From the IMG/VR virus record IMGVR_UViG_3300034198_008895, positions 62,001 through 126,000 of that record: a stretch of DNA of 64,000 bases; one strand, written 5' to 3'. The translations under genes and the position numbers were made by a program. Of this stretch, positions 1 to 64,000 are shown one piece after another. Positions within the stretch are counted from its first letter, which is position 1. The number at the start of each line of letters is the position of its first letter. Under the pieces are notes generated by a model. It ran no database searches. It worked only from the letters and a program-made list of their open reading frames with translations, and was not told where the DNA came from. Source of the DNA: a virus.

Positions 1-635
1 ATATCTTTAACATGCTTGTTAAAGTACTTTGTATTTTTAATAAGACTATCGATTGTATTAAAGTTATTATAATGCGCAGAGATAAAGTTAATCAATGTTC
101 GATCATTAATATCTTCGCCATTATTAAAGTTTAAAAGAATATGTTCATCCATTTTATCTGAAACAACTTGGGATGAATTTTTGTATTTTGAGTTGACTTC
201 TTCTAAAGCATGTTCTAAAGCAGCTTTAATTTTATTCAGAGAGGCAAAGTTATCATTCCAAAATTCGCCTATCTTATTCCAAAGTTCTTCTATGGATTTT
301 TTAATCTTCGACCACAGATCATTAACAAATAGTCTCATATCTTCCAATACTACTTGTTTAGAGTAAGATTCTGCAGAGATAGAGAAATACTTAGTTGAGT
401 CGGCACCGAGGTTCTGACAGATAGATTCAATCGCTAACTGAATAGATTGTAGTGTGATATGTGAAATAGGTTCAGCGTTAGGGATATCTGAAACCACACT
501 TTGGATATTATCTGCAAATACACTAGTAGCTAATGCGTCGGCTGTAGCATCGTGTCGTTCAATAACTTCGTTTTGAATATGATTTACTTCTAACTCTTCT
601 TCAGCTAAAATAGCTAAAACATGTGTGTTGGACAT
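1..635 (-). CDS. Internal-head-type virion protein, partial (C-terminus outside window)
   Basis: The reading frame starts at the ATG at 635 and runs open off the left edge, so only about 211 N-terminal residues are visible. The N-terminus (MSNTHVLAILAEEELE) resembles the MAKLFALEE leader of the proteins at 3337-4563 and 4639-6042. A following stretch around residues 60-125 (IQLAIESICQNLGAD, then repeated W-x-K-I helices) aligns by eye with IKIAVEAICARIGAN and the LWEKIK/LWEKVKAFWNK segment of the 3337-4563 protein, so these are paralogues. By analogy with internal head or inner-body proteins of large phages it is probably packaged in the capsid; that role is inferred. It lies just downstream of the thyA terminator. 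Confidence 0.6.
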   Translation of the reverse strand, partial: MSNTHVLAILAEEELEVNHIQNEVIERHDATADALATSVFADNIQSVVSDIPNAEPISHITLQSIQLAIESICQNLGADSTKYFSISAESYSKQVVLEDMRLFVNDLWSKIKKSIEELWNKIGEFWNDNFASLNKIKAALEHALEEVNSKYKNSSQVVSDKMDEHILLNFNNGEDINDRTLINFISAHYNNFNTIDSLIKNTKYFNKHVKD

Positions 636-664
636 AACGTTATCTCGATAACTAATCACAAAAT

Positions 665-695
665 TAAAACAGTAGGAGGTTTCCCTCCTACTGTC
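665..695 (-). terminator. Intrinsic terminator after thyA
   Basis: Perfect 10-bp stem (671-680 with 685-694). Read on the minus strand it has a GAAA tetraloop followed by TTTTAATTTT. Confidence 0.85.
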
Positions 696-701
696 TATTT
701 A

Positions 702-1730
702 TTACACAGAAATTGGATAATCGATTTTCTGATGTGATTGATAACCAACCAGAGTAAAGTCATCAATAGTAAAACTAAAGATGTCAGTCTTATTCGGGTT
801 GATTTTCATTACCGGCAAATCATAAGGTTCATTGACAGATTGCTCTTCAATAAACTTTGCGATGTGATTATTATAGATATGGCAGTCACCAAAAGTATGA
901 ATGAATTCACCAGGAATCATATTCACACACTGAGCAACCATCATCGTAAACAATGCATAGGATGCAATATTAAACGGAACACCCAGAATGTAGTCAGCAG
1001 ATCGTTGATACAGCTGACAGTCCAGTTTAAACTTAGGAATATTCAGACGAGTAAAGATCTCTTCGATCTCATCGTCCATAGAAGATTTGTTAGCTGGTTC
1101 GATATAATCAGGATAACGATCTACAAGAACAATACAACGTTCTTCAAAAGTCATTTCACGAACATAGAACTGGAAAAGACAGTGACAAGGGGCCAATGCC
1201 ATTTTACCTTGCTTAACGTTTTCTTGTGGAGAAATAGATTCATCAGGAAGATCTTCCACATTCCATGCAGATACGATATGACGGCGAGAAAATGGTTTCT
1301 TTTTCAAACCAGTGATCAGATCAGAAATCTGATCATGTTTCTGCCGAACAGGAGTTCCGGTGAAATGCATCTGATCAGCGTCACGTGTAGTCGGCGTGAC
1401 ATCAGACATACCAATGACTTTGCCTTCCCAACAACGCCACTGCTTACCATACACAGGACCAAGGTCACCATTCTCAGCCGCCCATTCATCCCAAATGTGG
1501 ACATTCTTTTCAACAAGAATATTGTTATTGGTATCACCGTTCAGAAACCAAAGTAGTTCTTCAATGATACCACGAGTAAACATCTTCTTCGATGTAAGCA
1601 AAGGAAATCCCTTGCTAAGATCAAAACGCATTTGCGGACCAAAGATACTAATTGTACCAGTACCTGTACGATCACCGCGACGATTACCTGTTTGTAGAAT
1701 ACGATCAGCAAGTTCGAGATATTGTTTCAT
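702..1730 (-). CDS. thyA: Thymidylate synthase (ThyA)
   Basis: Converts dUMP to dTMP with methylenetetrahydrofolate, supplying dTTP for phage DNA. Family signatures are plain: [10 protein letters not shown] at about residue 17, the catalytic PCH motif (Cys182) in [29 protein letters not shown], and the [12 protein letters not shown] nucleotide-binding segment. At 342 residues it is longer than the roughly 264-residue E. coli enzyme. The surplus lies in two insertions, about residues 108-135 and 192-230, which flank the catalytic region. The start overlaps the stop of the upstream gene by 4 bp (ATGA), so the two are translationally coupled. A terminator follows immediately. Confidence 0.97.
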
Positions 1731-2230
1731 TCCGGCATCCTTTTCAATTGAGAATAAGTTAAAGGGTGATATTTGATTCTATAGCTACCATCGCTCCAGT
1801 AGTCTTTTCTTACTTCACAAAGCACCAAGATAGTTGTATCAGGTGTCTTTAAACTACAATGGGTATGAATATAACTTGGTTCATTACCCGAAAGAATTTC
1901 TTGTTGTATTGTAGAGTTAGGTATAACCCATTCTCTTCCTAGCACTTGAGACTCATAGCAGTAATCAGCTAAAGCTGCAACAGTAGTTAGAACCGCCGAG
2001 ACATCAAAATCTTTAGGACCTGTACACACAGTAGCTGAATGAATAAGATTACCAGATCCATTATCCATTAATACAGATTTTACAAACAAATCAGCTATTG
2101 TTTTTTCACTGATTATTTCTGTAGATTGATTATCAGCAGAAGGTAATGGCGTTGAATTTTCGCCCATAGCTATCTTATCCTTTAAATCAATATTAGATTC
2201 ACTGCATATTATATCTGTTCTAATATTCAT
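1727..2230 (-). CDS. Unknown protein coupled to thyA
   Basis: A 167-residue protein I do not recognise. It starts at ATG 2230 behind an AGGGGGG ribosome-binding site and ends in a 4-bp ATGA overlap with thyA, so the two are co-expressed. Residues 1-45 look disordered (Ser/Asn/Glu-rich). The rest looks globular, with several Cys and His residues (for example [11 protein letters not shown]) and no recognisable motif. The coupling suggests, but does not show, a link to nucleotide metabolism. Confidence 0.8.
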
Positions 2231-2261
2231 AAATCCCCCCTATAACTAAAGAATGTTTAAT

Positions 2262-2300
2262 AAAATAAAAAAAAAAAGAAAGCCCTAAACATCAGGGCTT
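2262..2300 (-). terminator. Intrinsic terminator
   Basis: AGCCCT/AGGGCT hairpin (2280-2300) followed, on the minus strand, by a T-run of about 12. It ends the 2887-2308 transcription unit. Confidence 0.85.
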
Positions 2301-2307
2301 CTCTTTG

Positions 2308-2622
2308 TTACAGCTTGTAAGCAAAGGTATGAACCTTTTGCTGAGCTTCATTGTAACGAGTAACAGTTTCATACTTGTCACCGTCAGGAAAGACCATGGT
2401 CATAATAAGCACACCATGCATCTTAAGACGAGTGACAAGAGAGTTGAAGATCTTGACTTCACCCAGCTCATCTTCAAGCTTGATACCACAAACTTCACAA
2501 GCCCAACCGAGTTGACCAAATCCTGTAAGAAATTCATCGACAGACACAGTTTCTACAGAACCTTGGTTCTTATCCAGTCCAGCTTTCAGATTGGTAAGAA
2601 TCGAATCATTTTGTTCAAACAT
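2308..2622 (-). CDS. Small early protein, unknown
   Basis: A 104-residue protein. I place the start at the ATG at 2622 (MFEQNDSI) because AAGGAGAG lies directly upstream; the longer in-frame reading overlaps the previous gene and has no ribosome-binding site. It carries a C-x-x-C pair (WACEVCGIKLEDE) that could bind metal, but no second pair is evident. It is the second gene of a two-gene unit driven by the promoter near 2945 and closed by a T-rich terminator. Probably an early host-takeover or accessory protein; function unknown. Confidence 0.75.
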   Translation of the reverse strand: MFEQNDSILTNLKAGLDKNQGSVETVSVDEFLTGFGQLGWACEVCGIKLEDELGEVKIFNSLVTRLKMHGVLIMTMVFPDGDKYETVTRYNEAQQKVHTFAYKL

Positions 2623-2632
2623 GTTTCTCTCC

Positions 2633-2887
2633 TTAAAACTTGATACCGTATTGCGCAGCAGCAGAGATAACTTCATCTTTACCACCACCATTGTTAAGAA
2701 CTTTCTCGATAGTTTCCCAACCAGATGAGAGTTCGAGAATAAAAGCTTGTTTGGAAGTAAAGCCAAGCTTTTCAAGGCGACCGCGTGGCGTAGCAGCAAT
2801 CATCTCACTGTGCTTTTGCCAATCAACCTTTTGAAGAGGGGTAGCGATAGGACGCGGAACGCCATTAACGATTTGATATGCAGACAT
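2633..2887 (-). CDS. Small early protein, unknown
   Basis: An 84-residue protein beginning MSAYQIVNGVPRP. The ATG at 2887 is chosen because AAGGAGAAAATC precedes it with good spacing; an in-frame TTG further upstream would bury that site. Predicted soluble and mostly helical. The promoter, leader hairpin and ribosome-binding site are almost the same as those of the gene at 43019-43285. Function unknown. Confidence 0.78.
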   Translation of the reverse strand: MSAYQIVNGVPRPIATPLQKVDWQKHSEMIAATPRGRLEKLGFTSKQAFILELSSGWETIEKVLNNGGGKDEVISAAAQYGIKF

Positions 2888-2891
2888 GATT

Positions 2892-2911
2892 TTCTCCTTG
2901 CTCAATTAAGA
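2892..2911 (-). promoter_or_regulatory. Leader hairpin overlapping the ribosome-binding region
   Basis: The minus strand reads GCTCTTAATTGAGC just upstream of AAGGAGAAAATC and the ATG. The small GCTC/GAGC stem recurs upstream of the 43285 gene. Confidence 0.55.
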
Positions 2912-2927
2912 GCTTAATATTTAACCA

Positions 2928-2960
2928 CTTATTATATATGTAACTGTAAAAATTTCAAAG
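2928..2960 (-). promoter_or_regulatory. Sigma70-like early promoter, copy 1
   Basis: On the minus strand: TTGAAA, a 16-nt spacer, then TATAAT inside the extended element TTACATATATAATA. Upstream of the 2887 gene. Confidence 0.8.
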
Positions 2961-2995
2961 ACAAAAAAAGAACAGTCGTAGTGACCTGTTCTTTT
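2961..2995 (-). terminator. Intrinsic terminator after the 3003-3209 gene
   Basis: AAAGAACAG/CTGTTCTTT stem with a 10-nt loop, then a T-tract on the minus strand. The T-tract runs almost directly into the -35 box of the next promoter. Confidence 0.8.
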
Positions 2996-3002
2996 TAAAA
3001 TA

Positions 3003-3209
3003 TCAGCTATTATTATTTTCAATAATAACGATATCTTTTTTACCTGACAGTTTTTCAAGAAAAGCCGTCAGTGCTTCACCAACAACAGTTACAACCGACG
3101 ACATAAATTCATGTTTATCGGTTTGTTGATTTTCAGCTTCACGGGAAGAAGCTTCTTCTTTGGCTTTATTCAAAGACTTGATAAGGCCATCTGCAAAGGT
3201 AGTTTTCAT
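3003..3209 (-). CDS. Small early protein, unknown
   Basis: A 68-residue, charged, probably helical protein (N-terminal Lys/Glu/Ala-rich segment, then a more hydrophobic helix VVTVVGEALTAFLEKL). It starts at ATG 3209 behind AGAAGGAGAAAC. It is a single-gene unit with its own TTACATATATAATA promoter and terminator, typical of early phage genes. No family recognised. Confidence 0.75.
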   Translation of the reverse strand: MKTTFADGLIKSLNKAKEEASSREAENQQTDKHEFMSSVVTVVGEALTAFLEKLSGKKDIVIIENNNS

Positions 3210-3249
3210 TTGTTTCTCCTTCTGTTAAATAAACTACAGATGATGCAAT

Positions 3250-3280
3250 TATTATATATGTAACTACTATAGCGTCAAAA
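3250..3280 (-). promoter_or_regulatory. Sigma70-like early promoter, copy 2
   Basis: Minus strand TTGACG, 16-nt spacer, TATAAT within TTACATATATAATA; drives the 3209 gene. Confidence 0.8.
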
Positions 3281-3288
3281 ACAAATAA

Positions 3289-3322
3289 AAATACTGCCAA
3301 GGATTTCTCCCTGGCAGTATTT
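3289..3322 (-). terminator. Intrinsic terminator after the internal-head gene
   Basis: AATACTGCCA/TGGCAGTATT stem (about 3289-3321). A-rich sequence on the plus side becomes the T-tract on the minus strand. Confidence 0.85.
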
Positions 3323-3336
3323 TTTAACGAGTCAAA

Positions 3337-4563
3337 TTACGACTTGTAGTTCTTGATGCAAACGGCGGTGTAGGCCAGGATACCCTTGACCAGAGCCATG
3401 TTAGCGCTCAGAACCTTGGTTTCCAGCATCGGACCCTTGGTCAGAACCATGTTGAAGGAACGAACGGCGGTCTTGGCAGACTTAGCGTCAGCGCCTTGCT
3501 TGGCCTGGATTTCCTTGTCGATAGCCTTGAAGGAGTTGGTGACAGCCTTAGCACGCTGCTCAACCTTGTCACGATACTTGATCATGGCCTTGGTGACAGT
3601 GATACAACCGGCGATCAGGTTCTTCAGGGTTTCCTTGTTGGCGATATCAAGCTGGGTGTCCTTACGGCCATCGCTGAACTTACCATGGTCTTCTTCAACT
3701 TCCAGGTTGATAACGGTAACGCCGTCATCTTGTTCTTCTTCAAGCTTGAACGTCCACTTGAAGTAAGCACCACCCGGCAGAGGAGCAGTTTCCGAACCCA
3801 TCTCAACAACGATACCGCTCTTGGCAGCTTGAGCAGCCTTGATAACGTCGTTCAGGCTAGCAACTTGAGCGATGTCTTGCAGCATACGGAAACCACTGAT
3901 AGCGGCTTCAGCCTTGGACACGGTGTCAACGAAGGTCTTCAGTTCGTCAACGCCCAGGTTAGCACCCTTGACCGGGAACACAGAACGCAGGTTACCAGGA
4001 ACTTCGATCGGCTCGTAAGTACCAGAACCCTTGGTCTGCGAAACCTTGTCCTTCATGGATTCCAGAGCCTTCAGCATACGACCCAGTGAAGAGACGTGCT
4101 TGTTCCAGAAAGCCTTAACCTTTTCCCACAGTGAGGAAAGAGCAGACTTGATCTTTTCCCACAGGTTCTTCAGGAATTCACCCAGACCTTCCAGAGCGTA
4201 CTTGGTGTTAGCCTTACGCGAGGAAGCAGAAGCGAAGTTTTCGGTAGCGTACAGGGAGTACACAGCCTTCGGGTTAGCACCGATACGAGCGCAGATGGCT
4301 TCGACAGCGATCTTGATGGCTTCAGCAGCAACCGGATCAAGGCCTTCGCCTTCAGCAGCTTGTTCAACAACTTCTTCAACTTGTTCCAGTTGGTCAGCAG
4401 CGCCCATACCTTCTTCAACGCCAGCAGCAACTTCAGTCATTTCACCGGCATCGGCTTCGACTTCAACTTGAACGTCAGCAACTTCACCAACTTCCGGTGC
4501 AGCTTCCAGTTCAACTTCAGTACCTTCCAGTTCGGCTTCTTCCAGAGCAAAAAGTTTTGCCAT
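3337..4563 (-). CDS. Acidic internal-head-type virion protein
   Basis: A 408-residue protein. It begins MAKLFALEEAELEG, a leader shared with the next gene and, more loosely, with the gene at 1-635. Residues 10-95 are extremely rich in Glu, Ala and Val with almost no Lys. From residue 96 a helical region follows with amphipathic repeats (LWEKIK, LWEKVKAFWNK), then a globular C-terminal domain. The layout, a short shared leader plus an acidic pro-region plus a mature domain, fits internal head proteins trimmed by a prohead protease after Glu residues. That processing is inferred. Codons are visibly richer in G/C-ending forms than in most neighbours, suggesting high expression. It starts at ATG 4563 behind GAGGTAA and ends at a strong terminator. 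Confidence 0.75.
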   Translation of the reverse strand: MAKLFALEEAELEGTEVELEAAPEVGEVADVQVEVEADAGEMTEVAAGVEEGMGAADQLEQVEEVVEQAAEGEGLDPVAAEAIKIAVEAICARIGANPKAVYSLYATENFASASSRKANTKYALEGLGEFLKNLWEKIKSALSSLWEKVKAFWNKHVSSLGRMLKALESMKDKVSQTKGSGTYEPIEVPGNLRSVFPVKGANLGVDELKTFVDTVSKAEAAISGFRMLQDIAQVASLNDVIKAAQAAKSGIVVEMGSETAPLPGGAYFKWTFKLEEEQDDGVTVINLEVEEDHGKFSDGRKDTQLDIANKETLKNLIAGCITVTKAMIKYRDKVEQRAKAVTNSFKAIDKEIQAKQGADAKSAKTAVRSFNMVLTKGPMLETKVLSANMALVKGILAYTAVCIKNYKS

Positions 4564-4588
4564 TTTCTTTACCTCAATTTAAAAAAAG

Positions 4589-4620
4589 TTAATCACACGT
4601 GTGGTTAGTATTTTAACCAC
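4589..4620. promoter_or_regulatory. Nested inverted repeats upstream of the internal-head gene
   Basis: Two overlapping inverted repeats share one arm. One is a near-perfect 18-bp palindrome centred on CACACGTGTG. The other is a GTGGTTA/TAACCAC hairpin (4601-4607 with 4614-4620). On the minus strand a T7 run follows. It could end the upstream gene or regulate the downstream one. Confidence 0.4.
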
Positions 4621-4638
4621 ATTATTTCTAGTATATTA

Positions 4639-6042
4639 CTAGGACTTGAGTTCGATACACTTATTGATAATGGTATCGAGGTTAAGAATATAGCTCATAA
4701 GCATGGTAACATTACTGTAATATGCTTCAGAAACTAGTTTAAACTTAATGAAGTCTTTGACCTTGGAGTCAATGTCGAGTTCCGCTAAGTTGGAATATTT
4801 ATCCTGTTCTACGTCATAGATGAAGACCTTGATCTCATCTATTAATTTATTAAGGTTAGAGTTTACGACGTTGAAATTATCAACGGACATACTTAGATCA
4901 ATCAACATCTTATCCAAGTTTGTCATCAAAAAATCTAATTCTTTATCTTCAGTGATGCCTACTGCATCAAGATTGTATAGATATTCAGTCTTGAATGTCT
5001 TAAGTTGATAATAGTGGAAGTTCTCAATATTAGCCTTGAGATAGTTTTCATACTGATCGAGGTGTGCTCGAATCATATTGAATCCTGGTAACATTGCCTT
5101 GTAAGCAAAGTCATCTTCTTCCGAAACAAAATTCGCATTGCTTAATGCTGAACCAATAGAATTAAAGTCGTTATTAAGCACATAATTAACGAACTTATTA
5201 GAATTTTCAATATAATTAACCAGAAGTTTGCACGTCTCTCTCGGATCGGATTTGTCAAGAACAGAGATCTCTGCTAAGAGTTTCTGGTCATTAACTAGAT
5301 TGTGAGTGAAGTGATACTTACGGTTTTCAATAAACTGTCTTAGAACTGTAAGACGTTCATTGATATTTTTAATGGATTCAGCATTGCTATCGATAAAAGT
5401 TTTATTCTTACCGATATAGTTGTTCGCAATCGTGACAAGATTGTTCAATGCTTCAAGTACAGATTCTTTAACATAGACAATCGGTTGTTCTTCGATAGCT
5501 ATACGCTGTGCAATATTGAATGATTCCATCGACACCATATACTTGTCATAAGACCTTTTCAACGGATTAAAGACATTTGACAAGGTTACTTTTTTACCAG
5601 AAAGTTTAAGTGATTCCTGAGCAGACTTTTCACCATCGTCTTCACCTTCATCATTGGACATACCTGACCCAATTACTGATTTAAGTGAATCTTTGTCATC
5701 AGCTTGCGACGAAAGGTTTTCATCACCTTTGTCATTAGTGTTGTCGCTATCAGAGTTTCCCGAGTTATCTTCTCCGGAACCACCTTCACCATTTTCTTTG
5801 TTTTCTTCACCTTGGCCATCGCTATCGCCTCCAGAACCATCTTCATCAGGATTCTCAGGTTCAGCATCCAGACGATCTTGAATCTCTGTCTTTAGCTCTT
5901 GGCGTTGTTTAATAATGTCAGCGGTAAGAGACACAGGGTCTTTATTCTTTTCCGCTAATTTCAACACCTTGTCAATGAGAAGATCATTGGCTTCAGTATC
6001 TACTTTCTTACCTTCTTCTTCAAGCGCAAATAACTTTGCCAT
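4639..6042 (-). CDS. Acidic internal-head-type virion protein, paralogue
   Basis: A 467-residue protein with the same MAKLFALEE leader as its neighbour. Residues about 60-140 are a low-complexity acidic stretch rich in Asp, Glu, Gly, Ser and Asn. The remaining two thirds is predicted helical, with no enzyme motif. Sharing a leader but little else suggests a common signal, probably for capsid targeting, attached to different cargo. It starts at 6042 (AGAGGTTACC ribosome-binding site) and lies 9 bp downstream of the next gene's stop, so they form one unit. Confidence 0.7.
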   Translation of the reverse strand: MAKLFALEEEGKKVDTEANDLLIDKVLKLAEKNKDPVSLTADIIKQRQELKTEIQDRLDAEPENPDEDGSGGDSDGQGEENKENGEGGSGEDNSGNSDSDNTNDKGDENLSSQADDKDSLKSVIGSGMSNDEGEDDGEKSAQESLKLSGKKVTLSNVFNPLKRSYDKYMVSMESFNIAQRIAIEEQPIVYVKESVLEALNNLVTIANNYIGKNKTFIDSNAESIKNINERLTVLRQFIENRKYHFTHNLVNDQKLLAEISVLDKSDPRETCKLLVNYIENSNKFVNYVLNNDFNSIGSALSNANFVSEEDDFAYKAMLPGFNMIRAHLDQYENYLKANIENFHYYQLKTFKTEYLYNLDAVGITEDKELDFLMTNLDKMLIDLSMSVDNFNVVNSNLNKLIDEIKVFIYDVEQDKYSNLAELDIDSKVKDFIKFKLVSEAYYSNVTMLMSYILNLDTIINKCIELKS

Positions 6043-6051
6043 GGTAACCTC

Positions 6052-6630
6052 TTAATAGTAATCTGCGAAAATGTACTTGAAGAACGTGATAAATGTATCA
6101 CGATTAGTTTCTGACAGTTCAGTCAAGAATGTTTCCCAGTTATTGACATAATAAGTTTGCTTTTCAAACTCACGAAGATTTTCAATAACTTTGTCTGTTG
6201 TCAGCGCATTGTTATGAACAAAACGAATATTGAACGGAACAATAGCGTAGTCACGATAGTTCGTAAAGAACTTGCCATTGATACAATCAAGACAGAATTT
6301 ACGAGAGATATTTGACAAAGTCGTATTAGTTGCTTGAAGTTTAAAGAAAGAAGAAAAATCAATTTCTTTAAAAATTTCAATAGCAACATTGACTAAAGCA
6401 ATATAATTTTCAAACGTTGGGCAATCATGATAACTATCCAACAGTCTGTTAATAGTGTCAGAACGATAAACATTCTTATTCTTATAAAACTCAACCAGCG
6501 TAGCGTCGTTCGAAGCAACGATAGAACGATTAAAGATAGAATCAGAGACAGTATCTTCGGGCTGGAAAGGCTTGAAATAGTTATTTGCCGGGATCATGAA
6601 ACCCGAAGCAGCTACTATGAATTCATTCAT
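6052..6630 (-). CDS. Unknown, probable virion protein
   Basis: A 192-residue protein starting MNEFIVAASGFMIP behind TTAGGAATT. Rich in Asn, Phe and Tyr, as are many structural proteins here; no motif recognised. It is first in a unit with the internal-head gene, and an ATTTTTTGAT motif sits 21 nt upstream of its start. Structural role inferred from context only. Confidence 0.65.
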   Translation of the reverse strand: MNEFIVAASGFMIPANNYFKPFQPEDTVSDSIFNRSIVASNDATLVEFYKNKNVYRSDTINRLLDSYHDCPTFENYIALVNVAIEIFKEIDFSSFFKLQATNTTLSNISRKFCLDCINGKFFTNYRDYAIVPFNIRFVHNNALTTDKVIENLREFEKQTYYVNNWETFLTELSETNRDTFITFFKYIFADYY

Positions 6631-6682
6631 GTCAATTCCTAAGTGTAAAATATCAAAAAATTAGGGACAGAGATAAGAATTA

Positions 6683-6716
6683 ATAAGAGACTGAGTCCGA
6701 AGACTCAGTCTCTTAT
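6683..6716 (-). terminator. Strong intrinsic terminator
   Basis: Perfect 15-bp stem; on the minus strand the loop is the stable C(TTCG)G tetraloop. Ends the 8798-6720 unit. Confidence 0.85.
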
Positions 6717-6719
6717 AGT

Positions 6720-7643
6720 TTACTCTACGCTTTCTTCAATCTTAGCAAGCTTGTAATCAATATCTGTAATACGTTTCTGGAGGTGTTCAATCTCCTTTTC
6801 CATGTTCAGATCTGATTGACCTTGTTCCTTCATGAGTTTCATATGAAGATAACGCAGTTCAAGCAGCTTCTTCTTGTCTTTCAATTCACGGTAGCGATCA
6901 GCTTCCCACTGAGCGAAGATCAAACGAACAGAATAAATAGGTGAACCAATAAACTCATTCGGAAGATTGTTGAACATATCAATCTTTTCAGCATTGTAGA
7001 TATCAACTACGTTGTCAACTTCTTCCTTAGGAAGCATGACCTCAGTGATATCCTTCAATCGATCTGTAAAGACTTCGTGGGATTCACCGTACAGTGCAAC
7101 CATACGAGCAAAAATCCAGATGTTCTTAGTGATAAATTCTTTTTGCTTCTTGTTGAGCTTATATTCTTTATTCAAGCCATGGTCGCCATTTTCTGCTTCT
7201 ATGACATAGAAAAAGTTAGCAAGATCAAGAGCAAACTTAGTCATGAAATAATAATGACCAACCGCACGAAGCAGATTAGCCTTATAAGCTGTTAAAGCTT
7301 GACTGATAACAACATCATTGATCGCGTCGCTGATTTCCTTAAACAAGTAATCACCGTTGGTCTTGATGTTCTTAAACAGAATAAGAATGTCTGAAGCGAT
7401 ATTTTTATTTGGAGAAAGCTTAACCTTATGTTTAACTTGACCAATTTCTTTATAAAATTCTTTAATAACTTTTGTAGCTTCGTCACTAGCAGGCGGAGCT
7501 ACACGGTAAGCTTCTTCAAGAGAAGTGTAGATATCATTAACAGTAGAGATTGCTTCAAGAGAAATCTCCATATCTGTTTCAATATCAGATTTAGAGAAAG
7601 AGGGAAGCAGTTTCTTTACGAAGCCTGCGATATTTAATTGCAT
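6720..7643 (-). CDS. Unknown, probable virion or assembly protein
   Basis: A 307-residue, largely helical, charged protein. The last 60 residues (KLMKEQGQSDLNMEKEIEHL and on) look like a coiled coil. It starts at 7643 with TAGGAGAAC upstream and follows the 7656-8798 gene by 12 bp, so they are probably co-transcribed. No recognised family. Confidence 0.65.
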   Translation of the reverse strand: MQLNIAGFVKKLLPSFSKSDIETDMEISLEAISTVNDIYTSLEEAYRVAPPASDEATKVIKEFYKEIGQVKHKVKLSPNKNIASDILILFKNIKTNGDYLFKEISDAINDVVISQALTAYKANLLRAVGHYYFMTKFALDLANFFYVIEAENGDHGLNKEYKLNKKQKEFITKNIWIFARMVALYGESHEVFTDRLKDITEVMLPKEEVDNVVDIYNAEKIDMFNNLPNEFIGSPIYSVRLIFAQWEADRYRELKDKKKLLELRYLHMKLMKEQGQSDLNMEKEIEHLQKRITDIDYKLAKIEESVE

Positions 7644-7655
7644 AACGTTCTCCTA

Positions 7656-8798
7656 TTAAAAGCTTGGTGCGTTATTCAGAGAAAACGCTTTGATGATATC
7701 AGCGATATTGTTATTACCCTTATCGCTCATAGACTTGAATGCGTCAAAGGAGTTCTGGCTAAAGCCATCGATATCCTTAACATAAATACTTACACGTTCC
7801 CATTCCTTATCAACAACAACGATCATCATCGCAGATGTGTTATTGAAGATAATTTCACGGGTATGTTCATTGGTTAATTTACCACCAATTTGTTTCTGGA
7901 TGTATGATTCATCTTCTTCAGAGATAACCACGATACTAGAAACGCCTGCCAACGAGATGTTACCGCTCAAAGCAGAATACATACGGGAGTTATTAATACG
8001 TTTCATCAACTGGTTATAGTAACCAGTGGGGTCTTTGATCATTGTCTTCTTCTGAGTCTTAATCAGATCAGAACACAAGATGAAATCTTTAATAAAACCG
8101 ATACGACCAGAAATAGCGTCCTTAAAACGGCTACCAAGTGTAATCTCATCAGAATTAGCTGTCAGGATTTGATCAATCACATCGGCCGGAATAACCATGT
8201 TGTCGAGTTTAACAACAACAGGAATAGTAATTTCATCAGAAGCCTTACTGTCATTACCACGAACAGTAAACTTAACTTCCATAACTTTACCAACAGCTGA
8301 TCCAAGCTTTTCGAAGGTTTCCAATTTCTGTGTAGAATTACCAAGTGAATTGGTAGAATCTTCATCAAAAATAGATTCCATAACAAATGAAGGCTTTTCT
8401 GAACCAAGCATTGGAAGCTTATATTTACAATTTTCAAGAGACAGTGTTTTCACATTAAGACTCTCATAGGCTGTATAACCAGAAGTCAATAATGTTTTCA
8501 TATCACGATCTGGATTAGTTTTATCCAAGATCTTTAAAATACGAACGTCTGACAATTGTGCCGAAAGAATATGCACAGCTTGCAGATAGAAAGCGGCATA
8601 GATATTTAAAACACCATGAAGAATGTTATAAAGTTCTTTTGTACCTGTCAGGTTTGACGAGATAAGTGTGATCGGTTCAACTCTAGCGATCTTTGAAATA
8701 TCGGCTAAAGAGACCGGATCACCCACCGTACCTTTATAGGTTACAACCACATTCCTTAGCATCTCCAGGAATGTCGGTTCACCATTAGCATTTGCCAT
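7656..8798 (-). CDS. Unknown, probable virion protein
   Basis: A 380-residue protein starting MANANGEPTFLEMLRNVV behind TTGGAGAATAAAA. A mixed alpha/beta composition with long beta-prone stretches in the second half; no catalytic motif seen. It is divergent from the plus-strand structural gene at 8881 with an 82-bp intergenic region that must hold both promoters. Confidence 0.65.
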   Translation of the reverse strand: MANANGEPTFLEMLRNVVVTYKGTVGDPVSLADISKIARVEPITLISSNLTGTKELYNILHGVLNIYAAFYLQAVHILSAQLSDVRILKILDKTNPDRDMKTLLTSGYTAYESLNVKTLSLENCKYKLPMLGSEKPSFVMESIFDEDSTNSLGNSTQKLETFEKLGSAVGKVMEVKFTVRGNDSKASDEITIPVVVKLDNMVIPADVIDQILTANSDEITLGSRFKDAISGRIGFIKDFILCSDLIKTQKKTMIKDPTGYYNQLMKRINNSRMYSALSGNISLAGVSSIVVISEEDESYIQKQIGGKLTNEHTREIIFNNTSAMMIVVVDKEWERVSIYVKDIDGFSQNSFDAFKSMSDKGNNNIADIIKAFSLNNAPSF

Positions 8799-8880
8799 TT
8801 TTTATTCTCCAATGTTTCAATGAGTACTAAATTAATACAAGTTAAATCGGGTGAAATTCAAACTATTTTAAGGCTTAATC

Positions 8881-10083
8881 ATGGCAGATAGTTCCTCTTC
8901 TGGTCAAGAGGTTGTATTTAATTCCTCTGTTGATCAAATGTTAGAAAACATGCCAGTTGGTAGCGTAAGCAAAGCTATTGGCAATAACATGTACGGTGTT
9001 AACTTTAGACAGACAGGAAACCCTGTTCCTCGTGCTAAAGATATGTATGGTTTCACATTCTTTACGAGACCTCAGTTAAATCTGACTCGAATGAATATCA
9101 CAAACTATAGGGGTTTTTATAATTTATTAACAGACAACATGACAAGTTATCAGGCATTCACACGTTTGATGCTTGATCCTAGACTACAACATGTTGGTCA
9201 ATTAATCTGTCCTTTTGCTGATAAGAATAATGCATTTATTCCTATCTTGACAAATAATATTCAGTCTTTATCTGGGTGGCCTGATCTTACTGCTCCTACT
9301 TACACTAGTGAAGCTGGACAGTTTGGTGAAGAACATAGCATGGTTGATGGTGTAACTAACCACTTCGAGTCATTTGATTTGGACGTTACATTTAAAAATA
9401 CAAAGGGTAATCCCTTAATCTATTTCTTCTATATATGGATTAAATACCAGACTCTTGTCTTTGAAGGTATTCTTAATCCGTATATCGACATGATCACTGA
9501 AAACGAGATTGACTATAACACTCGTATTTATCGTCTTGTTCTTGATCAACAGAAACGTTATGTAACGTACATTGGGTCAACTGGTGCTAGTTTTCCTATG
9601 AACGTTCCGACTGGTTCTCTATTTGACTTTAACGTCGATACACCTTTTAATACAAGAAACACAGAAATAAATATTCGGTTTAAGAGCATGGGATTCTGTG
9701 CTTTCGAAGATATCTTAAAACTCGAATTTAACAAGACTCAGGCTATCTTTAATTCAGATATCCGAAATATTCTTAAGCACGATCTTAAAGACAGTATTAG
9801 TGATAGTCAAAAAGCTCGTGACGATGGTATGACAGTTTATCGTGTGCCTGGCTGTAACTATGTTAAGATCCCACATTTCTTAGCTATGTCTATGGACACT
9901 AGTGTCTTTAGTAATAGTTTCTTTAGTGTTAATCATAGAGCATATCCCTACATTAACTTAGTCACAAATGAACTTGAGTGGTGGGTTGATGAAAGAAGAT
10001 TTAAACAGTCTAATGAAAAAGACTTTAAGAACATGGTTGAAAAGAACGGACTTCCGTCTAACGATCTACCCTATGACGGCTAA
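8881..10083 (+). CDS. Probable virion structural protein
   Basis: A 400-residue protein; the N-terminus (MADSSSSGQEV) is followed by a segment rich in aromatic and beta-prone residues (YGFTFFTRPQLNLTR, then SLSGWPDLTAPTY). The composition and its place just before the gp6-like baseplate gene suggest a tail or baseplate component. I do not recognise the family with confidence. It is separated from the next gene by 14 bp that include AAAGGAG. Confidence 0.65.
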   Translation: MADSSSSGQEVVFNSSVDQMLENMPVGSVSKAIGNNMYGVNFRQTGNPVPRAKDMYGFTFFTRPQLNLTRMNITNYRGFYNLLTDNMTSYQAFTRLMLDPRLQHVGQLICPFADKNNAFIPILTNNIQSLSGWPDLTAPTYTSEAGQFGEEHSMVDGVTNHFESFDLDVTFKNTKGNPLIYFFYIWIKYQTLVFEGILNPYIDMITENEIDYNTRIYRLVLDQQKRYVTYIGSTGASFPMNVPTGSLFDFNVDTPFNTRNTEINIRFKSMGFCAFEDILKLEFNKTQAIFNSDIRNILKHDLKDSISDSQKARDDGMTVYRVPGCNYVKIPHFLAMSMDTSVFSNSFFSVNHRAYPYINLVTNELEWWVDERRFKQSNEKDFKNMVEKNGLPSNDLPYDG

Positions 10084-10097
10084 AGGAGTAAAAAAAG

Positions 10098-12974
10098 ATG
10101 CCTGATATAACACCCACTAATACACTTAATATCGCAGATGAACTTGATAAGTTAAGTCTGTACAAATATCATCCTAATGGTATTTTAAATGTATCTTTGA
10201 ATCGTCTTACCGACATGCTTGATGGTAAGGTTGAAATCACAGATCCTTCGAATCCATTTACTTATCTGCTTGAAACCTCTTGTCTTAATACAGCATTTGC
10301 TATTCAGGAGTATACTCTTCTGACTCGTAAGCTTTATCCACGTCTTGCTAATACAGAAAAAGATCTGTACATGCATATGTCGGATTATGACTATCTTGGT
10401 ATTTTCTCAGAACCTTCATACGGGACTGTGAAGTTCAATATCCTGTTTAATGATTTTAAAACAAAGGCTAAGTACGATCCTGTTCAAAAGGAATACGTTC
10501 TGAAGCTTCCTCGTCATCTTAAATTAACTGTTGATAAGTATATCTTTACACTTACCTCAGCTATTATTATCCGGTTGACAGAAACAGGTGTTGTTGATGT
10601 TAAGTTTGAAAATCAAGACTTCAACAATATCTTTCCTGTTGAAACAAATTACATTAACTTTAACTTCTATAGCGTTAATCAAAACGAGACGTACATTACG
10701 TTTGATTTGAAACTTCCTGAAGTTGATATTGAACCTGTAGAAATTCCGCTTGAAAAGTCTAAGCTCTTTAAGGGTTCTATGACTTTCAATCCGAAGAGAA
10801 AGTTCTATTACTTCCGTGCCTTCTATATGAAGGATGGTATTTGGAATGAGATGCTCATTACACATACTGACGAAGTTTACGATATTTACAAACCAACATG
10901 TATTGTTAAAGTTCTTCAGAATGAAAACTCTGTAGAATACTACGTGCCACCTGTTTATGTCAATAGCGGGCAGATTGATTCCAAGGTTAAGTTCTTGGTT
11001 TACACCACGAATGGTTATATTAATGTTAACTTCAATGACTTTGTAATTGGTAGCTTCTCTAGCGAATACAACCCTGTGTTCCCGGATGAAGAACTAGATG
11101 ACCAAACAGAACCTCTTCAGTTGATCAGTAAGGTTATCTTTATTAAAGATAAGATCGTCGGTGGTCGAGATAATCTCACCTTTGATCAAATCAAAGAAGC
11201 TGTTATCAATAACAGTATCGGTGATCGTCAGCTCCCGATTACAAATAAACAAAAAGAGTATTCTGTCATTCAGAATAACTTTAAACTTATCAAAGACGTG
11301 GATGTGGTTACTAACCGTGTCTTCCTTCTTGAAACAGATATTCCTAAGGCTAACACACGTTATCCTATCACTAAGTTCAATCTTGACATTATTGAATTCA
11401 AGACAACTATTTCTAACCTAAAGAATAATGGTAACAATGTTGTTGATGTTAATTCTAGCGTTACGATTATTCCCGAAGGTTCTATCTTTAAGTTAACGAC
11501 AGATGGTCTGTCAATGTTAACTGAACAAGAATATAATCAATTAACTAGCTTGTCTGATATTCAATTGGCAACCGAAGTTAATAACAATGTTTATCTTTCA
11601 ACGATGTATCATTATGTTCTTGATACATCTTCAAATGAAACTCAACTTAGACCTTATGAGGTTTCTAATCCCACTGTTCCGCGTATTAGCTTTAAGGAGT
11701 TTAATGCGACAGGTCGAGTTGGTGTCAATACAACCAATACAGGTATCACTAAGACTAACGAGGGTTACACACTGAATGTCTTAGCTAATCTGAAGAAATA
11801 CGTTAACACTATCAATGAAACGAATGTTAAACCATATCTTGTCTTTACGGATAAGAATAATAGTCGTTTCTTCTTGGAAAGTTCTCTCTTCACCGAGATC
11901 AATAATAATCCGGTCTATAAATTCAATATCGAAACAAACTTCTATATTGATAAAAATAACCAATTGAATGTCACTAACTTTAGAGACATCAATAATAATC
12001 AAGCTAATATCTTCATTGACTTGGATTCTACCTTAGAAATCATCTATATCAGTAACACAATTCCTCCGGCTTATGTATCCGGTGAATTGGATAACTATAT
12101 CTTTAATAGTTACCTTGGTATTGGTAACTGTGTTGTGACACTTGAAGAAATCAAGATCAACTTCTGTAGCTATCTTAAGTATCTTTATAACCAAATTCAT
12201 AGCAGCACTGGTTCTTACGAGTATCAGACTTATGATGAAGACGTTCCTTTACGTTACACATCACATGTTTATAACAATGCTAACGCACTTATACATGCTG
12301 TAAATGATATTGTTCATGATGATAACAACGAGGTTGTATTTAAACATCGTAAGGGTGACATTGTACTTGATGCAAATAATAACCCTGTCCCTATTAATGC
12401 GCTTGAATTAACTCGTTATCTTAATTTGTTGTTTATTGACTATCGTGCTCAATTGGCTACAAAGAAGAATACAGTTGATTATAGAAAACAAGTTAAGTCT
12501 TATCTGACTGAAAATATTACAACAAACGCGGTAAGTGTTCAGAATCAACTTCTGGAAAACACCGAAGCCTATGTTGTTGTTCCTAAGAATATTAATCTGA
12601 CTACTGTTAAAACACCCTATCGCACAATAAATATTTCTTGTCTACAATCATTTATTTTCGACGTGAATGTTTCTGAAACAGTTTACAACGATGTAAATAT
12701 TCGTGACAATATTGAATATACAATTATTGATGAAACTGATAATTATTTATCAGCTAACACAACTTATAGCAGAACAGCTTTGCTTGACATTCTGTATAAT
12801 AAGTTAAAAGAGTATGTACGAAGTATTAGTATTCCTAAGTTTACTGAACTTAATGAAGAGTTTATTGAGCTTGTGAATACAAACTATCGCATCAGTCTAA
12901 ATAAGGTTTTAACTGTTGATACCGACGGTTATGATCTCAAAGAAGACATTGTTGTTAATTTCGTTAAGACGTAA
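10098..12974 (+). CDS. Baseplate wedge protein, gp6/J-like candidate
   Basis: A 958-residue protein. Around residue 353 it has GGRDNLTFDQIKEAV followed some 20 residues later by RQLPITNKQKEY. This resembles the motif of gp6/BaseplateJ wedge proteins, where a G-x-D-x-L-x-x-(I/V) segment leads into an R-x-x-x-(V/I)-T step. The remainder is long, Asn/Thr/Ile-rich and beta-prone, as expected for a large wedge protein. In that family the protein joins neighbouring wedges in the contractile-tail baseplate. The N-terminal 300 residues have no parallel I recognise. Ribosome-binding site AAAGGAG; ends at a bidirectional terminator. Confidence 0.6.
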   Translation: MPDITPTNTLNIADELDKLSLYKYHPNGILNVSLNRLTDMLDGKVEITDPSNPFTYLLETSCLNTAFAIQEYTLLTRKLYPRLANTEKDLYMHMSDYDYLGIFSEPSYGTVKFNILFNDFKTKAKYDPVQKEYVLKLPRHLKLTVDKYIFTLTSAIIIRLTETGVVDVKFENQDFNNIFPVETNYINFNFYSVNQNETYITFDLKLPEVDIEPVEIPLEKSKLFKGSMTFNPKRKFYYFRAFYMKDGIWNEMLITHTDEVYDIYKPTCIVKVLQNENSVEYYVPPVYVNSGQIDSKVKFLVYTTNGYINVNFNDFVIGSFSSEYNPVFPDEELDDQTEPLQLISKVIFIKDKIVGGRDNLTFDQIKEAVINNSIGDRQLPITNKQKEYSVIQNNFKLIKDVDVVTNRVFLLETDIPKANTRYPITKFNLDIIEFKTTISNLKNNGNNVVDVNSSVTIIPEGSIFKLTTDGLSMLTEQEYNQLTSLSDIQLATEVNNNVYLSTMYHYVLDTSSNETQLRPYEVSNPTVPRISFKEFNATGRVGVNTTNTGITKTNEGYTLNVLANLKKYVNTINETNVKPYLVFTDKNNSRFFLESSLFTEINNNPVYKFNIETNFYIDKNNQLNVTNFRDINNNQANIFIDLDSTLEIIYISNTIPPAYVSGELDNYIFNSYLGIGNCVVTLEEIKINFCSYLKYLYNQIHSSTGSYEYQTYDEDVPLRYTSHVYNNANALIHAVNDIVHDDNNEVVFKHRKGDIVLDANNNPVPINALELTRYLNLLFIDYRAQLATKKNTVDYRKQVKSYLTENITTNAVSVQNQLLENTEAYVVVPKNINLTTVKTPYRTINISCLQSFIFDVNVSETVYNDVNIRDNIEYTIIDETDNYLSANTTYSRTALLDILYNKLKEYVRSISIPKFTELNEEFIELVNTNYRISLNKVLTVDTDGYDLKEDIVVNFVKT

Positions 12975-12983
12975 ATAAGATAT

Positions 12984-13011
12984 CCAAGAGAGGGAGTGAT
13001 CCCTCTCTTGG
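12984..13011. terminator. Convergent bidirectional terminator
   Basis: CCAAGAGAGGG/CCCTCTCTTGG 11-bp stem with a 6-nt loop between two converging genes. Confidence 0.8.
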
Positions 13012-13022
13012 ACTCTTTATGA

Positions 13023-15836
13023 TTAGTACTTGATGTAACTTACAGTGTCAAACTTTTCACTTGTAGAAAGATCTGGCAATGCAAAAACTGTTGACTGATC
13101 AACTGGGTCAACTGCTGCAATTGTGCCATCGTAATAAGGAGAATAGTCATTGAGACCATCAAGAATAGGAGCACTCCAAACTGCTGCAGAAGTAGCACCA
13201 GGTTGTAAAACACCGCCGACTGAATAAATTCTATTTTTAGTAGCAAAAATAGAATGATAGTAACCAGAAAATGGTAAAGTTGCACCAGATGTCCATCCAC
13301 CTAAAGTACCATCTTCATTTATATTAGCTGACCAAATAACAGTTATATTAGAACTACCATTTGAACCAGTGATTAAATATACACGATTTTTAGTGATAAA
13401 ATTTTGACTATAGGCAATGTTGACAGGGAATGTCCCTAAACTAACCCATGTCCCTATTAAACCATCATTATTAATCGTAGCTGTATAATAATTAGGTGTA
13501 ACACTACCACCAGCGTTATAACCACCACAAAGATATATACGATTCTTGGTGATAAATACAGCAGCACTATGAACATTTATAGGTAAAGCTGTTGAGGTAC
13601 TCCATGTACCTAATGTGCCATCGGAATTGACGGGGGCGGTATAAACATAAGAAGTTGCTGAATTTCCGTCAGAAGTACCAATCAAATAAACACGATTCTT
13701 AGTAACAATTGCCTTTGACCAAGCTCGACCAGCAACTAAATTTGTTCCGCTTGACCAAGTGCCTAAAGTACCGTCAGCATTAATCGGAGCTGTGTAAACA
13801 CTACCGCTAATAGCTCCGTTCCAACCGCCAATTAAATGTACTCTATTTTTAGTTACAATGGCTTGAGCATAAGCAAAATTGCCTGGTAATATATTTGTTT
13901 GTGTGGTCCAAGTGCCAAGAGTACCATCAGCATTGATAGGCGCAGTATATACTGATGTTGTGTAAGAATTAGCAGCAACACCACCTAGTAGATAAACGCG
14001 ATTTTTAGTGACAATTGCTGATGATCCGTGTAATGTTACTGGTAAATTGGTACCAGCAACCCAACCAGTAATATCTGTAGTTTGTGCTGTATTAATCTGA
14101 TACTGTTGTTCCCAAGGACGACCAGATCCGGAAACTGTATAATTAATATTATCTTCAGTGTAATATGCAGAATAATCGTTCATACCACCAGAAATATTTG
14201 CTATATAAACTGTAGAAATACCATATCCACCTAAGGTATAAAGTTTATTCTTTAAAGCTAAAGCATATGACTGTGCCAATGCACCTGGCATGGATGTACC
14301 AAGTACCCATGTACCAATAGTACCATCAGCATTGATAGGCGCTATCATAACTGTAGAAACAGGTGATCCAGCAGTGTTAGTTCCACCAAGTAAATATACA
14401 CGATTTTTGGTAACATAAGGTGTTGCTGTCCAAACAGCGATAGGTAATGAATTAGATACTAAACTCCAAGTACCTAGTGTACCATCGCTGTTAATTGTAG
14501 TAGTATAGATTTTAGAGAAAACCTCTGAAGCATTTCTACCACCACAAAGATAAACACGGTTCTTAGTTAAAACAGTTGCAGCACAATAAAAACCTTCAGG
14601 CAAAGCAGTGCCTGATGTCCAAGCACCTAAAGTACCGTCGCTATTAATAACAGCATAATAAACAGTGGCGACATAAGAATTTCCAGAATTGCCACCAGCT
14701 AAATAAACCCTACTGTTGGTGATAATTAAATGAACATTCGAAATAGCTGCTGGTAAGGCTGTGCCAGTAGTCCAAGTACCGATAGTACCATCAGCATTAA
14801 TAGGTGCTGTATAGACAGTTGTCACAGAGTTATTACCATCTGTGCTACCACCAAACAAATATATACGGTTTTTAATTATAGTTACTTGTGAGTAACACAA
14901 AACACCAGGTAAAGCTGTCGCTGTGGCCCACGCGTTTAAACTACCATCAGCTTGAATTGTGGCAGTGTACACCGCTGAACTAGCCGAAACACCTGCTATA
15001 AAACCACCAATAACATAAACACGATTCTTGGTAACAACAGCCTGAGCTGTAGAAAGATTAGCAGGTAAAGCTGTTCCAGTAACCCAACCGCTTATATCAG
15101 AATTTTGTGTTTCATTGATATTGTATTGTTGCTGCCATGGGCGGCCAGAAGTAAAGTGTTTCTGTTTACTAAATCTGTCACCTATAATGGCATATAAAGA
15201 ACTATACGTTGTTTTACTAATCTCAGCGCCGTTACACTTCAAGAAACCGCTAGGTGTGGTAGCGTAAGGTTTACGAATAATATCACCAACAGCAATACCA
15301 GAAGAAGAACTTAGTGTCAGATCAACATACTGTTTAGTAACAGCCTGCATGTTACCAACAACAGAACCATTAAATGTAAGGAAACCAGTTAAAGTTCCAC
15401 CGGATAAACTTATTCCATCGTTGATTCCATAACCAGCTAATGTCGTGGGTTTGTTAGTTGTTATCTTATCCCAACTAACATTCGTGATATCGTCAGAAAT
15501 TAATACCGATCCACCTGTGACGCGACCTTTGGAGTCAACCGATGGTTTAACATAGTCACCAGCAGTAATACCAATAGGTGCTAAATTAATTGTTGAGGAA
15601 CCTGCTGGTTTTACAATATCACCAGCAAAAGAAGGAAGACGTGCCGAAGGCAGTGTACCAGTTGTTAAATTGCTTGCGTTAAGATTAACCATCGACGAGT
15701 CGACGTACTGCTTAGTCGCAGCTTCAAGAGGTTCGCTCGGGTTTCCAGCAAGAATCAGAGCACCAGTCAATTGACCACCGTTAAAAGTGAAACCTCCGGT
15801 GCTATTACCACCGTTCGAGTAAACTCTAGCTCTCAT
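13023..15836 (-). CDS. Kelch-repeat tail fibre 1, collar domain with propeller insertion
   Basis: A 937-residue receptor-binding-type fibre. The N-terminal 170 residues carry fibre repeats with the PLEAATKQYVD and GGTLTGFLTF motifs. Next comes the first half of a Phage_Collar domain (GDIIRKPYATTPSGFLKCNG, then SLYAIIGDRFS). Two Kelch blocks follow, each opening with GRPW-x-QQY-x-IN and closing with NDYS-x-YY, and each holding six blades (VTKNRVYLLGG type). The missing half of the collar (VFALPDLS, ending YIKY) then closes the protein. It probably binds a surface glycan or protein on the host; the binding target is unknown. Start 15836 behind AAGGAG. Paralogues are at 30086-33913 and 61180-63996. 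Confidence 0.85.
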   Translation of the reverse strand: MRARVYSNGGNSTGGFTFNGGQLTGALILAGNPSEPLEAATKQYVDSSMVNLNASNLTTGTLPSARLPSFAGDIVKPAGSSTINLAPIGITAGDYVKPSVDSKGRVTGGSVLISDDITNVSWDKITTNKPTTLAGYGINDGISLSGGTLTGFLTFNGSVVGNMQAVTKQYVDLTLSSSSGIAVGDIIRKPYATTPSGFLKCNGAEISKTTYSSLYAIIGDRFSKQKHFTSGRPWQQQYNINETQNSDISGWVTGTALPANLSTAQAVVTKNRVYVIGGFIAGVSASSAVYTATIQADGSLNAWATATALPGVLCYSQVTIIKNRIYLFGGSTDGNNSVTTVYTAPINADGTIGTWTTGTALPAAISNVHLIITNSRVYLAGGNSGNSYVATVYYAVINSDGTLGAWTSGTALPEGFYCAATVLTKNRVYLCGGRNASEVFSKIYTTTINSDGTLGTWSLVSNSLPIAVWTATPYVTKNRVYLLGGTNTAGSPVSTVMIAPINADGTIGTWVLGTSMPGALAQSYALALKNKLYTLGGYGISTVYIANISGGMNDYSAYYTEDNINYTVSGSGRPWEQQYQINTAQTTDITGWVAGTNLPVTLHGSSAIVTKNRVYLLGGVAANSYTTSVYTAPINADGTLGTWTTQTNILPGNFAYAQAIVTKNRVHLIGGWNGAISGSVYTAPINADGTLGTWSSGTNLVAGRAWSKAIVTKNRVYLIGTSDGNSATSYVYTAPVNSDGTLGTWSTSTALPINVHSAAVFITKNRIYLCGGYNAGGSVTPNYYTATINNDGLIGTWVSLGTFPVNIAYSQNFITKNRVYLITGSNGSSNITVIWSANINEDGTLGGWTSGATLPFSGYYHSIFATKNRIYSVGGVLQPGATSAAVWSAPILDGLNDYSPYYDGTIAAVDPVDQSTVFALPDLSTSEKFDTVSYIKY
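13130..15150 (-). repeat. Twelve Kelch blades in two six-blade blocks
   Basis: Block 1 spans about 15150-14159 and block 2 about 14127-13130. Each blade is roughly 50 residues, with the consensus LP-x7-Q-x3-TKNRVYLLGG then VYTAPIN-x-DGTLGTW. The repetition is also visible in the DNA. Confidence 0.85.
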
Positions 15837-15904
15837 GTTAACTCCTTATGTTGGATAACTGTATAAAAAAGAAATGCTGTGTTTTAAGGTCAAATGATGC
15901 AATA

Positions 15905-15933
15905 ACAAGAGAGAGGATAAACCTCTCTCTTGT
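15905..15933 (-). terminator. Intrinsic terminator
   Basis: ACAAGAGAGAGG/CCTCTCTCTTGT 12-bp stem downstream of the 15940-16935 gene; the T-tract on the minus side is weak. Confidence 0.65.
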
Positions 15934-15939
15934 CCTTTT

Positions 15940-16935
15940 TTAGTCTAAGAATTCAATCAATTCAGCAGTCTTATCAAAGCAATTATCTTTAGTTTCAATG
16001 ATGGCTTTTAGACGACCAATAACTTCAAGTTTAAAAGCCATATCATCATAACCATTAATAAATTCGATAGTCTCTGCATTCAGTTCAGTTTCTTGACGCT
16101 GAACAGCAGTAAGACCGGAATAATAACGTTCAAGATCTTCTTTATAACGATTTAGATTCTCAATAGCAGATTTACCATACTGAACTAAACCTGACAAAGA
16201 AAGTTCGTTCTTAGCCGGAAGATAACTAACAGTGTTATAAAGATCACTCAGTGTTTCACTATAATAGATAGCACTGAACATATCAATTAAAACACCATTA
16301 TATTTTTCATATTCAAGCTTGGAGTCATCCATATGAAGAATAACATCCATCTTTTCAGTATAAAGATCGACCAAACGGTTTTCTTGATTTTGTTCCTGAG
16401 AAACAAATGCTTTATATTCCACAACTGTCGGAGGAACATTTTTAAATACCTCAGCTTTACCAGATACCATCGAAGTAAAAGCCTGGAAATAATTAACTAA
16501 AATCTCAACCATTGGAATATGATTTTCAATTAAAGCTTTCAGATCATATAACTTATCAGAAATATCTAAACTCAGTTTGTGTTCAATATTTGCATTAAAC
16601 ACTTTATCCATCAGTTCCTTATTAATAATAGAAGGAGCCGAAGTTAATTTAGCTTGTTCTACCTTACCGATTTCAGGTAACATGGTAAAGACTTCCATCG
16701 CAATACCACGATCTACTCGCGGCATAGTAGCAATGTTATTCTTTAACACAAGCAAGTTAAACATAGTGTTCACTTTTTCAAGTGTTTCCTTTGAGAAACG
16801 CTGAACACTAAACTGTTGACCATTTTTCTTGGCATCAGTGATAACGACATTCTCTGTAGCAATACCAGCGTCTTCCGGAGTTTCTACATTAGTCACGTTA
16901 TCTTTGATGTCGTCAAGGATATCACCTAAGCTCAT
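15940..16935 (-). CDS. Unknown, probable virion protein
   Basis: A 331-residue, predominantly helical protein starting MSLGDILDDIKDNV. Acidic N-terminus, no transmembrane segment, no catalytic motif seen. It starts 3 bp after the stop of the 16939-17448 gene and is therefore in the same operon as that gene and the metalloprotease upstream. Confidence 0.65.
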   Translation of the reverse strand: MSLGDILDDIKDNVTNVETPEDAGIATENVVITDAKKNGQQFSVQRFSKETLEKVNTMFNLLVLKNNIATMPRVDRGIAMEVFTMLPEIGKVEQAKLTSAPSIINKELMDKVFNANIEHKLSLDISDKLYDLKALIENHIPMVEILVNYFQAFTSMVSGKAEVFKNVPPTVVEYKAFVSQEQNQENRLVDLYTEKMDVILHMDDSKLEYEKYNGVLIDMFSAIYYSETLSDLYNTVSYLPAKNELSLSGLVQYGKSAIENLNRYKEDLERYYSGLTAVQRQETELNAETIEFINGYDDMAFKLEVIGRLKAIIETKDNCFDKTAELIEFLD

Positions 16936-16938
16936 GGT

Positions 16939-17448
16939 TTACCCCGCTAAAACAGGTTGAGCAATAGCGCCTTCTTGTCCACTATCTGTAACCATTTTGC
17001 TTTTGACTTCTGAAGTCAAAGAACGGAATACATCAGACATATAGTTTGCATTATTAAGAATATCACCAACAGCGCACATATATGTCACATCGACATATCT
17101 AGGCAGGTTAGAAATATCATCAATAACAGAATTCGGACAATCGCGGAAGAATGTTGCCGGAGGATTATACGCCACCGAAGCACGCCACAAAGTGAGATCG
17201 CCGATCAGTTTTTCAAGAATAGCGACTTGATCTTCACTCATGAATGAATACATATTCAGACTCCAAACAACTTCATCAACGAAGCGTTTGTGATTCAGAA
17301 TAAATAGACGGACATTGTCTTCGTCAGCAGGCATCAAAGGAAGAGAATCAGCAATCGCTTTGGCAAGCAAAAATACTTCACCCTTTTGCAATGAACGCTG
17401 GTTGAGAGCATTCAGCTTGTTTGAAAGATCTTGAGAGAATTGGTACAT
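16939..17448 (-). CDS. Unknown, probable virion protein
   Basis: A 169-residue protein starting MYQFSQDLSNKLNAL behind AAGGAG. Helical, two Cys residues, no recognised motif. Middle gene of a three-gene operon with a membrane metalloprotease first. Confidence 0.65.
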   Translation of the reverse strand: MYQFSQDLSNKLNALNQRSLQKGEVFLLAKAIADSLPLMPADEDNVRLFILNHKRFVDEVVWSLNMYSFMSEDQVAILEKLIGDLTLWRASVAYNPPATFFRDCPNSVIDDISNLPRYVDVTYMCAVGDILNNANYMSDVFRSLTSEVKSKMVTDSGQEGAIAQPVLAG

Positions 17449-17458
17449 GTTTAACTCC

Positions 17459-18787
17459 TTAGTTTACCTTAAGTTGTTGTGCTTTGACAAAGAGAAGATT
17501 GTTGAGATTATTTTCAATGGATTGCTGTAATCCAATATAGTAATTGTTGTTCCTGTTACTGGACAACAAGATATCTGCAATATGACTTCTGACATCTTTG
17601 AAGTACATCGATTTCTCTATGACTTCATTGATAAAGATAAACTGAGATAACAAATCTTTAACCAACTCTTCAGGAAGATTAATGTTCTTAAGATTATTAA
17701 CAATTGAATTCTTAACACGATTATAACGTTCCAGTGGGAAATCATAAGTCATCGTGCTAGAATCACTATTATAAAGAATAACGATAACAGCCATCATAAC
17801 AATAGCTCCAGGCACCTTAAAGAAAGCCAGGAAGAAAATGCTAAGCAACATATCAATAAACAAAAGAATGCTATAAGTCATACGGTTATTATCACGGACT
17901 AAACCATAACGACGATTCAGTTTATTCAAACCACTGACAAGTTCTTTACCCATATTAAACCGAGCAGCGAAGCTATCTGCTAAGTTTTCAAAGTTGGTTT
18001 CGTCATATTTAGAATTACCCATTTGAGTTTTAATTTCATCCAAATAAGCAAGCGCGACCTTACCATAGAAGTCATTAACTTCCTTGGAATTAGTAACACT
18101 GATTTCTTGGAACTCTTTTTGAGTAAAATGTTTCTTAAATGTATAAACAGCCTTATCGGGATTATTGTTATTCATCTCGTTAAGGATATCAGCAATAGTT
18201 GAATTGGTTGTTTCAAGTTTGTGATGGTATTCTAAACCACCAAAAGCATGACCAAGTTCATGGAGAATGATTGCAGTCAGTTCAGCCGGCTCAATTTCTG
18301 ATTGACGCAATGCAAAGAAATCAATAATCAGATAGTGTTTAATCTCTGAAAGATAACCACCAACCCGAGCATTTTTAAAATCAACATAACCTTTTCGATT
18401 ATGTAGTTTAGCAAGGATGATTTTCTTTTCTTTCTCAATTTCATTAACATGTTTAAACACATCATTGAACTTGAAAATAGCAGAGAACTTATCACTACCA
18501 ATATTTTTCATGCTACTTAGATCGGCTAAGTAGTCACTAAAGAAAGGAATGATAGCAGCAGGATAAAAGACATGAAGTTCTTTATCAAATACCACATTCA
18601 TATTGAAACGATTACAGATCAATGTCTGAATCTCTTTAATATAACCAGACTTTTCAATCAAAGTCTTATTGTCCATATAGATATTGTTCTCAATTTCTTT
18701 ATAGACGTATTCTATCTTTTCTGTAAGCTTCTGAGGAAAAGTATCATTATTCTGATACTTTATCATCTCCTGTGAAATCGTTTTCAT
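17459..18787 (-). CDS. M48-like membrane zinc metalloprotease
   Basis: A 442-residue protein with a clear zincin motif, ILHELGHAF (His176, Glu177, His180), and downstream NFENLADSFA (Glu266, Asp270). That arrangement matches the E-x-x-A-D third-ligand segment of M48 (HtpX/Ste24-type) peptidases. Two hydrophobic segments follow at about 305-322 and 325-338, so it should be anchored in the inner membrane or be part of the virion. M48 enzymes usually cleave membrane or misfolded proteins; the substrate here is unknown. It heads an operon with two virion-type genes and has an ATTTTTTGAAT motif 24 nt upstream of the ATG, which suggests late expression. Confidence 0.75.
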   Translation of the reverse strand: MKTISQEMIKYQNNDTFPQKLTEKIEYVYKEIENNIYMDNKTLIEKSGYIKEIQTLICNRFNMNVVFDKELHVFYPAAIIPFFSDYLADLSSMKNIGSDKFSAIFKFNDVFKHVNEIEKEKKIILAKLHNRKGYVDFKNARVGGYLSEIKHYLIIDFFALRQSEIEPAELTAIILHELGHAFGGLEYHHKLETTNSTIADILNEMNNNNPDKAVYTFKKHFTQKEFQEISVTNSKEVNDFYGKVALAYLDEIKTQMGNSKYDETNFENLADSFAARFNMGKELVSGLNKLNRRYGLVRDNNRMTYSILLFIDMLLSIFFLAFFKVPGAIVMMAVIVILYNSDSSTMTYDFPLERYNRVKNSIVNNLKNINLPEELVKDLLSQFIFINEVIEKSMYFKDVRSHIADILLSSNRNNNYYIGLQQSIENNLNNLLFVKAQQLKVN

Positions 18788-18844
18788 AGAAACCTTTGGC
18801 CGGAAATAATTAATTCAAAAAATGAACGAAACTAGTAAGAAAAG

Positions 18845-18873
18845 ACTACCAGAGGGTATTTCCCTCTGGTAGT
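18845..18873 (-). terminator. Intrinsic terminator downstream of polymerase N-part
   Basis: ACTACCAGAGGG/CCCTCTGGTAGT 12-bp stem, then CTTTTCTT on the minus strand. Confidence 0.8.
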
Positions 18874-18984
18874 TAATCCCATCAAAAAGGAGAGAGAAAA
18901 CAAGGAAAACAACTCTAGCCGCCACCAGATCAATTCACTGCGCCCGCAAAAACACACTGAATCTACAGTCTTCCCAAATAATTA
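18874..18984 (-). other. Non-coding 3' region between polymerase stop and terminator
   Basis: About 110 nt with no plausible ORF. It is more G/C-rich than its surroundings in the middle part, with a possible hairpin (GATTCA pairing with TGAATT around a GC-rich loop). It may be a long 3' untranslated region or a small RNA. Confidence 0.4.
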
Positions 18985-20691
18985 CTACTCATCCAGGTAT
19001 TTATCGATCTCAAGCATATTAGGCATACCGAACATTACATGAAAATATTCCAGCATGTTCGCGTTACCTAAACAAATACTTAAGTTCATTTCTCTAAAGG
19101 TATCCTCTCGAACACCTTCAATCTTAATAATTTCATTAACACAAGTTTCTTTAGATACATTACCTACTTGTGTACAAGAAGGATATGCAGCTGTGGCATC
19201 CTGGTCACAAACAACACCACGCATGTTAGTTACAACATCCGGATATTCTTCAAGACACTTAAGACCTTCGGCTAATAATAAGTTCTGAGGAAGAAGTTGA
19301 ATCCAACCTTTTAAGTCAAGAGTATTATACTTCTTGACATCGTATTCATCGTCTTCTTCTTCATCATCATCTGTTTCTATACTATCTGCTTCTAACTCTT
19401 CTTCTGGTTTAGCTTGTTTAGGAACAGTACCAATAACACGATTACGTTCTAAACCAAATAAGAAAAGTGCATCAACAATCTTTTTAGGATTCGAATTGAA
19501 CTTAGCAAAGTCAGTAATCGCTGCAAAGGAAGGAAGTGAACTTTTCAAATCCTTAATCTTCTCGTCGAGTTCCAACATTCCGAGACAATCGTAAAAGTTA
19601 TAGACAATATATTCAACAGGATAATTTTCCTGCATAAAGATATGCCACTTTTCTCCTGAATAAGCGTCAGCTTCTTTAAACTTTAACTTGCCACCGATCT
19701 CTTCTTTCTTGAGAATAGCATCAAGTGCGTAACTAGGTTCTTCTTGTTTAGCCATACGAAGTTGACGATAAACACACATTGCGTCAATAACGTAGAACTT
19801 AGAAGTAGATGTAAGAGTATGCCACTGAAGAGATGGATTAATTGGTTTAACCACACCAGAGGCTGTAACTTTCTTTTTGATACCTTGTTTATATCGACAA
19901 ATACGATATTTACGAGGAACAGATTTATCACAGATAACATCAACAGGATTGACGTTCTTTTCTTTAAGACGTTCTAGAATTCGCGGTATGTCGAAGTCCA
20001 TGTTCCAAATTGCTAGAAAGTCAGGACCCCACTCATTTGCAACTTCAAAAACATCTGTTAACAAATCAACTTCATTATCAAATGTTCTTACAGTGATATC
20101 AAAATCTTTATACTTAGGGATATAGTAATCAACTGCGTCATGAACACGTTTATCAAGATTACTAACATTCTTAACAAACCTACTTAGAACAGACGAGTGA
20201 ATTCTATTACCAAAACAAATGGTGGCAATAATAACTTCTCGAGTAGCAATATCTGTTTCAATATCGAATGCAGAGACTTTATAATTCGATTGAACAAAAT
20301 CATTGCGTTTTAAACTTGTATACTTAATCAATGATGTTGACGTAATGTCATAACCATAGACATAAGGGGAATTTTTAATCTCATCGGGTTTGCTAGCCAT
20401 CCAAGGTGAACCAAGCAAACCAGCGACAGCTTTGTTAATGTCAGACTGAATGACATCCTGTCGCATAAGACGATCAACTTCTTCAAACTCTTTCTTTTCT
20501 TTATGATTACGAAAAGCTTGTTGCGTTACCCAAATAGGACGTTTAAAGTCTTTTGTTAAAAAAGTTTGTGGTTCTGTTGATCCATCTGCATAAGTAATTT
20601 GCTGCTTTACGTAATGCATATCTTCCCGGAAGTCTGTCCTAGGGATATGTATTGCAAAACGTATTTCTTTCTTTACAATGTCTTTAGCCAT
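18985..20691 (-). CDS. Family B DNA polymerase, N-terminal part (exonuclease plus motif A)
   Basis: A 568-residue protein carrying the 3'-5' exonuclease: ExoI FDIETD (Asp143, Glu145), ExoII IWNMDFD (Asn230-Asp234), ExoIII YNFYD (Tyr364, Asp368). It then has polymerase motif A, DATAAYPS (Asp498), equivalent to the DxxSLYPS of family B enzymes. It ends about 70 residues later, before motifs B and C. Those motifs are on the separate protein encoded at 55864-57993 on the other strand. Residues 428-452 form an acidic linker (EEELEADSIETDDDEEEDDE). The start at 20691 has TAGGTGA upstream. The two parts presumably assemble into one replicase; that is inferred. Confidence 0.85.
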   Translation of the reverse strand: MAKDIVKKEIRFAIHIPRTDFREDMHYVKQQITYADGSTEPQTFLTKDFKRPIWVTQQAFRNHKEKKEFEEVDRLMRQDVIQSDINKAVAGLLGSPWMASKPDEIKNSPYVYGYDITSTSLIKYTSLKRNDFVQSNYKVSAFDIETDIATREVIIATICFGNRIHSSVLSRFVKNVSNLDKRVHDAVDYYIPKYKDFDITVRTFDNEVDLLTDVFEVANEWGPDFLAIWNMDFDIPRILERLKEKNVNPVDVICDKSVPRKYRICRYKQGIKKKVTASGVVKPINPSLQWHTLTSTSKFYVIDAMCVYRQLRMAKQEEPSYALDAILKKEEIGGKLKFKEADAYSGEKWHIFMQENYPVEYIVYNFYDCLGMLELDEKIKDLKSSLPSFAAITDFAKFNSNPKKIVDALFLFGLERNRVIGTVPKQAKPEEELEADSIETDDDEEEDDEYDVKKYNTLDLKGWIQLLPQNLLLAEGLKCLEEYPDVVTNMRGVVCDQDATAAYPSCTQVGNVSKETCVNEIIKIEGVREDTFREMNLSICLGNANMLEYFHVMFGMPNMLEIDKYLDE

Positions 20692-20698
20692 ATGTCAC

Positions 20699-20974
20699 CT
20701 ATGTTAGAACCAGACCTGTTTCACAATCTATTATTAAAGTATAGGTATCATACTTATCGAGTTTTTCACTTACTCTATTTAATATTCTTTCTTTATTTAA
20801 ATTCATTTGTGTTACTATAATAGAAGTGGCTGCTAATACATCAGCAATTTCTTCTTCTAATTTTAATATATTTTTATCTTTAGGTTTAATGATAGTCTTA
20901 CAAGTGATATGTTGTAGTTCACCACACTCTTCAGCTAACTTAACTAGGTTAAAAGTTTTACTGAGTTTCTTCAT
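20699..20974 (-). CDS. MazG-like nucleotide pyrophosphohydrolase
   Basis: A 91-residue all-alpha protein with the MazG metal-binding pattern: LAEECGELQH (E-x-x-E) and LEEEIADVLAA (E-x-x-x-D). Family members hydrolyse (d)NTPs or ppGpp-like nucleotides to monophosphates. In phages they are thought to adjust the host nucleotide pool or stringent response. It overlaps the upstream gene by 4 bp (ATGA) and precedes the polymerase gene by 7 bp, so it is co-expressed with it. Confidence 0.75.
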   Translation of the reverse strand: MKKLSKTFNLVKLAEECGELQHITCKTIIKPKDKNILKLEEEIADVLAATSIIVTQMNLNKERILNRVSEKLDKYDTYTLIIDCETGLVLT

Positions 20975-21153
20975 CTATAAACTCTGTTCATCATCAAATG
21001 ACCTTCAATATCAAATACTTCATATTCAAGACCATTGTAAACAATCTTTAATTTATCTTTAGCTTTAGCTTGGACATGAAATCCATTTATATGATATTCT
21101 TTATTTACAATATTAACTTGAACAGGGGTCTTATTGGTGACATCAGACGACAT
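20971..21153 (-). CDS. Small unknown protein
   Basis: A 60-residue protein starting MSSDVTNKTPVQVN at 21153 behind AAAGGAGG, with beta-prone segments. It overlaps both neighbours (11 bp upstream, 4 bp downstream), so it sits inside a tightly coupled operon with the membrane protein and MazG-like gene. Confidence 0.75.
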   Translation of the reverse strand: MSSDVTNKTPVQVNIVNKEYHINGFHVQAKAKDKLKIVYNGLEYEVFDIEGHLMMNRVYR

Positions 21154-21382
21154 CTAAAGCCTCCTTTGTCCACTTAACATGGTTGCGATAGTACACAATC
21201 CAAAATGCAATGTTCATTGGTAAAAAACCCCAGGTAGCTGTGGTAACAATCCAAACTAACCAAAAGAACTGATTAAACAAACCAAGTAACCATGCCTTAG
21301 GATGTTTATTTCCAGTAAGAACAGCCATGTAAATTGTTATAGCGCTAAGTATCCATGGCAGTATAGTCTCAATGAACCACAT
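21143..21382 (-). CDS. Small multi-pass membrane protein
   Basis: A 79-residue protein with two to three hydrophobic segments (ETILPWILSAITIYMAVL, LLGLFNQFFWLVWIVTTATW, NIAFWIVYYR) and a charged C-terminus. The ATG at 21382 is preferred because GGAGATTCTC lies directly before it. Rich in Trp. Role unknown; possibly envelope modification or superinfection exclusion. Confidence 0.75.
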   Translation of the reverse strand: MWFIETILPWILSAITIYMAVLTGNKHPKAWLLGLFNQFFWLVWIVTTATWGFLPMNIAFWIVYYRNHVKWTKEALDVV

Positions 21383-21424
21383 GAGAATCTCCAATTTATA
21401 ATCATCCCATTTCTATAAAAATAA

Positions 21425-21455
21425 AAAAAAAAAGAAGAGACTTCGGTCTCTTCTT
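21425..21455 (-). terminator. Intrinsic terminator
   Basis: AAGAAGAGAC/GTCTCTTCTT stem with a 4-nt loop and a long T-run on the minus strand, after the 21465-21680 gene. Confidence 0.85.
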
Positions 21456-21464
21456 AGTTTATTG

Positions 21465-21680
21465 TTAAGCGCTATCTTCTTTACGCCGTTTAAATTCGCA
21501 AAGACTTATTACGGTCATGGTTTCTTCCAAATCCAATATATCCTGGTGTGATTTACCATCTAACTTGTCATACCAGACAGTTAGAAATAATAAAAACATA
21601 CCACCGGTTAACAAGGACATAAAGATAAAATAATATCCGTAATACATCAAAGCGGTTTCAATCAAGTAAAACATTGACAC
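21465..21680 (-). CDS. Small membrane protein, early
   Basis: A 71-residue protein with a hydrophobic N-terminal half (YYGYYFIFMSLLTGGMFLLF) and a charged C-terminus ending RRKEDSA. It starts at 21680 behind AAAGGAG. It is a single-gene unit with its own promoter and terminator. No family recognised. Confidence 0.75.
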   Translation of the reverse strand: MSMFYLIETALMYYGYYFIFMSLLTGGMFLLFLTVWYDKLDGKSHQDILDLEETMTVISLCEFKRRKEDSA

Positions 21681-21704
21681 AACTCCTTTCTGTTTAAGTC
21701 AGAT

Positions 21705-21732
21705 ACTATATATGTTATTCAAAAAATTCCCA
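21705..21732 (-). promoter_or_regulatory. Early promoter, variant copy 3
   Basis: Minus strand ACATATATAGTATCTGA. The -10 region is TATAGT. At the 16-nt spacing the -35 position reads TGGGAA rather than TTGA; the same variant occurs near 42717. Confidence 0.6.
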
Positions 21733-21951
21733 TTAACTTACTTCATCAAACTTCTCACAAAACTCGTCAGTGTTTCTAACATATACATCATTAGGTAATA
21801 ATAGTCTTATAATAACTGCTCTAAACTTAGTAAACCAACTTTGTTTTTTGGTATATATAATAGCTTTTTCATTTCTACGATCATTATTACAATCTGTACA
21901 AATAGTTATAACTTCATATAAATTACCATGTTTTTTATTACGGTATGACAT
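21733..21951 (-). CDS. Small unknown protein with Cys pair
   Basis: A 72-residue basic protein starting MSYRNKKHG. I use the ATG at 21951 because AAAAGGAATAAG precedes it and the terminator hairpin at 21969-21999 lies in the longer reading. It has an ITICTDCNNDRR segment with C-x-x-C and a hydrophobic stretch FRAVIIRLLLP. Function unknown. Confidence 0.7.
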   Translation of the reverse strand: MSYRNKKHGNLYEVITICTDCNNDRRNEKAIIYTKKQSWFTKFRAVIIRLLLPNDVYVRNTDEFCEKFDEVS

Positions 21952-21968
21952 CTTATTCCTTTTCATGA

Positions 21969-21999
21969 AAAGATACCACTGGATCACCAGTGGTATCTT
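21969..21999 (-). terminator. Intrinsic terminator after the frameshift gene
   Basis: AAGATACCACTGG/CCAGTGGTATCTT 13-bp stem with an ATCA loop; minus strand continues TTTTCATG. Confidence 0.8.
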
Positions 22000-22001
22000 C
22001 T

Positions 22002-22490
22002 TTAGTCCGGAATATCCGGAGCTTTAGGTTTAGCATTTTCAAGATCTTTAAGAACCTGTTCATTAACACGATTCTTTTTCTTATCTACTTCATCAACAAC
22101 ACGAAGCATCTCGATAATTTCAAACTTAGGACGATTCAAGAAATCATCAAAAGACATTCCTAGTTTCTTCCCAAGTTCTTTCATGATAAATGTAGAGAGA
22201 TAACCATCCCAAAGAAAATCTTTAAGATAGTTCTCAGCAGGATTAAATTGAACTAGAGCTAACGGATTACTTGTAGTTGTGTGGTCACAAATACCAAATG
22301 TTGTCTCGTAGAGTTCAATAAAGAGCTGACGGCCGTAGACATAATTCGGGATCTTAGAACTTTTAATTGTTGCTAAGGTTTCTCGAATAAATCGATCGAA
22401 ATCGACTTGATGACCAAAGCCGTAACCAGCTATATATCTTAGACTTCCCTCTCCATTATTTTCGAGATACGGAGAGTAATCAATGTAAAA
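22002..22490 (-). CDS. -1 frame extension of the hub-assembly-like gene
   Basis: In the -1 frame relative to 22439-24016, an open frame runs from the T8 run at 22487-22494 to a stop at 22002, about 160 codons. The early part (FFYIDYSPYLENNGEG, then RYIAGYGFGHQVDFDRF) reads like a normal protein with ordinary codon use and no stops. An internal ATG at 22184 could give a 60-residue protein but has no clear ribosome-binding site. So the region is best explained as the C-terminus of a frameshifted product, or as a single gene broken by a homopolymer error. Confidence 0.7.
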   Translation of the reverse strand, partial: FYIDYSPYLENNGEGSLRYIAGYGFGHQVDFDRFIRETLATIKSSKIPNYVYGRQLFIELYETTFGICDHTTTSNPLALVQFNPAENYLKDFLWDGYLSTFIMKELGKKLGMSFDDFLNRPKFEIIEMLRVVDEVDKKKNRVNEQVLKDLENAKPKAPDIPD

Positions 22491-24016
22491 AAAAGGTTCA
22501 TTACGTCCAGAGGAATGACACTGGTCATATGCTCAGCAACGTTCTCATCATTCTGAGGAAATCCACAGTTAGGACACTTATAGTCAGGAATACCTACCAG
22601 ACCAATCGTCGTACTAGACTTGAACTCAAGAATCTTATTTGTGATAGATGTACGAAGTGTATCGTCAGCCGAGAAGACTTCCAGCACTTCATTAATCGTA
22701 GGACGATCTGTGATAATGTTTTCATCAATTTCGATGTAATCGATGAAGTGACTAAATTGACGCAGAATCGAAGAACGAACATATTGATCAAGAAGTTGAG
22801 TCTTAGCTTCAGCCTCGTCACCTTCTTCAACAATAAATGAATCAATAGCAGAATTGATCTTGTTAACCCATGTCAGACCGTCTGCAGTATATTCAGCAAA
22901 TGTCGGAATACGAAGTTTAAACTTGATCGATTCATTAACCTTAAATTCTGTACTGGACACACGAACATGTTCAGCAATAAACTTACGATAATGTTCGGCT
23001 GTAAGTGTATTAGGACGATTCTCAGTCATGATAAGCTTTTGTGCTTCGGTCAGACTGTTATTGTCAACCCACAACAGCTTACACATGTTAAGAACAGCCT
23101 TAACAGCGTGAGTACATTGTTCAACGTTGTTTACACAAGCCCGCTGATAATCAAACCCGTTAGGATAGATAGTTGCAGCAAATCCCCATGCGAGAATAGG
23201 GAAATCATGTATAAGTACATATTTGTCCAGGTCATTTTTAGTAATGTCCTTATTGTTTGTATTGTGCACATGTTTCATGATGAAGTCAAACAACTTCATA
23301 TTAACATATACAGAGAAGTTGGTCAGTGTCAAACCAAGGGTAGAACGACCAATTGCAATCTTCTCTTTAAAGATTCCATTGTAGAAATCGATAAGATCTT
23401 TTTCAGCAGGCGGTTTAATGGTTACCCAAATACCTGAATGCGGAAGAGGAACAGAAAGAACATCACCAAGACCAAGTGCTTTGGAAACTTTAAGAACAGC
23501 CATAGCACCCTTAAGTTCACCATCAGCTTGTTTCATTTTAAGCGAACTAATAGTTTTCAATTCGCCTTCTTTGGTTTCTACACCTTGATCAAAACGAGAA
23601 TTTTCATCGAAGAAACGATCTTGATAAATACCACCAGGAGTCTGGTAATCAATACCTTCTTCATTAATCTTTCGCCATTCTTTAAGATCAGGACGATTAC
23701 CATCAAGTTCAAGATGCTTAAATTCCTGGATCTTTTTATTAAAGTTTAATACTCCCAAAGATGGAAGAGAAAATCTCCAGACAAATTTGGTTGGATCATA
23801 GTTATCACTACTCCAGTCAGAAGTAAGTTTTGCGTTAGGCTTCTTGACTGTTTGTTGTGGAACAGGCTCTTGCACTTGAGGTTGTTGATCTACGACAGTA
23901 TCTGGTTCAGCTGTAACTGTCGTAGATTGTTCTACAGGCGAAGCTTCAGGTTCAATATTAAAGGTCGGTTCATCTTCACCGGGATTAGCCGGCAAAGCGT
24001 CAATTGGTTCAGACAT
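22439..24016 (-). CDS. Baseplate hub assembly protein, gp26/gp51-like candidate
   Basis: About 525 residues starting MSEPIDALPANPGEDEP at 24016, chosen because AAAGGTGA precedes it and its ATG overlaps the upstream stop (ATGTCTGA). Residues 1-75 are disordered, Pro/Gln/Glu-rich. The body is helical. Near the C-terminus there is a zinc-type C-x-x-C (YKCPNCGFPQ) followed by IPLDVMNLFF. This pairing recalls the C-terminal motif of T4 gp26/gp51-like hub-assembly chaperones. The match is from memory and moderate. The zero frame stops at 22439, but a -1 shift on the T8 run would extend it by about 160 residues. Confidence 0.55.
   Translation of the reverse strand: MSEPIDALPANPGEDEPTFNIEPEASPVEQSTTVTAEPDTVVDQQPQVQEPVPQQTVKKPNAKLTSDWSSDNYDPTKFVWRFSLPSLGVLNFNKKIQEFKHLELDGNRPDLKEWRKINEEGIDYQTPGGIYQDRFFDENSRFDQGVETKEGELKTISSLKMKQADGELKGAMAVLKVSKALGLGDVLSVPLPHSGIWVTIKPPAEKDLIDFYNGIFKEKIAIGRSTLGLTLTNFSVYVNMKLFDFIMKHVHNTNNKDITKNDLDKYVLIHDFPILAWGFAATIYPNGFDYQRACVNNVEQCTHAVKAVLNMCKLLWVDNNSLTEAQKLIMTENRPNTLTAEHYRKFIAEHVRVSSTEFKVNESIKFKLRIPTFAEYTADGLTWVNKINSAIDSFIVEEGDEAEAKTQLLDQYVRSSILRQFSHFIDYIEIDENIITDRPTINEVLEVFSADDTLRTSITNKILEFKSSTTIGLVGIPDYKCPNCGFPQNDENVAEHMTSVIPLDVMNLFFTLITLRISKIMEREV
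22487..22494 (-). promoter_or_regulatory. Candidate -1 frameshift site (T8 run)
   Basis: On the minus strand the zero-frame codons are AAC CTT TTT TTT ACA. This includes the slippery heptamer T TTT TTT. Slipping back one base joins the two open frames. Confidence 0.6.
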
Positions 24017-24545
24017 TTTCATCACCTTTCTGTTCTGCACCAGCTGGAGGTGTTGCAGATTCAACCACATTTACAGGAATGATTTCAGTGACAGTCATCA
24101 TCAAATCACCCAGTGTCGGAGTGATAAGTGTAGCCAATTCAGAGAACAACGATTGGTATTGAATAGCGATACGATTATAGTTATTGAAATCAGTCATCGT
24201 TTCAATACGACCTGACAAATGTTCATGAAGAACACGAATGTCTTTAACCTTGAAACTAAAGTTATTGATATCGCTAAAGAACAATTCAACAACTTTATTA
24301 AAATGATCTGCCTTATCACCCAAGTTTTGGATAATCGCAGGGTTAGTGATAACTTCTTGAACTTGTGCAATAAATTGTACAATCTGACTACCGAGATCTT
24401 CTTTTAGCTTATTCAGATCTTCCCAAGAATATTCAGATGTTTTCAAGAATTCTTCGTCATGAGAAGTATCTATGCTGAAGCCAGTTTGAATAGCATGGTC
24501 AATTTCTCTAACAATTTGTTTCTTTTCTAATTTATCAGCGTTCAT
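24009..24545 (-). CDS. Unknown helical protein, probable tail assembly
   Basis: A 178-residue helical protein. I start it at MNADKLEKKQIV (ATG 24545); a longer reading adds an implausible leader. No recognised motif. Its stop overlaps the start of the hub-assembly-like gene by 8 bp, so it is translationally coupled to it and probably works in the same assembly step. Confidence 0.65.
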   Translation of the reverse strand: MNADKLEKKQIVREIDHAIQTGFSIDTSHDEEFLKTSEYSWEDLNKLKEDLGSQIVQFIAQVQEVITNPAIIQNLGDKADHFNKVVELFFSDINNFSFKVKDIRVLHEHLSGRIETMTDFNNYNRIAIQYQSLFSELATLITPTLGDLMMTVTEIIPVNVVESATPPAGAEQKGDENV

Positions 24546-24604
24546 TTTAGATACCCATGAAAAGTAGTGTGGTGAAATAATCATATAATACGAACATATA
24601 GTAA

Positions 24605-24640
24605 AAAAACAAAAAAGACTGGAGGGTAAACCTCCAGTCC
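24605..24640 (-). terminator. Intrinsic terminator
   Basis: GACTGGAGG/CCTCCAGTC stem, then TTTTTTGTTTTTTT on the minus strand. Confidence 0.9.
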
Positions 24641-24642
24641 TC

Positions 24643-25470
24643 TTATAACGATGGGTTGATCATGCTTTGCAATAGACGATTGTATCTTGTCGTGTCGTTC
24701 ATAAATAGAACAGCACCTAAACGTTCCCGAAGGAAAGTATTGTAATCAGCTTCTGCCTCTGAATAGCTTTCCAGAATGCTTTTGAACATACCTAGATCCT
24801 GACCAGATGCAAGATAACCACTGTTGACAGGGATGATAAGCTTATTGTAGATGTAAGCCTTAGCAGCTAATACACAAGCCATACTAACATCTTTATAACT
24901 TCTTGGTTGAATATTATTTAAGTTGCTATCATTCTCTAACAGAACTCTTAGACCAAAGTTTGTAAGAACACGGAAGTTAGCATAAACAAGAATAGTATTG
25001 TAACCAACAATTTCTAAATGTGCGTTACTGAGAACACCTGATGGTGAAGCAGCGCTACCGATACGGTTAGCTACATTCATAACAGGATTCTCTTGCATGT
25101 AACCAATATTACCAAAACTATTACCAGATAACCCACCTTGACCAAATACACCAGCACCAGGCATTAGCGTAATATTCAAAGCAGAGATGATCTCTTTGTT
25201 CATTGTCAATTCAGGAGGAACCTGATAGACCGTATAAAAGTATTCATAGAAGCTAGGTTGAATATTATTTAACGGGATAATTAATTCAATACCACCCGTG
25301 ATATTCATATCGATCAAAACTCTCTTACGAAGAAGCTTGCGTAAGATTTTATCATCAACGGTATTCAGATTAACTGTCTCAGGTGCATCATCAATTGTAA
25401 ATGCAGCATGCAATAGTTCTTGAGGAATCTGGTGTGTAATCTCGTTGATAGAGTAAATTAAAGCATTCAT
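24643..25470 (-). CDS. Probable virion (neck/tail) protein
   Basis: A 275-residue protein beginning MNALIYSINEITHQIP. The start at 25470 has AAGGACATAGAG before it; an upstream TTG reading would run through the promoter-like motif. Middle portion is Gly/Asn-rich (GAGVFGQGGLSGNSFGNIGY). The C-terminus contains AAKAYIYNKLIIPVNSGYL and a segment rich in Glu and Ala. The composition is that of a connector or tail protein, but I cannot name it. Confidence 0.65.
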   Translation of the reverse strand: MNALIYSINEITHQIPQELLHAAFTIDDAPETVNLNTVDDKILRKLLRKRVLIDMNITGGIELIIPLNNIQPSFYEYFYTVYQVPPELTMNKEIISALNITLMPGAGVFGQGGLSGNSFGNIGYMQENPVMNVANRIGSAASPSGVLSNAHLEIVGYNTILVYANFRVLTNFGLRVLLENDSNLNNIQPRSYKDVSMACVLAAKAYIYNKLIIPVNSGYLASGQDLGMFKSILESYSEAEADYNTFLRERLGAVLFMNDTTRYNRLLQSMINPSL

Positions 25471-25499
25471 CTCTATGTCCTTAATGTTATTAATCAAAA

Positions 25500-25530
25500 A
25501 ATGATCCAGTAGCGAAAGCTACTGGATCAT
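25500..25530 (-). terminator. Intrinsic terminator
   Basis: ATGATCCAGTAGC/GCTACTGGATCAT 13-bp stem, followed on the minus strand by TTTTTTGATTAA. Confidence 0.85.
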
Positions 25531-25538
25531 CTTATAAG

Positions 25539-26324
25539 TTATTGCTGTGCAGCTTCAGCTTCAACAGGCTGTTCAACAACAGATTCTGCCGGAGCAACTT
25601 CTTCAGCGACTTGAGTTTCTACAACAGGCTCAGCTTCAGAAGCCGGAAGTTCGTAGTCTTCTTCGTCGTCCGGATGTTCTGCATTACGCATACGTTCCAG
25701 AACTTCAGGAGACATAACCTTTTCCAGAACACCTTCCAGATAAACCATACCGGCCTTATCCTTGGTATCAACGAAGACAGAGAAGTCAGGTTCCTTACCT
25801 TCCTTAACAGCCTTGATGATCAGCTCAGCGATGTCAATGATCAGAGCAGCATAGCTGGTAGCAATGCGCAGACCACTAGACTTCACAATGTGGTAAGAGA
25901 TGAGAGTCTTATTCTCATCAAGAGCCTTAATTTCACGGATGATATCCGGATAAGACTTGATCTTGTTCCACGTCGCTTGACCAATGATGGCCTTGAAGTT
26001 CGGAACGAACTTGTTGAAGATGCCGTTGGAGTCAGCATAAACCTTCAGGTTACGACCGGTCAGACGACGGATGGTGTCATCCAACGTTGACGAACGGACC
26101 CAATACCACAGACTCAGGACAGAGTTGAACTTGCCGATGTGCTTGTAGTTGATAACCTTCAGGTAAGCAGGATCAAAGATCTTGCCAAGACGAGTTTCCG
26201 ACTGAATGCTGATATTGATGTGGTCTTCACCTTCCTTACCGAACTTATTCGGATTATTAAAAGGAGCGGTAGCGCGAAACTTCTTACGAAGATCCTTAAA
26301 ATCCATTTTCTTTTGTTGAGCCAT
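25539..26324 (-). CDS. Unknown, abundant; possible NADAR-related fold
   Basis: A 261-residue protein starting MAQQKKMDFKDLRKK behind GAGGTAA. A central segment (HINISIQSETRLGKIF, then GKFNSVLSLWYWVRS and RRLTGRNLK) recalls phage proteins with an IN-x-(Y/S)-S-x-x-x-T-x-LG...G-x-F-x-S-x-x-x-W-Y-W signature. I associate that signature loosely with NADAR/YbiA-type proteins that act on ADP-ribosyl groups. Confidence in that is low. Residues about 215-261 are a Glu/Ala/Val/Pro-rich acidic tail. Codon use is G/C-ending like the internal-head gene, which implies strong expression and leaves a structural role equally possible. Confidence 0.55.
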   Translation of the reverse strand: MAQQKKMDFKDLRKKFRATAPFNNPNKFGKEGEDHINISIQSETRLGKIFDPAYLKVINYKHIGKFNSVLSLWYWVRSSTLDDTIRRLTGRNLKVYADSNGIFNKFVPNFKAIIGQATWNKIKSYPDIIREIKALDENKTLISYHIVKSSGLRIATSYAALIIDIAELIIKAVKEGKEPDFSVFVDTKDKAGMVYLEGVLEKVMSPEVLERMRNAEHPDDEEDYELPASEAEPVVETQVAEEVAPAESVVEQPVEAEAAQQ

Positions 26325-26335
26325 TTTAAATTACC

Positions 26336-26764
26336 TCATGCTTGTTTAAAAAACAATTTGTTAACGATCGCAAAAATATACAAAGCCAGCAAGAATTTAT
26401 TGTTTTCTAGGAATGATTGTAAGTCCTCCATGGAGTTAAACAAAAAGTCATCGATTGCTTCACGGTTAATAATCAAGTTCTGTTTTGTGACAGTGCGATT
26501 AACCGATATCAATGACAGTATGTGTGATGTAAAAGCTTCGGTATCATTATATGTTACTAAGCTATAAATTTTTACTATGTCCAGATAAGAGAAACACTCT
26601 ATCAAGAGTTCATTGCGATAACCAATTTCTTCAGCGACACCTTTTAAAGATTGTGCAAGAAGAAGGGTTGTGCTAGTTAACCCTTTCTCTTTAAGAAATC
26701 CAGCCATTGCTGGAAAGTTATCATTTTGCTGCTCAAGCAAAATAAGAATGTTGTTGTCATCCAT
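26336..26764 (-). CDS. Unknown protein
   Basis: A 142-residue protein starting MDDNNILILLEQQND at 26764, just past the stop of the UvsX-like gene. A longer in-frame reading would overlap that gene. Helical; the C-terminus (FLLALYIFAIVNKLFFK) is hydrophobic and could associate with membrane. No motif recognised. Confidence 0.6.
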   Translation of the reverse strand: MDDNNILILLEQQNDNFPAMAGFLKEKGLTSTTLLLAQSLKGVAEEIGYRNELLIECFSYLDIVKIYSLVTYNDTEAFTSHILSLISVNRTVTKQNLIINREAIDDFLFNSMEDLQSFLENNKFLLALYIFAIVNKLFFKQA

Positions 26765-26771
26765 ATTTATC

Positions 26772-28199
26772 TCACTTCTTCTTGGAGAGCCAATACGGAA
26801 CATACTTATCATAGTACATTTCGATTAGATCCATGGTTGAAAGGAATGGGATAGGATGGTCGTATTGATTAAACGTCCAATAATCCCGTGTGTTAAGCAG
26901 AACCTTCCAGTCATACTCTTTGCCAAGTTTCTCGTAGAGAGCTTTGACATCAGGTACTTCAAAAGGAAGATCTTTGTAGTACGTCTTAATCTGGAGAAGA
27001 TCAGCGGTGATCTTAACTGCCCGACGAAGCATTGGGTCAGTATCCAACAAATTACGAATTGTAGTACGTCCTACCTTAACATCAGGATATAGAATCATGT
27101 TATAAGTATCGCGGCTACCCTCAATACCAAAACGGTCATGATCTTTTACATAATTAAATTCAGTCAAAGACGCAAGAACACCTTCAGTCTGAGAAACAAC
27201 CAAGTCAAAACTATAACCACTAGGACCCGACTTATTACGGATCAGCTTAATAGTAACCAAGTTAAGATCGAAACTACCTTCATCGACACGTTCACGAGTC
27301 TTAGGGTATTCCGGACCTTTAGTGGTTTGATTATTAAAGACAGACGAAGACATTGTCTGCCAAAGCAAATTAGACAGATAAAGAAACTTACCAGCTACAC
27401 CCTTAACAACTTCACCAGGCTTCATATGTGGAAGCTGTCGAACAGGTATAGAAGCCATAGGGCCATTACCCATCGGAATATCTTTACCGATATGAGCGGT
27501 CATAATGATATAGTGCGAAGATGCATTACAAACTGGAGGAATCTCCATCAATAAACGCGTCTTAGCCAAACCACCACGCATATGAATTGTATTACCACCA
27601 CTGTCTCCGATTTCATTCTTGTTCTGAATTTCTTCGGTATCGGCGGTTGTAAATTCTGACACACTGTCAAGATCACCAAAGGAAGGAAAAATTGCCATGA
27701 TCGGCTTATTATCCTTATCCATAAAAGGTGTCTCAAGGGTATAGTTTTTTGCATTCTTAATCTTCTCATTTCGTAAGAAGTCTTTCAGAAGCTTAAACCA
27801 CTCATTCCCAAGGTGATAAGTTTTATCTGTAATACTCCAAGCACCTTCTTTAACCAAGTCGATGTCTTTGAAGATTTCAAACTTACGAGAGAGATCAAGA
27901 CAGTGTTCAACGTCAATGTTGATTTCAGTGTCGTAAGTATTGAGATAAGGAAGGAACCCAGATGCCGCTGCTTTGCTTGCAGCAGATAACATCATGTAAC
28001 GAGCAATCTTAGACTTATAGGTGTTGCCTTTACCCATCACAGCGGTGAAGACACTAAGTCCGCCATTCATAATGTTTTCACCGCGTTTGCCGCGAATATA
28101 ACGACCAGTCGGAATATCTAATAAAGCACCGACATTATAAAAAACTTTACAAGGATCAACCTCTTCAAAGGCCGGCTTGTTCTTAAACATTACTTGCAT
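26772..28199 (-). CDS. UvsX/RecA-like recombinase ATPase
   Basis: A 475-residue protein starting MQVMFKNKPA behind TTGGAGATAAAA. It has a UvsX-type Walker A, AVMGKGNTYKSK (Lys62-Ser63), lacking the usual second Gly as in T4 UvsX (GPSKSFKS). Further on are a Walker-B-like FPSFGDLDSVSEF, a SHYIIMTAHIGKD strand (equivalent to the I-x-x-x-H segment) and GVAGKFLYLSNLLW, like the L2/post-L2 region. It ends with a strand pair rich in basic residues (TIKLIRNKSG). The predicted role is ATP-dependent strand exchange in recombination-dependent replication. The position among tail genes is unusual. Confidence 0.65.
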   Translation of the reverse strand: MQVMFKNKPAFEEVDPCKVFYNVGALLDIPTGRYIRGKRGENIMNGGLSVFTAVMGKGNTYKSKIARYMMLSAASKAAASGFLPYLNTYDTEINIDVEHCLDLSRKFEIFKDIDLVKEGAWSITDKTYHLGNEWFKLLKDFLRNEKIKNAKNYTLETPFMDKDNKPIMAIFPSFGDLDSVSEFTTADTEEIQNKNEIGDSGGNTIHMRGGLAKTRLLMEIPPVCNASSHYIIMTAHIGKDIPMGNGPMASIPVRQLPHMKPGEVVKGVAGKFLYLSNLLWQTMSSSVFNNQTTKGPEYPKTRERVDEGSFDLNLVTIKLIRNKSGPSGYSFDLVVSQTEGVLASLTEFNYVKDHDRFGIEGSRDTYNMILYPDVKVGRTTIRNLLDTDPMLRRAVKITADLLQIKTYYKDLPFEVPDVKALYEKLGKEYDWKVLLNTRDYWTFNQYDHPIPFLSTMDLIEMYYDKYVPYWLSKKK

Positions 28200-28244
28200 T
28201 TTTATCTCCAAGTTTCTATCATCCAATTAGGGATTTAGTATTTT

Positions 28245-29063
28245 TTAATGTCCATGGTGGTTTGTATTACCACCATCGTCAATAATACTACCTGTAGCAT
28301 GAATATTTCCAGTGACATCAAAATTACCTGTCATAGAAACATTGCCTTGAGTTTTTGTATTACCTGTAGTGTTAACATTACCTTTGATATTAACATTACC
28401 TTCCAGATTAATTGTTGGTGCTTTAAGATTAATAACTTCGCCAGCTGTTCCTGAGATTTCTTTTAAAGCATTTACAACAAACTTATCTTTTTGACTATCT
28501 AGCATGAAGGTATTACCCTTCTTGTCTTTTAATGTAAATGTACCAGCTTTGGTATCTATTTCGATATCATATTCTGTATATTCACCGTCATTCATAGCGG
28601 TATGAAATTTGACAGATTTTTTCTTTGTATCAACTTCTAACCAATAGCTAGTTGTTTTATCAAAAGCAGAAATACCGGACTTAATATTTCCGAAACCATA
28701 AAGAACAGTTTCTTGTCTACGAAGTTCTACTTCACGGAAAATAGTTGTCCAGTAATATTCATCGACATCACCAAACTTAAATAATACAACAGTTTCATTA
28801 GCAACAACGTCAGGCGCGGTAAGACGATTACTTTGTCCAAAGGCTAACCATTTAGCTTTGACATAGTTCGTTGATTTCATTTCACTAGCAAAATTCTTAC
28901 CGCTTGAATTCTTTAAAGTACCTTCAAACTTTGTCGAAGCATCTTTAATAGAGCCAGCTGGTTGAATGTTAAGAACTTCCATGGGAGAAACCATGATCAT
29001 ATCTGACCCAACTGGTTTATTCTCAACAACAATACCTAATGAGTATAACTTTAATTCACTCAT
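28245..29063 (-). CDS. Tail spike / baseplate gp5-gpV-like protein
   Basis: A 272-residue protein. The N-terminal 110 residues fit an OB-fold-like beta domain. From about residue 125 come beta-strand repeats, then repeats of the form G-N-(V/F)-x-(I/V/T)-(K/T)-G-N (INLEGNVNIKGNVNTTGN and onwards). These would form a triple-stranded beta-helix spike. It ends in NTNHHGH, the His-rich tip found in many spike proteins, where histidines bind iron at the apex. It pierces the host outer membrane during contraction. Its start overlaps the 29060-29455 stop by 4 bp. Confidence 0.8.
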   Translation of the reverse strand: MSELKLYSLGIVVENKPVGSDMIMVSPMEVLNIQPAGSIKDASTKFEGTLKNSSGKNFASEMKSTNYVKAKWLAFGQSNRLTAPDVVANETVVLFKFGDVDEYYWTTIFREVELRRQETVLYGFGNIKSGISAFDKTTSYWLEVDTKKKSVKFHTAMNDGEYTEYDIEIDTKAGTFTLKDKKGNTFMLDSQKDKFVVNALKEISGTAGEVINLKAPTINLEGNVNIKGNVNTTGNTKTQGNVSMTGNFDVTGNIHATGSIIDDGGNTNHHGH

Positions 29064-29455
29064 GTCGATTCCTCAAGATTAACTAAAAACTCAATAGTAT
29101 TTACTAATTCTTCTAAGTCATGTTTGAGTTTCATATTAATATCATTCTCTTGAATAATAGGAATGATACGTTTTAAACAGTAGTTAATGTCTTCTGTTGT
29201 CTTAAAGTAACCATAAATATTGACAGCAGCAATTTGTCTTTCATCAACTTTACTAACCAAGTTAAAAAGAAGATCTTCAAACGAAACATAATATACATTC
29301 ATGATGAGCAGCTTATTATGCGGCTCATTAATAATATTTACAAGATTATCAGTAAACGCAAGTGTTTGTACTTTTTCAATAAGTTCCTGATTCTTTGAAG
29401 TGGTTTGTATCGGTTTTTTCTCCGAAGAGAAAAGTTTTTTAAATAATTCCAACAT
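29060..29455 (-). CDS. Unknown, coupled to the tail spike
   Basis: A 131-residue protein starting MLELFKKLFSSEKKP behind AGGAGTCTAC; helical with no recognised motif. The 4-bp overlap with the spike gene suggests a tail or baseplate role, for example spike assembly. Confidence 0.65.
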   Translation of the reverse strand: MLELFKKLFSSEKKPIQTTSKNQELIEKVQTLAFTDNLVNIINEPHNKLLIMNVYYVSFEDLLFNLVSKVDERQIAAVNIYGYFKTTEDINYCLKRIIPIIQENDINMKLKHDLEELVNTIEFLVNLEEST

Positions 29456-29524
29456 ACTGTAGACTCCTATTGGCGTTTAACTACAATATGTCACAAGGAA
29501 TATTTTTTAACATTTGAGGTTAAC

Positions 29525-29830
29525 ATGGATAACGTAAATCTTTGTAACGAAGTCATTAAAGAAGCACAACGTCTTGGTCTGAAACAATCAGGTCTAGAAG
29601 CTATTCAGACCAATCAAATTTTTGTTGACGCCTATGATAAGAATATGGCTATGCAACGTGCTGCTTTGACAACTATGTTTTTCCGTATCTTGGTGAATGC
29701 GAGTTTCCAAGCACCACCTCAAATTAGAATTGCACTGAATTCTGCTAATGACCAGATTAGTTGGCTGGATGATATTAAAATTGTTATTCTTCCATTCGTT
29801 GTTGAAAATCAGGATGCTTATTTCCCATGA
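29525..29830 (+). CDS. Unknown small protein
   Basis: A 101-residue soluble helical protein starting MDNVNLCNEVIKEAQ behind TTGAGGTTAAC. It overlaps the following membrane-protein gene by 4 bp (ATGA). No motif. Confidence 0.7.
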   Translation: MDNVNLCNEVIKEAQRLGLKQSGLEAIQTNQIFVDAYDKNMAMQRAALTTMFFRILVNASFQAPPQIRIALNSANDQISWLDDIKIVILPFVVENQDAYFP

Positions 29831-30048
29831 TAGTTATCTCTTTAACTCAAACTGAATTACTTGTTCTTCTTTTAGGTTTTTCTATTTTGATTGCTATGAT
29901 TATTGGTAATCAGCAATACTGGAAAGGTAAGTTTGAATCGCTTAACGAAGAACGTGGCGATGGTTCTGGATGGAGAGAAGAAGCACGATTCCTTCGTCGT
30001 ATGGTTAATAAAACTGCAGCAAAAGAAGTTGAGAAAGAAGAATACTAA
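29827..30048 (+). CDS. Small single-pass membrane protein
   Basis: A 73-residue protein. The N-terminal hydrophobic segment (LLVLLLGFSILIAMIIG) is followed by a charged tail of about 45 residues. The layout (N-in anchor, long charged tail) fits an i-spanin or small lysis accessory, but also any inner-membrane phage protein. Coupled to the gene before it. Confidence 0.7.
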   Translation: MIVISLTQTELLVLLLGFSILIAMIIGNQQYWKGKFESLNEERGDGSGWREEARFLRRMVNKTAAKEVEKEEY

Positions 30049-30080
30049 GAACTAGGAGAGGATATCCTCTCCTAGTTCTA
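30049..30080. terminator. Perfect 32-bp palindrome, convergent terminator
   Basis: A loopless palindrome with the core AGGAGAGGATATCCTCTCCT, identical to the core at 36932-36963. It lies between converging genes. Confidence 0.75.
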
Positions 30081-30085
30081 TTCTG

Positions 30086-33000
30086 TTAGTACTTGATGAA
30101 GTAATTTAAACCATCGTTCATAAATGAAGCATCTGGTATCTTAAATTTAGCAACAGTGACAAACTGTTCAATTGGCGCAATATCTCCATTGTAATATGGA
30201 GAATAGTCATTCAAACCGCCAGCAAAGTTTGCTGTATAGATATTAGAGTTAGTGACGCCAGAAGCGATAGCGCCGCCGATAAGATGTATCTTACCATTAG
30301 TGATAACTGCTGAACAAGAATGAACACTCATCGGGAAAACTGTTCCGTATGACCAAGTACCCAGTGTTCCGTCTGCATTGATTGTAGCAATTTGCGAAAC
30401 ATTGGTATTAGAGCCACCTGACAAATAACCAGCTCCGATAATTACCGTGTTTCTACTTGCGATGATAATCGGTGCTTCGACACCTGTAAGTAAAGAAGGA
30501 CCAGCTGTCCAATTACCTACATTGCCTTCAGGATCAATGGAAGCAGTATAGACGTTAGTAACACCACCACCACCTTGATTACCACCAATAATATAAACGC
30601 GATTCTTAGTTACAAGAGCACGGCCTAAATTAGTAGTCACAGGGAAGTTGAAAGGACTTTGTCTCCAACCACCAAGTGTACCGTCGTTATTAATTGTTGC
30701 ATAATAAACACCTGTTCCTGAACCAGATCCAGAAACAACATATAACTTATTCTTAGTGATAAATACACTAGGATAACTAAAGGCAACAGGAGTTCCTGAT
30801 ACAGTTGACCATGTGCCCAATGTTCCATCAGCATTAATAACAGCTGTGAACATTGTATTAGCACCTGTTCCGCCAATAATATATGCTCTATTTTTGGTAA
30901 CAACAGCTGTTGTATAGCTTGTGCTACCAGGAAGAACATTACCAAGAGAAGTAAACGCACCTAAGCTACCGTCGCTATTGATCGGTGCAGTGTACATTAC
31001 CTGACCTGCTGAACCACCACCAACATAAACACGGTTCTTAGTAACAATAGTTGCATGAATAGAAATTGTTACAGCATTGGTTGCTGAAGTTGTCCAGCCA
31101 GTGATATCACCGGCTTGTGTAGTGTTAAAATGATACTGTGTTTCCCACGGTTTACCAGAACCAGGATAAGTATAGTTTACAGTATCTTCTGCATAGTAAC
31201 TTGAATAATCATTGAGACCCTCAAGAATTGGCGCAGAATAAATAGTATTTAAACTTGTAGTATTATAACCACCAAGTAAATATACACGATTTTTGGTAGC
31301 TATCAATTGTGAGGCTACCAAATTTGCAGGAATAGATGTTCCTGTGGACCACGTCCCAATTATTCCATCGGCATTAATCTGTGCTTTATAAACAGTACTG
31401 GAACTTGTACTAGGCGCACTATTACCACCTAATACATATACAGTATTTTTAGTTACAAAAACTTGATATCCAGCATCATTACCAGGTAATGATGCTCCAG
31501 ATGTCCAAGTACCTAAGGTACCATCACTATTTATAGGAGCAGTATAGACCGTACTTACCACTGTACCGCCATTATTTCCGCCTAACATATATACACGATT
31601 CTTAGTTACAACTGCCTGCGACGCAGATAAAGTAGTAGGCAGATTTCCTTGATTTGACCAAGTACCAATACCGCCATTCGGATAAATATTTGCCGACTGG
31701 ATAACAGAAGTATGTGTAGATCCGTCTGTTTTTCCACCAAGTAAATAAACCTTATTTCTAGTTAATATAACCTGAGATTGATAAACAGCCGTTGCTAGCG
31801 CGGTAGAGGTCGACCAACTATCCAATGTACCATCTGAGTTAATAATGGCTGTATAAACAGTAGAGTTTGCTGAAGAACCGCTATTGCTTGAACCACCAAA
31901 TATATAAATTCTATTACTAACAACAATTCCAACAGCTAAATAAAGAATAACTGGTAAATTTGTGGTAGTTGACCAAGTGCCTAAAGTACCATCAGCATTG
32001 ATAGCTGCAACATAAACTGTATTAACTTGAGCATTTCCCGCGCCACTCATACCACCAATCAAGTATGCATAATTTTTGGTGACAATAGCTACTGAATTAC
32101 TCAAAGTTGTAGGTAATGTAGATGTTTCTGTCACCCAGCCAGTGATATCATCAGACTGTGTTTCGTTAATTTGATATTGTTGCTGCCAAGGTTTACCAGA
32201 ACCAGCAACCATATAGTTAGTTTCTACTGAATTTGAGTAATAAGAAGAGTAGTCATTAGTGCCACCGGTGATGTCACCCATCCAGCAATTGCCTGACCAT
32301 GCTGACGCTAACATACCACCTAACACATAAATGCGATCTTTAGTTGCAGTAATATTAAAGTAAGCAGCTGTTGCTTGCAAAGTCCACATCTGCAATTGCC
32401 AACCACTAATACTGCCATCAGACCTAATAGTTGCTTTGTAAATATTAGCAGAATGTGCACCACTTTGTAATCCACCAATCATATAAACAACATTACGGGT
32501 GACAAATACTTGATGTAAAATAAATGTCACAGGCAACGATGTCTCAGCAATCCATGATCCAATACTACCATCACTGTTTAAATTTGCACTATAAACCGCA
32601 TTAGACGCGACGCTGTTTTGATATCCACCGAAGATATAAACACGATTCTTAATAACACCAACAGCACTCTGGTATAATGTAAAAGGTAAGCTGGTTTCTG
32701 TAGACCAAATACCAAGAGAACCATCTTCCTTAATATCTGAAGAATAAATAACACTTAGAGCTGTTCCGGAATAACCACCAACAACATAAACTCTATTACC
32801 ATTAATGAAAGCATGTGAATATGCTGTAGCTCCAGGCATAGCCGGACCATTACTCCAAGTTCCGATAGTGCCATCTGCATTAATGTCAGCAACAAAAATA
32901 TTGTTTGTTGCTGTTGAATTATTAATATAACCACCAAGTAAATATACACGATTTTTGGTTACAACAGCAGTGCTATAAGCATAAACTGTTGGAAGAGTTG

Positions 33001-33913
33001 TTGCAGCAGCCCAAGCACCAAGTGTTCCATCGGCATTAATCTGAGCTGTATAACCTGTCCCAACATGTGAAGAACCGTTAAACCCGCCATAAACATAAAC
33101 ACGATTTTTCGTTACAAATGTGGCAGCACCACCAAGAACTCCCGGAAGAGCCTGAATGGTACGTGTGTTCATTATATCAGAAAAGTTTTCAGTATTAATG
33201 TCGTACTGATTTTGCCAAGGTTTACCATTACCAGCTTTACCAACAATAGTATAACGATCACCTATGACATTATATAAATTCTGATATGATGATTTAACAA
33301 GCTCAGCGCCATTACAGCGTAAGAAACCAACAGGTGTTGTTGATTCTGTTTTAGCAATAATGTCACCAATAACAATACCTGTTGTACCGCCAACAACACT
33401 ATCAAGATAGGTTTTATTGATAAGCTGATTTGCCTGTGTAGGAATACCTGTGACAGATAAATTTCCTGTCATAGTTCCACCAGTAACACTTAACGCGTCT
33501 TGAATACCATAACCATCTACAGTTGTTGGTTTATTAAGAGTGATCTTATCCCAGCTGATATTCGGAATATCAGATTCTGAAAGTAAAAGACCATTCAGAA
33601 TACGACCTTTATTATCAACTGAAACTTTTGCATAAGTACCAGGTGTGACACCTGTATTTGTTAAAATAAGAGAAGTGCTACCAGCGGAACTACTCAAGTC
33701 ACCATTCATTGCTGGGAAACGAGCAGCACCAATAGTACCAGAAATAAGATTGTTGGCATTCAAAGATTGCAGTGAATTGTCAACATACTGTTTAGTGCTA
33801 GCACCCAAAGGAACAACAGGGTCAGCAGCCAAGAAAAGTGGATTAATAACACTACCACCGCCAGACACAAATTCGTCAGACAGACCACCTTGTTGGGTCA
33901 TATTGAGTCTCAT
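30086..33913 (-). CDS. Kelch-repeat tail fibre 2 (three propellers)
   Basis: A 1275-residue paralogue of the fibres at 13023 and 61180. Layout: fibre repeats (residues 1-170, PLGASTKQYVD and GGTMTGNLSV), first collar half (GDIIAKTESTTPVGFLRCNG), then three Kelch blocks of six blades each, then the second collar half (VAKFKIPDASF, ending YFIKY). The extra length relative to its paralogues equals one additional block. Blades follow the VVTKNRVYLLGG consensus. Probably a trimeric receptor-binding protein. Start 33913 behind AAGGAGC. Confidence 0.85.
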   Translation of the reverse strand: MRLNMTQQGGLSDEFVSGGGSVINPLFLAADPVVPLGASTKQYVDNSLQSLNANNLISGTIGAARFPAMNGDLSSSAGSTSLILTNTGVTPGTYAKVSVDNKGRILNGLLLSESDIPNISWDKITLNKPTTVDGYGIQDALSVTGGTMTGNLSVTGIPTQANQLINKTYLDSVVGGTTGIVIGDIIAKTESTTPVGFLRCNGAELVKSSYQNLYNVIGDRYTIVGKAGNGKPWQNQYDINTENFSDIMNTRTIQALPGVLGGAATFVTKNRVYVYGGFNGSSHVGTGYTAQINADGTLGAWAAATTLPTVYAYSTAVVTKNRVYLLGGYINNSTATNNIFVADINADGTIGTWSNGPAMPGATAYSHAFINGNRVYVVGGYSGTALSVIYSSDIKEDGSLGIWSTETSLPFTLYQSAVGVIKNRVYIFGGYQNSVASNAVYSANLNSDGSIGSWIAETSLPVTFILHQVFVTRNVVYMIGGLQSGAHSANIYKATIRSDGSISGWQLQMWTLQATAAYFNITATKDRIYVLGGMLASAWSGNCWMGDITGGTNDYSSYYSNSVETNYMVAGSGKPWQQQYQINETQSDDITGWVTETSTLPTTLSNSVAIVTKNYAYLIGGMSGAGNAQVNTVYVAAINADGTLGTWSTTTNLPVILYLAVGIVVSNRIYIFGGSSNSGSSANSTVYTAIINSDGTLDSWSTSTALATAVYQSQVILTRNKVYLLGGKTDGSTHTSVIQSANIYPNGGIGTWSNQGNLPTTLSASQAVVTKNRVYMLGGNNGGTVVSTVYTAPINSDGTLGTWTSGASLPGNDAGYQVFVTKNTVYVLGGNSAPSTSSSTVYKAQINADGIIGTWSTGTSIPANLVASQLIATKNRVYLLGGYNTTSLNTIYSAPILEGLNDYSSYYAEDTVNYTYPGSGKPWETQYHFNTTQAGDITGWTTSATNAVTISIHATIVTKNRVYVGGGSAGQVMYTAPINSDGSLGAFTSLGNVLPGSTSYTTAVVTKNRAYIIGGTGANTMFTAVINADGTLGTWSTVSGTPVAFSYPSVFITKNKLYVVSGSGSGTGVYYATINNDGTLGGWRQSPFNFPVTTNLGRALVTKNRVYIIGGNQGGGGVTNVYTASIDPEGNVGNWTAGPSLLTGVEAPIIIASRNTVIIGAGYLSGGSNTNVSQIATINADGTLGTWSYGTVFPMSVHSCSAVITNGKIHLIGGAIASGVTNSNIYTANFAGGLNDYSPYYNGDIAPIEQFVTVAKFKIPDASFMNDGLNYFIKY
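30190..33226 (-). repeat. Eighteen Kelch blades in three six-blade blocks
   Basis: Blocks at about 33226-32236, 32198-31193 and 31158-30190. Each opens with a GKPW-x-(Q/T/N)QY motif and closes with NDYS-x-YY. Confidence 0.85.
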
Positions 33914-34031
33914 AATAGCTCCTTAGTGAAATCTGAAAATAGGTTCAAATGATGGGTTTAGTACCGTAGGGATAAATATTATTTTTAATAAGTTAAGAAT
34001 TTTGTGATCATGTATTCTAAGAGGAATTGTT

Positions 34032-34697
34032 ATGTCAAACCGAAAAGCTGCTGAAGCTTTTATTTTGCAATTTTGCAAAGATGTTGAGCCGACTGGTTAC
34101 AATGTTGAGATCTATAAAAAAGCTTTTGAACTCATGTCGGATAAAGACTTCGATGCCTACATGAAAGATATCCGTGATGGTAATGCTTTTCTTGTTTTGT
34201 TTAAGCCTTTGTATGAAGCCAAAGGTCTTACTGTCGAAAACAATATGGCTGTTGCTGAAAAATACGGTCTTCAGTTCTTTGAAAAACTTATTTATTCTGG
34301 CGATGAAGAAGTGCCGGACTACAAGACTCCGATCGATTATCTTGTTATCGATCTTCCGTATCGTCGTCAGTCACAGACTTTGGTTAAGAAGGTTTCTATT
34401 CCTGATAACAATAAAGTCATTGACGAACTAACATACCAGCCTACTGGTGATAGTAAGGGTGCTAAGATTTCTTATCCTGAACTCCAGGTTTTGATCGGTA
34501 TGGGACTTGAAAATACTATCTCTGAATTGATTCGTTTTAGAGGTGGTGATCGTAATGGTTTTAATGCATACAACGCGATGTTCTTGCGTTACGGCAATGC
34601 TAATTTGAAAACTCTCGAGAGCTATTCTACCGGTGTAGAATCAACTAAGACATTAAAGATCTATCTAACTGCAATGCATCTCTCGAATACAATTTAA
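34032..34697 (+). CDS. RNA polymerase beta-subunit C-terminal fragment-like protein
   Basis: A 221-residue protein. Residues about 120-210 align by eye with the C-terminal end of bacterial beta. ELTYQPTGDSKGAKISYPELQVLIGMGLENTI lines up with the [30 protein letters not shown] region (quoted in pieces here: [20 protein letters not shown]). FRGGDRNGFNAYNAM corresponds to the KSDDVNGRTKMY segment, with a downstream E-S-x-x-x-x-x-K-I segment. The strictly conserved GEME is changed (PELQ). phiKZ-type phages split beta and beta' over several genes. No beta N-terminal gene was identified in this window. Ribosome-binding site GAGGAATTG. Confidence 0.5.
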   Translation: MSNRKAAEAFILQFCKDVEPTGYNVEIYKKAFELMSDKDFDAYMKDIRDGNAFLVLFKPLYEAKGLTVENNMAVAEKYGLQFFEKLIYSGDEEVPDYKTPIDYLVIDLPYRRQSQTLVKKVSIPDNNKVIDELTYQPTGDSKGAKISYPELQVLIGMGLENTISELIRFRGGDRNGFNAYNAMFLRYGNANLKTLESYSTGVESTKTLKIYLTAMHLSNTI

Positions 34698-34706
34698 GGA
34701 ATAGTT

Positions 34707-35498
34707 ATGACTGAAACAAGTAAGATTTATGTAGACATTGAATCTCTTCTTGATATAAGACAAGCTATTCTTTCAAAGTTAATGAATCCTAAAGATCTTA
34801 TTGATTTTGTTAACACAGAAGAATATAACTTTAGAAGTACAGATAACTTCGCTAAAGTTGATATGGCTAAATATGAAGAGATTTATAAGTCTCCAACGTT
34901 AGATTTATTGCAACGTTCAACTGTTACATTTATTGTTAATACAATTAGAACTAAGTTGATGAATCTTGAAAAGAGAAATGCACTATACAGCGAAACAAAG
35001 AAACCTGAAGTAATGCTAAATGTTTATCCTTTTGAAATGACTCAAGCTCAAGCAGACGCATTTCAGAACCTTTTATTTATTAAATTAGGATCTTGTTGTT
35101 TAGTTTCTATCATTAATAAACCAATAGAAGAAGTTGGTCCTTATTTTATTAAGACTATGAACTTCACAGCTTGTTTTATTTATCGTGTTTCACGTTGGAT
35201 CGAACATCATACCGATACACTTAACAATATTAAACTTCCAGATACATTGATTTATTTTCCAGCTATTTATAAAGTCCAGGAAGATACGAAAGATTTGGAC
35301 AAGTTGAGAAAACTTGGTTTCAAAGATGTATTTGGATATCTTGAATTTCTACTGTCAAGTGCAGTGAATATTAATTTCCTTCCGATAGTTTTTTACAACA
35401 ACATCGTCACTTCCTCTATCTTAGTTGATAAATATAACGAGGATTTGTCAAAAACAAGTTTAGGAGAAAGCGATGGCAATATCAGCGATGAGGTTTAA
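34707..35498 (+). CDS. Unknown protein downstream of the beta-like gene
   Basis: A 263-residue protein starting MTETSKIYVDIESLL behind AAGGAATAG. Predicted mainly helical; no motif I can name. It follows the beta-like gene by 9 bp and its stop lies 26 bp into the next gene, so expression is coupled on both sides. Confidence 0.65.
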   Translation: MTETSKIYVDIESLLDIRQAILSKLMNPKDLIDFVNTEEYNFRSTDNFAKVDMAKYEEIYKSPTLDLLQRSTVTFIVNTIRTKLMNLEKRNALYSETKKPEVMLNVYPFEMTQAQADAFQNLLFIKLGSCCLVSIINKPIEEVGPYFIKTMNFTACFIYRVSRWIEHHTDTLNNIKLPDTLIYFPAIYKVQEDTKDLDKLRKLGFKDVFGYLEFLLSSAVNINFLPIVFYNNIVTSSILVDKYNEDLSKTSLGESDGNISDEV

Positions 35499-36678
35499 CT
35501 TTCTTGACAGAGAAACTAATGTAGGTGTCAAGGATTTTACCCAGCTTGTTGATAACAGTGTTTACACTGGCTTTACAGATTTAACATCTACAGCTCTTGA
35601 AGAAATTCAAGACACTGGGATTATGGATAAAATGTCTGAAAGTCTTGACGACTTATCTGACATGTTAATGAATAATGATATCGCAGATACTCTCAAAGAT
35701 GCAATGGATTCAGCAATGAACGCCATATCTAATATGGAGTTACCGCAAACAGTTAAAGATATTTTTGCTAAGCTTAAAGCACTTGATCTTCAGGGTGTTA
35801 AAGATTTCTTAGGAGATATGTTAAAGGTTGGTGCTAAATTTCTTTGTAATAACTTAGATTTCTTAAAGTTATTTATGTTAGGTTACGCGCTTAACAAGAA
35901 TATTCTTTCAGGTTTACTTATTGCGTTATTGTTAAGCTGGCTAGATAGATTTTGTAAAGGTTTCACAGCGGAAGAATCTGCTTTAGAGAGTTCTGTTAAA
36001 AAGGTTGGTCAAGTTGTAAGTAACCCTGGAACTCTTGTTACATCTAGTTCAGCCTTCGGTCAATTTTCTAACTATTATTCTGATTTCTTAAAATCAACAC
36101 AGCCATTAGGTTTATCAACACTTATGCCGACTAGTGACGCTATTAGCGGTGTTATTAATGGTAGTGTATCTTCTGTTGTTAGCAATGCTAGATCTTCAGA
36201 ATTATCATTCGCTGGTCGTAATTCTCTTATTAATCAATTACAAAGTCAACTTTCTAGCTTTGCTCCCAATAGTGCTGAGTATAGAAATATTCTTCAAGCC
36301 ACTGGTGATTTGAGACAGTTGCCTTTGATTTCTTCTGAACGTAGAGATAACAATTTACGTTATGAAAATCTTTCTGATAAATTTGGTTCTTATATGAAGA
36401 ATCTTGCAAATGTTGATTTGCAACCTATGAATCTTGTTAGTTTAAGTGATCTAGAAAAAGGTCTATATTCAAAGATGTCTGATCTTAAACAAGCATCTTT
36501 ATCGAATCCACAGCTTCAATGCACACCTAATGATTCATTTAGTGACTTTGATTTTAATAGTGTTCTTCCAGCTGTATCGACGGAAGAATCTAATTTATTA
36601 CTTGCTAAAAACACAATCAGTGATAGTCACAGAACACTTGACCTTCACCCAACCACTGAAGTATTCTTAGAGGCTTAA
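35473..36678 (+). CDS. Unknown protein with hydrophobic segments
   Basis: A 401-residue protein starting MAISAMRFNFLDRET behind TAGGAGAAAGC. Residues 55-140 are acidic/amphipathic helices. A hydrophobic stretch (FLKLFMLGYALNKNILSGLLIALLLSW) around residues 135-165 could cross a membrane twice. The Ser/Leu-rich C-terminal half lacks a motif. It overlaps the preceding gene by 26 bp. A virion or injection-related role is possible. Confidence 0.65.
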   Translation: MAISAMRFNFLDRETNVGVKDFTQLVDNSVYTGFTDLTSTALEEIQDTGIMDKMSESLDDLSDMLMNNDIADTLKDAMDSAMNAISNMELPQTVKDIFAKLKALDLQGVKDFLGDMLKVGAKFLCNNLDFLKLFMLGYALNKNILSGLLIALLLSWLDRFCKGFTAEESALESSVKKVGQVVSNPGTLVTSSSAFGQFSNYYSDFLKSTQPLGLSTLMPTSDAISGVINGSVSSVVSNARSSELSFAGRNSLINQLQSQLSSFAPNSAEYRNILQATGDLRQLPLISSERRDNNLRYENLSDKFGSYMKNLANVDLQPMNLVSLSDLEKGLYSKMSDLKQASLSNPQLQCTPNDSFSDFDFNSVLPAVSTEESNLLLAKNTISDSHRTLDLHPTTEVFLEA

Positions 36679-36679
36679 C

Positions 36680-36925
36680 ATGATCTTAAATGACTATTTA
36701 GCCAAACTACCCATTGAAAAGATTATTAAGACAGAAATTCTTGATAATAAAATAACTCTTCCTGTTGAAGTTGATTCGATGAAGTTCTATAAGGACTTTA
36801 AGGGTCAAATCAAAAGTGAACAATTAACTCCTGAGAAAGCAATCTTTGTTGCTAGCTTAGTTGATAAACAGCCTTATATAGATTCATTTAGTTTATTAAC
36901 TTCTAAATTAGTTTTTGCAGAATAA
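36680..36925 (+). CDS. Small unknown protein
   Basis: An 81-residue Lys/Leu-rich protein starting 1 bp after the previous stop, with GAGGCTTAAC serving as ribosome-binding site. Last gene of the plus-strand operon. Confidence 0.7.
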   Translation: MILNDYLAKLPIEKIIKTEILDNKITLPVEVDSMKFYKDFKGQIKSEQLTPEKAIFVASLVDKQPYIDSFSLLTSKLVFAE

Positions 36926-36931
36926 AGACAG

Positions 36932-36963
36932 ACATACAGGAGAGGATATCCTCTCCTGTATGT
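36932..36963. terminator. Perfect 32-bp palindrome, convergent terminator
   Basis: ACATAC flanks the same 20-bp core as the palindrome at 30049; it lies between converging genes and abuts the minus-strand stop codon. Confidence 0.75.
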
Positions 36964-37374
36964 TTATTCACTGTGTTGAGCAAGTAATGCTTTAACATCA
37001 ATATTATCAACTCTTGGAATCAATTCACCGTCATTGACCATAACGTCGGCTGGTGGTTGATACTCCGGCATTTCACGAACGAATGTTGCTTGACCTTCAA
37101 TAACATTCCCACCAACTGGATTATTATGAAGTTCCAGAAGCAGACCTTTGAGAATTGCCTTAGTCTCTTCGTTTGTTTTGTTGGCATCACTGTCAACCTT
37201 GACTTTGGCTTTCGCCAGAATACTTCTGTCGATCGACTCTAATAAATTAGTGAAGCAGTCTACGTCTCTTGCCTTAGTAGGTAATTCACCTTTCATCAGG
37301 TTATCGACGAGTCGTTCACGAATGACAAGAGTCTTATCTAACAGCCGTGCGTCATTTTCTGTAAATAAGCTCAT
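36964..37374 (-). CDS. Unknown protein
   Basis: A 136-residue protein starting MSLFTENDARLLDKT. The ATG at 37374 has AAGGAGAAATTAAA upstream; a longer reading contains that site. The N-terminal 90 residues are helical (LLESIDRSILAKAKVKV) and the C-terminus is Pro-rich. I suspect a DNA-packaging or virion accessory, but cannot support a name. Confidence 0.65.
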   Translation of the reverse strand: MSLFTENDARLLDKTLVIRERLVDNLMKGELPTKARDVDCFTNLLESIDRSILAKAKVKVDSDANKTNEETKAILKGLLLELHNNPVGGNVIEGQATFVREMPEYQPPADVMVNDGELIPRVDNIDVKALLAQHSE

Positions 37375-37417
37375 TTTAATTTCTCCTTGCGCATAGGGCA
37401 ACCACATAATTAACCCC

Positions 37418-37437
37418 CGGAGACCAGGAGGTCTCCG
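37418..37437 (-). terminator. Hairpin after the 37450-38097 gene
   Basis: CGGAGACC/GGTCTCCG 8-bp stem, AGGA loop. The following minus-strand sequence is G-rich then TTAATTA, so termination may be weak. Confidence 0.55.
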
Positions 37438-37449
37438 AGAGTTGTCCTT

Positions 37450-38097
37450 TTAACCAAGGGAAATATTCAAATCTTGCAAACGCTGAACCATTTGATCATA
37501 GCGTAAATTAGCTTCTTGCAACTGTGTTGATAATGTTTTATGAACTGTAACCATATTAGTTCTGACTGTTTCACGAACCACATGTTCATCTGGCGATACA
37601 AATTCGACATCGCCTATATTGACTTCTTTAATAGCCGGAACAACACCAAGTCGACTTTCAATAAAGTCAGCAAGATCAGAAAAGAAAACTGTCGTATCTA
37701 AATCAGAAGGCAGTCTATTCATATCAAGAACAATCATTTTATTGATGTATTCTTTATTTGAAATATCTGCAATTGACTGAATATAGTTAATAGGACAACG
37801 ACAGAATTTTGTTATACCCTGAATATCAACAAAAGAAAAAGAGATAATTGCTATTTCATCTCTAAGGTCTTTTTTATATTCTAATTCTGATAACCCAGCA
37901 GGAACATAGATTTCAGAAAAAGGATCACGAAGATCATTACGTATCATATCTCGCATAGAGATAATACTAATAACCTTCAGCTTAATAGTTAATGAGTCCA
38001 GATTAAACTTATTCTTAAAATAAGTATTAATAGGTTCTTTAAAAGTAAAATAAGACTGCAACCCAACACTGGGTGTGTTTATAGTTACATCAGGCAT
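37450..38097 (-). CDS. Probable virion structural protein
   Basis: A 215-residue protein starting MPDVTINTPSVGLQ behind GAGGAATAAAC; beta-rich first half and a coiled-coil-prone C-terminus (TLSTQLQEANLRYDQMVQRL). It carries the ATTTTTTGATTAA motif 21 nt upstream of its ATG, shared with other virion-type genes. Confidence 0.65.
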   Translation of the reverse strand: MPDVTINTPSVGLQSYFTFKEPINTYFKNKFNLDSLTIKLKVISIISMRDMIRNDLRDPFSEIYVPAGLSELEYKKDLRDEIAIISFSFVDIQGITKFCRCPINYIQSIADISNKEYINKMIVLDMNRLPSDLDTTVFFSDLADFIESRLGVVPAIKEVNIGDVEFVSPDEHVVRETVRTNMVTVHKTLSTQLQEANLRYDQMVQRLQDLNISLG

Positions 38098-38150
38098 GTT
38101 TATTCCTCAGTAATCGGTTAATCAAAAAATCTACTTTAAAACAAAATAAT

Positions 38151-38176
38151 ACTCGGAGAGATAAATCTCTCCGAGT
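38151..38176 (-). terminator. Intrinsic terminator
   Basis: ACTCGGAGAGA/TCTCTCCGAGT 11-bp stem with a TAAA loop, then ATTATTTTG on the minus strand. Confidence 0.8.
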
Positions 38177-38181
38177 TTCTA

Positions 38182-39525
38182 TTACAGAGGAGCAACAGGT
38201 GTAGTTACTGCTAAACGAATAAACTCGTATTTAGGCAGTACATAGATCTGATGTTTATCCAAGAAGTATGATAAATAATTAACACCGTCACGATTAATGA
38301 TGGTGAAACGATAACTGGTATTACCGATAAGGTTATTAAACAATTCAGTAGAGTTAGCACAGTTACAAACAGAGAGCATGCTTTCTAGCAGACTAACTAG
38401 ATGTTGACTTCTAACAGACATGCGAGCAAAATCTGGATGTGTTGAAGTTACAGTAATAAAGTCACTAAAATAAGACTTAAAGTCCTGTAGACTATCTTCG
38501 GAGTAGTAACCATTTGTGATATGCAACATTATATTGTTGTAATCAAATGGAACTGCGTAAGTATTATTTCTTAAGAAAGTCGTATTGTTGTAGACTTTCA
38601 CAAACTTATCAGTGTCAAATGTTTCATTGAAAGCTGAAGCAATCTGGCTAGCAATACTTGACTGACCAACTTGAGATGGAATAGCAATCTTGTCCCAACG
38701 CGGTGTGATAAAGAATTCATTAATATTCAGAATAGATGGGAATAGTTCTTCAACTGTTGTCCCAGGCATTCCGAGAGTATTGGTCATATAGCTGTATAAT
38801 TCCAGCTTCAGAATGTAATCATAGTTACCTTGCAGACCGTAAATATTAAAAGCAAAGTAACAATTACGATAAATGTTCGTATTGGGAACACGATAAGGAA
38901 TATTTAAAATCTTTGTATAAGTTGTTGGACTTAGTGCTTTATTTTCTTCGATTCGTTCATTCAGAGTGAGCAAATCAAAGCTGTCCAGAGCAGAAATAAA
39001 GTTGCTAGGGTTATTGACAATCGAAGCATAATTTTCAAATGGTAAGATGATACTAATATCGTATTCGGGATAGAACGTTCTGAAGATAGAATCACTCAAC
39101 CAAATTTCACAATTAATATCATTGATAATAAACGAAAGATAGTCAACAGAACGAATCAAATTAACATCGACTGTGTTATTATAAACAAGATTACCGACAG
39201 GAGTAGTTGGGTTAGCTTGGTTAAATTCACTAGTGAAAGCAATAATAACTTGTTGCTTTGTTGTGATTTGAGTTGTTGACAAAAATGAAGATAACGACGT
39301 AACGACATTAATAACATCATTAACTTCATTTTGGGATAATGATGTTAGATCTGTTGCACTAAATAAAAAAAGAGAGTATAATGGATTTGTTGTAGAGAAA
39401 TACTGTTGTTTGTTTTTAGAATAAGTTAGGGCTATATCGGAAAGTTCATATAGTGGCGACACTACGCTGCTAGTATTATCGATAAAGTTATCACTTGTGA
39501 TAAACGCTTTTATTTCTTTAGACAT
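38182..39525 (-). CDS. Probable virion structural protein
   Basis: A 447-residue protein starting MSKEIKAFITSDNF at 39525, with GAAGGAATTTAAT before it. Very rich in Ser, Asn, Thr, Tyr and Phe. No enzyme motif; composition resembles tail or baseplate proteins. The ATTTTTTGACTAA motif lies 23 nt upstream. It is divergent from the small membrane-protein gene at 39581. Confidence 0.65.
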   Translation of the reverse strand: MSKEIKAFITSDNFIDNTSSVVSPLYELSDIALTYSKNKQQYFSTTNPLYSLFLFSATDLTSLSQNEVNDVINVVTSLSSFLSTTQITTKQQVIIAFTSEFNQANPTTPVGNLVYNNTVDVNLIRSVDYLSFIINDINCEIWLSDSIFRTFYPEYDISIILPFENYASIVNNPSNFISALDSFDLLTLNERIEENKALSPTTYTKILNIPYRVPNTNIYRNCYFAFNIYGLQGNYDYILKLELYSYMTNTLGMPGTTVEELFPSILNINEFFITPRWDKIAIPSQVGQSSIASQIASAFNETFDTDKFVKVYNNTTFLRNNTYAVPFDYNNIMLHITNGYYSEDSLQDFKSYFSDFITVTSTHPDFARMSVRSQHLVSLLESMLSVCNCANSTELFNNLIGNTSYRFTIINRDGVNYLSYFLDKHQIYVLPKYEFIRLAVTTPVAPL

Positions 39526-39580
39526 ATTAAATTCCTTCAAAAGTCAATTAGTCAAAAAATCTATTAAAAGGAGATAGCCC

Positions 39581-39838
39581 ATGTACTTCAAAATTTTAGA
39601 AGCTTTCATCCTAAAGACCTTGTTCAATAAGGGTGAATATAACATTACCAGTAAAGAGTTTAACCCTATTAAGTTCTTTACTATTCTTCTCTTGGTTGTT
39701 AATGTTGTCTTTACTTTTTATTTGTTAACTCAAATGAGTAAAGTTCACGATGTTATTCAAGAGAAATGTCCGCAAATTTTCACAGAAAAAAAAGAACCTG
39801 TGAAAGATATAAAGAAAGTAACAGATAAGAAGACCTAG
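39581..39838 (+). CDS. Small membrane protein
   Basis: An 85-residue protein with one transmembrane segment (FFTILLLVVNVVFTFYLLT, about residues 30-50) and a Lys-rich C-terminal tail. Starts behind AAAGGAGATAG. A small inner-membrane protein of unknown function. Confidence 0.75.
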   Translation: MYFKILEAFILKTLFNKGEYNITSKEFNPIKFFTILLLVVNVVFTFYLLTQMSKVHDVIQEKCPQIFTEKKEPVKDIKKVTDKKT

Positions 39839-39856
39839 GTTTTCCTAGGTCTTCTT
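39827..39856. terminator. Convergent bidirectional terminator
   Basis: AAGAAGACCTAGG/CCTAGGTCTTCTT 13-bp stem, TTTT loop; the left arm overlaps the stop codon of the plus-strand gene. Confidence 0.85.
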
Positions 39857-39864
39857 TCTGCGTT

Positions 39865-40353
39865 TTATTGAAATACTGATAGTTGATATTTCGATTCTTG
39901 GTTGGAATAACTTAGATTGAAATACATCATTTGTTTTTCCTCCGGAACCTCTGGAAGATCTTCTACCAGTTCTATACATCCTTCTACTCCGTGGATGATA
40001 AGTTTTTTACCGTCCTTGGAAAAACACTTATTATTATACCCATTCACTAAGAAAGTGATATAATGGATACCAGTCAGTGTCTTCGCGGAGCGGATATTTC
40101 TTTCAGTGAACTTCTTATACTGATAATACAATTCATTAAAGAGTGGGCTACCCATGAACTCTTTAATTGCTTTCTGTTCTATATACTCGTAGCACTTGGC
40201 CTTTAAATCTTTAAACTTAATGTCAGGGTTCTTAATAAGAACATCTAGAGAGTAATTATAAATAACCAGATGGTTTAAAAAGCATTTACGCAGATACTCA
40301 TCAAGCTGATCCTGAACAATGACATCAGCCTGATATAGGTTTTGCCTTTTCAT
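39865..40353 (-). CDS. Unknown protein, small-gene operon
   Basis: A 162-residue protein starting MKRQNLYQADVIVQDQ; its ATGA overlaps the stop of the 40350-40709 gene. Alpha/beta composition; no motif recognised. Last gene of a six-gene minus-strand operon. Confidence 0.7.
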   Translation of the reverse strand: MKRQNLYQADVIVQDQLDEYLRKCFLNHLVIYNYSLDVLIKNPDIKFKDLKAKCYEYIEQKAIKEFMGSPLFNELYYQYKKFTERNIRSAKTLTGIHYITFLVNGYNNKCFSKDGKKLIIHGVEGCIELVEDLPEVPEEKQMMYFNLSYSNQESKYQLSVFQ

Positions 40354-40709
40354 GCTTCCTCATTTTCAGCGTAGTCAGTCGTAAAAAGATTGATTGTTTC
40401 ATCGACTGTTACCTCGACATCACGGATAGTTGTAATCGTGACAGAGAACTTTACACGCTTAACGTTAAGTATTCTCAAGAACTTAAAGAATACCTTAATA
40501 GTCATGCGATTCTTGGTCAGTTCATTGTTAATGTTTACTTTAGCGAAGTTGGTTCTAGGACCTGGTGTATTCGCAAAGATATTATTAACAAACCTGTCAA
40601 CATGTGTTCTTAAGGCACCTGGAGAGATACCTAATGATTCACATATACGAAGTTTCAAACGCATTAACACCCCTTCCGGGGTATCGGGAATATCTTTCAA
40701 TCGCTGCAT
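40350..40709 (-). CDS. Unknown conserved-type phage protein
   Basis: A 119-residue protein starting MQRLKDIPDTPEGVLM behind AAGGAGCGC. The segment DTPEGVLMRLKLRICESLGISPG followed by KVFFKFLRILNVKRVKFSV looks familiar from uncharacterised proteins of other large phages. I recall no function. It is basic and could bind nucleic acid. Confidence 0.7.
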   Translation of the reverse strand: MQRLKDIPDTPEGVLMRLKLRICESLGISPGALRTHVDRFVNNIFANTPGPRTNFAKVNINNELTKNRMTIKVFFKFLRILNVKRVKFSVTITTIRDVEVTVDETINLFTTDYAENEEA

Positions 40710-40733
40710 GCAGCGCTCCTTTTCTTTTCAGAA

Positions 40734-41282
40734 CTAGAAAACATATATCATTAAGCCATGAGGCGTAAGCTCCAAGTACATAATGACATTGCTATTTGGG
40801 TCATCACGTTGAATGATGTTGAAGACTAGATTCTCTTCCACTGCACAGAAAATGGTTTCCATGGCGTCAAAGATCTCTTCCATGTGTTCATGTGCTTCAG
40901 GAACACCGATAAGATTAGCTAGCCGATTATACATATCCTCGTAGAAGTAACCTTTAAAACGAGATTTCTCGAATGAGGATTGACAGAATATAATGTCATA
41001 AATATCAGCAACAAACACATTGCTTCTATCTATCTGTAATTTACTTCGAGAACTTAGATCTCGAAAGATATTTTCTGCTTCATAGTACGAGACATGAGAG
41101 TTCTCGTCACGAAGGTTAGCATAGTAAGTTGTATAAACACTAAACATGCTATAAATAAAATTCGTTAGAGTATAATCATAACGATGAATGATATTAAGTA
41201 TAATGTCTCTTACCTTGTCTTCCAGAGTTAGTCTGTTAACTATTTCATGAACTACATGGTCATTGAGGATAAAAAGCCTCAT
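40734..41282 (-). CDS. Unknown protein, operon paralogue
   Basis: A 182-residue protein. The C-terminus (VIMYLELTPHGLMIYVF) resembles that of the gene at 42241 (INVYSLTISDEGYLVIYNK), so these operon genes may be distant paralogues. Its start overlaps the preceding gene by 23 bp. Rich in Tyr and Asp; function unknown. Confidence 0.65.
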   Translation of the reverse strand: MRLFILNDHVVHEIVNRLTLEDKVRDIILNIIHRYDYTLTNFIYSMFSVYTTYYANLRDENSHVSYYEAENIFRDLSSRSKLQIDRSNVFVADIYDIIFCQSSFEKSRFKGYFYEDMYNRLANLIGVPEAHEHMEEIFDAMETIFCAVEENLVFNIIQRDDPNSNVIMYLELTPHGLMIYVF

Positions 41283-41856
41283 TCATGTTCCTCTCAGAGT
41301 AAAAGAGCAAAGGCCTACAGTATTGGTCTAGCTCGAACTTGTAATACTTGAAACAGATATTCCGAACTAATTCATAGACAGCTTGGAACAACCTCATCAA
41401 GACTTGGTTATACTGCATCACGTTTCTGCAATACATATCAGTCATGATATGCTGAAGCCGTACAATAACTATATCTGTTACTGAATCTAGTTCCTCTGCA
41501 TTGACATTAAAGTACTTACCAAGCACTTCAGAAATCTGACTAGCGTAGAAACAATTCACAAAGATATCTTGCCACAATTGATTATTTTGAACCAATATAA
41601 CAAAGTTATTAATGCTGGAACTCGTGATATACTTCATCACATTGTCTAACCATATTTTATTTATAATAGAAATTGTAACTTGACGTAGTTCTTTATGAAA
41701 ATCAGAATCATACATCGTACTTATATCTGTTTGAAGTTCTTGACAAATATCAAACATAATTAATTTAAGGTATTGTTCATACGTTTCCGAAATGAACTCT
41801 CTTCTTAACTCATGATACAGTTCTTTGTTTATATCACCCATCAACGCAAGTTTCAT
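41260..41856 (-). CDS. Unknown protein
   Basis: A 198-residue protein starting MKLALMGDINKELYH behind TAGGAGAAG. Mostly helical with many Ile, Asn and Tyr; no motif recognised. Part of the same overlapping operon. Confidence 0.65.
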   Translation of the reverse strand: MKLALMGDINKELYHELRREFISETYEQYLKLIMFDICQELQTDISTMYDSDFHKELRQVTISIINKIWLDNVMKYITSSSINNFVILVQNNQLWQDIFVNCFYASQISEVLGKYFNVNAEELDSVTDIVIVRLQHIMTDMYCRNVMQYNQVLMRLFQAVYELVRNICFKYYKFELDQYCRPLLFYSERNMNEAFYPQ

Positions 41857-41864
41857 CTCTTCTC

Positions 41865-42254
41865 CTATTTCTGGAAAAATTCATATGTGATCAAAAGTGT
41901 ATCGCAATTGACCAACATACTGTTTATGTTTAGAGACCCTACAGCAGCATAGTTACTCATATAGAATTCATGAATAACTTCTTCAATACTTCTGGTTAAG
42001 ATATGATTCAAACCAAGAAGCGCTGTTCTTAAATGCGGAAGAACAGTCAGATGTTCAACAGTGTTAAATGCATGATCTATCTTTGCTGTTACATAATCAT
42101 ACCGAACATCCATAGCTGGATAATGAGCGTCAGTCATGATTTTCTTAGCAATATAACAAATGAATGATTCGAGATACTCTCGCATTGCTATCCCGTCACT
42201 CATTGTGGTAATATTAAGTTTATCTAATTTCAGGAATATGCTACGGCTGTACAT
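41865..42254 (-). CDS. Unknown protein
   Basis: A 129-residue helical protein starting MYSRSIFLKLDKLN; its first 14 bp overlap the upstream gene. No motif recognised. Confidence 0.65.
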   Translation of the reverse strand: MYSRSIFLKLDKLNITTMSDGIAMREYLESFICYIAKKIMTDAHYPAMDVRYDYVTAKIDHAFNTVEHLTVLPHLRTALLGLNHILTRSIEEVIHEFYMSNYAAVGSLNINSMLVNCDTLLITYEFFQK

Positions 42255-42651
42255 TAGCGTTTATCCTGTCCAATCTCTTATTGTAGATTACCAGGTAACC
42301 TTCGTCAGAGATTGTTAGACTATAAACATTAATATGATTGTTCGAATGTTTTTGTTGAATAAACTCTTCTATATATAGACTCACGTCCATATATAGAGGT
42401 AGTTCTTGAATGATATTAAGTTCGGTTAGGATCTCTTCTAAGCTAAGCCGCTTATTGGCGATATACAGGAAAAACTGATTGTAGCTGCTATCTTCAAAGA
42501 TGGTGTTACGCAGCGCATCATAATTCATGTAGTTATAGATGCAGATGTTTGCAACAAGCATACGATAAAACATATCACGATACTTAAAATATTGACTATT
42601 CATTTCTCGTTTTATATTATTAACGTTAACTTTTAATGAGTCGGTTCTCAT
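42241..42651 (-). CDS. Unknown protein, first gene of operon
   Basis: A 136-residue protein starting MRTDSLKVNVNNIKR at ATG 42651, with AAGGGGAAATTG upstream. Driven by a variant early promoter (42717-42744), so the whole 42651-39865 operon is probably early. C-terminal similarity to the 40734 gene noted above. Function unknown. Confidence 0.65.
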   Translation of the reverse strand: MRTDSLKVNVNNIKREMNSQYFKYRDMFYRMLVANICIYNYMNYDALRNTIFEDSSYNQFFLYIANKRLSLEEILTELNIIQELPLYMDVSLYIEEFIQQKHSNNHINVYSLTISDEGYLVIYNKRLDRINANVQP

Positions 42652-42716
42652 CAATTTCCCCTTAGTTATACAGACTATTTAGCGAAAATTAAGATTTTAA
42701 TAATGCTAGTACAGAT

Positions 42717-42744
42717 ACTATATATGTGTTTGAAATACATCCCA
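42717..42744 (-). promoter_or_regulatory. Early promoter, variant copy 4
   Basis: Minus strand CACATATATAGTATCTG with TGGGAT at the -35 position. Nearly the same as the variant near 21705. Confidence 0.6.
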
Positions 42745-42753
42745 AACAAAAAA

Positions 42754-42781
42754 AAAAACAACACTTGTGTATGTTGTTTTT
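42754..42781 (-). terminator. Intrinsic terminator
   Basis: AAAAACAACA/TGTTGTTTTT stem, 8-nt loop, with a T-run on the minus strand; ends the 43285-42795 unit. Confidence 0.75.
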
Positions 42782-42794
42782 GATCGTATTTTTC

Positions 42795-43004
42795 TTAGCA
42801 ACGATCATTGCTGTTATACGCAACATCTACGAGATCACCGTTACCGGCAATGGTGATACAAACATCACCTTCGTAGATATGCAGATATGAATCATCGCCT
42901 GCCAACATTTCCGGAGGGTATTGTTTTAACAACAGTTCCATCCGTTGATCTGAAGACATGGCTTCGTACCGCGCCTTGGCAATGTCAAGTTGATTGACGT
43001 ACAT
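42795..43004 (-). CDS. Small acidic protein, early
   Basis: A 69-residue acidic protein starting MYVNQLDIAKARYEA behind GGAGG. The C-terminal half is beta-prone (YLHIYEGDVCITIAGNG). Second gene after the 43019-43285 gene; early by promoter. Function unknown. Confidence 0.75.
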   Translation of the reverse strand: MYVNQLDIAKARYEAMSSDQRMELLLKQYPPEMLAGDDSYLHIYEGDVCITIAGNGDLVDVAYNSNDRC

Positions 43005-43018
43005 ATAACCTCCTTCTC

Positions 43019-43285
43019 TTAGTTCTGGTAACCCATCTTGCGAAAGACTGCGTTACGCATAGTGTTAATGACGGTTGCGTCACGGCACACTTTCCAGGCA
43101 GCATTAAAACTACCTTCAGTTGCAAACAATGCAGTAGCCAGGTTACGGTCATAACCAAGTTCAACTGCACATTCGATATTTTGCTCACAGGCTTTAGCAG
43201 CGTTAATACGAGATTGCTCAGCTTGTGCAAAAATTTGAGATGCCAGATTGTTTTGAATCTGGTTAGTCATCGTGATACCAAACAT
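43019..43285 (-). CDS. Small early protein, UBA-like helical pattern
   Basis: An 88-residue protein starting MFGITMTNQIQNNL at 43285 behind CGAGGAGAAAATC. The C-terminal part (AVELGYDRNLATALFATEGSFNAAWKV, shown here as AVELGYDRNLATALF and EGSFNAAWKV) has the spacing of a UBA-like three-helix fold (M/L-G-(F/Y)...A-L...N-...A). That is only suggestive. Its promoter-leader is nearly identical to that of the 2887 gene. Confidence 0.65.
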   Translation of the reverse strand: MFGITMTNQIQNNLASQIFAQAEQSRINAAKACEQNIECAVELGYDRNLATALFATEGSFNAAWKVCRDATVINTMRNAVFRKMGYQN

Positions 43286-43289
43286 GATT

Positions 43290-43312
43290 TTCTCCTCGCT
43301 CACTTAAGAGCA
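43290..43312 (-). promoter_or_regulatory. Leader hairpin, second copy
   Basis: Minus strand GCTCTTAAGTGAGCGAGGAGAAAA: the GCTC/GAGC stem sits directly before the ribosome-binding site, as at 2892. Confidence 0.55.
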
Positions 43313-43327
43313 TTAAATTAATGTCAC

Positions 43328-43358
43328 CTATTATATATGTAACTGAAGAAAATTCAAA
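43328..43358 (-). promoter_or_regulatory. Sigma70-like early promoter, copy 5
   Basis: Minus strand TTGAAT, 16-nt spacer, TATAAT within TTACATATATAATA. Confidence 0.8.
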
Positions 43359-43360
43359 GA

Positions 43361-43396
43361 CAAAAAAAGAAGAAGGACCCGAAGGTCCTTCTTCTT
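43361..43396 (-). terminator. Intrinsic terminator after TilS-like gene
   Basis: AAGAAGAAGGACC/GGTCCTTCTTCTT 13-bp stem with a TTCG loop on the minus strand and a T7 tract. Confidence 0.9.
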
Positions 43397-44402
43397 AAAC
43401 TTTCACTGTGACAGGCTCAGGATTGAATACACGAATATACTCATCATCACGCAAGAGCATGAAACGAGAATCTCCGATCCTCACACTAAGACTTGTGATA
43501 TCACCTTGTAAAGCCTGATTGAGATTTTGCAAAACATCACCGGTCAAATCGATATCATGAACTTTCTTAAAGTATTCACGAATGACAAACAATCGATTAC
43601 CTGGAGAAAGATTGATAAAGTCATTCAGTTTCCATTCGCCTGACAGAATGTTAATAGACAGGTTAGGAGCTGAAGCTTCGTCGACCAACTTACGAACACC
43701 AGTAACACTTTCAATAAAACCACGCAGATTAAAGCGATGGTTGATCATTGGCATAATATTGTTACGGATATAAGTGAGATCGAGCGACTCCATGTTATGT
43801 AATTCTTCGCAGGTTAAAAACTCAACCGGGTTATACCGAGCATAGTCTAAAACCACAGAACGATCAATACCCAAGAAAGGACGACCAACATCACGTTTAA
43901 TTCCGTTGTTATCATACGTTGTTAAGAAAGTAGAACCACGAAGTCCGTTAGGATTGCTACCATTCAACAAACGAAGAAGAAAAGTTTCAACCATCGTGTC
44001 TGTTGTATCAGGCAACAAAATAAGATCGATGTCTTCTGATTTGAAAATCAAGTCGGTATAAACTTCGTGAACATTGTCAGGAAACATGACAGAATGAGCT
44101 TTGGTGTTACAGACCTGCATCGTGATCTTACAGCCGTATTCTTCTGCCTTTTTAAGCGCGATGTCATCGGCATCCTTGGCACGCGAAAAATCCGCATAAC
44201 TCAAATACAGGATGTGAAGCTCATAATTCATCGTGTCCTTAAATTTGGACGCAATATCCAAAAGAACAGAGCTATCAGTGCCAGACGTATATAGAACACC
44301 GACCTTGATTCGTTTACCATTAAGATTCTTGTTATAGTTATAACCGGCAACGAAGTTCTTGAATTGTTCTTCAGCCAAATGCAAACCATTTTCAAACATC
44401 AT
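43395..44402 (-). CDS. TilS-like PP-loop ATPase (tRNA-Ile lysidine synthetase family)
   Basis: A 335-residue protein with the PP-loop LYTSGTDSSVLL (residues 38-48; usual SGGxDS has one Gly replaced). Further on, VETFLLRLLNGSNPNGLRG, the RPFLGIDRS segment and the IRNNIMPMINH motif match the order of TilS landmarks (ET-x-LLR-x-x-x-GS...GL, RPLL, R-N-x-I-x-P-x-L). TilS modifies the anticodon wobble C of tRNA-Ile(CAU) to lysidine with ATP. The HH-x-DDQ part is replaced by LPDTTDTM, so activity or substrate may differ. Start 44402 behind AAGGGGAATC. Confidence 0.65.
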   Translation of the reverse strand: MMFENGLHLAEEQFKNFVAGYNYNKNLNGKRIKVGVLYTSGTDSSVLLDIASKFKDTMNYELHILYLSYADFSRAKDADDIALKKAEEYGCKITMQVCNTKAHSVMFPDNVHEVYTDLIFKSEDIDLILLPDTTDTMVETFLLRLLNGSNPNGLRGSTFLTTYDNNGIKRDVGRPFLGIDRSVVLDYARYNPVEFLTCEELHNMESLDLTYIRNNIMPMINHRFNLRGFIESVTGVRKLVDEASAPNLSINILSGEWKLNDFINLSPGNRLFVIREYFKKVHDIDLTGDVLQNLNQALQGDITSLSVRIGDSRFMLLRDDEYIRVFNPEPVTVKV

Positions 44403-44417
44403 TTTGATTCCCCTTGA

Positions 44418-44954
44418 TTAATAGAAGTGATGACCTTCGAATGCCAGAAGAAGTTTTTTATCTTTCAAGTATTCGGGTTGTGAAACTTTTTTCGGAGCAT
44501 AGTAAAATTTGGCCGGAATAGATGGTTTAAAGTTACCCATCTGAAAACGCCACACAATCTGATGCGCCCAAGCTAACATTTCTTTATCACGCTGTCGGAC
44601 AGTTTGACTAGACATGATTTCTTCTGTATTCAAGCAACTGAACTGTTTGTTCTTAGTTGCTGCTTGATACAAACCATCCAAAGTCTTTTCCTTGGCACGG
44701 TTATAAATAACTGACATGACAAGATCCATAGACTTACGAGAAGTACGATTTTCACACCAAATAGTCTCTGCTATTTTTCTGGCTTTCATTGCTGTATCGT
44801 CTTTTTGTCGAAGATTATTGTCTTGTTTTAGATTGAGCTGTTCTGATGATTGAGGGACATTGTTAAGATTCTCATAAGCAAACAAACCAAGCAGAAGCAT
44901 GATAATAATAGCAACTGCGTTAATTACAGAGCGATATAGTTTCTTTGGTTCCAT
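44418..44954 (-). CDS. SleB-like cell-wall hydrolase, membrane-anchored
   Basis: A 178-residue protein. Residues 10-30 are hydrophobic (VINAVAIIIMLLLGLFAYE), giving a signal-anchor N-terminus. A Hydrolase_2 (SleB-type) core follows: AETIWCENRTSRKSMDLVMSV, then IYNRAKEK. It has the expected catalytic Glu (C-E-N-R) and an N-R pair. Such enzymes cleave peptidoglycan; with this anchor it would face the periplasm, a signal-arrest-release-type endolysin being one option. It is an early-promoter unit and is paralogous to the protein at 45221. Confidence 0.7.
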   Translation of the reverse strand: MEPKKLYRSVINAVAIIIMLLLGLFAYENLNNVPQSSEQLNLKQDNNLRQKDDTAMKARKIAETIWCENRTSRKSMDLVMSVIYNRAKEKTLDGLYQAATKNKQFSCLNTEEIMSSQTVRQRDKEMLAWAHQIVWRFQMGNFKPSIPAKFYYAPKKVSQPEYLKDKKLLLAFEGHHFY

Positions 44955-44985
44955 TTTTTTAAACTCCTAGTTAATAATGTCAAAT

Positions 44986-45013
44986 TTTATATATGTAATC
45001 AAATAAAAATCAA
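44986..45013 (-). promoter_or_regulatory. Sigma70-like early promoter, copy 6
   Basis: Minus strand TTGATT, 16-nt spacer, TATAAA within TTACATATATAAAA; upstream of the anchored SleB-like gene. Confidence 0.75.
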
Positions 45014-45042
45014 AACTAGGAAGGGAATAACCCTTCCTAGTC
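45010..45042 (-). terminator. Intrinsic terminator after the 45048-45215 gene
   Basis: ACTAGGAAGGG/CCCTTCCTAGT stem with an AATAA loop; on the minus strand followed by TTTGATTTTTATTT. Confidence 0.8.
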
Positions 45043-45047
45043 TTTAA

Positions 45048-45215
45048 TTATTTTTTACGCTTAGAGTTTTTCTCTTTAGAAGACTCTTTGTATTTTATCT
45101 CTCCGGTGTAACTCTTACCATCAAGATAACAAATATGCATATATCGATCTTTATCAATTTTCTTAGTTACTACTTTGCCACCGTTCTTAACACAGTTAAG
45201 GAAGTCTTTAGGCAT
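45048..45215 (-). CDS. Small basic protein, 55 residues
   Basis: A short gene: ATG at 45215, stop at 45048. It reads MPKDFLNCVKNGGKV with a beta-prone middle (YMHICYLDGKSYTG) and a Lys-rich end (KEKNSKRKK). Highly basic, perhaps nucleic-acid binding. It starts 5 bp after the stop of the secreted SleB-like gene and precedes a terminator, so it is real by position; function unknown. Confidence 0.65.
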   Translation of the reverse strand: MPKDFLNCVKNGGKVVTKKIDKDRYMHICYLDGKSYTGEIKYKESSKEKNSKRKK

Positions 45216-45220
45216 AATAG

Positions 45221-45670
45221 TTACATCAGATAAGTATGGCTACCATAAACCTGTACAACGGTCTTAGTTCGCGCAAATGTAGGTCGGACCAATTTATGAT
45301 TGTAAAAGTATCGCGCTCGAGTTATAGGACTTTGTTCATTAGTGATAAAATCACAAACTAAGTCATAAGCCTCTGAGTACTTAACATTATCAATCTTCTT
45401 AACACCAGTCTTCATATTGAAGCAGTAATATTGATTCTTCTTGGCTACTTCAGCGTGAAGTAACCCAACATTATGACTTTGTGCTCTATTGTAAATTGTA
45501 GACATTACCAGCATCATTGCTGTCTCATCAGTTTTGTCTTCACAATAAACAACGAATGCTATGTCATTGAGTTTCTTTTCAAGTTTAGCGTCTGTGTAGC
45601 ATTTAGCCTCAGCAAGACTAGGAATGATTGCCACAAGAATACTAAAAATTGCATAAATAATTTTGTTCAT
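45221..45670 (-). CDS. SleB-like cell-wall hydrolase with signal peptide
   Basis: A 149-residue protein with an N-terminal signal peptide (hydrophobic YAIFSILVAIIPSLA, then EA and a probable cleavage before KCYTD). The mature region is a Hydrolase_2-like domain: FVVYCEDKTDETAMMLVMST, then IYNRAQSH, equivalent to that of the 44418 gene (C-E-N-R becomes C-E-D-K). Predicted periplasmic peptidoglycan hydrolase. Two differently targeted paralogues next to each other suggest division of labour, such as infection versus lysis. Start 45670 behind AAAGGAG. Confidence 0.7.
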   Translation of the reverse strand: MNKIIYAIFSILVAIIPSLAEAKCYTDAKLEKKLNDIAFVVYCEDKTDETAMMLVMSTIYNRAQSHNVGLLHAEVAKKNQYYCFNMKTGVKKIDNVKYSEAYDLVCDFITNEQSPITRARYFYNHKLVRPTFARTKTVVQVYGSHTYLM

Positions 45671-45762
45671 TAAGGGCTCCTTTCTTTGGAAAAGTAGGTT
45701 AATTGAAAAAATATATATCCGGTTATCGTATGAAATCTATCAATCCAAAAAGGATATTAAAC

Positions 45763-46347
45763 ATGACTACCTCTAAAAAGCTGTATGAGCCTGGTGAAGA
45801 AATAGTGATTGATGTTAAACATAGTGAAGAGGTACCAGCCGAAGCTGTTCAAGAACAACAAACAGCACAACCTGTTTCACTAGGAAACGACCAGTTATTC
45901 GAAAACATTAAGGGTATCTTTGCCGAAGAAAAAATGATTGTTCGTAAAGATACTTATTTTACACCAGCTAAGGGTGTAATCGAATTAAATATTGACGGCT
46001 CGATTTTCATGCCGAGCAGCACCATCCTTCTTCAACCTAGAAAGTTTGAAGAATTATATCTCAAAGAACTTGAGTCCATTATTTATAACTCTAAGGAGCA
46101 GCTTGATACTGACAAGCTTTTGCCACTGATCATTTTGTTCAGTCATATTAACAAAAAGAACTACCCTATTCGGATAGTTAGTGGCAATTATCGAAAACTG
46201 CTCTCTAAAGTATGTAGTGTTTTAAATAACTTTTTAAATAAAAATTATACGGTTATCCGTAGTATCTATGAGAGTTTCAATAGTATCAAAGATACTGAAG
46301 AAGAACAAAATGATATTCGCAAGCAACACGAATCTCAGCTGAGGTAA
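45763..46347 (+). CDS. Unknown protein upstream of RNase H
   Basis: A 194-residue protein starting MTTSKKLYEPGEEIV at 45763, where AAAAGGATATTAAAC gives a ribosome-binding site; an earlier in-frame start lacks one. Residues 10-40 are a Glu/Gln/Val-rich linker and the rest is helical. Its stop is 2 bp before the RNase H start. No motif recognised. Confidence 0.65.
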   Translation: MTTSKKLYEPGEEIVIDVKHSEEVPAEAVQEQQTAQPVSLGNDQLFENIKGIFAEEKMIVRKDTYFTPAKGVIELNIDGSIFMPSSTILLQPRKFEELYLKELESIIYNSKEQLDTDKLLPLIILFSHINKKNYPIRIVSGNYRKLLSKVCSVLNNFLNKNYTVIRSIYESFNSIKDTEEEQNDIRKQHESQLR

Positions 46348-46349
46348 TT

Positions 46350-47792
46350 ATGTCTAACAAGCTTGTCTTGTTTTGTGACGGTGCTTGTCGTCCTAATCCT
46401 GGGTTTGCTGGCTTTGGTATCTTTGGTTTTATTTATACTGATGCTGATAAACCCAAGAATCACAAACACCCACATCACGGAACTCTTTATTTTACTCCTA
46501 CTGGTATTCAGCGTGATAAGAGTGAAACACCAATTGCAGTAAGTCATATTCTTGAAATGATTTATGCTGTTGGTAATCCTCAAAGCACAAATAACGAAGC
46601 AGAACTTAAAGCAATTGTTGCTAGCTTAAAGAAAGCTTCTACACTTGAAAACTTAACTGACATTGCTATTTGGACTGATAGTAATTATATTGTCAGCGCC
46701 TTCAATGAAAATCTAGATAACTGGATTAGAAATAGCTGGAGACGCATTGATGGTAAGATTATAACTCATATCGCTGAATGGGAAAAAATCGTTCAGTATC
46801 GTGAGTTGTTTAAAGAAAAAGGTTGTAACTTATCTATCAGCTGGATTAAGGGACATACTGAATCTAAAGATGATAACTATAGTCATTGTAATAATATAGC
46901 TGATATCTACTCAGTTATTGGTTCCAATTATGCTAGGATTAATAATCCTTCTCAAGATACAGTCATCATGGATAACATGCTGACATACGCAGAATATAAG
47001 AAGTCTTATGCTGATAAAGACTTTGTTTTCTATTTCCGTGACATGTATTTTAGTTCGGATAAAGAAATTGATGACAGGAATTACTGTTTCATTAGTACTT
47101 CTGATGACCCAGGGCTGCTTGGTAAGCGAAACAATTCTTCAATCTTCGCCACCAACATAGGCTATATTCCTCCTATCATCAACCAGATCAAAGCTTTTTA
47201 TCGTGAGATAAATCGTAACTATATAACGACATGTTGTCTTAAGATTAATAAACTTGAGAATAAAGATATCTATCGTCTGTCTGAATATATAGATGCTCGG
47301 TTAATGTTGTTACCAATGCCTTCTCAACCGAGAACTTATTTGCTGGTTGGAGATAAGACTCCATTCCTATACGAGAATGCAGTGAGCTTCCCGTTCATTG
47401 TGAATGCTGCTGAGATGTTCTCAAAGATGTCTGATATTGATTCTGTCATTGATGAAGAAAATCCAAATATCTATAAGTTCGATGTAACCGATACATTTAT
47501 TGACTTGCAAGAACATAAACTTAAAATAACTAATAAGGACAAAGATATCGATTTTTCTGACCTTGTTAAAGATCATATACAATTCAAACAGAAACTTATC
47601 ATCAAAATCAGTTACGATGTTCCAAGTTTCTTAGCACTGAAAAATATTGAAAGTGAAATCGAAAAGGTTCAGTTAATCATCGAGACTAATCCCGATAATA
47701 ACTTCTGTACGGTTTACATCAATATAGCCACAAATTCAAGGAGTATTTATTCCGTAAATATTGGGAGTAAGTATCTCCGAAAAACTAAATGA
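46350..47792 (+). CDS. rnhA: Ribonuclease H with a C-terminal extension
   Basis: A 480-residue protein. The first 190 residues form an RNase HI: VLFCDGACRPNPG (Asp10), NNEAELKAI (Glu83), AIWTDSN (Asp110), then ISWIKGHTESKDD...CNNIADIY (catalytic His and Asp). The catalytic set D-E-D-(H)-D is complete. The enzyme removes RNA from RNA-DNA hybrids, for example primers. The following about 290 residues are unrelated to RNase H families I know and are rich in Ile, Asp and Asn; they may direct the enzyme to the replisome. Only 2 bp separate it from the upstream gene. Confidence 0.85.
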   Translation: MSNKLVLFCDGACRPNPGFAGFGIFGFIYTDADKPKNHKHPHHGTLYFTPTGIQRDKSETPIAVSHILEMIYAVGNPQSTNNEAELKAIVASLKKASTLENLTDIAIWTDSNYIVSAFNENLDNWIRNSWRRIDGKIITHIAEWEKIVQYRELFKEKGCNLSISWIKGHTESKDDNYSHCNNIADIYSVIGSNYARINNPSQDTVIMDNMLTYAEYKKSYADKDFVFYFRDMYFSSDKEIDDRNYCFISTSDDPGLLGKRNNSSIFATNIGYIPPIINQIKAFYREINRNYITTCCLKINKLENKDIYRLSEYIDARLMLLPMPSQPRTYLLVGDKTPFLYENAVSFPFIVNAAEMFSKMSDIDSVIDEENPNIYKFDVTDTFIDLQEHKLKITNKDKDIDFSDLVKDHIQFKQKLIIKISYDVPSFLALKNIESEIEKVQLIIETNPDNNFCTVYINIATNSRSIYSVNIGSKYLRKTK

Positions 47793-47848
47793 AGTGATAG
47801 TACTTACTTTCGTTTGTCCGAGTCTTTTTCTAGTTTAAGGAGAAAATA

Positions 47849-48523
47849 ATGGGAATTCTTAATCCTGTCGTTTCCAAGTTTACACTTGTTCAAGGTGTTC
47901 CACAGGAAATTTACGTATGTCCTGGTTCAAAGACACACGCTGTTGTTGATCTGAGCTTCTTCAAAGATGATCTGAACGGTGACGCTCTGATCGCTGTTGC
48001 TCTGGCTTCTGAAAGCAATCCAAATAACCTGACAACTGTTGATTACTTCATTGATGACATTCAGCTCGTCGGCGCTGTTAACTCTGCTGAACTAAACAAG
48101 GTTATCGTAGGTCAAGGTGAGCGTCTGTTCATCAAGGTTATATCAGGTGTTGACATTGTTTGTCGTCTTTCTGGTGTTGAAGAAAACAACCCGAAGGTTC
48201 TGAAGGCTGGTCGTCTGGCTGCTTCCTCGATCTCTGGCACGGCTCAGACCCAGATCTATGCTAACGCTCTTCCGAACGTTGCTTATATCTCTGCCTCAGC
48301 CACCATCTTCAATACCTCTGCAACTGAAAATGCTCAGGTCGAAGCTTGGATCAGTACTTCCGGTGTTCCGGCAGCTTCTGACAAGGTTCTGAAGCTGGAA
48401 GTTCCTTTCAGCGATACGACTATTCTGGAAAACATTCTGCTGGCTCCGAACGAAAAGATTTTCGTTAAGTCCAGTGTTGCCGATACCGAATACTTCGTTA
48501 ACGGTACAGTTGTTGCTCAGTAA
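47849..48523 (+). CDS. Decoration-like virion protein with two copies of one domain
   Basis: A 224-residue protein behind AAGGAG. It contains two tandem copies of a domain of about 100 residues. Copy 1 begins with GVPQEIYVCPGSK and ends near GERLFIKVISGVDIV; copy 2 begins with GTAQTQIYANALPN and ends near NEKIFVKSSVADTEYF. Both look like beta sandwiches. Codon use is strongly G/C-ending, suggesting an abundant protein. Head decoration or a surface lectin-like role is possible. A strong terminator follows. Confidence 0.65.
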   Translation: MGILNPVVSKFTLVQGVPQEIYVCPGSKTHAVVDLSFFKDDLNGDALIAVALASESNPNNLTTVDYFIDDIQLVGAVNSAELNKVIVGQGERLFIKVISGVDIVCRLSGVEENNPKVLKAGRLAASSISGTAQTQIYANALPNVAYISASATIFNTSATENAQVEAWISTSGVPAASDKVLKLEVPFSDTTILENILLAPNEKIFVKSSVADTEYFVNGTVVAQ

Positions 48524-48541
48524 TAAAATATCAAACAAAAG

Positions 48542-48578
48542 CTTAGTCTCGGGTAAAACCGAGACTAAGTCTTTTTTT
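48542..48578 (+). terminator. Intrinsic terminator
   Basis: CTTAGTCTCGG/CCGAGACTAAG 11-bp stem, then TCTTTTTTT on the plus strand. Confidence 0.9.
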
Positions 48579-48623
48579 AATAACAACAAAATACTTTAGT
48601 AGACCTATTAATTATGGTGAAAA

Positions 48624-48986
48624 ATGAGTGCGATGCTTACGCCTAAATGGAAACAGATTGGTAGCAACAGGATCGGATTCTATTGTCCAGGGTGTGACGA
48701 TATACATATGATCGATACTGATCGCTGGACATTCACATTTAAAAATGACAAAGGAACTATTAGTCCTAGTGTCTTAGTTAAGTCTGGTCATTTTGCAGAT
48801 CATTATAAAGCAGAAGATAATTGCTGGTGTAAATATTACGCCGAACATCCTAAGGAGGAACCTGTTTACAAATGCGGTGTTTGTCACCTATTCTTGGTAG
48901 ATGATGTTATTTCCTACCTAACTGACTGTACTCATGCGTATGCTGGTAAGGTCATTCCTCTTCCTGATTTTCCGATTAGAAATTAA
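48624..48986 (+). CDS. DUF6527-like small zinc-binding protein
   Basis: A 120-residue protein with FYCPGCDDIHM and YKCGVCHLF pairs plus His residues (CTHAYAGKV), an arrangement suited to bind one or two zinc ions. The pattern, including WTFTFKNDKGTISPSVLV, matches the DUF6527 family common in phages. Function unknown. Start at 48624 behind GGTGAAAA. Confidence 0.7.
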   Translation: MSAMLTPKWKQIGSNRIGFYCPGCDDIHMIDTDRWTFTFKNDKGTISPSVLVKSGHFADHYKAEDNCWCKYYAEHPKEEPVYKCGVCHLFLVDDVISYLTDCTHAYAGKVIPLPDFPIRN

Positions 48987-49000
48987 CTTGGAGCAAAAAC

Positions 49001-49693
49001 ATGTTTGACGAACTTGGTGATATTAGTTCTGTTGATGTTAGTGAGTTACAAGACACTGGCATGCAAAAGAAAAGCAACTACGGTGGTAATGGCAACGGTG
49101 GGTGGCAAAAAAACAATGGTGGTCAAGGCGGCGGCAATAAGTGGCCTAAGAAAGAAGATAAGGTCGAACCTCCTTATGTTCCTGTCACTGTTTGGGTTGA
49201 TCGTGAGTTCCCGCCTGAAGTTAAGAATGCTATTTACAATATCAGTAGCAAGCTGATTGCAAAGGGCATTACAATTCGCGTGAACGGTGATGATAAAGAT
49301 TTCTTGGCTAAACTCCAAGCTTTGTCTGATGTTCATGTGGAAGTTTATATTCCTTGGAGAAACTTTAACGAGATTGATTCCAAGCATTATTTCAATACAC
49401 TTACATCCAAAGATATCGCTATCAAGCATTTCCCGCCTTATGACCGCGTTCCTGATGCAGTTAAGGCTATGCTTGCTCGTAATGTCCGTATGATCTTCGG
49501 TGATAAAAATAACAGCATTACGCTGTGTTTAATTACGTGGAGTAAGGACGGTGCATCTCGTGTTAGCGAAGTAACTAAAGATACCGGTAAGTCGTCTTTT
49601 GTTATTAAGGTTGCAAGTTCTTATGGTTTCCCTGTTGTCAATATTGCTAAACAGACAGCAGAAAATATTTTGGAAAAAACCTTTGGATTGTAA
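49001..49693 (+). CDS. SLOG/DprA-like protein with Gly/Asn-rich linker
   Basis: A 230-residue protein behind TTGGAGC. Residues 28-55 are a Gly/Asn/Gln-rich low-complexity linker. The rest aligns by eye with the protein encoded at 51187: LARNVRMIFGD with LHARNVGQVLG, and LITWSKDGASRVSEVTKDTGK with LCWTPDGATSRQECTSKTGG. The N-terminal glycine-rich ligand loop of that protein (SGAAEGAD) is not conserved here. So it is probably a diverged Rossmann-like nucleotide- or nucleic-acid-binding protein. High G/C-ending codon use suggests strong expression. Confidence 0.6.
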   Translation: MFDELGDISSVDVSELQDTGMQKKSNYGGNGNGGWQKNNGGQGGGNKWPKKEDKVEPPYVPVTVWVDREFPPEVKNAIYNISSKLIAKGITIRVNGDDKDFLAKLQALSDVHVEVYIPWRNFNEIDSKHYFNTLTSKDIAIKHFPPYDRVPDAVKAMLARNVRMIFGDKNNSITLCLITWSKDGASRVSEVTKDTGKSSFVIKVASSYGFPVVNIAKQTAENILEKTFGL

Positions 49694-49703
49694 GGAGTTT
49701 TAA

Positions 49704-50402
49704 ATGAGCAACAAGAATCGTAATCAGCAACAAAGACCAAACACTGGTACTGCTAAGCCTCCGGTTGAACAAACTGAAGTTCAGCAAGATCAGACCAATC
49801 TGAATGCCGAGCAAGATCAAACCAATGCAGCTGCTGAACAAGCTTCTGAAACTGGTGTTGGTCAAGCTCAAGAAACAACTGCACCGGAAACGGCTGCTCC
49901 TGTTGTTCAAGATACCAAACCGGCAGAAGCTGAAGCCGCCAAAGCTCAGCCTAAGTCATCCCATTCACAACCTCAAAAAGGATTTAAGCCTGTGTATAAA
50001 GTTGAACTCGAACTGACCGGCTATGCCGAAGCTATGGACAAAGCAAAGCCCATGGTTCCTGCCGATGGCGGTAAGTGGCAATATTCCCTGTTCAAGGCGA
50101 TCAAGTCGATCTTCCTTGCTAAGTCTCAAGAAGACTTTAACAATGAATTCAACACTGTTCTGTCGTTCTTCAACAAGAACAAAGACGGTATCTTCAACGA
50201 AAAGTTTATCTTCCGTTTCCCGGAAAACTGGCCTGGTAGCCAAGCAGAATATACCCAGAATCGTCGTCTGGTGTATCTGATCATCCAGACCGCTGATCCT
50301 AAGGGTCGTAAGAAGGCTCTTGACCAGATCAATATGGAAATGGTTGCTGAAGGTATGTCCGAAGCTCAGAAGCAAATGCTTTTCAACTTCTACCAGATGT
50401 AA
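49704..50402 (+). CDS. Unknown, abundant protein with low-complexity N-terminus
   Basis: A 232-residue protein behind AAGGAG. Residues 1-90 are Gln/Ala/Thr/Pro/Glu-rich and probably disordered. The C-terminal 140 residues are helical and globular (KWQYSLFKAIKSIF, then FNNEFNTVLSFFNKN). It is expressed with the SLOG-like protein, and its codon usage is likewise biased. No family recognised. Confidence 0.65.
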   Translation: MSNKNRNQQQRPNTGTAKPPVEQTEVQQDQTNLNAEQDQTNAAAEQASETGVGQAQETTAPETAAPVVQDTKPAEAEAAKAQPKSSHSQPQKGFKPVYKVELELTGYAEAMDKAKPMVPADGGKWQYSLFKAIKSIFLAKSQEDFNNEFNTVLSFFNKNKDGIFNEKFIFRFPENWPGSQAEYTQNRRLVYLIIQTADPKGRKKALDQINMEMVAEGMSEAQKQMLFNFYQM

Positions 50403-50406
50403 CAAA

Positions 50407-50446
50407 AAAAAAAATATCCCACGGCACAAAGCTGTGGGATATTTTT
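50407..50446. terminator. Convergent bidirectional terminator
   Basis: AAATATCCCAC/GTGGGATATTT stem flanked by A and T runs, between converging genes. Confidence 0.85.
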
Positions 50447-50448
50447 CA

Positions 50449-50874
50449 TCATTCGCAGTCACCTATAGGTTTATTCATTTCACGAATAATTTCATCGATC
50501 TCGTCTTGCGTGAGATCTTTGATCTTCATGACTTTACCTTCCTTAAGTCTTTGATAATATGTGTGAAACTTCTTAACAGCTTTACCAAAGCTTAAAGGTG
50601 ACAAGAGTTTGTCAGTTACGGTCTTGAATCTTTCATCATCCGGATCATCTGTATAATGTCGAGGAAGACGTTCAACATGCAGAAGATTGATCATCTCGGT
50701 ATATTTAATACCGTGTTTATGTCCTTCCACATATGTTAAGTCGATACGATTCTTATGTCCGACATTAACCGTTATCTTTTTATGTTTCTCAAACAGAGAA
50801 ACAAGTTGACGGTGTGATATATTCGCAAAGTCAACTTCTTCTAACTGCAGCTCATTAACTTCAACTCTGGACAT
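50449..50874 (-). CDS. Unknown early protein
   Basis: A 141-residue basic protein starting MSRVEVNELQLEEVD behind AAAGGAGC. Composition (many Lys, His, Arg) suggests nucleic-acid binding, but no motif is clear. Single-gene early unit with promoter copy 7. Confidence 0.7.
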   Translation of the reverse strand: MSRVEVNELQLEEVDFANISHRQLVSLFEKHKKITVNVGHKNRIDLTYVEGHKHGIKYTEMINLLHVERLPRHYTDDPDDERFKTVTDKLLSPLSFGKAVKKFHTYYQRLKEGKVMKIKDLTQDEIDEIIREMNKPIGDCE

Positions 50875-50905
50875 TGTTAGCTCCTTTTAAAGATGGTTGT
50901 CAGTT

Positions 50906-50933
50906 TCTATATATGTAATTAAAAAATATTCAA
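50906..50933 (-). promoter_or_regulatory. Sigma70-like early promoter, copy 7
   Basis: Minus strand TTGAAT, 16-nt spacer, TATAGA within TTACATATATAGAAA. Confidence 0.75.
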
Positions 50934-50968
50934 AAAGATAATGTGATAAATAAACGCGGAACATACAA

Positions 50969-51184
50969 ATGGGTGAAACTGTCGATAACAATAGTAACAA
51001 GCTTAGATTAAAAGAAGTAAAGATCATTGAGTATATTTGTGATAAGTGTCATGCAGGTAAAATGAAACCAACAAATATCATGCTTACATCAATGCCACCT
51101 AAATACGAACACGTCTGTCCTTATTGTAATAGTAAGGCTAATCTTGACCATACTTATCCTAGAACAGTTATTGTTGTGGAGTAA
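50969..51184 (+). CDS. Small zinc-ribbon protein
   Basis: A 71-residue protein with two Cys pairs, YICDKCHAGKM and HVCPYCNSKAN, about 29 residues apart: a classic zinc ribbon. Such small ribbons in phages often bind nucleic acid or transcription machinery. It is followed 2 bp later by the SLOG gene at 51187, so the two are coupled. Confidence 0.75.
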   Translation: MGETVDNNSNKLRLKEVKIIEYICDKCHAGKMKPTNIMLTSMPPKYEHVCPYCNSKANLDHTYPRTVIVVE

Positions 51185-51186
51185 TT

Positions 51187-51732
51187 ATGAAGAATAAAAT
51201 ATATGCTGGAGTAGGTTCTAGAGAAACTCCTGAGGCTATTCAAAAACTGATGTTTAAAATAGCCGCTATCCTTGCTAGAAAGGGCTACAAGCTGCGATCA
51301 GGTGCTGCCGAAGGTGCTGATACCGCTTTTGAACTTGGATGCGTCTCAGCAGGCGGAGATAAAGAAATTTGGTTACCGTGGAAAGGATTCAATAACCATG
51401 AGGACACTAAACTTTATCCTAACCCAGGACATTTTGCAAAAGCTGAAGCTTCTTTAGATCATTGGTCAAAACTTACACAAGGCATGAAAAGACTTCATGC
51501 TCGTAATGTAGGTCAAGTTCTTGGTATGCATTTAGAAGTGCCTGTTGACTTTGTTCTTTGCTGGACTCCTGATGGAGCTACTTCTAGACAAGAATGTACG
51601 TCTAAAACAGGTGGAACAGCCACTGCTATTAAACTGGCAAGCGATCTAGGAATACCTGTGATCAATATGCAAAAATATTCAAGTACAGAAGATCTTGAGA
51701 AAGATTTAAAGAAGTTACTTAAAGCCAAATAA
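51187..51732 (+). CDS. SLOG/DprA-like Rossmann-fold protein
   Basis: A 181-residue protein behind GTGGAGT. It begins IYAGVGSRETPE and continues LRSGAAEGADTAFELG, a DprA/SLOG-type nucleotide-binding core (G-(S/V)-R, then SG-x-A-x-GAD). PVDFVLCWTPDGATSRQ and SKTGGTATAIKLA follow, then a strand IPVINM. Proteins of this type bind nucleotide-derived signals or single-stranded DNA. Here it could be a recombination accessory or a nucleotide sensor in phage-host conflict. Ends at a convergent terminator. Confidence 0.75.
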   Translation: MKNKIYAGVGSRETPEAIQKLMFKIAAILARKGYKLRSGAAEGADTAFELGCVSAGGDKEIWLPWKGFNNHEDTKLYPNPGHFAKAEASLDHWSKLTQGMKRLHARNVGQVLGMHLEVPVDFVLCWTPDGATSRQECTSKTGGTATAIKLASDLGIPVINMQKYSSTEDLEKDLKKLLKAK

Positions 51733-51735
51733 AAG

Positions 51736-51762
51736 ATCCTGACAGAGTATCTCTGTCAGGAT
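51736..51762. terminator. Convergent bidirectional terminator
   Basis: ATCCTGACAGAG/CTCTGTCAGGAT 12-bp stem with a 3-nt loop; TTCTTCTTTT follows on the plus strand. Confidence 0.8.
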
Positions 51763-51769
51763 TCTTCTT

Positions 51770-53095
51770 TTACGTTACAAGATCTTTCATTTGAATCGTT
51801 GTAGATTCATTTGTCTTACCATGAGTTAACTGCATAAACAAAGACAAAAGAACACCAGACAGCTCAGATGCAATGTTTGTCACACCTGAAGGAATATCTT
51901 TATAGACTTCATTCATGCACTTATAACAAATTGTATTCTTAGGAGAAGTACAATACATGCTACTTCTAATAACAATCTCTTTTCCAATAAGCGCTTTAGC
52001 TTTATCAATGGAATCAATCAAAGTCCATTTACCATTCAATGCAACATATCGGTTAAGAAGCTTAGGTGCATTATAGTCATTAATAACACGCTTTAAACCA
52101 CGTTTCGTATTACATTCGATAGGTGATATAGATAAGCTAGAAAGAGAGCGTTGTAGGATCTTGTAGGTATATCCACCAAGCTGTGTGGAAGAACCACGAG
52201 CAAAAGAACCAATACGCAAATCATTCATATACTTAGGAAAGTCTTCTTCGTCTGTACTAACACCTTCTAGCAGAGAATTCTGAACAGTCTTTGCGTAAGT
52301 AACCTTCTCAAAGTCCATTGTGTCACCGAAGACCATATACATCTTTCTGCGAGCATTCTTAGACTTCTTATTAAAGATATTCTTAGCAGCAGGATCATCT
52401 GCCAGATAATCATTGTCAATCTTAATCAATGCTTGTTCAAACTCAACAAGCTTAACTGGATCACTAAGTTGACCTTCATATTGTTTCAACAGCTCTTGTT
52501 TTTTCTTAGCCAAATCAGGTGCTGGTGTAATAGCTTTCTTGGTAGAAGCAATATTAATAATGTTAGCTAGGTTGGTTAAGAATCCTAAACGATCAAAACA
52601 ATCAATCATTTCAGAAACACTGATGTCAGTTTCCTTAGCATCCTTGTCACTAACAACCTTTTCAGCAATCATCTTCTCGATTGTACTTACCTTGATCTGT
52701 CCTTCAACATAACCAAGTTTATTTTTAAAAGCAGGATAAAGACAAAGTGCATTAATAATCAGATTACCAAGCTTTGTTTCAAACTTGGAAGTAATGAAAG
52801 GACCCCAAGAAGGATCAACCTGAACGATATCTTGGAATTTGAATAACGGTTCATCTTTAACATAATCAGAAATCTTAGTCAACTGTTTATTGTCAACCCA
52901 AGTTTTAATTGTGTTATCTTTAATATCTACAAAGTAAAGACCATCTGGTTTTGTAACAATATCAAGCCAGTTTTTCTTTTCCCAGTCCGTATCATCTCTT
53001 AACAAAGGGATAGCAAAACAAGAGAAGTACCATGACTTGTTTTCTATTTTATTTGCAGCAAATGCTTTCTTCAGATATTCAAGTTTAGTTAGCAT
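51770..53095 (-). CDS. RNA polymerase beta'-like C-terminal-half protein
   Basis: A 441-residue protein whose landmarks fall in the order seen in bacterial beta' after the catalytic site. There is an ETKLGNLIINALC segment (compare TTVGRALLW), then a KVSTIEKMIAE helix and LGFLTNLANIINIAS. These are followed by a KNARRKMYMVFG segment and a SFARGSSTQLGGYTYKILQRS segment (compare [23 protein letters not shown], the bridge/trigger region). Near the end are RSSMYCTSPKNTICYKC (compare VRS-x-x-x-C-x-x-x-x-G-x-C-x-x-C) and ELSGVLLSLFMQLTHG (compare AQSIGEPGTQLTMRTFH). The NADFDGD magnesium motif is absent and would need to be on another polypeptide. It overlaps the upstream gene by 11 bp. Confidence 0.6.
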   Translation of the reverse strand: MLTKLEYLKKAFAANKIENKSWYFSCFAIPLLRDDTDWEKKNWLDIVTKPDGLYFVDIKDNTIKTWVDNKQLTKISDYVKDEPLFKFQDIVQVDPSWGPFITSKFETKLGNLIINALCLYPAFKNKLGYVEGQIKVSTIEKMIAEKVVSDKDAKETDISVSEMIDCFDRLGFLTNLANIINIASTKKAITPAPDLAKKKQELLKQYEGQLSDPVKLVEFEQALIKIDNDYLADDPAAKNIFNKKSKNARRKMYMVFGDTMDFEKVTYAKTVQNSLLEGVSTDEEDFPKYMNDLRIGSFARGSSTQLGGYTYKILQRSLSSLSISPIECNTKRGLKRVINDYNAPKLLNRYVALNGKWTLIDSIDKAKALIGKEIVIRSSMYCTSPKNTICYKCMNEVYKDIPSGVTNIASELSGVLLSLFMQLTHGKTNESTTIQMKDLVT

Positions 53096-53978
53096 TTACA
53101 GCCTCCCTTTGTTTCTGAACTTCAAGGAACATATTGAAGTCATTCAACATGCTAAGCATCGAAGCTTCTAACTTGGTAACATTTTCTAAGTTCTGTGTGA
53201 ACATAGCAGTATTTTGTTTAAACTTCAGAATAGGAAGTTCGTAAGAATCATTACAGATCATTAGTACACTTAGGCAATCCAAAGCTGCTTGACCACGATT
53301 AGTCATGATGGTCTTATCAATATACGACGCAATGTTTGCAGAAATCAGATCGTTAAACTGCTGTAATGTAATAGACGTAAAGCCGTTATTGAAATAGGTC
53401 AAACCAATACAGTCAGACTTATCAATAAAATTAAAGAAGTACCTTACATGCTTAAGATGTTTGATATCCACCTTTTCATCGTCAGTTTCTTCTTTGTCTT
53501 TGATATACTCTTTCAGAGAATCAACAAAGTGATCTTCAACGTGAGCAATCATTTCCATTAGACGTGGTTTATCTAACAGGCTAAGATGATCAATCAGATC
53601 AACAATAATGTTACGTGGTGTATCTTCTGCGTGAAGACGATATGAGATTTGGCTATAATCTTCAAGACTCTGTACGATATAAAGGAAGTTAGCAACTTCT
53701 GTCATTTCGTGCAAGGTGATAGGAATATCTTTGTTAAGAAATATAAAGTGTTCCTTAATAATCTTTTCAACTTCTTTTTCTAAAGTGTGAACAAACATAT
53801 CACGCTTGCTATCTGAGGTGATATCACTATCACGCTGAATTAAATCGATAAGCTGATCTTCATAAAACTTTCTACCGAAAGCTTCAAGCAATGCAAAGGC
53901 AGCATAAATATTTTTTTGTTGTTCAGGAGTAAAGGTGTTACCAACGTAATAAATGGTTATTTCAGCTAAGTTGATCAT
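53085..53978 (-). CDS. Unknown protein coupled to the beta'-like gene
   Basis: A 297-residue helical, acidic protein starting MINLAEITIYYVGN behind CAGAGGGTTG. No polymerase motif is visible. The 11-bp overlap with the beta'-like gene suggests a partner or assembly factor in the same transcription complex, an inference from position only. Confidence 0.65.
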   Translation of the reverse strand: MINLAEITIYYVGNTFTPEQQKNIYAAFALLEAFGRKFYEDQLIDLIQRDSDITSDSKRDMFVHTLEKEVEKIIKEHFIFLNKDIPITLHEMTEVANFLYIVQSLEDYSQISYRLHAEDTPRNIIVDLIDHLSLLDKPRLMEMIAHVEDHFVDSLKEYIKDKEETDDEKVDIKHLKHVRYFFNFIDKSDCIGLTYFNNGFTSITLQQFNDLISANIASYIDKTIMTNRGQAALDCLSVLMICNDSYELPILKFKQNTAMFTQNLENVTKLEASMLSMLNDFNMFLEVQKQREAVNAN

Positions 53979-54040
53979 ACAACCCTCTGTAAAAAAGTGA
54001 ATTAATCTTTGATCAAAACATCTAGAAGACAGTAAAAATA

Positions 54041-54064
54041 CACCACGAGGATAACCCCGTGGTG
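54041..54064 (-). terminator. Intrinsic terminator
   Basis: CACCACGAGG/CCCCGTGGTG stem with one mismatch and an ATAA loop; TATTTTTACTG follows on the minus strand. Confidence 0.75.
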
Positions 54065-54073
54065 CACTTTGAT

Positions 54074-55528
54074 TTATACCTTAACAACTTCAACTTGTTG
54101 CATCAGGAAGTCAGTGACATACTTAACTGAGGCATAAAGTGCTGCTTCCATCGGATCGATATTTTCCGACATCTTCATGATCTCAGTCATTTCGTTCAGA
54201 ATAAAGAAAGCATTACTGAAACGGAAACGAACATTTGCAACCAATTGCAGACAAATACGATCAAGGTCATCGATATCTGACAGTTGCAAACTATCAATAT
54301 ACTTATAAGCCAGATCACGGGTTTCTTGGATGAAATGAGAAGAGTTATTAGAAACTTCTCTTTCTTCCTCTGACAACTCCATAATAGACTCGTCAAACTT
54401 AGCAATCAGAATTTGTCTGAAAATGTCAAGCTTGTTATTATTCATAGAAATAAGGTACAAACTACGAACCGTATTCCACTTGTTGATAAAGTTTTCTTTA
54501 TTAGCAATCAGTTCAGAAACAGTAACGCTGTTTTTGTTCTCGCTGGAAATAAAACCAAACAGAACTTCAACAGAGCAACCAGCTTCAGCCAACTTAGCAA
54601 AGCTTTCTTCGTAAACAGTGATAGCCAAAGGCTTGTCATTAAAATAAGAGAATGCTGTTTCTGAATCGGTGGTCAGAAGACGACCGTTCATGATATCACG
54701 ACGATATGTTTCCAGAGCGATATTCAGCTTATTACCGTAGTAGTCACGATTAGCAACACACTTGCTCTTTAACTGAACACTTGAGTAACCAAGTTCCAAA
54801 TCGGCCTTATTGAGAAGGTTACGATAGAACAGATAGTTAATCAGAGAATAGTCCATCAGGTTATGGACTGAAAGCGTATATTCAGGAACATTTTCTGTTA
54901 GATAACCCATCATGCGATCCTTACCTTCGGCTGTGAACCAGGTAGAGATGTAGTTATCTTGATCAGCGTCACCTGTCAGGATATAGGAACCCAGATCAAA
55001 TTCTTCCTTAACCAGTTTGGAAAGATCAACCGGATCAAAGAAAAACTTATTGGTAGAACCCTTGTAAGAATTGATTTCGTTTTCAATCAGATATGAAGAA
55101 AACACATCAGCAGGCTTGAAGTAGCTGATGCTAAAGAAATCTTCAGCTTCCTTAAACTTATAGTCCGACAGACCTTGCTGAACCTTTTCTTTCAACAAGT
55201 TAATTTGCTTGTTAACAACACCACGAGCAAACGCAATGTGGTTAGCAATAATGTTAGACAGATCAACTTGGTAGTTGTCCATCAGCAGGTCGTGACTAGA
55301 TTGCGTGTAGGTCTTCATCTTGTTGACCATGGTATCTGTACCAGAAGCTGCGTGCAGCAGACTCGGTTCGATATATTCACGCTTTTCAATCTTACTGAAC
55401 ATGTTATTGCCGATAGCAGCAACCAGTTCCTGAATCAGGGTAGACTGCTTAGGAACCAACTTAATACCGTTGGTAGCAGCAATCTCTGCCAGATTAGTAC
55501 CAATCGCAACAGATGATTGTGATAACAT
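54074..55528 (-). CDS. Probable abundant virion protein
   Basis: A 484-residue protein starting MLSQSSVAIGTNLAE behind AAGGAGC. Predominantly helical, slightly acidic, no transmembrane segment and no catalytic motif. Codon use moderately biased to G/C-ending codons, suggesting abundance. A structural role is inferred. The 55539-55757 gene upstream is 10 bp away and in the same unit. Confidence 0.6.
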   Translation of the reverse strand: MLSQSSVAIGTNLAEIAATNGIKLVPKQSTLIQELVAAIGNNMFSKIEKREYIEPSLLHAASGTDTMVNKMKTYTQSSHDLLMDNYQVDLSNIIANHIAFARGVVNKQINLLKEKVQQGLSDYKFKEAEDFFSISYFKPADVFSSYLIENEINSYKGSTNKFFFDPVDLSKLVKEEFDLGSYILTGDADQDNYISTWFTAEGKDRMMGYLTENVPEYTLSVHNLMDYSLINYLFYRNLLNKADLELGYSSVQLKSKCVANRDYYGNKLNIALETYRRDIMNGRLLTTDSETAFSYFNDKPLAITVYEESFAKLAEAGCSVEVLFGFISSENKNSVTVSELIANKENFINKWNTVRSLYLISMNNNKLDIFRQILIAKFDESIMELSEEEREVSNNSSHFIQETRDLAYKYIDSLQLSDIDDLDRICLQLVANVRFRFSNAFFILNEMTEIMKMSENIDPMEAALYASVKYVTDFLMQQVEVVKV

Positions 55529-55538
55529 CGTTAGCTCC

Positions 55539-55757
55539 TTACTTAGAAATATTTTCTTTGACGCGGTTAGCGACCAGATTCGACAACATGTTACGGTTCA
55601 GAGACTGCTGACCCAGGCTGTCAGCGATATCCTTACCAGCGATCTTGATAATGACGCTCGTAGCGAGGTCAACGACATTTGAAAGAACAACAGCGTTATC
55701 AGCGATCTTTTGTGTCTTGATAGCGTCTTCTTGTTCTTGGACAGTTAAATCTGACAT
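55539..55757 (-). CDS. Small abundant protein
   Basis: A 72-residue protein starting MSDLTVQEQEDAIKT at 55757, with GGAGCTAAT upstream; an earlier in-frame start has no ribosome-binding site. Helical, with VDLATSVIIKIAGKDI. Codon bias like the internal-head genes implies high expression. Function unknown. Confidence 0.7.
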   Translation of the reverse strand: MSDLTVQEQEDAIKTQKIADNAVVLSNVVDLATSVIIKIAGKDIADSLGQQSLNRNMLSNLVANRVKENISK

Positions 55758-55863
55758 GGTTATTAGCTCCGTAGATAGCAATTCATAACATTTCTCAAAG
55801 GAATAGCGATTACTTTATTTTTTATTTTTACAGAAATGAGATGATAATTTTAAGGATACGAAA

Positions 55864-57993
55864 ATGCTAGATATCTTCTATCGAGATAAATCTCAGTATC
55901 ATAACCAGCTAAATCCAGTTCGAGGATATCTCGAACAACTGTCTAGTTATATTCAGATTAGTCGTAATGTTTCTAAAGAAGAAGCTGATATTAAAGCTCG
56001 TGAAGTTCTTAAGAAACATTTTAAAGATAAGAACGTTCGTTATTTTGAACGCCAAGAGAACGGTGATCGTGAAGTTAAAGACACTACGCTCTTACAATAT
56101 ATCAATAATAATATCAAAGAAAAGAATGTGCTTGTACCAACATTTACAAGTTACATGAATGCTAATAAGAAAAAGAGTATGTTGTCTGAGTTTATTTTCG
56201 TCAACGTTCGTCGTCGTAGTGTGGCTAAGAAAGCTGGTCAAAAGGCCAAGGCTGAAGGTAACTTAGAACTTGCTGATGCCAAGAATAACGAACAGAATAT
56301 GATGAAGATTTATAATAACTCTTTATCAGGTGCTTTTGCGCAAGCTGCTTGTATTCTTCATAATCCAACAGCTCATTCGACGTTAACAAGCATCACCCGA
56401 ACAATCACAAGTCTGAGTAATGCGAGTAATGAAAAACTTATTGCTGGTAATCGATTCTATCCTCGTGGTACTGATGTTATTAATAATGTCATCTATATTT
56501 CTACTTATGCTGACATTGAAGGCATTCGAAATGTTATTGAGACTTTTGGCTTACACATTCCAACAGTTGAAGAAACGGTTAGCGTCTTAAAATATAGTTC
56601 TGATCTTTATTTTAGAGATGAAAAGTTTTATCAAACTAAGATAATACCTTATCTACAAAAATTATCTTGTTATCATTTAGCTGCTATTTGCTATATCGGT
56701 GATCTATATCATATCCGTAAGTTTAACGATGGATTTATGCGTACAGTTATCAATGAAATGATTCAACCTGTTACTGCTGAAGATACCGATGCAAGTGTTT
56801 GTAAAAATATTCACTCTATCAATGAAAACATTCTAAACTTTGTGCATCATATTTTCTATAGTCAAGCCAAAGGTCAAGGCAAAGACTATGATAAAATGTT
56901 TGCAAGTAAATCTGGTTTAGCTAGCAGTATTTATACAACATCTAAACATGTCGAAGATATTCTTATCAAGTATAAGAGTTTCTTTAACTGTTTCTTTATG
57001 ACTGATATTCTTCCGGGTAATTCTTTCCGTTTGAAGAATATGCGTCGTCGTACAGTTGTTTTGAGTGATACCGACTCTACCTGCTTTACCTTGGATGAAT
57101 GGGTGAAGTGGTTGTATAATGGTGAATTTCGTATTGACGATAAGTCTATTGCTACGACAGGTGCAGTCGCATTTATGGCTGCGCAAGCTATTATTAATCA
57201 GTTAGCTATTCTATCTAAGGGTATGAATATCTCTGATGATCATCTTAACACTTTAGCAATGAAGAATGAGTTCTTGTGGCTTGTTCATGTTCCTGCAGAA
57301 GTTAGTAAACATTATTTTGCTTATACTGTTATTCAGGAAGGTAACGTCTTTAAGGAACCTGATATTGAAGTTAAGGGTGTTCATTTAAAGAATAGTGCTG
57401 TTCCTAAGTTCGTTATTAGTGACGCTAAAGATATCATGAAATACATGTTATCTACGGTGGCTGGTAATGAAAAGATTAAATTTAACTATATCCTTGAACG
57501 CATTATTAATCTGGAAAATAATATTCGGGATAGTGTGTATAAAGGTGAACCTGTTTATCTTAAAAAGTCAAAGATCAAAAATCCAGAAGCTTATGCATTG
57601 GAAGGAATCAAATCTCCCTATGCTCGACATTTGCTATGGAAACAAGTCTTTGCTCCTAAGTACGGTGATATCCAAGATCCGCCGTATGACGTTATTAAGA
57701 TTCCTACAACGATTACATCTAAACCAGCATTGAATGCTTGGATAGAGTCTATTGAAGATAAAGACTTAGCTGCACGTTTAGTTAAGTGGTTAGAAGAGAA
57801 TTGTAAAAAAGATCTTCCAACAATTTATCTTAATAATACATACGTTATGGGTAGTGGTATTCCTGACGAAATTATGCGTATCATTGATATTAAACGAATT
57901 ATTCTAGATGTGACTATTCAACATAGAGTTATTCTTGAAACGTTGGGTGTTATGCTATATAGCGATAAGCTTGTTTCTGAACAATTTAACTAA
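55864..57993 (+). CDS. Family B DNA polymerase, C-terminal part (motifs B and C)
   Basis: A 709-residue protein. Motif B is MKIYNNSLSGAF (Lys148, Asn152, Ser153, Gly156; the usual Tyr before Gly is Ser155). Motif C is VVLSDTDSTCF (Asp402, Asp404). Downstream, VSKHYFAYTVIQEGNVF and GVHLKNSAVPKF correspond to the KKRY and thumb segments of T4-type polymerases. Motif A and the exonuclease are on the protein at 18985-20691. About 250 residues separate motifs B and C, far more than in the T4 enzyme, pointing to an extra inserted domain. Start at 55864 with TAAGGATACG upstream. Together the two genes should provide the replicase. Confidence 0.8.
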   Translation: MLDIFYRDKSQYHNQLNPVRGYLEQLSSYIQISRNVSKEEADIKAREVLKKHFKDKNVRYFERQENGDREVKDTTLLQYINNNIKEKNVLVPTFTSYMNANKKKSMLSEFIFVNVRRRSVAKKAGQKAKAEGNLELADAKNNEQNMMKIYNNSLSGAFAQAACILHNPTAHSTLTSITRTITSLSNASNEKLIAGNRFYPRGTDVINNVIYISTYADIEGIRNVIETFGLHIPTVEETVSVLKYSSDLYFRDEKFYQTKIIPYLQKLSCYHLAAICYIGDLYHIRKFNDGFMRTVINEMIQPVTAEDTDASVCKNIHSINENILNFVHHIFYSQAKGQGKDYDKMFASKSGLASSIYTTSKHVEDILIKYKSFFNCFFMTDILPGNSFRLKNMRRRTVVLSDTDSTCFTLDEWVKWLYNGEFRIDDKSIATTGAVAFMAAQAIINQLAILSKGMNISDDHLNTLAMKNEFLWLVHVPAEVSKHYFAYTVIQEGNVFKEPDIEVKGVHLKNSAVPKFVISDAKDIMKYMLSTVAGNEKIKFNYILERIINLENNIRDSVYKGEPVYLKKSKIKNPEAYALEGIKSPYARHLLWKQVFAPKYGDIQDPPYDVIKIPTTITSKPALNAWIESIEDKDLAARLVKWLEENCKKDLPTIYLNNTYVMGSGIPDEIMRIIDIKRIILDVTIQHRVILETLGVMLYSDKLVSEQFN

Positions 57994-58030
57994 AAAAAAA
58001 GACACTACCGCGAGGTGGTGTCTTTTTTAT
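57993..58030. terminator. Convergent bidirectional terminator
   Basis: AAAAAAGACACTACC/GGTGGTGTCTTTTTT stem closing a GCGA tetraloop on the plus strand; runs of A and T on both sides. Confidence 0.9.
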
Positions 58031-58035
58031 ATTCC

Positions 58036-58359
58036 TTAATCATCAAGGAACTTGGTGTGTTCGTTGACAGCCTTTGCTATGGCTCTGTTTGTCTTACGCT
58101 TGTTAGCGAATGTCTTTACCATAACAAGCGTGTTGATAACAGGAAGCAGAAATACAACAATTGAACAAATCTCAATCGCTGCTTTCATCACAGAGACTTC
58201 GAAACGAAGTCCAGACTGTTGTTCAACTTTCTCAACCGCGTGTTCGGCAGCCGCCACCATTTTGTTATCCCATCGTCCGCGTATCACACTGGCGGTAAAA
58301 CCGATGAAGAAGAACAGAACAGTAACACCATATACAACAAGAAAGATATCTTCAAACAT
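58036..58359 (-). CDS. Early two-pass membrane protein
   Basis: A 107-residue protein with hydrophobic segments at about 8-25 (VVYGVTVLFFFIGFTASVI) and 65-85 (EICSIVVFLLPVINTLVMV), separated by a charged linker. It starts at 58359 behind AAGGAG. Its own early promoter (58388-58415) and a terminator make it a single unit. It may act in the host membrane, for example in exclusion or lysis timing; function unknown. Confidence 0.75.
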   Translation of the reverse strand: MFEDIFLVVYGVTVLFFFIGFTASVIRGRWDNKMVAAAEHAVEKVEQQSGLRFEVSVMKAAIEICSIVVFLLPVINTLVMVKTFANKRKTNRAIAKAVNEHTKFLDD

Positions 58360-58387
58360 GTTTGACTCCTTATCGTTAAGATCTTTT

Positions 58388-58415
58388 ATTATATATGTAA
58401 TTAACTTCTGTTCAA
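58388..58415 (-). promoter_or_regulatory. Sigma70-like early promoter, copy 8
   Basis: Minus strand TTGAAC, 16-nt spacer, TATAAT within TTACATATATAATA. Confidence 0.8.
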
Positions 58416-58444
58416 ATTTACTATTAAAAAATTAATATAGTTAA

Positions 58445-58450
58445 TATAAT
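58445..58450 (+). promoter_or_regulatory. -10 box for the candidate RNA
   Basis: Plus-strand TATAAT 7 nt before the first hairpin of the candidate RNA. No good -35 box is seen. Confidence 0.45.
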
Positions 58451-58456
58451 TATATG

Positions 58457-58692
58457 GACAGAAATGTCGGTGTCTCTCTCTAGGTGCGGAAAAACCGTTC
58501 TGGTAGATTTCGGAAGTTAGGCTGCGCGAAATGCCATATGCCAACACTCTGGGTGCATCCCAATAAAATCTACTATTTGCTTGCTTGTTTCGTCATGGGA
58601 ACTTGTGAGTTGTTGATCTCTAACCATCAGGTATGAGTGAAGCTATGAATCCCCAGGTGACTCACAAGGTCACCTGGGGAATTTATATTTTA
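58457..58692 (+). ncRNA. Candidate structured non-coding RNA
   Basis: A 236-nt stretch with no credible ORF, richer in G/C than the flanks, in the 373-bp gap between divergent genes. Predicted elements from 5' to 3': a GACA-GAAA-TGTC hairpin at 58457-58468; a GCGG/CCGT hairpin at 58486-58498; a 10-bp closing helix pairing 58501-58510 with 58566-58575; inside it a GTT(A)GGC/GCCAAC helix (58516-58522 with 58540-58545) and a TGGG/CCCA hairpin (58550-58562), together a three-way junction; a TTC-TCAT/ATGA-GAA helix (58589-58596 with 58633-58641) with an inner TTGAT/ATCAG hairpin; and a 12-bp terminator at 58650-58680 followed by T-rich sequence. I recognise no known RNA family. Confidence 0.6.
58650..58692 (+). 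terminator. Intrinsic terminator of the candidate RNA
   Basis: TCCCCAGGTGAC/GTCACCTGGGGA 12-bp stem, then ATTTATATTTTATTTT on the plus strand only. Confidence 0.8.
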
Positions 58693-58732
58693 TTTTCCTT
58701 AAAATTCTGTAGTTAATAAAAAGGAATAAGAA

Positions 58733-61138
58733 ATGAAGATCCTGTATCTCATTTTGAAGAACTTCAAACGCATGCCTCTAAGAGACATTGAAGTTTTTGA
58801 GCATCACTTTACTTCTAAGTTGTTAATGGTAACAGGTCCAAATGGTTGTGGTAAGTCATCTTTGTTTAATGAGCTTACACCATTGCCTTCTGATAAGAAT
58901 AATTTCAATAAGAATGGATACAAAGAAATTCATATTGAAAAAGACAGACAGCTGTATAAACTTATTTCTGACTTTACAGATGGAACTAAGTTTTATTTTT
59001 ATGTTGATGATGAGAACTTGAATGCTTCTCATAATGTCACAACACAACGAGAACTTGTCTTTAAGCATTTCGGAATAACACAGACTATCCATGACATCCT
59101 AATCGGTGTCGAGAACTTTACGGAAATGTCTTTGCTTAACCGTAAGAAACTATTTAATTCAATTACGCATTTGAATATTGATGCGATTGTTGATAACTAT
59201 AACAAGTTGAAAGAAGAACACAAAAACAATGAGTTCCTTCTTAAGACTCAAGTATCTTTGTCTCAAGCTGAAGAACAGAAACTTATTAACAAAGATCACC
59301 TGGATAATCTATTAGCTTCACAAAAACAGATTAAAGAGTATATCGATATTCTGCTGGAAATTCGTACAAACATTTATCGTTACAGAAGTGACGTAAGTGT
59401 TAATGAAGCAGCACAGAACTATCTAGATATCATTGAGAAGATTCAGGAAGTAACTCGGACGTATTACACTTATCTGACTTCGTATCCTGAAGACGAACGT
59501 GCACAATTTAAAACTAAGTCGGAACTGGTTAACTATAAGCTCAATGAGTTTTATACGTTGCTAGAATCCAAACAAAAGGAAATTAACATTCTTAATCTAA
59601 ATAAACAGCATGACTTGCAAGCTGTTAAGATTGAGCTTGATGAACTTAAATATAATCGTGTTAAGTTATTGAACAGTTTATTTATGTTCAAGGTTTTGGA
59701 TAGACCTATCGAGTACTTCCGTAATGATATCTTGAAACTCGAGGTATCTTTATTTGAAGTGATTAGAACGATTCCTTTAAATGAGAATAAGAAATTCTCT
59801 AAAGAACGCTATGAAAATATATTAAATCGTAAACAAGAATGTTTGACTGAACTGAATAAAGCTATCACGAGAGAAGCAGAGGTTAATCGTGATATTCAAC
59901 ATCTTGTTACTCATAAAGAAAATGTGATCTGTCCTAATTGTTCTCATGTATGGTCTCCGTTAGATACGGATGTCAATATGAAACAACTTAAGATTGAACA
60001 TAAACATCTTGTTGAAACTATTGCTAAGCTTCAAGCAGAACTTGTACAACTGGATAAAGAGTTGACAGAACTTCTTGAATACTTCGCACTGTATAAACAA
60101 TACTCCATTCTGCGTAATGCGACATATGACAATCTTAGACCTATGTGGAATTTGATTGATCAACGTGAATATATCTTTAAAGAACCGAATGCTATCGGTG
60201 TTATGTTTAGAAATGCAACTATTGAAATTGAACAGTTAGCAACTGCTGAAGAAATGCGCAAACGTATCGAAGAGTTAACTAAGAATGTTGAAGTTCTTAG
60301 AGCAATGAAAGATACTAATGTTGAACATATTGAAAGTGTTATTGAAGAAATCAATGATGAGATCACTGGTCTTTTAGCTGAGAAGGATGAGTTAACAGAT
60401 CACATTCGTAACAACGAGATCTCTGTATCTGCTAGTAAGCTTTTAACTACTGCTAGAAGCATGCTAGAAAGCGCTACAAGCAGTTTACAAGATGCAAACA
60501 TGTCGTTCACTACCGAAGAGGTTTTAAACGTCATAGAGAGCGAACTTAGCAAATATAAGGTTATTCTCATTGAAACTGAGCGTGAGATTAACAACTATAA
60601 TAATATCAAATATACAATTGAAAAGTATAAGAAAACGATTGATGACATTCAGTCGAATATTAAAGTTCTGGATATTATTCTAGACGAGCTTTCTCCGAAG
60701 AACGGTTTGATTGCAAAGTCTGTGAGTAGTTTCTTGAATATTATCATTGAGAATATCAATACGATCATTAATACTGTTTGGGATTACAAGATGATCCTGA
60801 AAGCTATTAATGTGGAAAGTGAAGTATTAAATTATAAGTTTAAAGTTGAAGTTGAAGATAAAATCACGATTGAAGATATCGCCAAGGTATCGTCAGGAAT
60901 GAAGGAAATCATCAATCTTAGCTTTAAGACTTTATTGTATAAACTATTGAAACTTGAACACTATCCTGTGTTCCTTGATGAGTTTGGAGTTAAACTTGAC
61001 AAGGTTCATAGAAGCAAGATTAGTGAACTAGTATTTAAAATGATGAATAGTAATTATTACAGCCAGATCTTTTTGATTACTCATATTGAAACATCGTATG
61101 CGATCTTTAAAGATGTAGAAGTTCTTGAATTAGGATAA
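58733..61138 (+). CDS. SbcC/Rad50-like ATPase, T4 gp46 equivalent
   Basis: An 801-residue protein: Walker A VTGPNGCGKSSLF (residues 34-45), two long coiled-coil arms, zinc hook VICPNCSHVW near residue 400, ABC signature VSSGMKEIINLS near 719, Walker B YPVFLDEFG near 745. This is the full SbcC/Rad50 layout. With a gp47/SbcD-type nuclease it resects DNA ends for recombination-dependent replication. I saw no gp47 partner in this window. It starts at 58733 with AAAAAGGAATAAG and follows the candidate RNA terminator by about 40 bp. Confidence 0.9.
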   Translation: MKILYLILKNFKRMPLRDIEVFEHHFTSKLLMVTGPNGCGKSSLFNELTPLPSDKNNFNKNGYKEIHIEKDRQLYKLISDFTDGTKFYFYVDDENLNASHNVTTQRELVFKHFGITQTIHDILIGVENFTEMSLLNRKKLFNSITHLNIDAIVDNYNKLKEEHKNNEFLLKTQVSLSQAEEQKLINKDHLDNLLASQKQIKEYIDILLEIRTNIYRYRSDVSVNEAAQNYLDIIEKIQEVTRTYYTYLTSYPEDERAQFKTKSELVNYKLNEFYTLLESKQKEINILNLNKQHDLQAVKIELDELKYNRVKLLNSLFMFKVLDRPIEYFRNDILKLEVSLFEVIRTIPLNENKKFSKERYENILNRKQECLTELNKAITREAEVNRDIQHLVTHKENVICPNCSHVWSPLDTDVNMKQLKIEHKHLVETIAKLQAELVQLDKELTELLEYFALYKQYSILRNATYDNLRPMWNLIDQREYIFKEPNAIGVMFRNATIEIEQLATAEEMRKRIEELTKNVEVLRAMKDTNVEHIESVIEEINDEITGLLAEKDELTDHIRNNEISVSASKLLTTARSMLESATSSLQDANMSFTTEEVLNVIESELSKYKVILIETEREINNYNNIKYTIEKYKKTIDDIQSNIKVLDIILDELSPKNGLIAKSVSSFLNIIIENINTIINTVWDYKMILKAINVESEVLNYKFKVEVEDKITIEDIAKVSSGMKEIINLSFKTLLYKLLKLEHYPVFLDEFGVKLDKVHRSKISELVFKMMNSNYYSQIFLITHIETSYAIFKDVEVLELG

Positions 61139-61139
61139 C

Positions 61140-61173
61140 AAGATAAGACGAGGATTGCTCCTCGTCTTATCTT
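61140..61173. terminator. Convergent bidirectional terminator
   Basis: AAGATAAGACGAGGA/TCCTCGTCTTATCTT 15-bp stem with a TTGC loop. Confidence 0.85.
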
Positions 61174-61179
61174 TATTAG

Positions 61180-63996
61180 TTAATACTTGATGTAATGATA
61201 AATTCCATTAATGTCTGTAGATGACATATCTGGAAGTTTAAAGGTTGTCGTAGGATCGACAGCTTCTAATGGAAGAACAGTGCCATCATAATACTGGCTG
61301 TAATCATTAGAACCTTCAGAAATAACAGCTGTAAACACAGTGGAGGTATGAGAACCAGAATTTACACCACCAAGCATATAAATACGATTATTTGTCGCAA
61401 TTAAGGATGTTCCATAAAGATTAAATGGCAATGATGTTCCAGTTACCCAGCTACCTAAAGTGCCGTCTGGTAAAATAGGAGCATGATAGACATTGGCAAA
61501 ACCTGAAGAACCATTATGGCCACCGATCATATAGACACGATTTTTACTAACAAAACCGCATGACCAATGGCTACCAGTTGGTAATGTTCCTGCTGATGAC
61601 CAAACACCTAAAGAACCGTCAATATTTATTACAGCTGTATAAATAGTAGAGATAATTCCACCATTCCAGCCACCTAAGAGATAGACACGATTTTTAGTAA
61701 CAACAGATATAGAATATCCGATTGTAACTGGTAAAGAATCACCAGTATTCCAAGAACCTAAAGTGCCGTCATTACCAATAGTTGTCCAATACACTGTTGA
61801 AAGAGCACTAGTACCATTATTAGACCCACCTAAAACATATAAACGATTTCTAGTTACTATGATTTGTGAAACACAATTTGCGCCTGGCAATGATGTTCCA
61901 GATGTCCAACTACCTAAAGTTCCATCGGCATTGATAGGTGCTGTATAGACATTAGCCGTATAGGCTGAACCATTATAACTACCAATTAAATAAACACGGT
62001 TCTTGGTAACAACTGCCTGTGATCTAGATACAGGTGCCGGTAAGCTATTTGTTGTAACCCATGTACCCAAAGTACCGTCAGTATTGATAGGCGCTGTATA
62101 AACTGTAGAAATAACATTATTACCAATATCTCCACCTAAGAGATATACGCGGTTCTTGGTAACAACTGCTTGTGAAACACCAACAGAAGCTGGAAGAGCT
62201 GTTCCAGAAGCCCAGCCAGTAATATCAGTGGACTGTGAATTATTTATTTGATACTGTTGACGCCACGGTTGTCCAGAACCTGGCATTAAATAGTTATTTG
62301 TTGTGTCTTCGTAATAAACAGAATAATCATTCTTTCCGCCATTTACACTGACATAATAAACAGATTGTAAATAAACAACACCATTAGCGCCACCAATTAA
62401 ATATACTTTGCTTTTAGTGGCAAAAATTTGTGACACATTAATTGTTGTTGGCAGAGCGCTAACTGTAGTCCATGTTCCAAGTGTTCCGTCTGGATTTATG
62501 ACACAAGCATAGACAGTTGATATGACTGTAGATCCGGAAGAATTACCACCAATCATATATAATGTATTTTTTGTAACAAATATTTGTTGATATTTTACAG
62601 GACCAGGCATAGAAATACTATAAGTACTCCATGTTCCAAGTGTTCCATCTGGATTAATAGGCGCTGTATAGATAGTGGACAACACTGTTCCGCCTGTTGT
62701 TTCACCACCAAATATATAAACTCTATTTTTAATAATAGCATGTTTAAAATAACAAACTTGAACTGGTAATGATGTGCCAGTTGACCATGCACCGATAGTT
62801 CCATCTGCATTTAAAGTTGCTGTGTAAACTGAATTAAGATAACCAGTGTTATTATAGCCACCAAGAATATAAACACGATTCTTGGTAACAAAAATTTGGT
62901 GTCCACTAATATTAACAGGTAATGTACCGTTATTTTCCCAAGTGCCAATGGTGCCGTCACTATTAATTACTGCAGAATAAATTGTATTTAAATGGCCGCT
63001 TAAACCATAACCACCAAGTAAATATACACGATTTTTGGTAATAATAGCTTGTGACACACCAATTGCTAAAGGAAAAGCTGTACCAGTAGACCAAGCACCT
63101 AAAGTACCATCAGAGTTAATCGGAGCAGTATAAACTGTAGAAGTGTAAGCTGAACCATTATAACCGCCTATTAAATATACGCGATTTTTAGTAACTATTA
63201 AATTACTCCAGCCTGCATTGGAAGGCAAATTAGTTCCAGCTGTCCAAGAACCAAGATCACCTGTAGGAATGTTATTAAATTCATACTGTTGTTTCCAAGG
63301 TTCACCTGATCCAACTATATTGTAATTAGTGTTAGAATCACCGAGAATAGCATAAAGATCGGAATAAGTTGTTTTACTAACTTCAGCACCGTTACACTTC
63401 AAGAAACCAGTAGGTGTAGTGGAATAAGCTTTGCGAACAATATCCCCTGTCTTAGCAGCGGACAAAGAGTTAGTCATTCCGTCAACATACTGTTTCGGAA
63501 CCATATGTTCGCCAGATCCAGGATTACTGGAAAGAATAAGTTCTCCGGTCAACAAACCACCAGAAACACTGATAGCATCTGTTATTCCGTAACCAGCTAA
63601 TGTCGTAGGTTTACCAGTTGTAATCTTATCAAAACTAATATTAGGAATGTCAGTATTACCAACACCAGTACCGTTGGTTACGCGACCTTTGGCATCGACA
63701 ACAACTTTACCATATTCACCAGCTGTAACACCGGTATTAGATAAGTTCATTGTGTTTTGACCAGCTTCACTAGTAACATCACCAGAGAAAGCTGGAAGTC
63801 GTGTAATAGGTAAAGTGCCGGCAACAATGTTACTAGCATTTAAAGCCTGAACACCGTTATCAATATAACGTTTTGTTGCAGCTTCTAACGGGACCTGTGG
63901 GTCTCTTGATAACATCAAAGGACCTGATAGTGTGCCGCCACTAGCATCTAATCCGCCTTGTGACTGACCACCACTTCTAAGTGTATCAATTTTCAT
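61180..63996 (-). CDS. Kelch-repeat tail fibre 3
   Basis: A 938-residue paralogue of the fibres at 13023 and 30086. Fibre repeats (PLEAATKRYIDNG, GGLLTGELIL), first collar half (GDIVRKAYSTTPTGFLKCNG, then LYAILGDSN), two six-blade Kelch blocks, second collar half (TTFKLPDMS, ending HYIKY). The ATG at 63996 is immediately preceded in frame by a stop codon, so the gene is complete even though its ribosome-binding site lies outside the window. Blade positions vary most in the loop residues between LP and TKNRVY, as expected for a binding face. Confidence 0.85.
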   Translation of the reverse strand: MKIDTLRSGGQSQGGLDASGGTLSGPLMLSRDPQVPLEAATKRYIDNGVQALNASNIVAGTLPITRLPAFSGDVTSEAGQNTMNLSNTGVTAGEYGKVVVDAKGRVTNGTGVGNTDIPNISFDKITTGKPTTLAGYGITDAISVSGGLLTGELILSSNPGSGEHMVPKQYVDGMTNSLSAAKTGDIVRKAYSTTPTGFLKCNGAEVSKTTYSDLYAILGDSNTNYNIVGSGEPWKQQYEFNNIPTGDLGSWTAGTNLPSNAGWSNLIVTKNRVYLIGGYNGSAYTSTVYTAPINSDGTLGAWSTGTAFPLAIGVSQAIITKNRVYLLGGYGLSGHLNTIYSAVINSDGTIGTWENNGTLPVNISGHQIFVTKNRVYILGGYNNTGYLNSVYTATLNADGTIGAWSTGTSLPVQVCYFKHAIIKNRVYIFGGETTGGTVLSTIYTAPINPDGTLGTWSTYSISMPGPVKYQQIFVTKNTLYMIGGNSSGSTVISTVYACVINPDGTLGTWTTVSALPTTINVSQIFATKSKVYLIGGANGVVYLQSVYYVSVNGGKNDYSVYYEDTTNNYLMPGSGQPWRQQYQINNSQSTDITGWASGTALPASVGVSQAVVTKNRVYLLGGDIGNNVISTVYTAPINTDGTLGTWVTTNSLPAPVSRSQAVVTKNRVYLIGSYNGSAYTANVYTAPINADGTLGSWTSGTSLPGANCVSQIIVTRNRLYVLGGSNNGTSALSTVYWTTIGNDGTLGSWNTGDSLPVTIGYSISVVTKNRVYLLGGWNGGIISTIYTAVINIDGSLGVWSSAGTLPTGSHWSCGFVSKNRVYMIGGHNGSSGFANVYHAPILPDGTLGSWVTGTSLPFNLYGTSLIATNNRIYMLGGVNSGSHTSTVFTAVISEGSNDYSQYYDGTVLPLEAVDPTTTFKLPDMSSTDINGIYHYIKY
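61288..63304 (-). repeat. Twelve Kelch blades in two six-blade blocks
   Basis: Blocks at about 63304-62312 and 62273-61288, opening with GEPWKQQY and GQPWRQQY, closing with NDYS-x-YY. Confidence 0.85.
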
Positions 63997-64000
63997 TTAA

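Follow-up and report, generated by a model that had tools for sequence, protein, structure and literature searches.

A G/C-rich non-coding island ending in an intrinsic terminator upstream of the SbcC-like gene of a phiKZ-like jumbo phage

What is the role of a G/C-rich, gene-free stretch that ends in a terminator directly ahead of a recombination gene in a jumbo phage? The DNA analysed here (the window, 64,000 nucleotides) comprises bases 62001-126000 of a record of 163,394 bases and comes from a phiKZ-like jumbo phage; its DNA polymerase gene matches those of phiKZ-like jumbo phages at no more than 35% identity among the matches listed, and its SbcC-like protein matches the same group at about 25% identity among the matches listed. 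A first-pass annotation had described the stretch at 58457-58692 as an unfamiliar structured RNA between an early membrane gene and a gp46-like gene. Both neighbours were named correctly: the downstream gene matches phrog_77, and an early promoter motif precedes the upstream 107-aa gene, for whose product neither Pfam (above the cut-off) nor PHROGs returned a match. The features considered below are as follows.

51770-53095: RNA polymerase beta-type subunit gene
55864-57993: DNA polymerase gene, followed by its own terminator at 57995-58028
58036-58359, minus strand: putative membrane protein gene, 107 aa, coding-like (hexamer score 0.81)
58366-58420, minus strand: early promoter of the 107-aa gene
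58453-58456, plus strand: TATG, candidate late promoter of the phiKZ type (+1 at 58456)
58456-58692, plus strand: the island, a candidate non-coding transcript (hexamer score, G/C 0.445, terminator at its end)
58501-58575, plus strand: proposed three-way junction
58579-58610, plus strand: hairpin, possible attenuator segment 1:2
58644-58692, plus strand: intrinsic terminator with T-rich tail (19 pairs in the fold at 58644-58687)
58707-58718, plus strand: CTGTAGTTAATA element, possibly sbcC's own promoter
58733-61138, plus strand: SbcC-like (gp46-like) recombination gene (phrog_77, E = 3e-53)

The 373-bp interval between the start of the 107-aa gene and that of sbcC (58360-58732) is indeed gene-free and the largest such gap in the window; elsewhere in the genome there are larger ones, of 851 bp and, holding tRNAs, of 712 bp. 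Open reading frames within the island have hexamer scores of -0.23, -0.18 and +0.09, against a yardstick of 0.65 (the 5th percentile for true 50-aa stretches of the same phage), which bears out its non-coding character. We regard it as very improbable that the island holds a small protein gene in the form of a 50-aa frame at 58484-58636 with a GTG start and a cytochrome-like CAKCH motif: this frame is the one scoring -0.23, it has no match in Pfam, and its top PDB and plasmid matches have E values of about 0.6. A 15-base scan did return one contig (L148) with FRKIGCAKCHIPS, resembling FRKLGCAKCHMPT, but this likeness is a product of selecting on an exact 15-mer, and the cytochrome-like peptide was rejected. 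The island is also richer in G/C than its flanks, as first described (0.445 over 58457-58692 vs 0.175 and 0.20, with 0.365 for the window), the boundary is sharp, and over 185 nt its value of 0.47 compares with 0.45-0.53 in the tRNA and tmRNA gaps of the genome.

At its downstream end the island carries the predicted terminator, a stem of 13 perfect pairs (58650-58680) with a T-rich tail on the plus strand only and a T-run weaker than those of many other terminators of the same genome. It is located at least 41 bases upstream of the sbcC start, and a plus-strand transcript probably ends some 42-52 nt ahead of the SbcC gene. Between the polymerase gene's own terminator and this one there is no plus-strand gene. 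Since the terminator has no other plus-strand gene to serve, the island on balance likely gives rise to a short, non-coding, terminated plus-strand transcript.

For the start of such a transcript, the first-pass annotation had pointed to a TATAAT box, which is present at 58445-58450 on the plus strand, but the hexamer occurs 69 times in the window where 80 are expected, and a promoter of this type does not suit a phiKZ-like phage; no sigma-70-like plus-strand site or first hexamer fits this start. Transcription in the phiKZ group relies on the phages' own multisubunit RNA polymerases (PMC7598289), and the early promoter of the opposite gene takes up, and thereby explains, a large part of the A/T-rich sequence preceding the island, so that the box is uninformative. 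The early-promoter motif itself, built around ACATATATAATAATTGA, occurs at 39 sites across the genome record (L002-L010), that of the 107-aa gene included, all of them on the minus strand and none on the plus strand. The published consensus of the phiKZ late promoter is merely T-3ATG+1 (PMC7598289), which the TATG at 58453-58456 fits; because this 4-mer is expected about once per 170 bases and shows no enrichment upstream of the genes of this phage, a start at 58456 is only a suggestion, and late-promoter motif discovery gave no motif. Beyond the terminator, CTGTAG recurs just upstream of sbcC in the window and in the related loci L017 and L029, and may mark a promoter of sbcC itself; CTGTAG as a genome-wide promoter was unsupported.

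How much structure, then, does the island have apart from its terminator? The entire stretch folds better than its shuffles (z = -2.7), an excess due to the terminator, since the body without it (58456-58640, 185 nt) has z = +0.2 and 111-112 of 200 shuffles fold equally well; support for the proposed structured RNA thus goes no further than the terminator and, perhaps, a single hairpin. The GNRA-capped 5' hairpin (GACA-GAAA-UGUC, 4 bp, 58457-58468, plus strand) is present, and such hairpins arise in 2% of shuffles, but it is one pick among many possible features. The 10-bp closing helix of the proposed junction (58501-58510/58566-58575) is likewise literally there, and its pairing probability in the complete RNA is about 0.7; 57% of shuffles, however, contain one or more helices of 10 bp, and the domain as a whole has z = -0.9. 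The remaining hairpin, taken as 58577-58613, reaches z = -3.4 (0 of 200 shuffles), a value uncorrected for its having been picked from the fold among many possible features. Rfam 15 gave no match in the window at the gathering threshold, in agreement with the remark that no known RNA family is recognisable, and a loose Rfam search gave chance matches only, far under family thresholds. The suggested roles as a decoy for RNA polymerase or for the ribosome, or as a packaging RNA, found no backing in any of the results.

A copy of the island was found solely in L015, another contig from this phage, identical over 12,777 bases; this contig ends at window position 58640, just ahead of the terminator hairpin, possibly through an assembly break. 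Searching phage records with 57800-59200 by blastn produced no match, and nhmmer and a covariance model built from the single sequence recovered, from 85 loci and 20 whole records, only the same phage. Relatives collected via the DNA polymerase (80 loci) and SbcC (10 loci) establish that a clade exists, with the island in none of its members, and a single-sequence SbcC scan and an SbcC scan of genome contigs yielded none. The nearest of these relatives, L016, whose polymerase is 79% identical, breaks off at the polymerase gene. Seven phages of the clade were read, and each has a terminator directly before sbcC. The content of the polymerase-sbcC interval varies: L017-L019 carry a fibre gene there and L020 next to nothing, L029 has two ORFs plus a non-coding stretch, and L026, with a polymerase at 73% identity, has an unrelated gene of 130 aa. 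Alignment of the island with those of L020, L029, L017, L026 and L022 was no better than with shuffles; the L020 and L029 stretches fold well alone and are not alignable to it. Exact 15- to 19-mer scans gave chance matches, and an 11-mer common to L026, CCGTTCTGGTA, was also judged to be chance, a two-sequence pattern scan of the collection finding no further phiKZ-like contig. In seven described phiKZ-like phages (phiKZ not among them) sbcC follows an opposite-strand gene after a gap of 68-239 nt. The non-coding stretch of L029 (L029:12954-13335, plus strand) spans about 340 nt and stands with its terminator directly upstream of sbcC in that related phage; it has z = -6.0 with the terminator and -2.95 without, and no credible Rfam match.

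Within the island, an unbroken run of 13 pairs, including four G-U pairs, is possible between the plus-strand segment 58602-58614 and the 5' arm and loop of the terminator at 58656-58668. A competing pairing of this length turns up in 13 of 6000 dinucleotide-shuffled bodies, a figure that overstates its significance because the pairing had been spotted first and tested afterwards, and it ranks second among the 96 terminator-like hairpins of the genome. Together with the hairpin at 58579-58610 and the terminator it makes up the 1:2, 2:3, 3:4 layout of an attenuator. Trp-leader attenuators consist of a hairpin 1:2, a competing pairing 2:3 and a terminator 3:4 ahead of a gene, and the island has the same order of predicted elements before sbcC; unlike them, it has no identified leader peptide, ligand domain or Rfam match, and its competing helix is much weaker than its terminator (-10.8 vs -25.6 kcal/mol for the terminator core). 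The competing helix is never the minimum in folds of growing 5' portions, L020 and L029 lack an equivalent of the pairing, and an energy-based test of competing pairing that took a shorter portion of the terminator's arm found nothing.

We tentatively favour, as the single most likely mechanism though well short of an even chance, an attenuator-type leader before the SbcC gene, in the form of a non-coding plus-strand transcript of about 235 nt. Transcription by the phage late RNA polymerase would begin near 58456 and in most cases stop at the island terminator; a free 58602-58614 would base-pair to the 5' arm and loop of the terminator, allowing read-through into sbcC, and the same segment held in the hairpin 58579-58610 would let the terminator form. 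This reading builds on the non-coding sequence with its G/C contrast, on a strong plus-strand terminator with no plus-strand gene back to that of the polymerase gene, on a competing pairing longer than chance and on the low z of the hairpin; transcription, its start site, the switch, a signal driving it and a dependence of sbcC on it are what the model postulates. The chance-level fold of the body, the weakness of the competing helix, the lack of a homologue, the order in which the pairing was noticed and tested, and the CTGTAG element, which suggests that sbcC may have its own promoter downstream, all count against it. A more specific version, a lineage-specific RNA switch that would act on expression of the SbcC recombination nuclease through antitermination of the phage multisubunit RNA polymerase, seems to us quite unlikely.

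The attenuator leader is ranked barely ahead of gene turnover, in which an older plus-strand gene would have been lost, with its terminator and decayed sequence left behind to insulate sbcC and any RNA made from them incidental. Such a relic, possible but doubtful, would suit an interval in which genes come and go among relatives, a terminator kept just before sbcC throughout the clade phages read, and a body that folds at chance level; no frame, however, matches any protein of the fetched loci or Pfam, and the perfect terminator stem, free of decay, and the sharp G/C boundary count against a relic. Third in rank, though not far behind, is a stand-alone small RNA that would act in trans from its own late promoter and terminator. 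The promoter-like TATG, an upstream neighbour on the opposite strand and a G/C content within the range of the tRNA and tmRNA gaps agree with it, and phiKZ does have phage ncRNAs (PMC8545117), whereas the absence of recognisable structure beyond the terminator, the absence of a homologue and the weak promoter argue the other way.

For the attenuator leader, a comparable case comes from phiKZ, where Gerovac et al. 2021 (PMC8545117) demonstrated by Northern blot an ncRNA of about 180 nt from the p40 5'-UTR, so that this kind of RNA is already known; its second and last stem-loop may cause premature termination (PMC8545117). The likeness is architectural and consists in the non-coding character, a similar length and the position ahead of a gene of a phiKZ-like phage (PMC8545117); unlike our candidate, which is known from sequence alone, the p40 RNA is experimentally shown, and it lies upstream of p40, not sbcC. 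The ncRNA of the PHIKZ298 3'-UTR, about 100 nt long and processed from the 3' end of the mRNA, is also non-coding and has a possible intrinsic terminator at its end (PMC8545117), whereas the gene upstream of the island lies on the opposite strand. If transcribed, the island, described here from the DNA of one phage, would add a candidate to the few ncRNAs known in phiKZ-like jumbo phages; should the competing pairing be functional, this would be an example of attenuation in which the enzyme is a phage multisubunit RNA polymerase and the target a recombination gene.

Other features of the same genome lie outside the window. The 851-bp gap (L009:2218-3068), the largest found in the record, has no ORF of at least 60 aa and no credible Rfam match. 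A phage-encoded tmRNA is located at L003:7667-8103 on the minus strand (bases 27667-28103), with an ARAGORN asterisk flag and the tag AANDAQFAPQLKLAA; because both tmRNA_permuted (102 bits) and beta_tmRNA (96 bits) of Rfam match above threshold, it may be of the permuted form. Beside the tmRNA gene, the non-coding minus-strand stretch L003:8356-8629 has no Rfam match and folds with z = -3.0 (0 of 200 shuffles), and it is a better structured-RNA candidate than the island at 58456-58692.
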